The notes below the pieces were generated by a model. It was given only the letters and a program-made list of their open reading frames with translations. It had not been told where the DNA came from and did not search any database. A program made the position numbers and the translations under genes. A stretch of 24,860 bases of DNA, from positions 1-24,860 of the IMG/VR virus record IMGVR_UViG_3300009172_000053. The stretch is one strand, 5' to 3'. Numbering within the stretch: position 1 is the stretch's first letter; every line of letters begins with the position of its first letter. This DNA is from a virus. Shown here in pieces: positions 1-24,860 of the stretch.

Positions 1-1173
1 AATAGTATATGCTACATCGTTATATAATGCGTTAGTTCCCATTATATCTCTAAGTGATGAAGTAGTTCCACTAGCGAATATAAACGTCGGATTAACCGAG
101 TTAGAACTAGATGGTGATGGGGTTGGAGTCGGTCCAGGTGTACTTGAACTCGGTGTTGGAGTCGGTCCAGGTGTACTTGAACTCGGTGTTGGGGTCGGGC
201 TTCCTACTGGTGTACCATCTGCGTTTGCATCAATGTTTCCACCACCTATAGAAATACTATTATTATTAACTGGTGTACCATCTGCATTTGCATTAATGTT
301 TCCACCTCCAATTATTATAGAGTTAGGAACAGCAGCACCACATGTAGTACATAATTCTTTCCATTCATTGCCTGAAAAATAACCCTCAAATGTATCAGTA
401 TTTGAATTGTATCTGAGCATACCAGCCACTGCTGTGATAGGATCTGCAGTATTATTTAATTGAACAAAACCCTTAAACTCAGCATTAGAATCAACATCTA
501 ATATTCCTGAGCCTAGCGTTTCTAATTTAATATTAGAGTTTGATCCCGATTGAATAGTAACACCTGATCCACCTGTTATAGTAGTATTGTTGTTAGAATC
601 TAAATCAATAGAATCAACATTTATTGCAAATTGAATGTTTGAAGCTTGGAATGCGTTTTGAATAGCAAATCTAGTTATTGAAGTATTTGCATCATATGCT
701 CCTGTAAATACTATTTTCTCACCGCTATTGTCATCTATCAATGTAATGTAGTTATCAAAAGCAATTGAATCCTTTTTGATAGTTAATTTTGCATTAATAT
801 CAGTATTTATACCGTCTGTTGAAGCCATTTCATTAAATCCTTCATCTCCTATAAATACAACTGGAGTATAAGCTAAACCTAATCTCTTTGGTTTTAAAAT
901 TTTATAAGCTGCAGAATTAGCACCTGTTGGATCTACAGAGGACCATGGTGTGTTAGTGGTTCCGGTTTCACCCTTTAAACCCTGTTCACCTTTTAAACCC
1001 TGGTCACCTTGAGCTCCAGTTAAACCTGGATTTCCTTGACCACCTTTTTGACCCTTTAGGCCTCTTGGCCCACCGCCATTTGCTAGTATCTGATCAAAGT
1101 TGTAGTTAATTTTCTCAAACTTAATAGAATCAGAATCGCTTGGATGTAATATTTCTCTAATGTTGATTGCCAT
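1..1173 (-). CDS. Collagen-like tail fibre protein, C-terminus beyond window
   Basis: I translated this frame by hand: 391 codons from the ATG at 1171-1173 stay open to base 1, so the C-terminus is missing. The first ~31 residues (MAINIREIL...INYNFDQIL) look like a virion-anchoring head and resemble the start of the 186-residue protein at 15194-15754. Residues 35-71 are twelve uninterrupted Gly-X-Y triplets, a collagen-like trimeric rod. Residues 72-250 are a beta-rich shaft. Residues ~251-275 carry the pattern MLRYNSNTDTFEGYFSGNEW, common near the distal part of phage tail fibres. A CTTCG motif follows, then two 21-residue repeats (GGGNI.ANADGTPV) and a TPTPSSSTPGP linker repeat. Role inferred: trimeric tail fibre or receptor-binding protein mounted on the baseplate. 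The start is one base after the stop of the giant gene, and a promoter-like motif lies 55 bp upstream. Family is clear; receptor unknown. Confidence 0.85.
   Translation of the reverse strand, partial: MAINIREILHPSDSDSIKFEKINYNFDQILANGGGPRGLKGQKGGQGNPGLTGAQGDQGLKGEQGLKGETGTTNTPWSSVDPTGANSAAYKILKPKRLGLAYTPVVFIGDEGFNEMASTDGINTDINAKLTIKKDSIAFDNYITLIDDNSGEKIVFTGAYDANTSITRFAIQNAFQASNIQFAINVDSIDLDSNNNTTITGGSGVTIQSGSNSNIKLETLGSGILDVDSNAEFKGFVQLNNTADPITAVAGMLRYNSNTDTFEGYFSGNEWKELCTTCGAAVPNSIIIGGGNINANADGTPVNNNSISIGGGNIDANADGTPVGSPTPTPSSSTPGPTPTPSSSTPGPTPTPSPSSSNSVNPTFIFASGTTSSLRDIMGTNALYNDVAYTI
100..204 (-). repeat. Pro/Thr/Ser linker repeat with two exact 33-bp units
   Basis: Two identical 33-bp units occupy 125-157 and 158-190, with degenerate partial copies on both sides. 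Each encodes 11 residues of the type PTPTPSSSTPG. The linker separates the fibre body from the domain cut by the left edge. A diverged version of the same linker is found at 8570-8638 in the giant gene. Probably a flexible or stiff extended hinge; the exact repeat makes copy-number change by slippage plausible. Confidence 0.9.
205..324 (-). repeat. 63-bp tandem repeat in fibre gene, two copies
   Basis: Copies at about 268-324 and 205-261, period 63 bp, encode NSI.IGGGNI followed by ANADGTPV. They differ at a few bases only. The pattern of alternating hydrophobic and Gly/Asn residues fits stacked beta-strands in a trimeric fibre. Confidence 0.85.
961..1071 (-). other. Collagen-like Gly-X-Y coding segment
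   Basis: This segment encodes residues 35-71 of the fibre, with Gly at every third position thirteen times in a row and charged or polar X/Y residues (GLK, GQK, GEQ, GDQ, GET). Such runs form triple helices in phage fibres without hydroxyproline. Confidence 0.9.
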
Positions 1174-1174
1174 T

Positions 1175-4100
1175 TTATGACTTTATTTTTATCATAGGTT
1201 TTATATCATAAGAGTAGCCTAATCTTTTATTATATATCAACCTAAAATTCATTGGCTTTTGGACGTGACTTCTATATGCAAAATTATTCTTATCAAGCGT
1301 GAAACCGTCACTGTCTAATTGATCAATAGTTACTGCATTTATAATCTTAGAACCTTTACCCTTAAATCGTTTAGTGTATAATTGAACAGAATCTAGTATA
1401 TAAGTTTCTATTAAATTATTTTCAGCGTATAGTAGTGCATCATCGGTCAATGTTTCTTTGTTTCCAGCTGAATTAGCAGGAGAAACATATTTTGAAATAT
1501 TCTCTAACACACCGTCTTTTGCAAGTCTAGTAATTAATGTATCTGTTATGTAAAAATCAGCTATAACGTAATTTATATTTTCATATACAACAACATTACT
1601 AGTATTCGCATTATTTCTTAAAATATCATCTAGTTCTTCCTCTGAAGTAACATATGATGTGTTGAAATCAAGAAGATTATATGAATATTTAGGCTTCATC
1701 ACTGTTGATGCTAAATATGATCTTTCCTCGTGAGTGTCTAACGTGCCTGGAATACTAGTAGAAGTTCCACCTGCTAACGATCTTGTATAATAATCAGAAT
1801 CCCATGAGGATCTAAATACATTAATATCTTTTTTATCGATAGCGATCTCTCCAATAAGAGGATATAAAGGCAGTTTATCACTAGTACTAGAAAGTTTAGT
1901 TACACCACTAGGATTTATTTCATTTACTTTATGATAGAAATGATTTTTAATTATTCCCCATTCAGCATCATGTGTACCATCGTCACTAATAAACCCTAAG
2001 TTAAACATAACACCACATTTGTTATATCTTCTGTAATATGCATCTGCTCTATTAAACTCATCTAAATTAGTTAATGAGTGTTTATATAAAGCCTCTTCAA
2101 ATCTAAGCTCGTTAGTGTTATTTGTCAAATGTAATCTATTAACTTTAAAGTGAGAATATGCATCAGTAAATGTAACAATAGGTTTCATATCTACCGTATA
2201 ACTTCCATTATGTCTTATTAAGAAAGGATAATATTCAGAGTTAGACATTAAATTATAACCAATATTACCTTTAAATAATTTAAAACTTTTGGGTTTGTCT
2301 GTATCTTCTTCAATGTTAAGATTAGATCTTTGAATTACTTCTGTACCGTCGCTAAAGTTAATAACAAATCTATTGTTTAATATAGTTCCATCAACATCAA
2401 CTGTCGTATATGTAATCTCATCGTTGTTTAAGTTGACCAAGTCTGCAACTGATTTTGCTGTTAAATCTTCTAAAATAATTTTATGTGCATTTGCTCCACC
2501 ACCAACATATGTATACTCAGCTTTACCTTGTATAGAGTTGGGTAAGAATTCAATATCTAATATGTCATTAGCATCAGCGATATTAATTGGTTTCCCTGCT
2601 ATTTTTAACGAATTGTCTGAATCTACCGCTGTTACAGAAACTTTATAAATTGAATTAGTATCGTCGTTAGGAAATAAATCTATAATAATATCACCATATA
2701 GTCCGTCATCACCTAGTGTTATTTGAGAATCAAATTGAGGTAATGTGCCACTAATGTGAGAAACGCCAGGAATAGTATAAGGTCCTTCATCTGACCAGTT
2801 TATAGATGAATCATTAAATTGTAATGCACCATTAAACTTAGTATCAGCATACGCAAAATCGTTTTGATTAGAATCAAACACTATTTTATGGTTTAATTCA
2901 TAAAGTAGTTTTCTATTCATATTACTGTCAATCCAATAATCACCTAAGTTTAAAGTAATATACATGATAACAAACTTAAATTGTTTGTTTTGAATCACTT
3001 CATATGATATACTATTGGTTTCAGCATCTTCGTTAACTTTAAGAAGTATACTAAATTTATAACCATTGAATTCACTACTCTTTACAAATTCACTAGCAGT
3101 TGTGTTTACAAATTCTTTTCTATTTTTAAAATCAACTTTAATACCTTTAAATACTGTACTAGCATGTGATATTCTATTACCACCATCTACTAGTGAATAT
3201 TTCTTTAAAAGGTTGGTCTTAATGTATGATGTGATAGAATCTTCTAGTGAATTTATTTCTGGATCACCTTCAAAAATATCATCATAAATATCTACTAAAT
3301 CTTCTGATGTGAGTTTCTTTTCAAATCCATCACTAATCATAAACTTGTCAAAATAATTATTGACGGTACTTTTAAATAAACTAGCACTTAAATCAAATCC
3401 CTCTATAAAGTTAACGTAACTAAAAGTATCGTTAATTTCATTGTACTTCAAATACTTAGGTGGTTTTTCCATATAGAACCACTCATGTGTCATTGCTTCT
3501 CTGTCTCTTTCAGAAACTGATAAATCTGGGGAGAAATTAGTTCTACCAAATGCTTCGTTGACATTTAAGTAATATGGTTGCTCTCTGACTGTAACTGTAT
3601 CTTTAAGTACCCATTTGTTAATGTTAGGTACTATTCTAGAATTAGTAGCATATTCTTTTAAATTGTTTTCTTTAAGTCTGTCGTATTCTGATGTGATTTG
3701 TTCTAAATCTTCATCATCTACTGTTTCTTCAGTTAATATTTTAGATAAATTAGAGAAATAATCTATTGGATTTAATTCAAAATCCTCACTGAAAATATCC
3801 CTAGCGCTTAATATAGTAGTTTCAAGTCCAGTTGTTTCATCGATATTATTTATAGCGTTTGTATATGGTTCGTAATCTATTTCAGATTGAGTCTCGTACA
3901 CTAGTTCTTTTATGTCTGAATTAGATGTGTCATAAAAATCAGTATTTAAGTCATACATGTCATATGCTGAAAATAAACCCAATCTAACTTCATTTTCATA
4001 ATATATTTTACTATCACCATCGGTTAAATCGTTCTTATCTTCTAAAACTACTTTAGAATAATCACTGTTAATCCTAGTAATATCTTCTACCACGTCTATT

Positions 4101-7100
4101 ACTTTATTGTAGACATTAGCATATCTAGTTTGTATATAGTCGTTTGCATTTATTTCACTTAACGTTTCATTGTTTACAAATACTGATTTACCGGGTGCAT
4201 TACCACCTGAAAGGAAATATGCATCATATTTTTCTAATATGGCCTGTTCTGGCAATAATGCTATATTCTCTCTAAGTTGTAATCTATTATATAGATCTGC
4301 GTTTTCGATAGTTAAAAATTCATTAACATTACCTTTACCTAATAATAAGCAAGATTGCATTAATTCGTATCCAGATATTTTACTAACTATATAAACTATT
4401 GATCCAACGTTATGTGCAGTAAACCTAGATTCATTACCATCAATACATGCTGCTAGTGCTACCGCAACATCTGTTGTTGTACCCTGATTAGAATATCTAT
4501 ATCCTTCAAATCTACCAGCAACGATTTGAGATTCTGCTCTGTATATGTGATTTTGTAAATTTAGATTGGTTTGAATTTGATCATTTCTAATAATACAATC
4601 ACCTTGTGAAAGTATTCTTAAATTTAGATCTCCTAAATTAGCGTGTCTTTCAGTAAAAAAGAAACTTTTAGTATTAATAAAACTGCTACCATCAAGTGTA
4701 ATATCAAAAAGATCTCTGAATAATAAAGAATCTTCCATGTTTAGATAATATATGCTTGTACCATCTGCCTTGGTACCATATGTTACTTTATTATAAATAG
4801 TTTTAATAGTTTCAGAAAATCCATCAATGCCATTCAGTAGGTCATCTGCTACTGTTTCTATTGAAAATGTTTTAGGTGTGCTTGGATTTGCAGGATCATC
4901 AATAGCAAATACAATCACTTGTCCTGGAACGTATTTAATAAATGTGAATTTATTAGCTTCCTCTTTGATATTCGTGATTCCTAGTGCGTCATTAGTATGT
5001 GGCGTATTAGTTACGTTTAACTTTATGAAGTCATAGCCATGATCATTGTTTTCTTCCAGGTCAATTGATCTACCTGTTTCTTTTATACCTAATTGATCTG
5101 ATATGTAATTTCCTCCATCTTCTATGGCAACTTTCCATTCCTTGTCGTTATATACTGCATTACCTGAGACATTAAAGAATTTATTTCCTGCGCTAGCGTA
5201 TGCTAACATTGGCATTGTAGTAATTTGTTTATATGATGGTATTGCTGTCTCAGGCCTAGTGGCATCCACCAAAGAATTTAGTTCTTTAAAGTGGTGTATC
5301 TTACCATCAATCGAAAATATTCTACCATAACCAGAATCTATTTCATCTACAAATAATCCAAAGTATCTGTTTACACTATATTCTGATGCTAAATCATCGT
5401 TAAATAAAAATTCTAAATTAATTAAGTTTGCTGAAGCTATCGCATTTCTTCTAAATGCATCAGTTATATAATCATTTGCTTCAATTAATGGCTTATCAGT
5501 TAAGATATAATCTTTATATAGATATTCTCCTTTAGATGTAAAACCTCCCTTAATAAGATCGATTCCGTTAAAGCTAGATTTCTCCTTCTTTTCAAAGTTT
5601 ACAGTGATTGGTGCTGAAGGAAAAGTTTCGTCTTGTACGTGATTTCTTAAATATGTACCTATACTAGAATTTCTAGTTAAATCAAATGATTTAATAATTT
5701 CTGAATTTCTAAGAAGACTTTTAATTCTACTTAGATTATCTACAGCGTTATCTTGTAAATTTAAAGATCCCACTGGATCATTAATTCTGTAGATAACAAA
5801 GTTTCTAGGTATATGAGTGTCTAACCATATTGGTGCAAACATTCTAAAATCTTCTGTGTGCGATTTAGAAAAATTATAGTTCGTACCATATTGATATGAT
5901 TCTTCTATTTGTTTTTCATAACTGTCCAAAACAGTAATATCAGAATAATCTCTTTTTGTTTGGAACATTAGCTCGTTTGGAGTTGAGTTCACATTATAGA
6001 AATTAGCAACATCATACGCATATTTACCATCTTTGTTGATAGGAAATTTCTTGTATTCTACAGCTGCTAATTCTTTACTGGCATTTATACTTTCTAAATA
6101 TAAATTATCATCTTCACTAACAACTAACTTAACATTAGTAGTAAGTTTAGGATTTGTTCTTAAAAGTGGTCTAGAAACATTGTCTAATTTATAGTTAGAC
6201 TCTAAATCAAAGTTAGGTCCTAGTGCTTCAATAATAGAATCATCCATTATTGGCATGTTATATATAGAATCTGGATTTTTAGAAGGGTCTCCACAATCGT
6301 CACACGTCTCTCCAGAATAAACACTTATTTCTTGTTCACTTCCAAAACCTAAATCAACTGCATTAATACCAGCTACTTTAATACTTGGCGATGCATATGT
6401 AGTGTTAATAGAGTTTACGGCGCCTGCTATAGTTTCAGACCAAATAATGTGTACAAATGTTAGGCATCCATATCCCTCTGGTTGAACGGTCTGTTGTTTT
6501 GATATGTCATCGAAACTGTCGATTAAACCCTTGAGTGGGCTTTCGCCTAATGGAACAGAATTACCTTCAGCATTCATTGTAACATCAAAACCAGCATCAA
6601 CTACATGTAAATTCCAATATTGAGAAAGTGTTCCTAGTGTGTTATCTTGGTCCGTGTTTGAATTACACTCATAAAATACATAATATACATTAGTATCATT
6701 TATACCACCGTCTCCAGTAGTTAAGCCTAAGTTTTCACTATTAAGGCCTGGTCTATTGTATTGCACACAATCACCTAATTGCGTGATCTCTGAATTCTTT
6801 ACAAATTGGTTGCTGCCATTAAATCCATACCAGTTATATTCAAACCCATCACCTTCGTTGTCCCATACTAAATAACCAGCATCAATGCCAAAATCCAAAT
6901 ATACACCGGCTGGTGCCAAACCCTCTATTATGTTTCCATCTGCAGCAAGTTGACTTGTGAATATTGGAATATGTTGTTGGGCTATTTCAATTAAATCTAA
7001 TTCAACTGGAACAATTCCATTAATTTCCGGGAGTCTATAATAAATATCTTGTGTAGTAGAGCTGGTACCACATATATCATCAACGTTTGTCGCATATGTT

Positions 7101-9310
7101 AAAGTACCTAAATTAAATGTAACATATGTTATAGGCTCAGGACAATACCATTTTACATCTCCATTTGTTGTGGTCCATGCGCCGGTAATTCCTCTTTTGT
7201 AGTAAATATCTGCTTCGCTATCTGCTTGATATAAACCTGCTGGAATTAACCCCTCTAGTGTTTCATTAAGGCCATTTTGATATTGATTTGCTCTATAGCT
7301 ACTAACAAACAGTTTAGTGTTATTTGCAACTAGTGTTCCTAGAGATATTGAAGGATCTCCAGCTGTTGAGATTCCGTAATATACGTCTACTGTTTCACCT
7401 CCGCCAGGATTACAAAGACTAGTCTCTGATCCAGAATATCTAACTCTAGTTTTTTGAAATAAATCTGATTGTGCCTCACATGTTCCTATAGTTAATATTT
7501 CACCAGAACTATTTAGCGTTATTATTTTTTCTTGATCGTCTTGTACTATTTTACAATGAGTTGCAATGTTATCAGAAGCTCTAACGCCTGCACCATTAAC
7601 ATCATTATATATTTTATCACCTATTGAAAGTCCACTTATTTGTGTTGCATTCTGTGTTGAGAACCAAGCTGAATTAGTTGCTGGCTCTAAACATGCATCG
7701 TCGTCATTGTTATAAAATGCGGTTGCATTAATTTCAAAGAATGCAGGAAACGAAATGTTTACAGTAATAACAGTTGTAGAAATACTTCCTTCAGAATCTT
7801 CTGCGCTTAATGTTATGGTGTCTGGCCCAGTTTCACCTAAATTTGGTGTATATGAAACAGTAGAATTACCAGTATCTATTGAAGCTACACCCTTTGATGG
7901 CTGTACAGTAATAGAATATGTAATAGTTTGACCTTCTGCATCAATTGCATTGTACGAAAGGTTTATCGCTGTTGTCTCATTTAGAGACGTTGCTATTGTA
8001 TAAGGCGTGTTCTGAAATACTGGAGCAGTGTTAGCTTCAGCTGCTATGTTAATAGTAACAGTTCCACCTGATATATTACCAGTAGTATCTTCTGCAGTAT
8101 AATTAAATGTTTGTTGTTTGTCGCCATCTGCAAATACTAATTGAGGTGCAGTATATAATGTTCCACCACTTGTAAGTGTGCCAAGAGATGATCCTGATAT
8201 TACAGGGGTTAAAGCGCCGAGTGTAATTATAAGGTCACCATCAGCGTCTATATCATCGCTTACTAACGACCATATATTAATGTTTTGAGTATCTTCAGAA
8301 TTAAGGTTAATTATACTATCATTTGATACTGGAGCACTATCGCCATCAATGGATCCTGTACATGTTATTGTTCCATCTGCTGAATTTTGATACCCACCTG
8401 GTATTGTAATGGTAAATGTGTAAGTACTTGAACCTGGTTGTATTGTAGTAGGTGCTACTATTCCTGATACACCAACTGCAGCATAATTAGTGCTTATGTC
8501 AATAACTGTACCCACTGCCAATCCATCTAAACTAGATAAATCTAATTGAGCTACTGTACAGTCAAATATAGGATCGGGCGATGGAGATGGCGTTGGCGTT
8601 GGTGCTGGTACACTTGAACTTGGTGTTGGCGTTGGAGCTACATTAACAATGTCTAATGTTGCAGAATCATTTGAACCCATGCCGGTTGCGTCAGTTGATG
8701 ATAAATCAAATTTCAGAACTTCTAAACTTTCAGTTTCAGCATCAGTGTTTATTGCAAACGTAAGTGTTGCTTGATATAGAAACGGATCTGATGCGGAAAT
8801 TACAGAAAGAGGTATTGCGTCGTCTATGACTAAATCAAGATCATTGTAGTCTGCTGCAGTTGCACCATTATCATCAAGTATATACTCAATATCTTCACCA
8901 ACAAAATCTCCAAGTGCTGTAATGAAAAGTGAAACAGTGTCACCTTCGCTTGCTTGTGTTATTGAAGTTCCAGAGGCTGTACTTAATTCCCATCTATTAT
9001 CTAAAAATAATTTACTACATTCACTAGTTGTTGTGCTGGTTTGTCCGCTAACACTGTTAATTTTAATTTCACCAAAAAAAGATGTGTCCTTTATTGCCCA
9101 AAAGTTCTCTCCAGTTTCATTGTTTAGGTATGTTGAGGTGACTGCTGTAGTTAGCGTAGTCTCTTGGTATAATTGTACACCAATTACTGACGAAATGTCG
9201 GATATATCATCATACCATACCTCGATCTCTGTTGTATCTACGCGATCAAAACTACATGTTGATGCAGCATTGGCAGACGCTTGAAATAATTTAATTGAAA
9301 TTGATGCCAT
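1175..9310 (-). CDS. Giant modular virion protein (2711 residues), probable tail appendage or adhesin
   Basis: No full-length family recognised. From the N-terminus: residues 1-110, unassigned beta-rich; ~113-225, Calx-beta-like, with the EGD...ATAADY pattern; 225-247, a TPTPSSSVPAPTPTPSPSP linker; 250-325, beta-sandwich; ~326-424 and ~427-519, two cadherin/bacterial Ig-like domains (D.DADGD, NTAPVF, SYNAIDAEG); ~525-965, about four Cys-bounded repeats containing DVYY/DIYY/NVYY and GL.PAG.Y; ~1000-1010, a CDDCGD motif. Residues ~1040-2711 are long, without obvious repeats, and include NPKLTTNVKLVV (1053-1064) and IPRNFVIYRINDP (1167-1179). Two Y..D.KP motifs occur near ~2370 and at the C-terminus. 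No signal peptide is seen. The architecture and neighbours suggest a very large fibre, tail tip or host-adhesion protein. It follows the 1279-residue gene after the largest gap of the window, which holds a promoter-like motif. The reading frame is intact over 8.1 kb. Confidence 0.85.
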   Translation of the reverse strand: MASISIKLFQASANAASTCSFDRVDTTEIEVWYDDISDISSVIGVQLYQETTLTTAVTSTYLNNETGENFWAIKDTSFFGEIKINSVSGQTSTTTSECSKLFLDNRWELSTASGTSITQASEGDTVSLFITALGDFVGEDIEYILDDNGATAADYNDLDLVIDDAIPLSVISASDPFLYQATLTFAINTDAETESLEVLKFDLSSTDATGMGSNDSATLDIVNVAPTPTPSSSVPAPTPTPSPSPDPIFDCTVAQLDLSSLDGLAVGTVIDISTNYAAVGVSGIVAPTTIQPGSSTYTFTITIPGGYQNSADGTITCTGSIDGDSAPVSNDSIINLNSEDTQNINIWSLVSDDIDADGDLIITLGALTPVISGSSLGTLTSGGTLYTAPQLVFADGDKQQTFNYTAEDTTGNISGGTVTINIAAEANTAPVFQNTPYTIATSLNETTAINLSYNAIDAEGQTITYSITVQPSKGVASIDTGNSTVSYTPNLGETGPDTITLSAEDSEGSISTTVITVNISFPAFFEINATAFYNNDDDACLEPATNSAWFSTQNATQISGLSIGDKIYNDVNGAGVRASDNIATHCKIVQDDQEKIITLNSSGEILTIGTCEAQSDLFQKTRVRYSGSETSLCNPGGGETVDVYYGISTAGDPSISLGTLVANNTKLFVSSYRANQYQNGLNETLEGLIPAGLYQADSEADIYYKRGITGAWTTTNGDVKWYCPEPITYVTFNLGTLTYATNVDDICGTSSTTQDIYYRLPEINGIVPVELDLIEIAQQHIPIFTSQLAADGNIIEGLAPAGVYLDFGIDAGYLVWDNEGDGFEYNWYGFNGSNQFVKNSEITQLGDCVQYNRPGLNSENLGLTTGDGGINDTNVYYVFYECNSNTDQDNTLGTLSQYWNLHVVDAGFDVTMNAEGNSVPLGESPLKGLIDSFDDISKQQTVQPEGYGCLTFVHIIWSETIAGAVNSINTTYASPSIKVAGINAVDLGFGSEQEISVYSGETCDDCGDPSKNPDSIYNMPIMDDSIIEALGPNFDLESNYKLDNVSRPLLRTNPKLTTNVKLVVSEDDNLYLESINASKELAAVEYKKFPINKDGKYAYDVANFYNVNSTPNELMFQTKRDYSDITVLDSYEKQIEESYQYGTNYNFSKSHTEDFRMFAPIWLDTHIPRNFVIYRINDPVGSLNLQDNAVDNLSRIKSLLRNSEIIKSFDLTRNSSIGTYLRNHVQDETFPSAPITVNFEKKEKSSFNGIDLIKGGFTSKGEYLYKDYILTDKPLIEANDYITDAFRRNAIASANLINLEFLFNDDLASEYSVNRYFGLFVDEIDSGYGRIFSIDGKIHHFKELNSLVDATRPETAIPSYKQITTMPMLAYASAGNKFFNVSGNAVYNDKEWKVAIEDGGNYISDQLGIKETGRSIDLEENNDHGYDFIKLNVTNTPHTNDALGITNIKEEANKFTFIKYVPGQVIVFAIDDPANPSTPKTFSIETVADDLLNGIDGFSETIKTIYNKVTYGTKADGTSIYYLNMEDSLLFRDLFDITLDGSSFINTKSFFFTERHANLGDLNLRILSQGDCIIRNDQIQTNLNLQNHIYRAESQIVAGRFEGYRYSNQGTTTDVAVALAACIDGNESRFTAHNVGSIVYIVSKISGYELMQSCLLLGKGNVNEFLTIENADLYNRLQLRENIALLPEQAILEKYDAYFLSGGNAPGKSVFVNNETLSEINANDYIQTRYANVYNKVIDVVEDITRINSDYSKVVLEDKNDLTDGDSKIYYENEVRLGLFSAYDMYDLNTDFYDTSNSDIKELVYETQSEIDYEPYTNAINNIDETTGLETTILSARDIFSEDFELNPIDYFSNLSKILTEETVDDEDLEQITSEYDRLKENNLKEYATNSRIVPNINKWVLKDTVTVREQPYYLNVNEAFGRTNFSPDLSVSERDREAMTHEWFYMEKPPKYLKYNEINDTFSYVNFIEGFDLSASLFKSTVNNYFDKFMISDGFEKKLTSEDLVDIYDDIFEGDPEINSLEDSITSYIKTNLLKKYSLVDGGNRISHASTVFKGIKVDFKNRKEFVNTTASEFVKSSEFNGYKFSILLKVNEDAETNSISYEVIQNKQFKFVIMYITLNLGDYWIDSNMNRKLLYELNHKIVFDSNQNDFAYADTKFNGALQFNDSSINWSDEGPYTIPGVSHISGTLPQFDSQITLGDDGLYGDIIIDLFPNDDTNSIYKVSVTAVDSDNSLKIAGKPINIADANDILDIEFLPNSIQGKAEYTYVGGGANAHKIILEDLTAKSVADLVNLNNDEITYTTVDVDGTILNNRFVINFSDGTEVIQRSNLNIEEDTDKPKSFKLFKGNIGYNLMSNSEYYPFLIRHNGSYTVDMKPIVTFTDAYSHFKVNRLHLTNNTNELRFEEALYKHSLTNLDEFNRADAYYRRYNKCGVMFNLGFISDDGTHDAEWGIIKNHFYHKVNEINPSGVTKLSSTSDKLPLYPLIGEIAIDKKDINVFRSSWDSDYYTRSLAGGTSTSIPGTLDTHEERSYLASTVMKPKYSYNLLDFNTSYVTSEEELDDILRNNANTSNVVVYENINYVIADFYITDTLITRLAKDGVLENISKYVSPANSAGNKETLTDDALLYAENNLIETYILDSVQLYTKRFKGKGSKIINAVTIDQLDSDGFTLDKNNFAYRSHVQKPMNFRLIYNKRLGYSYDIKPMIKIKS
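1229..1238 (-). promoter_or_regulatory. Candidate late promoter for collagen-like fibre
   Basis: GATATATAAT on the minus strand, 55 bp before the fibre start and inside the last codons of the giant gene. It is identical to the three intergenic copies at 9357, 23225 and 24574. No shared -35 element is visible, as with T4 late promoters (TATAAATA box only). Confidence 0.5.
8570..8638 (-). repeat. TPTPSSS linker in giant gene, related to the fibre linker
   Basis: Encodes residues 225-247 of the giant protein (PTPTPSSSVPAPTPTPSPSP and flanks). At both protein and DNA level it resembles the linker at 100-204, for example the shared bases cacttgaact.ggtgttgg.gt. It joins the Calx-beta-like part to the Ig-like part. 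Confidence 0.8.
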
Positions 9311-9331
9311 TTACCGTGTTAATTGTTTTAT

Positions 9332-9360
9332 TAATAGAGTTCTCATTACCTTCTCTATTA
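9332..9360. promoter_or_regulatory. Inverted repeat upstream of giant gene
   Basis: TAATAGAG (9332-9339) and CTCTATTA (9353-9360) are perfect 8-bp inverted arms around a 13-base spacer. The right arm overlaps the promoter-like motif at 9357-9366. This could be an operator or a 5' leader hairpin; chance cannot be excluded in AT-rich DNA. Confidence 0.3.
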
Positions 9361-9366
9361 TATATC
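9357..9366 (-). promoter_or_regulatory. Candidate late promoter for giant virion protein
   Basis: GATATATAAT on the minus strand, in the 83-bp gap before the giant gene, ending 46 bp before its ATG. Same 10-mer as at 1229, 23225 and 24574. Confidence 0.55.
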
Positions 9367-9393
9367 TAACACAATAACAGTAGCTTTCCCATA

Positions 9394-12300
9394 TTACCTT
9401 ACAGAATACCCTTTAAAGTCATATATTCTTCTATCAACTGCTGGTGAAGAAAAGCTTGGTACGTTTCTAACTAGCTGTGCAGCTCTTATTGAGTTTAAGT
9501 TTTTACCTTTCGCACTGTACTTAGCAAATACTTCTAAATCAAATGTAAACTGTTGATCAAATTTATCAAAAATATCAAAACCGATCTTTTTTGTATATGT
9601 TAAGTTAGGGAAAGTTAATTTAGCTTGTCCACCAATTCTTCCTCTATCAGAATCTTCATCATTACCAAAATAATCTGTCATTCTATATTGGAATACGATG
9701 TCAACCGTAAGTGCATTAGAGTTGTCTAAGCCTGATTTGTCTCTACCTTTAATCGATTTTCTAGATTGTTTAGTTTCTCCATCAACTGATAATGTATCTA
9801 AATTAATAGGAGACATAAATAAGAAAGATCCACATGATCTTCCACCTAATAAAAATTGATCATTAGAATCGAATGACATTTTAAGCGTTCTGTCTCCAGC
9901 TGCTATAATCTGACTGTCCTTAGTATCTTGGAATCCTAATTGTTGTTTAGCTTTAATATTATTAATATTAATAAAGTTTGCACCAAATGCACCAACTGAT
10001 CTAAATGATTTACCAGATACAAACGTAGATGTAATTGGCATTGTGTGTGTTGCACCATTTACAAGTGCCTGTAATGAAGACTTTTGTGTTGTTTCATCAT
10101 AAGGAAGCATAACTTGATTAACTTCATCGTTTAACCAGCCTGCATATAGATTTTCTAAATCTGGATGATCCTTATGCATATAAAGACCTGTGTTGTATGC
10201 TGCTGCACCTATTGTTCCAACAGAACATACATCTACCATATTTGGCTTAAAATCTGCATTTAGGTTTGAAGCAGCGTTGGCAACACCAAATGTTCCAGTC
10301 CAAATAAAGTCGTTTGATGTACCGTCACCTGTTGGTGTTTCTAGAATTATATTACTAGCACCACTTTCAAATGTAGCATAACTTAGTGTATATTCGTAAT
10401 TAGTTAAACTGGCAGGAGCTCCATCTATTAATGATTCAGTCACATAAAGAGGATTATGATTTGCGACATCCATATATCTGTTGTATATGAATTGTCCTCT
10501 TCTTTGTGCAGATTGATACGGAGCAGACAATAATAAATCTTCTACATTAGCAATCGCAGATGGAGAAACATTTTGATATTGTATTGGAGCTAAATCATAT
10601 TTACCTTGAGATGTATAATACGTATCAGATGCAATTTTAGTATCAATACTTGCTGTTTCTTGATCATTTAACTGAACACCAAATCCGTTACTGTGTTCTG
10701 TAGAACCTGAACCTGATGATTTGTAAACTGGCTTACTTCTATCTCCAGTTAATCTTGCAACTAATTCTAATTGTGTTGCTTTAGTATTTTCTAATAATAA
10801 TTTGAATGTCTTAGTAACAATGTGTCCTTTCTTAACTGTAAGTTCTGCAACTTCGTCAACATAATAACCAGCAAATATTTGGTTAACCGTATTGTTTTGT
10901 ATAACAGATACTGTACCGTCTTCTGATCTTAATGTAACTACTAATTCACCAACTTCAGCCTCGATGCCTTCTTTAAGTGCAGCTATTTGAGATTCTAAAG
11001 CAATTAGCTTGTCAAATACTGAAATAGGTTTTTGTTCTGCTGATAAGAAACCAGATGCTATTGATGCTGCGTTGTGAGCATAAAACTTTTCGTTAGCGAC
11101 AAAGCTTTCATCAACGTGTGTGAATACACCTTTAGAAGTTAATTCTTCAGACATTTTAACTGCAGCTACTTCCGCTAAGTTTTTCTGGACTAGTCCATCT
11201 AAATCAGTTGTGTCAATCTCAGCCTCTGGAAAATCGATAGTAATTGGTGCTGACCACTCAGAATATATTGGGTTTGCAGGATAACCTGCTTCAGAAATAG
11301 ATCTTACTCTAATTTCAACTAATTCGTTTTGATTAATTGCAATATCTAATTGATTGAAATTAATTTCCTGTGCATCTTCTACTAAAGATTCTTTCCACTC
11401 AAACTTTCCTATTCTAGGCGTTATTGAAAGATTTCTGTCAGCTTGTGATAAGCTAAGGCTAGCAGCTGGGTTTGCAACTACTCTTCCTCTTGGTCTAACT
11501 TTAGTTTTAATTTCATTCCAGTTTGAGAATACCGCAGTTTTCTCTCTAGAACCGTCAGTGAATGGTAACTGAGAAACTTCTCCTGATTTACCATTTGTCG
11601 ATAAGTATCTATATTGTACTGAGAATTGTACTACACTTTGAGGAACTGTATCTGCAACCTTTTTAGGTCTAGGCACACCCCAAAAACCTCTAACTCTAAA
11701 TTTAGGTGTGATGTTCGTAGCATTAGTACTAGAAGATAATGATTGAATTTGATTTACTAAACTATTATAAAGTTTAGTTTCACTTGCTCTTTCTTCTATT
11801 AATGCATTAAGCTCACTCTTGTCTTTGTCTCTTTGAACTTCAGATTCATATTTCTTAGTTGAAATTTCACTTCTTTTCTTAGAAATAGTATCATCTAACT
11901 TCTTAATTGTTTCTTCAACCGAAGTTTTATCTGCCGAGAACTTCTTAATCTTATCAGATGCGTCATTCTTAGTCAGGTGTCTGTTAATTTGTACAACCTT
12001 AAAGTTACTGTTGTCCAAGACTGGAGCATCAGGAGTCACACCTATGGTTGCAGGTGGGATAGCGTCATCTTTAAGTGCTTTGATATATTGACCGAAGTCT
12101 GCGACGTTTTCCTTATAAAAATCATCTAATCTAATGAATGTTCCATCTTCTTGTAAAAGAGTTAATTCATTTGTATATAGTCCAACACCAGGTGACCATT
12201 TTTCTGCCAACATGTTTGAATCAGGATCAATAGCTTTAATAAATACTAAAACTCTTTCATTGAATCCACAGTTAACTCGTACAGATAATCCACCCTTAAC

Positions 12301-13233
12301 ATATTTGTAAATAGATAGTGCATCAACACCTATTCTAAGTGCTCCGTAACCTTCTATTATTTCTAATTCTAATTGTCTTGAAGATCCATCTATTTTTGAA
12401 ATATTATATCTAGTGTTCTTCCCGTTATTGTTAAGCATTAGCTCATCGCCCGCCTTAAGAAGTTCAGTATCGTCTAAATCTTTAGCATTGTCAGAGTATG
12501 TTAATTTATCAACAGTTACTAATTTAACTGATTTCTTTTTAGTAACACCTTTAATAACAACATCTTTTTTCACTGTGTCAATAGAAACAATTTCAAACTT
12601 ACCGCCATATTGACTATTTCTAAAAGGTAAATCTCTAACTTCTTCGTCAACGATATATGTTAAATTATTATTTACAACGTCTCTGATGACAGTATAATAA
12701 TCAAGCTCTTCTTTGTTTTTAAAGTTTTCTTTAAAATATTCTACTGTAGTTTCGTTAGTAGAATCAAAAATAATCCTTTTAATTAACACTCTTTCAGTAT
12801 CATCTGCAACTTGTCCAGAAACATCTAAAGATGTTGTCAACAATGGATTTAAGAAATCTTCAAAGAAATAATTACTTTTAGTAGCAAAACGTTCAGGTCT
12901 AATTACATTTGTAATGTCGTTAGCTGGAGTTTTTAATGCTGAAGTAATAATTCTTTGATAACTTCCATCTGCTAACTTAATTTTAGTATTACCGTTTCCT
13001 AAACCTGTAAGTGCCTTTAGGTTTGTGTCTAGTCTATCTAGCTCACGTTTCATATAACCGAACGCAGGTACATAAACTGTAGTAGTTGTACCATCTGGTG
13101 CCAAGATTTCCAAAGGAATATCTTTCTTTTCAGTGGTTACCGCTTCGTTAACTCTTTCGTATACCTTTAAAGAGTTAGCATTGATTTCAAGAAGCTTCTT
13201 GAGCGTGTTAGAAAGTGAGTTGTTAGTATTCAT
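9394..13233 (-). CDS. Large virion protein with coiled coil and FN3-like region (1279 residues)
   Basis: No specific family recognised. Residues 1-80 are helical and polar. Residues 85-415 are mixed alpha/beta. Residues ~424-502 form a strongly charged coiled coil (DKIKKFSADKTSVEETIKKL onward). Residues ~505-705 are fibronectin-III or Ig-like, ending in VEIRVRSISEAGYPANPIYSEWSAP. A second helical stretch at ~735-810 (LIALESQIAALKEGIEAEV) is followed by a beta-rich C-terminal third with many Gly/Asn/Asp residues. No signal peptide or membrane segment is seen. Its place between the 645-residue protein (1-bp gap) and the giant protein suggests a baseplate-attached or fibre-connecting structural protein. 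An elongated trimer is an inference from the coil. It starts at an ATG with an A/T-rich leader and no Shine-Dalgarno sequence. Confidence 0.85.
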   Translation of the reverse strand: MNTNNSLSNTLKKLLEINANSLKVYERVNEAVTTEKKDIPLEILAPDGTTTTVYVPAFGYMKRELDRLDTNLKALTGLGNGNTKIKLADGSYQRIITSALKTPANDITNVIRPERFATKSNYFFEDFLNPLLTTSLDVSGQVADDTERVLIKRIIFDSTNETTVEYFKENFKNKEELDYYTVIRDVVNNNLTYIVDEEVRDLPFRNSQYGGKFEIVSIDTVKKDVVIKGVTKKKSVKLVTVDKLTYSDNAKDLDDTELLKAGDELMLNNNGKNTRYNISKIDGSSRQLELEIIEGYGALRIGVDALSIYKYVKGGLSVRVNCGFNERVLVFIKAIDPDSNMLAEKWSPGVGLYTNELTLLQEDGTFIRLDDFYKENVADFGQYIKALKDDAIPPATIGVTPDAPVLDNSNFKVVQINRHLTKNDASDKIKKFSADKTSVEETIKKLDDTISKKRSEISTKKYESEVQRDKDKSELNALIEERASETKLYNSLVNQIQSLSSSTNATNITPKFRVRGFWGVPRPKKVADTVPQSVVQFSVQYRYLSTNGKSGEVSQLPFTDGSREKTAVFSNWNEIKTKVRPRGRVVANPAASLSLSQADRNLSITPRIGKFEWKESLVEDAQEINFNQLDIAINQNELVEIRVRSISEAGYPANPIYSEWSAPITIDFPEAEIDTTDLDGLVQKNLAEVAAVKMSEELTSKGVFTHVDESFVANEKFYAHNAASIASGFLSAEQKPISVFDKLIALESQIAALKEGIEAEVGELVVTLRSEDGTVSVIQNNTVNQIFAGYYVDEVAELTVKKGHIVTKTFKLLLENTKATQLELVARLTGDRSKPVYKSSGSGSTEHSNGFGVQLNDQETASIDTKIASDTYYTSQGKYDLAPIQYQNVSPSAIANVEDLLLSAPYQSAQRRGQFIYNRYMDVANHNPLYVTESLIDGAPASLTNYEYTLSYATFESGASNIILETPTGDGTSNDFIWTGTFGVANAASNLNADFKPNMVDVCSVGTIGAAAYNTGLYMHKDHPDLENLYAGWLNDEVNQVMLPYDETTQKSSLQALVNGATHTMPITSTFVSGKSFRSVGAFGANFININNIKAKQQLGFQDTKDSQIIAAGDRTLKMSFDSNDQFLLGGRSCGSFLFMSPINLDTLSVDGETKQSRKSIKGRDKSGLDNSNALTVDIVFQYRMTDYFGNDEDSDRGRIGGQAKLTFPNLTYTKKIGFDIFDKFDQQFTFDLEVFAKYSAKGKNLNSIRAAQLVRNVPSFSSPAVDRRIYDFKGYSVR

Positions 13234-13234
13234 A

Positions 13235-15172
13235 TTATCTTAAAATATCTGCTTCAAAGAGATAGGTTGTAGGATCTACACATACTATCTCAATATATGG
13301 TTTATTTGTTAAAAGTTGACTAACATCTATTTCAGCAATTAGTTTATCAAATCTATTGACTTTATCAGAATAGATTTTAATACTGTTACCTTGCATGTCT
13401 ATCGTATCAAATACTATCTTAAGTGTTTGACCAACCTTCCATGAAATAGAACTGTCGTCAATGTATATATTCAGATCATTATTAGGATCCGATGATAACA
13501 AGCCGTTTAAGCTTAGTCTATTAGTATACTCTTGTAATTTTGTCCAGATTGCAAATTTATCAGCACCTTGGCCATTAACATTTGCATCGAACGGTGTAGT
13601 TGTGGTCAATCTAGCAGCTAACGCTTCTCCAGACATGTTGTATATCCAAGCTTCACCTAAAGAATAACCGTATACTGTGTTATTAATTTTTATCTTGTTC
13701 TCAATAGTTTTATCAACGGCAGTACCTTTACCATTAAAGATAACATCAGTATTATATTGTAATTCTACTGGGACTGTGCCATCAATTAATCTATTAATTT
13801 TATCATGTGCCCTAGTTATTAATTGTAATAAAGATTTTGAATCTTGTAACTGAATAGACGCATTTTCAAAGTCAGACTCTACTGCAGCTATTCTATTAAC
13901 AATATCTTCACTATCATTAGACATTAAAACCAATGATTCTAAATCATACAATCTTGTGTCAATACCTAAGTATCTTGTATTTGCTTCTAAAAGTAACTGT
14001 GTTACATTCTCAAGTGCAGTAGTTGTGTCCATGAATAAATCCATAGAAAATGTTGTAAAATCATTAATAGAAGTTTCAACACCTACGTTATCAAGAGAAG
14101 AATTAAACTTTAAGTTTAGCTTTAATGAGTATGCATTACCGTTAAGTCCAGTAACCTCATTTGGCTTATACTTAATTTGTTCGTGTATTTTTGTACCAGG
14201 ACCGAATGCATCTTTAATATCATCTAAGATTAGAACACCATATAAGTTAGTAGCTCTATTTGCAGGTACTGATTCACTGTAAAGATCATAATAAATTAAT
14301 ATTGCGTTAAACCTAAAGTCCTGTCCTTTTTGAGAAAATTCTAAAATAGAAGTAGTGTCTGGGTCTTGTTCTATTGCAGCATAGCTTCCGGCAGCAAATT
14401 CAATTTGTACTGAATTAGTTGCATTGGTTTGAATGTCATAATACGGTCCACTTTCGGCATTGTATTCATCGACAATTGAGTCTATGTTGATATTAGAATC
14501 TGGGTGTACTTGACCTGCTCTTCCTTTAATATAATCATCTGCATATAATTTAGTAGCAGTTGTATTATAATTAGTTGGTCTAAATAAAACAGTTGGCGTG
14601 TAACCTACTGATGTCGGAACATTAACGTAAACTTCATGATAAGTATTATCAGAATAAGTTACGTCGTTCTCTGCGTCAATAGTTCCTAGATATTTTACTA
14701 GTCTTTCGTAATTTCCACCACCTAAGATAGCATTATCGTTTTCTGCATATAAACCATTAATACTCTCATTAGAGTCTGTTGGTCTAAAATCTACAGCACC
14801 TAGTTTTGACATCCATTTAAAGAATACCTTTTCAGCATCTGATTGCAAAATGATTGGATCATAGTCATCATCTCTTAATAGAAGTTCTTCTAGGTTAAGA
14901 GCGTAATTCTGAAAAGTTTGCGCGAAATCTACATTTGGCATCGATGCAACATAAGATTGACCTGAGGCTTGTTTTAAACCAAGTTCATAGTCAATAACAT
15001 TAGAACCATTTACTGATTGCGTAAAATCTGGTAGATCAAGTAATGCATACTTGCTAAATTCAAATTTTAGATCAGGATTGTTAAAGGCCCTAGTTATGTC
15101 TCTTGCAGCCGATGCGAATGCATACATTGTGCCGCCTTGCGGCTGTGGTATTCTAACTAAAGGAGTCGCCAT
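13235..15172 (-). CDS. Virion structural protein, probable baseplate periphery (645 residues)
   Basis: No specific family recognised. The N-terminus (MATPLVRIPQPQGGTMYAFA) leads into an alpha/beta region (~1-380) with TFQNYALNLEELLL and FFKWMSKLGAVDFRP segments that look packed rather than fibrous. Residues ~384-465 are predicted helical and coiled. Residues ~565-645 form a C-terminal beta domain (ISWKVGQTLKIVF ... PYIEIVCVDPTTYLFEADILR). The gene lies 21 bp after the short fibre-like gene and one base before the 1279-residue gene, so the three are probably cotranscribed. By position it falls where T4 carries gp8-gp11, but sequence similarity to those proteins is not evident. A baseplate or fibre-adaptor role is inferred from context. 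Confidence 0.8.
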   Translation of the reverse strand: MATPLVRIPQPQGGTMYAFASAARDITRAFNNPDLKFEFSKYALLDLPDFTQSVNGSNVIDYELGLKQASGQSYVASMPNVDFAQTFQNYALNLEELLLRDDDYDPIILQSDAEKVFFKWMSKLGAVDFRPTDSNESINGLYAENDNAILGGGNYERLVKYLGTIDAENDVTYSDNTYHEVYVNVPTSVGYTPTVLFRPTNYNTTATKLYADDYIKGRAGQVHPDSNINIDSIVDEYNAESGPYYDIQTNATNSVQIEFAAGSYAAIEQDPDTTSILEFSQKGQDFRFNAILIYYDLYSESVPANRATNLYGVLILDDIKDAFGPGTKIHEQIKYKPNEVTGLNGNAYSLKLNLKFNSSLDNVGVETSINDFTTFSMDLFMDTTTALENVTQLLLEANTRYLGIDTRLYDLESLVLMSNDSEDIVNRIAAVESDFENASIQLQDSKSLLQLITRAHDKINRLIDGTVPVELQYNTDVIFNGKGTAVDKTIENKIKINNTVYGYSLGEAWIYNMSGEALAARLTTTTPFDANVNGQGADKFAIWTKLQEYTNRLSLNGLLSSDPNNDLNIYIDDSSISWKVGQTLKIVFDTIDMQGNSIKIYSDKVNRFDKLIAEIDVSQLLTNKPYIEIVCVDPTTYLFEADILR

Positions 15173-15193
15173 TTATTTTATTAATTTTGTTTA

Positions 15194-15754
15194 TTAAACA
15201 ATAGTTGCTTTATGTGAGCTAACTACGTACCAGATATTTCCAAAACATCTTAATGTAATTGTTGAGTTAAGTCCGTCGAGCGCGATTGAAGTCGCAGCTA
15301 TATCAACACCTGCAGCTACTAAAATAGTAGATGCTGCTGTCGCTATAATCATAACTTCATAACCGTCTACAGCAGCAGGCATTGTAAAATCAGCATCCAC
15401 GAAGTATGTTGATTTTTCAAGCGTTGTTGGTGCAGAGATTGTCGTAGCAGTTGCAGCTGAACCAACAACTCCGCTAAATATCACTTTGCCTGCGGCCGTG
15501 ATAGCATTGTTGAATGTAAAGTCTGTTCCTACTGTTCCGCCATTTTGGTTAACTTGTAATAACGTTAAGTTGTTTTGCAAAACTGTAATAGCTGAAGTAG
15601 TAATGTTAGTTACTCCGCTTAAAACCGAGGTTGTCGGATTTAATAGAGCAGTTACACTAGCTAACTCATCGTTTAATAACTCAAAGTTATTATTAATAGT
15701 TGGTCTCGATGATGATACCGAGTCAGTTCCTAAGATTTCTGTAATGTTTGCCAT
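15194..15754 (-). CDS. Short tail-fibre-like protein (186 residues)
   Basis: The N-terminus, MANITEILGTDSVSSSRPTI then NNNFELLNDEL, is a type of anchor seen at the start of phage fibre proteins and resembles the first 30 residues of the collagen-like fibre at 1-1173. Residues 30-110 are Thr/Val/Asn-rich repeats of short beta-strands (TTSVLSGVTNITTSAITVLQ). Residues 110-186 form a small Ala/Thr/Ile-rich beta domain ending in FGNIWYVVSSHKATIV, a pattern common at the ends of phage fibre or appendage proteins. Probably a trimeric virion decoration or short fibre on the baseplate. It follows the 928-residue wedge gene after 9 bp. Function beyond that is unknown. Confidence 0.75.
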   Translation of the reverse strand: MANITEILGTDSVSSSRPTINNNFELLNDELASVTALLNPTTSVLSGVTNITTSAITVLQNNLTLLQVNQNGGTVGTDFTFNNAITAAGKVIFSGVVGSAATATTISAPTTLEKSTYFVDADFTMPAAVDGYEVMIIATAASTILVAAGVDIAATSIALDGLNSTITLRCFGNIWYVVSSHKATIV

Positions 15755-15763
15755 TTTATTTGT

Positions 15764-18550
15764 TTATTTTACTTTTAGCATGTTTCGTTTTACAACGTTT
15801 TTGTTTCCATGTGTGTCTTCCGCTTCGAGCGATATGGAGTAATATCCAGGTTGCTTGAATATGTAAGTCAGCCACATATTATTATAGTATATATCAGTGA
15901 TTTCTGGATTACTTATATTCTGAATAGTCCATTTTGCATTCTTTGCTCCTGGGAACTTAGAAATGTCAGTAGAAATAGTTACGTGCGTAGATCTTTCAAC
16001 CTCAGCATAATCCTTAAACACTTTAGTATCGTCCCATGTTGGATTATAATGTACGACATGATTTTCACCACTAACACTAGAAGTACTTGCCTTCACTATT
16101 TTATTTATTCGCACATCTTCAAAATCATAAGTATATGAATACTCTTCGCCCGTTGCTAAAATAAATCTAAATATATCGTTTGCTAATGGATCAACTCCAT
16201 CGACGTCTTCAAATACTGGATTGTAATTAAATTTACTTATAACAAAATCAGTACTGTTGTTTAATTCTTGAGCTATTGCATCCCATGCGGCTAAATCAGA
16301 AGTGCTAGTAGGTGTCGGAGATGTTATTTCATGTTCTCCTAAAAATGATTGACCGCTTCGATCAACGTGTGTAACCTTTAATGTATCACCTTGAGATATG
16401 TCGTTTATTTTAAAACTTGCAGATAAATCTGTTCCAATTCTCATAGCTTCCCACCATAAGTGTTCAGTATCTTTCCATCTCCATGTAGATTCATCATATG
16501 TATATGGTCCCGTATTTTCACTAAAACCAATTTCTGAATAAACATCTACAAATCTTTGCACTGTTGAGAATCTAATACCTTGATCATCTTCTCTGTGCAC
16601 ATAGTTTGCTCTATCTAGTGTTAAATATAATGTAGCTATGTTATCTTCAACTTTTGTTAAGTTGTCTTGAGGGAAATCCCAATAACCACCTGACTTAGAC
16701 CAATCTAATTTCTTAGAATCCCAATCTGTTTGTTCTTTCCATTTGTATATGCCATATAATTCTAACTCTTTCAACCTAATATTAATCAAATCGTCCATTC
16801 TAAAATGTGATCTATGTCCGAAAAGATCATATGTTCTCATTTCAACAGAATAGCTGCCAACAAATGGTAATGTTATTGGAAATACTAGAAAATTGTCTAT
16901 TGGACCTTTAAATGTCTGATTATATCCTTGATCTTTGTTAGTTATAATCCATTCTATTTCATATACCCATCTTTTCCACCAATTGTTCCAAGAAATTCCA
17001 GAGTGAATTTGCTCGATACCATTTGGTATCGGATCTGCACCTAGTCCAAATCCAGTTGTGTCTTCCCATGTAAATTTAGCTTCGTTCCATGTATCGTCAA
17101 ATGTTAATGTACCGTCTAATGTAATAGGAGCACCGATAGGAATATTTTGATTATATGAATGTAATTCCGTATCATAATAGTTTTGATAAAATTTAGAATG
17201 AGCTTCTATTAAATCTTCTCTTTCGTTTTGTTGAAGAGTGTCTTCGTTTCCATATTCTAAATTTAATAATGTATTGTAGTTAGAAGTATCATCATTTTGA
17301 TCTAAGTGACTCTTAAGAACCATTGATGTATCTTCTATAAATAATGGCCTTCCTTTTGGATGAGCTTCAAATTTTATATCATGTCCTTCTGAAAAGAAAC
17401 TAACTCCGTTTTGAATATTCCAAACGTTTAAGTTTTTTTGAGCAAAGTAATCAGCTTCACCTGTAATATCAATAATCTTAGCATTTAATGGTAAGAAATC
17501 TTTTTGTAATCTGTTTTTAAGTCCGTATAGTTTTATTAAAACTTCTTCAGGTGTAAAATCAAATACTTCTTGCACATTAGGAATGTCCCATTGATCAAAT
17601 GTACCTGTAGGCTCGTTAATTCTATAAACTAAGCTAAATCTACTAGTTTTCTTAATTGTACTACTAGGAACATTAAACTTTAATCTTTTACGAATCATTT
17701 CCCCACGCTTAGATGCGTTAGGTACTGGAACTGCATACATTTTACCGAAGCTTTCTGCTGATTTATCAACGTTAAGCCAGTATTCCTTTAGAGTGATCCT
17801 GTCATAGCCAAAGAAATCTATAGCATTCAATATAGCTTTGTAAGTTCCTACGAATGGCTTGATGTTATGTAACTCTAGGAGTAGTTCTTTACGCTTCTTA
17901 TTAAGTAGCTTAAAATCTGGAGACATTTCACTAATGTCATGTGTTTTAAACAACATAAAATCACCAACATCTAGTGTTGCGCCAAGGTTAGAAAGTAAAG
18001 TACTAAGCCTTTCGTCTTCTTCAATAACTTCACCGTATATCTTTATCTCTGCAATTTTTGTTTCTACACCTGCAACAGATTGATACATGTGTAGTATTCT
18101 ACTATGTGGTCCCGGTATTTTAGAACTTAAAGCTAAGTTCACTTGTAGAGCAACCTGATTTGCAACAGATAATTCTTTTATACCGCTTACATCAGTTGAA
18201 TCTATTATTGCGTTATCCTCTGCTTCAAATTCAACAAGCTCTTTATTGTCTACTAGAATTTTACCTTCAGATAATTTAGTACTGTACATTATAATGTCGT
18301 CAGACATTCCTAACGTGTCTTTCTGCCATTTAAAAATAAACTTGGTAGCGGCTGCATTTTCTGCAACTGGTGTATTAGCTACTAGATCACCTAAGTGTTT
18401 ACATTCTTCTAATACAAAAAGGTTGACAGTTTCATATAACTGCACAGAAACTTCATCTAAGTAGAGAGTACCCTTCCAGATACCATCTGCATTTTGAAGT
18501 AAATTTAGATCATTGTCTAAGCCGTTAAAAAATCTTAAATTATTATACAT
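15764..18550 (-). CDS. Baseplate wedge protein in gp7 position, with Ig/PKD-like domains (928 residues)
   Basis: Follows the gp6-family gene, as gene 7 does in T4, and has similar length (928 against 1032 in T4). Residues ~205-260 (LLNKKRKELLLELHNIKPF then GTYKAILNAIDFFGYDRITLKEYW) recall the fold of phage tail protein I/wedge proteins. Residues ~300-375 include RFSLVYRINEPTG, EEVLIKLYGLK and LNAKIIDITGEADYF. Residues ~515-590 form a PKD/Ig-like domain (FVGSYSVEMRTYDLFGHRSH). The C-terminal ~65 residues form a second one, with the PKD-like pattern KWTIQN...YIFKQPGYYSISLEAED. The middle is Trp-rich (YKWKEQTDWDSKKLDWSKSG). The ATG shares its A with the preceding stop (TAATG), so translation is probably coupled to the 90-residue gene. 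Wedge assignment rests on synteny and domain resemblance, not on clear gp7 identity. Confidence 0.75.
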   Translation of the reverse strand: MYNNLRFFNGLDNDLNLLQNADGIWKGTLYLDEVSVQLYETVNLFVLEECKHLGDLVANTPVAENAAATKFIFKWQKDTLGMSDDIIMYSTKLSEGKILVDNKELVEFEAEDNAIIDSTDVSGIKELSVANQVALQVNLALSSKIPGPHSRILHMYQSVAGVETKIAEIKIYGEVIEEDERLSTLLSNLGATLDVGDFMLFKTHDISEMSPDFKLLNKKRKELLLELHNIKPFVGTYKAILNAIDFFGYDRITLKEYWLNVDKSAESFGKMYAVPVPNASKRGEMIRKRLKFNVPSSTIKKTSRFSLVYRINEPTGTFDQWDIPNVQEVFDFTPEEVLIKLYGLKNRLQKDFLPLNAKIIDITGEADYFAQKNLNVWNIQNGVSFFSEGHDIKFEAHPKGRPLFIEDTSMVLKSHLDQNDDTSNYNTLLNLEYGNEDTLQQNEREDLIEAHSKFYQNYYDTELHSYNQNIPIGAPITLDGTLTFDDTWNEAKFTWEDTTGFGLGADPIPNGIEQIHSGISWNNWWKRWVYEIEWIITNKDQGYNQTFKGPIDNFLVFPITLPFVGSYSVEMRTYDLFGHRSHFRMDDLINIRLKELELYGIYKWKEQTDWDSKKLDWSKSGGYWDFPQDNLTKVEDNIATLYLTLDRANYVHREDDQGIRFSTVQRFVDVYSEIGFSENTGPYTYDESTWRWKDTEHLWWEAMRIGTDLSASFKINDISQGDTLKVTHVDRSGQSFLGEHEITSPTPTSTSDLAAWDAIAQELNNSTDFVISKFNYNPVFEDVDGVDPLANDIFRFILATGEEYSYTYDFEDVRINKIVKASTSSVSGENHVVHYNPTWDDTKVFKDYAEVERSTHVTISTDISKFPGAKNAKWTIQNISNPEITDIYYNNMWLTYIFKQPGYYSISLEAEDTHGNKNVVKRNMLKVK

Positions 18551-18822
18551 TATCTAATATGTTTGTCTCCTTTTTTAACAGTGTAGTTTTTATATCCCTT
18601 AAGCGTTCTAACGCCCTTGATCATCACAAAAAGATAATCATCTAAGAATATTAAAAAATCACGTAGTATTCTATTTCTAAGAATGTGTGTCGATAACATT
18701 TTATTTAAGAAACCTTCACTCATATATTGGTTACCCACATTTAGTCTACTATCATGCCTTTCCTTGGAAACATCATAGATCTTTGAAGGATCATATTTTA
18801 GTAAGTCTTTAAATAAATTCAT
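18550..18822 (-). CDS. Small basic protein of the baseplate cluster (90 residues)
   Basis: No family recognised. It is Lys/Arg-rich, with a hydrophobic helix (RILRDFLIFLDDYLFVMIKG, about residues 51-70) too charged to be a clear membrane segment. No signal peptide. It sits between gp6 (10-bp gap) and the 928-residue wedge gene, overlapping the latter by one base (TAATG). Intact frame, tight packing and coupling support a real gene. It may be a small wedge component or assembly factor, comparable in place to T4's small baseplate proteins; this is inference. Confidence 0.7.
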   Translation of the reverse strand: MNLFKDLLKYDPSKIYDVSKERHDSRLNVGNQYMSEGFLNKMLSTHILRNRILRDFLIFLDDYLFVMIKGVRTLKGYKNYTVKKGDKHIR

Positions 18823-18832
18823 GTTATGTTAT

Positions 18833-20665
18833 TTATTTCTTTAGTGCTTTTCTATCGCCTGCCTGTAACCTAGTATATATTGTCCTAGGAACCGGGTCTC
18901 CATCAAAGTTTATACTTAATGCAGCTTCAGCGTTGATTAAAACATCATCAGTAATATCATCACCGTCTCTGTCTTGCCATCCGCCTCTAAATACTGCAAC
19001 TTCTTCTTTCTCCATAATAATATCACCCCATCTGTCTAATCCAACCACAGTTTCAGGTATAATAGTCTTTTCGTCAACCGTTACTGTGCTAACTTCTTCT
19101 ATTCTTTTAAAGAACACATATTTTTGTTTTCCGTTTCCAACGTTTTCTAAAGTTACAGGATCTTGTGGTACAACTGATACTGTTTTAGATTCAAAATAAC
19201 CCAACCTTCTAGCTGTCTCTTCAGTTTCAGATATAAATTTAACGTTAACTGCGTCAATACCTTCTATTTCTTCTAAGATGTAAATAATATCCGACTTAGG
19301 CAACTTATCTCTTCTTGTTACATTTAATAAGTACTCATCTATTTTAGATCTAATATCAATAGATAATTCATCTTTTGTAAATCCTTCGAAATACCTGATG
19401 TTTACATCCATGCTATATTTTCTAACCTTAGGCTTAACAAAAACAACTTCAGTCGTTACCATTTGTTGACCGCTATCTTGTAATACTTTACGCATTTTTT
19501 CATACTCTTGATCATCGAAAAACATTTCTTCTTGAGGTATAGAAAAATAATCTTGGTTTTTGGCTAGTTTCTTTCTAACATCTGGAACTGCAAAAATATA
19601 AATTACATTATCATCATCTAAATATTGATCATCAGTAGTGTTATATGCATCTAAATAAGAGAATATACCATATCTTGATAAGAAGTATTCATAATTGTCA
19701 GGCGTTGCTAAAACAAATGACTTACTAGCAAGCGGTGTCATAATCTTAGTAAACTGAGTAGATTCTCTGTCTGTTCCCATTTTTGGGGATGATGTAACTG
19801 TAATATCTAAGAAATTATTTAAGTCATGTTGTGTACCTACAGAATCTACACCCTGTGCTTGCCACTTTAATGTTAAATCATTAGAATCATCTAAGTTTCC
19901 TTTTTTACCATCATGTGTGACATACTCTATTTCAATTTTAGAACCCTGTTGAGGCGCCATACCAAATGCGGTGTTTCCAAAATAAACATCTAATCCACCT
20001 GAAATACCTGTTTTAATAAGGTAACCTTTTTCATCTCTTTGTAAATCATAAAGAGATTCCTGCTTTGTCCATAATTCACCGTTAACGCTAACACTTATTT
20101 TGCTATGATCAGTTAATCCCTTTGTCTGCGCGTTAAAAGATTGTAAAGGTTCACCATCACCAGTAAATGTTTGTGTTTCAAACTTACCTTGAATAATTGC
20201 AGTATTAATCACCTTGTTGTTACTTTTCTCTAATCTAAATCTATCTTTACTTGTTAACAAAGTGTAAGTTAATCCATTAAGATCAAACTTTAATTCAGCT
20301 CTATTTTCTATTGTAATTCCAGCACCTGATATTTTTTCAAAGTCTACACCTGGTTTCCATCTAAATTCTATTTCACCAGTTGCTGCGAATCCTCTAGTAG
20401 CATCATGACCCGTAAGTCTACTCATACCATATATTGATTCAGGATGTTGAGCAGTATATATGTTCTGTTCAACTATTGCATCTTCAAGATAGAATAATAT
20501 TAATTCTTGAATCTCTGTTATTACACCTAATATTTGAGCAAATGGCGATGCTTCAGTAAATAATGTACCTGCTCTTCCATAAACCCTAGAAATATAAACC
20601 CTAGCATCATCACTGACCTGCTTTGCGGTTGCTCTTAGTGTACTTATAAATTTTAATTCTGCCAT
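18833..20665 (-). CDS. gp6: Baseplate wedge protein, gp6/gpJ family
   Basis: 610 residues, close to T4 gp6 (660). The N-terminal ~80 residues are helical (FAQILGVITEIQELILFYLE), as in gp6/gpJ proteins, where this part packs in the wedge. A beta-rich middle (~95-310) follows. Residues ~405-480 hold the most family-like part: KYSMDVNIRYFEGFT, then DIRSKIDEYL, then LPKSDIIYILEEIEGIDAVN, the typical end of the baseplate J-like domain. In contractile tails gp6 homologues form the iris-like ring joining wedges around the hub and trigger sheath contraction. The gene begins one base after gp25, the usual gp25-gp6 (W-J) pairing, which reinforces both calls. Leader A/T-rich, no Shine-Dalgarno. Confidence 0.88.
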   Translation of the reverse strand: MAELKFISTLRATAKQVSDDARVYISRVYGRAGTLFTEASPFAQILGVITEIQELILFYLEDAIVEQNIYTAQHPESIYGMSRLTGHDATRGFAATGEIEFRWKPGVDFEKISGAGITIENRAELKFDLNGLTYTLLTSKDRFRLEKSNNKVINTAIIQGKFETQTFTGDGEPLQSFNAQTKGLTDHSKISVSVNGELWTKQESLYDLQRDEKGYLIKTGISGGLDVYFGNTAFGMAPQQGSKIEIEYVTHDGKKGNLDDSNDLTLKWQAQGVDSVGTQHDLNNFLDITVTSSPKMGTDRESTQFTKIMTPLASKSFVLATPDNYEYFLSRYGIFSYLDAYNTTDDQYLDDDNVIYIFAVPDVRKKLAKNQDYFSIPQEEMFFDDQEYEKMRKVLQDSGQQMVTTEVVFVKPKVRKYSMDVNIRYFEGFTKDELSIDIRSKIDEYLLNVTRRDKLPKSDIIYILEEIEGIDAVNVKFISETEETARRLGYFESKTVSVVPQDPVTLENVGNGKQKYVFFKRIEEVSTVTVDEKTIIPETVVGLDRWGDIIMEKEEVAVFRGGWQDRDGDDITDDVLINAEAALSINFDGDPVPRTIYTRLQAGDRKALKK

Positions 20666-20666
20666 T

Positions 20667-21023
20667 TTATCTAATGTTTAATTGTACGAGATATTTGCTA
20701 TCTACTGTTATATCAATATATGCAATATCTCTAACGTTACCTTTAAGGAAGTTAACCTTAGTTGAAACGCTGTATTTTTGTGCTAAAGGGCAATAATATT
20801 TAATCTGCGTGTCTAACACGTCTTTTAATTGACCTTCATTATATCCTAAAGAATATATGTAACTTTCTAGATCACATCCAAATCCAGGTGATCCTAAAAC
20901 ATCAGCCTTTCCAGTGAATAAAACAGTCTCGATCTGTTGAACGAGTTGTTCTATCTCACCATTAGTTTGGACTTGTGTATCGTTCCAATTCGGGTCTCCT
21001 AAAGTTTTTATATAAAAATCCAT
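20667..21023 (-). CDS. gp25: Baseplate wedge protein, gp25/GpW family
   Basis: 118 residues, against 132 for T4 gp25. Characteristic features are an early helix (EIEQLVQQIETVLFT, ~25-39), then VLGSPGFGCDLESYIYSLGY, matching the conserved pattern in which a loop with PxFG precedes a helix, and a C-terminal beta-hairpin (RDIAYIDITVD). The family is called lysozyme-like, but in T4 it is a structural wedge protein that anchors the first sheath ring; no enzymatic role is claimed. The next gene is gp6, one base away. The preceding virion gene ends 21 bp upstream. Confidence 0.9.
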   Translation of the reverse strand: MDFYIKTLGDPNWNDTQVQTNGEIEQLVQQIETVLFTGKADVLGSPGFGCDLESYIYSLGYNEGQLKDVLDTQIKYYCPLAQKYSVSTKVNFLKGNVRDIAYIDITVDSKYLVQLNIR

Positions 21024-21044
21024 TTATATATGTATCTCGTTTTT

Positions 21045-21887
21045 TTAACTATGGAACATGAAGTCTACACCTTCATCTCCTTTAATTTCTTCTTCTATTG
21101 CTTCTAATTCACTGTCACCCATATCTTTAATAGCACCATAATCAAATTCAACATTACCAGGTAATGCAAATTTAAAGATGCCTAACTTAGCACCCAACGA
21201 TTGTTTTATCTTAGCACTAACATATCTAAAGAATATCTCATCGTCATACAGAGCACAGTCTGGAATAGTCTCATACAATTCCAATATAACGTCACCCTTA
21301 GGTGTATCACCCATAATCTTTAATTCACCAGTATTTCTTTGGTACTGGTAAGAAATAGGATTTTCTAGAATCTGTCTAGACATATCGGCTAACGAAGCAT
21401 TTAATACATAGTATTGTAATTCTTCTGCAGCTTCAGCTGGACCTGATCCATTGTACATATTTCTAAATAACATTCTTTCTAATGCAAAATCTGCACCGGG
21501 TTGGAATCTAAGATCCATTCCAGATCCAACTGAATTCCATCCAGATGTTAAATCATATACACCATATACTGAAAATACTCCACCGCCACCATCAGTTGCT
21601 GGTGCTGGTAAATTAAGAACTCTATTCTCTACAAAATAAGGTGAATTAAAAGTCTCAAAAGGAATATGATAATAGTTTTCCCTAACAGAGTCTTCGTACT
21701 TCTTATACATCCATTTTTTAGACCTTTTAATTATGTTAATAACTTCTTTTTGTGGCAGGTTCACAGGTAACATACATGCTCCTGTAATTTCATCTGCGAT
21801 TTCTTCTAAAAAAGAGTTTAGGCAGTTTGTTCCAAAATCCCTAGGTGTTATTAAATTATTATTGCTTCCGCTTCTAATTTCACTCAT
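21045..21887 (-). CDS. Virion protein, possibly neck or tail-completion (280 residues)
   Basis: Not firmly recognised. The N-terminal third is helical: ITPRDFGTNCLNSFLEEIAD, then LPQKEVINIIKRSKKWMYKKYEDSVREN (~45-72). A central part has a Gly run (DGGGGVFSVYGVYDLTSGW, ~98-116), and the C-terminus is acidic (DMGDSELEAIEEEIKGDEGVD). The pattern ELYETIPDCALYDDEIFFRY (~204-223) and a helical end fit a ring-forming connector or neck protein. Position, 3 bp after the amidoligase-like gene and 21 bp before gp25, also fits a neck or tail component. It could equally be a baseplate protein. The frame is intact; the start is the only ATG near the upstream gene end and has a poly-A/T leader. Confidence 0.75.
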   Translation of the reverse strand: MSEIRSGSNNNLITPRDFGTNCLNSFLEEIADEITGACMLPVNLPQKEVINIIKRSKKWMYKKYEDSVRENYYHIPFETFNSPYFVENRVLNLPAPATDGGGGVFSVYGVYDLTSGWNSVGSGMDLRFQPGADFALERMLFRNMYNGSGPAEAAEELQYYVLNASLADMSRQILENPISYQYQRNTGELKIMGDTPKGDVILELYETIPDCALYDDEIFFRYVSAKIKQSLGAKLGIFKFALPGNVEFDYGAIKDMGDSELEAIEEEIKGDEGVDFMFHS

Positions 21888-21890
21888 TTC

Positions 21891-23201
21891 TTAATTTATT
21901 TTTTTACTAACTACAACTTCAGTAGTATCTCCTATTCTAGCATCTTTTCCTAAGAAGCCTTCTCTGTATATACCACCGATAGTTCTACCTTTAAATACAC
22001 CATCACGGCCAAATATAAAACAATTAGTAGCAGTAGCACTACCATGTACATAACATGATTCTACTTTACTGTCTTTCATTTCTGTACTACTATAAATATT
22101 ACATCTTTTAAGCATAGATCCTTCTACATTGCAATTATACATTGCAGAGTTTTCTACATTACCTCTAATTTCACAATCTATAAATTCATATCCATCTAAA
22201 ATGAATACAGCCGGAAAGACTCCGTCCTTTATTTGAAGCGTACCATAATCAGAATCATAATTTATAATTCCTCTTTCCATAGTACCGTTTGCTATTAAAT
22301 CAATTACCCTATCCTTTATTCTAGGCCATTGAACCTTAACAACTTGCTCATTGTCTTGTAAATCAACCAATACGTGAATATTAGGGAAATGTTTGTTTAA
22401 TTTAGTATGGTCCTTTAGAGACTCTATAAGTGGTTTATTCTTATTAAGAATTCTTTTAAGTTCTACTCTATTCTGTGGCGTAAATCTAGGATCATTACAT
22501 GATTTCCACATTTGCATGATAAATCTTTCGCCTAAATACAAAATCTCGTCTTTGCTCTTTTGATAATCTTCACCACCAATATATCTAAATTCTAGATAAT
22601 TGCTTTCAGCCTTTGAGAAATTAATCCCATAGTATTTAGAATCTGCAAACTTAAAATTCATCGGTGAAATATGATCTTCATCGAAGTAATAGGCTTCTCT
22701 TGCTGGCATTATCCATTTTACACTTTTAGCGTATGTTGAATTTTCTCTAGATGGAAAGAAATTATAAACTTGTTGCTCATCAAACTCTAAAATAAACTTA
22801 AGTACATTCATTTTAGAAACCATCAATGGATCTTCTAAATAATCATTTTGAAAAGACATGTTTAAGTGAATACTTGCACGATCATTAGTATAACCGTTTT
22901 TGTCAATCCAATCCAACATTTTAATAATAATTATCCTAGCATTTCTATAAGGAATTGGACCAGTAACAAGTTCTATAAGTCCCTTACCTCCTGACATATC
23001 AGGTTCCATTTTAAAGACCTTATCGTCTGGTACGAAATCTGAATGTGCCTTTTCTTCTAGTTGAATTTTTCTATTCAATAGATCAGAAAGAGACTTTTGG
23101 GTCTCTTCAAGCCCCATATTGGAATAGAACTCAAACTCCACGCCTATTTGCGCGGAGTTCAAGATCTGTTCTTTTGTAGATTTTATATTAAGTTTTTGCA
23201 T
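21891..23201 (-). CDS. Amidoligase-like enzyme with C-terminal beta-helix
   Basis: Residues ~18-235 carry motifs of the amidoligase branch of the glutamine-synthetase-like COOH-NH2 ligase superfamily: IGVEFEF (19-25), K64-M-E-P-D-x-S70, IELVTGP (76-82), SIHLNMS (110-116, with H112) and NYLEFRYIGG (201-210). In the family the first Glu residues and the ELVTGP and H/EFR segments bind ATP, metal and substrates to form an amide bond. Residues ~330-425 are short turns repeating C-x-[IV] (CEI 343, CNV 357, CNI 367, CYV 383, CFI 394) with Gly/Ser-rich corners, like a stacked beta-helix. No signal peptide. A promoter-like motif ends 23 bp before the ATG, and the virion gene at 21045 follows 3 bp later. 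Substrate unknown: it might modify a virion protein, cell wall or small molecule. Enzyme family is fairly sure; activity is inferred. Confidence 0.78.
   Translation of the reverse strand: MQKLNIKSTKEQILNSAQIGVEFEFYSNMGLEETQKSLSDLLNRKIQLEEKAHSDFVPDDKVFKMEPDMSGGKGLIELVTGPIPYRNARIIIIKMLDWIDKNGYTNDRASIHLNMSFQNDYLEDPLMVSKMNVLKFILEFDEQQVYNFFPSRENSTYAKSVKWIMPAREAYYFDEDHISPMNFKFADSKYYGINFSKAESNYLEFRYIGGEDYQKSKDEILYLGERFIMQMWKSCNDPRFTPQNRVELKRILNKNKPLIESLKDHTKLNKHFPNIHVLVDLQDNEQVVKVQWPRIKDRVIDLIANGTMERGIINYDSDYGTLQIKDGVFPAVFILDGYEFIDCEIRGNVENSAMYNCNVEGSMLKRCNIYSSTEMKDSKVESCYVHGSATATNCFIFGRDGVFKGRTIGGIYREGFLGKDARIGDTTEVVVSKKIN
23134..23159 (-). other. Stem-loop in early coding region of amidoligase gene
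   Basis: On the mRNA, AACUCCGCGC pairs with GCGUGGAGUU across a 6-base loop: ten pairs including one G-U. It covers codons 15-23 and is unusually GC-rich for this AT-rich region. It overlaps the codons for the conserved GVEFE motif, so codon constraint may explain part of it. Confidence 0.35.
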
Positions 23202-23224
23202 CTAGAGTATGATATTACCGTTTG

Positions 23225-23234
23225 ATTATATATC
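23225..23234 (-). promoter_or_regulatory. Candidate late promoter for amidoligase/baseplate operon
   Basis: GATATATAAT on the minus strand in the 49-bp gap, ending 23 bp before the amidoligase ATG. Same 10-mer as at 1229, 9357 and 24574. It would serve the tightly packed series down to the 1279-residue gene. Confidence 0.6.
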
Positions 23235-23250
23235 ACACTCCCGTTTAAAC

Positions 23251-24549
23251 TTATTGTGGTAGTTTAAGAAATACTTTCATTGAGTCGACATCGATCCTTG
23301 TAATTTGTACAGTGATCTCATCTCCTGGTTTAAATACTGACATCGTATCTTCACCTATTTCACTTATATGTAGCAATCCTGTTACTCCGTCTTCTATTGT
23401 AATAAATAAACCGTAGTCCTTTTTAGTTTTAACTTTAGCAATAACATTTGAAGGAATTTGGTACCTAGATTGAATATCTACCCATGGATTCGTTTCTACA
23501 TTTGCCTTTTGTGTCAGCGTTATCTTCTTCTCGCTTACTATATCTTTAACTTTAAATGCAATAGCATCTCCAGGTTTAATTTCTCTAGCCTTAAACTTAA
23601 CTAATGTTTCTTCGTCTAAATCATTATTGTGAATCATTCCAGTTAAACACATATTAAACTCAACAAATACACCATATTTAGCAGTACCGGTAACATGTCC
23701 TGTTTGTTCGTTATCAATAGTTTCTTTTAATTCTTCTATTTTACTAGGAATTAATGCTTGTAAATATTTTCTATGAGAAACAACTAATGTACCTCTGTCT
23801 GGTGAGAAACTTACAGGAACAACATACAATTCGGTTCCTATAATAGAACTAAAGTCATGTAGTTTATTAATACCAGCTAGTGATCCAGGCATAAAGCAAT
23901 CAATTCCTTGAACGCTTACTATGTAACCTCCATTCTCAATCATGTTTACAACTGTACCTACCCAAGCAGTGTCACCTTTTTCAACACCATCTCTAAGATC
24001 CATGAATGTTCTTTGTTTAACACCACCACTGATGCTTCCAATGACATGTGATCCTGGTTGATATGTTGTAATTAACACTGAAGTAGTTTCACCTGGCTTC
24101 AGGGCTTGAACCGATTCAGGTTCTTTTTCAAACTTAATATAAACTGATTCTCTGTAACCGATGTCGACTGTGATCCAGTCTGAGCTCACCGCAAATACAG
24201 TACCATCATAGATTGCACCTTCCTGTAATTCAGGCAACATGTTAACATTAGACTCGTACTTCTCCATTTTATCATATAGCTCTTGCGCATATAATTCTCT
24301 AGAGTATACTTTGTCTCCGTTTCTGGTTTTAATATGTTTGTTTGGCTTTCTAAGTCTAGTTATACAAGTAGCTTCATATTCATCCCACATGAATTCTCCT
24401 TCTGCATTATACCAAGGGTCTTTGGTATCTTCTAACTCCTCTGTCTTAGTTGTTGATTCTACTACTGTTTCAGTATTCGATTGTACTGTCTTTACTGCTA
24501 GATCAACCGTAGTTTCGCCGATTCTAGCTCTTTTTGATTTATTTGTCAT
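23251..24549 (-). CDS. S1-like RNA-binding protein with four S1 domains
   Basis: 432 residues. After a ~105-residue polar N-terminus (Thr/Glu-rich, then DPWYNAEGEFMWDEYEA) come four OB-fold S1 repeats: ~107-176 (GAIYDGTVFAVSSDWITVDIG), ~187-260 (GTVVNMIENGGYIVSVQGID then CFMPGS), ~278-347 (GHVTGTAKYGVFVEFNMCLTGMIH) and ~362-430 (VIAKVKTKKDYGLFITIEDG then GLLHISE). Bacterial ribosomal protein S1 usually has six such domains (four in some lineages); it recruits mRNA to the 30S subunit. The phage protein could compete with or supplement host S1, or act as an RNA chaperone; a virion role is possible but less likely. A promoter-like motif lies 24 bp before the ATG, giving it its own transcription start. 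S1-like proteins are known from some phage genomes; placing one next to baseplate genes is notable. Confidence 0.88.
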   Translation of the reverse strand: MTNKSKRARIGETTVDLAVKTVQSNTETVVESTTKTEELEDTKDPWYNAEGEFMWDEYEATCITRLRKPNKHIKTRNGDKVYSRELYAQELYDKMEKYESNVNMLPELQEGAIYDGTVFAVSSDWITVDIGYRESVYIKFEKEPESVQALKPGETTSVLITTYQPGSHVIGSISGGVKQRTFMDLRDGVEKGDTAWVGTVVNMIENGGYIVSVQGIDCFMPGSLAGINKLHDFSSIIGTELYVVPVSFSPDRGTLVVSHRKYLQALIPSKIEELKETIDNEQTGHVTGTAKYGVFVEFNMCLTGMIHNNDLDEETLVKFKAREIKPGDAIAFKVKDIVSEKKITLTQKANVETNPWVDIQSRYQIPSNVIAKVKTKKDYGLFITIEDGVTGLLHISEIGEDTMSVFKPGDEITVQITRIDVDSMKVFLKLPQ

Positions 24550-24573
24550 TTTTTTATATTAAGAGTGTAACAT

Positions 24574-24583
24574 ATTATATATC
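24574..24583 (-). promoter_or_regulatory. Candidate late promoter for S1-like gene
   Basis: GATATATAAT on the minus strand in the 44-bp gap, ending 24 bp before the S1-like ATG. Same 10-mer as at 1229, 9357 and 23225, with no common sequence further upstream. Confidence 0.6.
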
Positions 24584-24593
24584 CTTCCATTTT

Positions 24594-24860
24594 TTAGAAC
24601 ACGACAGGTACAAAACCTACCATAGGTACTGGTCCAACAGGTGTAGGAATTCCACCTAAATAAAGTAATTTGAATTCTAGTAAGTGCATAGCATACGTCG
24701 CGGCTAATGCAGTGGCAACCACGGTTGCCGGTGGCTTAGTAGGCGGTACCGTAAATGATTTTCCTGAATTCCAAGCTCTTCTTAAGTTTTTAGCTAGCCT
24801 TGATTTACCGCCATAATAAATAGGCACATAAATACCAGTAAGTGGTGGGGGAATTAATGC
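24594..24860 (-). CDS. C-terminal part of a Pro-rich protein, 5' end beyond window
   Basis: The frame is open from the right edge to the TAA at 24594-24596 (88 codons). A GTG at 24825-24827 could serve as a start, but the eleven codons before it (ALIPPPLTGIY) are open and compositionally similar, so the gene more likely begins outside the window. Visible parts: a basic stretch (KSRLAKNLRRAW), a Pro-rich turn (VPPTKPPAT), an Ala/Thr/Leu segment (VVATALAATYAMHLLEFKLL) that is moderately hydrophobic, and a Pro/Val end (IPTPVGPVPMVGFVPVVF). No family recognised. It may be a small virion or membrane-associated protein; no function is assigned. Confidence 0.6.
   Translation of the reverse strand, partial: ALIPPPLTGIYVPIYYGGKSRLAKNLRRAWNSGKSFTVPPTKPPATVVATALAATYAMHLLEFKLLYLGGIPTPVGPVPMVGFVPVVF

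Follow-up and report, generated by a model that had tools for sequence, protein, structure and literature searches.

Phage enzymes of the Amidoligase_2 class have been proposed to modify peptidoglycan together with GATase, ATP-grasp and cyclotransferase partners, encoded among early or replication genes (PMC5498523, PMC3890496, PMC10580990); in the phages carrying such wall cassettes, the amidoligase lies among early genes with its GATase and ATP-grasp partners (PMC3890496). Here we describe a protein of this class encoded in a 24,860-nucleotide stretch of viral DNA (the window; IMG/VR record IMGVR_UViG_3300009172_000053). Described phage PF12224 enzymes, such as gp9 of Salinivibrio phage CW02, the LUZ24-like proteins and AUZ94978 of Agrobacterium phage Atu_ph07, have a GS-like domain with the same ExE/D/E/H/R..Y/N/EFR series as the window protein. 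CW02 gp9 is a single-domain protein of 266 aa from an early cassette with ATP-grasp and amidotransferase genes, whereas the window protein carries an additional solenoid and is encoded among tail genes. AUZ94978 is encoded two genes from the portal gene and shows no solenoid in the alignment; the main text of the Atu_ph07 paper does not mention the amidoligase gene (PMC6102473). Glutamine synthetase and GshA share the fold of the catalytic half, including the strands on which the conserved acids and the EFR arginine lie, but are related to the solenoid-fused window protein at only about 10% identity and with low TM-scores. AlbG, MfpA and QnrB1 display the five-residue strand spacing of the C-terminal domain and match it by profile and fold, but are free-standing gyrase-binding proteins, whereas the window solenoid is a short appended domain. 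RimK and other ATP-grasp protein ligases offer a parallel to the chemistry proposed here, ATP-driven formation of an amide bond on a protein, on an unrelated fold. The first-pass annotation was aware of no earlier account of such a combination, and we likewise found no description of a pentapeptide-solenoid/amidoligase fusion fixed in a tail region within the open-licence literature, a body of work outside which most subscription journals fall. The enzyme class is already known in phages; what appears to be undescribed is the two-domain form, together with its constant position among tail genes.

The gene (21891..23201, minus strand, stop included) was called as an ATG-initiated open reading frame of 436 aa. 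Its product contains GVEFEF, IELVTGP, H112 within IHLNMSF, and YLEFRY, the amidoligase motif series read by the first-pass annotation. A GS-like (Amidoligase_2) domain (22494..23153, minus strand; residues ~17-236) was delimited by fold search and by conservation in 61 representatives (the window protein and one from each of 60 clusters at 75% identity); its key residues are E22, E24, D68, E77, H112, N194, E204 and R206. DSSP analysis of the AlphaFold2 model places a helical connector (22290..22478, minus strand; residues ~242-304) between this domain and a pentapeptide-repeat-type beta-solenoid, which together with its N-terminal strands (21972..22274, minus strand; residues ~310-410) was delimited by models and profile matches. 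With the single 436-aa protein as query, a sequence search of the PDB gave no match, nor did anti-phage defence models match the gene.

Pfam PF12224 aligned with residues 18-120 of the window protein at an E-value of 2.7e-4 and 21.4 bits, just below the cut-off of 22 bits, and matched 13 of 49 homologues at E <= 0.01 (best 3.4e-6). Profile-profile comparison with the amidoligases of Atu_ph07, CW02 and phi14:2 gave 96.7% and an E-value of 3.4e-10 over the catalytic region, and the ExE, E, H and EFR series aligns with the CW02 and Atu_ph07 enzymes. An AlphaFold2 model of the full-length protein, built from a 49-sequence alignment, reached a pLDDT of 90.7 and a pTM of 0.80. The top Foldseek matches to this model among solved structures were glutamine synthetases (E 2.2e-5, probability 1.0), with TM-scores that are low (0.25-0.3), as expected of a remote relative; the pentapeptide-repeat protein AlbG ranked lower. 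The viral library gave a full-length uncharacterised phage protein (A0A6J5PQ40, TM-score 0.84) as its best match, followed by a long series of proteins, many of them named amidoligase.

Eleven residues (G20, E22, E24, D68, S70, E77, K189, N194, E204, R206 and N314) are identical in 61 of 61 representatives. At the position of H112, 55 of them have His and the other 6 have Gln; at that of R152, 52 have Arg and 9 a different residue. The model places E22 and E24 on the first strand, E77 on strand 75-79, H112 on strand 110-117, and E204 and R206 on strand 203-209. Proteins of the GS superfamily are known to share this layout. The first-pass annotation had named two outcomes contrary to its reading, absence of the GS-like fold or of the E/H/R catalytic set, and a match of the whole protein to a non-enzymatic virion family. 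Neither was observed: a GS fold is predicted, the catalytic residues are conserved and no such family matched. Invariant residues and GS-type strand placement in the model provide good evidence that the ligase site works, and we regard it as highly probable that the protein is an amidoligase-class enzyme with an intact site and predicted activity.

Both the full-length model and a separate model of the C-terminal domain (pLDDT 94.3) show short strands spaced about 5 residues apart across residues 310-410. A five-residue repeat building a beta-solenoid, the property that defines pentapeptide-repeat proteins, is thus found in this domain. Its profile matches the pentapeptide-repeat proteins AlbG (1.3e-6) and MfpA (1.8e-5), and Pentapeptide_4 matches 25 of 49 homologues (best 5.7e-6). 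The stacked beta-helix noticed at first reading is accordingly retained as a stacked solenoid; its assignment to the type seen in virion or carbohydrate-binding proteins was dropped, as profile, Pentapeptide_4 and fold matches all lead to the pentapeptide type. Foldseek matches of the solenoid to the SV2 luminal domain were set aside as reflecting a shared, general pentapeptide-like shape with no functional lead. Every one of the 61 representatives fills at least 69 of 74 solenoid positions, which argues that the fusion is old and fixed. Conservation is higher in residues 17-216 (0.61-0.64) than in the solenoid (0.49); a binding part that changes along with its partner might show such lower conservation.

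The two-domain fusion is conserved across a family of environmental and huge phages. A protein search of annotated phages yielded only six matches, all from uncultured, metagenomic huge-phage records of 462-735 kb, with coverage of 85-98% and identity of 33-41%, and searching annotated phages at the DNA level, with the window as query, gave no match. IMG/VR is far richer in relatives: three scans returned at least 547, at least 488 and at least 565 confirmed stretches, on hundreds of contigs. Three further relatives (L172, L173 and L174) were found in bacterial genome assemblies. Their contigs measure 4-254 kb and bear the labels Deltaproteobacteria, uncultured bacterium and Bacteroidetes; these are probably phage sequence binned with bacteria. 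Al-Shayeb et al. 2020 (PMC7162821) assign the largest genomes of their study to the Mahaphage clade, for which they predict hosts among the Bacteroidetes.

In the window, the amidoligase gene is preceded, across a 49-nt gap, by a ribosomal-protein-S1-like gene (23251..24549, minus strand; 432 aa; Pfam S1 6.7e-22, NCBIfam S1 models). Downstream, after 3 nt, follow an Ad2-like head-tail adaptor (neck) gene (21045..21887, minus strand; PHROG 211, E 1e-10), a gp25-like baseplate wedge gene recognised by weak matches (20667..21023, minus strand; PHROG 43, E 0.01; Pfam GPW_gp25, E 0.057), a gp6/Baseplate_J-like wedge gene (18833..20665, minus strand; PHROG 219, E 7e-27; Pfam Baseplate_J, 5e-5) and more structural genes, all co-oriented. 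The placement at the head of a baseplate operon made in the first-pass annotation thus agrees with the gene order. Over about 330 residues, the S1-domain protein closely resembles ribosomal protein S1 of bacteria. Further along the window lie a 2711-aa gene with Ig-like domains (1175-9310, minus strand) and a collagen-repeat gene (1-1173, minus strand). Such Ig-like and collagen-like parts are typical of fibres, and both genes likely encode fibres.

A survey of related phages showed that the linkage to neck and tail genes is kept. A neck, baseplate or tail gene lies within 5 kb of the amidoligase in 56 of 62 clusters defined at 85% identity, and within 1 kb in 41. At 75% identity, a level that brings in more distant relatives and shorter contigs, a recognised neck or tail gene lies within 5 kb in 44 of 60 clusters; some of the remaining 16 are short contigs or have unknown neighbours. 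The clusters are related to each other, and these counts are not independent. Of the 60 clusters, 20 have the order S1, amidoligase, Ad2; they come from several deep branches within one major clade, and in 19 of the 20 Ad2 is positioned -14 to +18 nt from the amidoligase stop. In a second major clade (Maha-type), which holds the largest genomes, the amidoligase adjoins gp53-like and gp5-like hub/lysozyme genes or, in another arrangement, has Ad2 and gp25 a few kb away on the opposite strand. One sub-group has the amidoligase surrounded by long genes whose matches, to tail fibres and head closure, are weak. Tail linkage thus outlasts the change of neighbours, since the Maha-type clade has gp53-like and gp5-like hub genes instead. 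Tail modules are large, and proximity could therefore partly be inherited position. Overall, the neighbourhood suggests both the timing and the partner of the amidoligase.

The motif GATATATAAT lies 33 nt upstream of the amidoligase start codon (23225..23234, minus strand). Its other exact copies in the window precede the S1 gene (24574-24583), the 2711-aa gene (9357-9366) and the collagen-like gene (1229-1238), all on the minus strand, so that each of the four sits on the coding strand, ahead of a gene start by 33, 34, 56 or 65 nt, in line with the promoter-like motif ascribed to the gene at first reading. Among near relatives, the coding strand has 376 occurrences of GATATATA and the opposite strand 8, and the motif is found upstream of 106 of 115 amidoligase homologues and 110 of 116 S1 genes. 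A [G/A]ATATATA box precedes the amidoligase in 15 of 20 distant clusters, where 0.018 per 60 nt is expected. A general sigma-70 scan showed no excess, and the box is therefore probably phage-specific. We take it to resemble the late boxes of T4-like phages. GATATATAAT is probably a promoter box of the window phage lineage, which would make the amidoligase the first gene of a unit running into the neck and baseplate genes; we infer late expression. A candidate RNA hairpin around the box (GAGTGTGATAT...ATATCATACTC) was discarded: by eye, its pairing is not kept in relatives, where only GATATATA is invariant.

Many unrelated genes of the huge phages begin with an MKYIxEYEEFLxE-like sequence that resembles the T4 capsid-targeting sequence (CTS) of internal head proteins; 19 such N-termini were counted, against a single one in a control stretch, and the window lineage has none. 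Examples in L025 are 13931-14314(-), 19606-20238, 20633-21649, 21749-22750(-), 22806-23417 and 23414-23944, with others in L027, L028 and further records. Proteins that begin in this way could form a large set that is packaged in the capsid and ejected. A T4-like capsid-targeting N-terminus on the amidoligase itself was considered and rejected: Maha-type proteins have Y-x-x-x-F in place of the CTS-like Y-x-x-F, and the window lineage has neither. A DHH-family-like protein with a CTS-like N-terminus is encoded in L028 (16811-18802; Pfam DHH, E 1.7e-4), and a DHH-family-like gene lies near the amidoligase in most of the Maha-type clade. In L145, an R2K-type ATP-grasp ligase gene (5461-6171, minus strand; Pfam R2K_2, E 8e-27) lies about 3 kb from the amidoligase.

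The protein is best explained as an ATP-dependent carboxylate-amine ligase of the Amidoligase_2 (GS-like) class, predicted to be active and expressed late as the first gene of a neck/baseplate transcription unit. ATP and Mg would activate a carboxylate to an acyl phosphate at the site formed by E22, E24, E77, E204 and R206, and the acyl phosphate would then be coupled to an amine. The pentapeptide-type solenoid would most likely serve as a docking or oligomerisation domain that sets the enzyme on a partner, the likeliest being a neck or tail component during assembly, with Ad2 the first candidate. A virion protein could thereby acquire an amide or isopeptide modification; alternatively, the enzyme could remain associated with the virion. 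A virion role ranks highest because the gene is located among tail genes, Ad2 is closely spaced and solenoids of this kind usually bind proteins. We put the chances of this complete explanation, a late and active amidoligase working with the neck/tail module through a docking solenoid, at about even, and the claim that the amidoligase acts on or with the assembling virion is just as evenly poised. A narrower version, in which the enzyme is a dedicated tail-assembly ligase, docked on the neck or baseplate by its solenoid and forming isopeptide bonds or adding amino acids on a virion protein, is put forward tentatively. If true, the contractile tails of large phages would undergo a covalent, ATP-driven step of maturation that is so far undescribed.

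The first-pass annotation had named a virion protein, the host wall or a peptide product as possible targets. After action on the assembling virion we rank envelope modification, followed by a soluble product, the translation apparatus or a dead scaffold. A late amidoligase could alter peptidoglycan side-chain linkages of the host envelope, bringing about superinfection exclusion or controlled lysis. The enzyme class is the same, this role has been proposed in print for phage PF12224 enzymes (PMC5498523, PMC10580990), and an M15-peptidase-like gene is often about 3 kb away in the Maha-type clade. Against such a role, the known cassettes lie among replication and early genes, whereas the window gene lies among tail genes, and the cassette itself is missing. 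Pfam and PHROG searches found no ATP-grasp, GATase or cyclotransferase gene beside the amidoligase in the window. GATase_6 was found in none of eight huge-phage records, and gamma-glutamyl cyclotransferase (PF06094) was not found within 10 kb of the amidoligase in any of the eight, three of which carry a distant copy. A modification cassette of the phiEco32/LUZ24/RIO-1/CW02 type was rejected, its partner genes being found neither beside the amidoligase in the window nor, for GATase_6 and the cyclotransferase, near it in these records, and envelope modification overall seems rather unlikely.

A small molecule or peptide product, such as a gamma-glutamyl-type metabolite unrelated to the virion, is improbable. 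Many GS-like ligases (GshA, EgtA type) do make small molecules or peptides, and such a product would fit the interpretation of 'glutamine synthetase' genes in large aquatic phages as nitrogen-metabolism genes, reported for nine moraphages (PMC12619734); some of those glutamine synthetases may be amidoligases like the window protein. The close Ad2 spacing and tail-gene linkage argue against it, as do a fused solenoid of a type typical of protein contacts and a window with no other recognised biosynthetic gene.

Equally improbable is a target in the translation apparatus, where the enzyme might add residues to the phage S1-like protein or to a host ribosomal protein. RimK, an enzyme of another fold, provides the model, adding residues to S6. 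S1 is a conserved upstream neighbour in the 20 clusters mentioned above, and overlaps the amidoligase gene in three. Peptide ligases of jumbo phages have also been proposed to modify host proteins (PMC7824862). However, a separate promoter-like box stands between the two genes in the window lineage, Ad2 spacing is tighter than S1 spacing, and the Maha-type clade keeps its tail linkage with no adjoining S1. Finally, a non-catalytic virion structural protein on a former enzyme fold, with the solenoid as its working part, would suit the neck/tail operon position but is the least probable reading, given that E22, E24, E77, E204 and R206 are invariant at pairwise identities down to 28% (the lowest in the 49-sequence set) and that the catalytic half is better conserved than the solenoid.

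Returning to the preferred virion role, an amidoligase is nearly fixed in the tail region of widespread aquatic jumbo and huge phages, and therefore probably matters in their late cycle. Its clear active site makes the role directly testable. If virion proteins are modified, these phages would encode an enzymatic step of tail maturation and, with it, a candidate protein-ligation enzyme. The location of the gene suggests that phage amidoligases are perhaps not wall-modification or metabolic genes alone.
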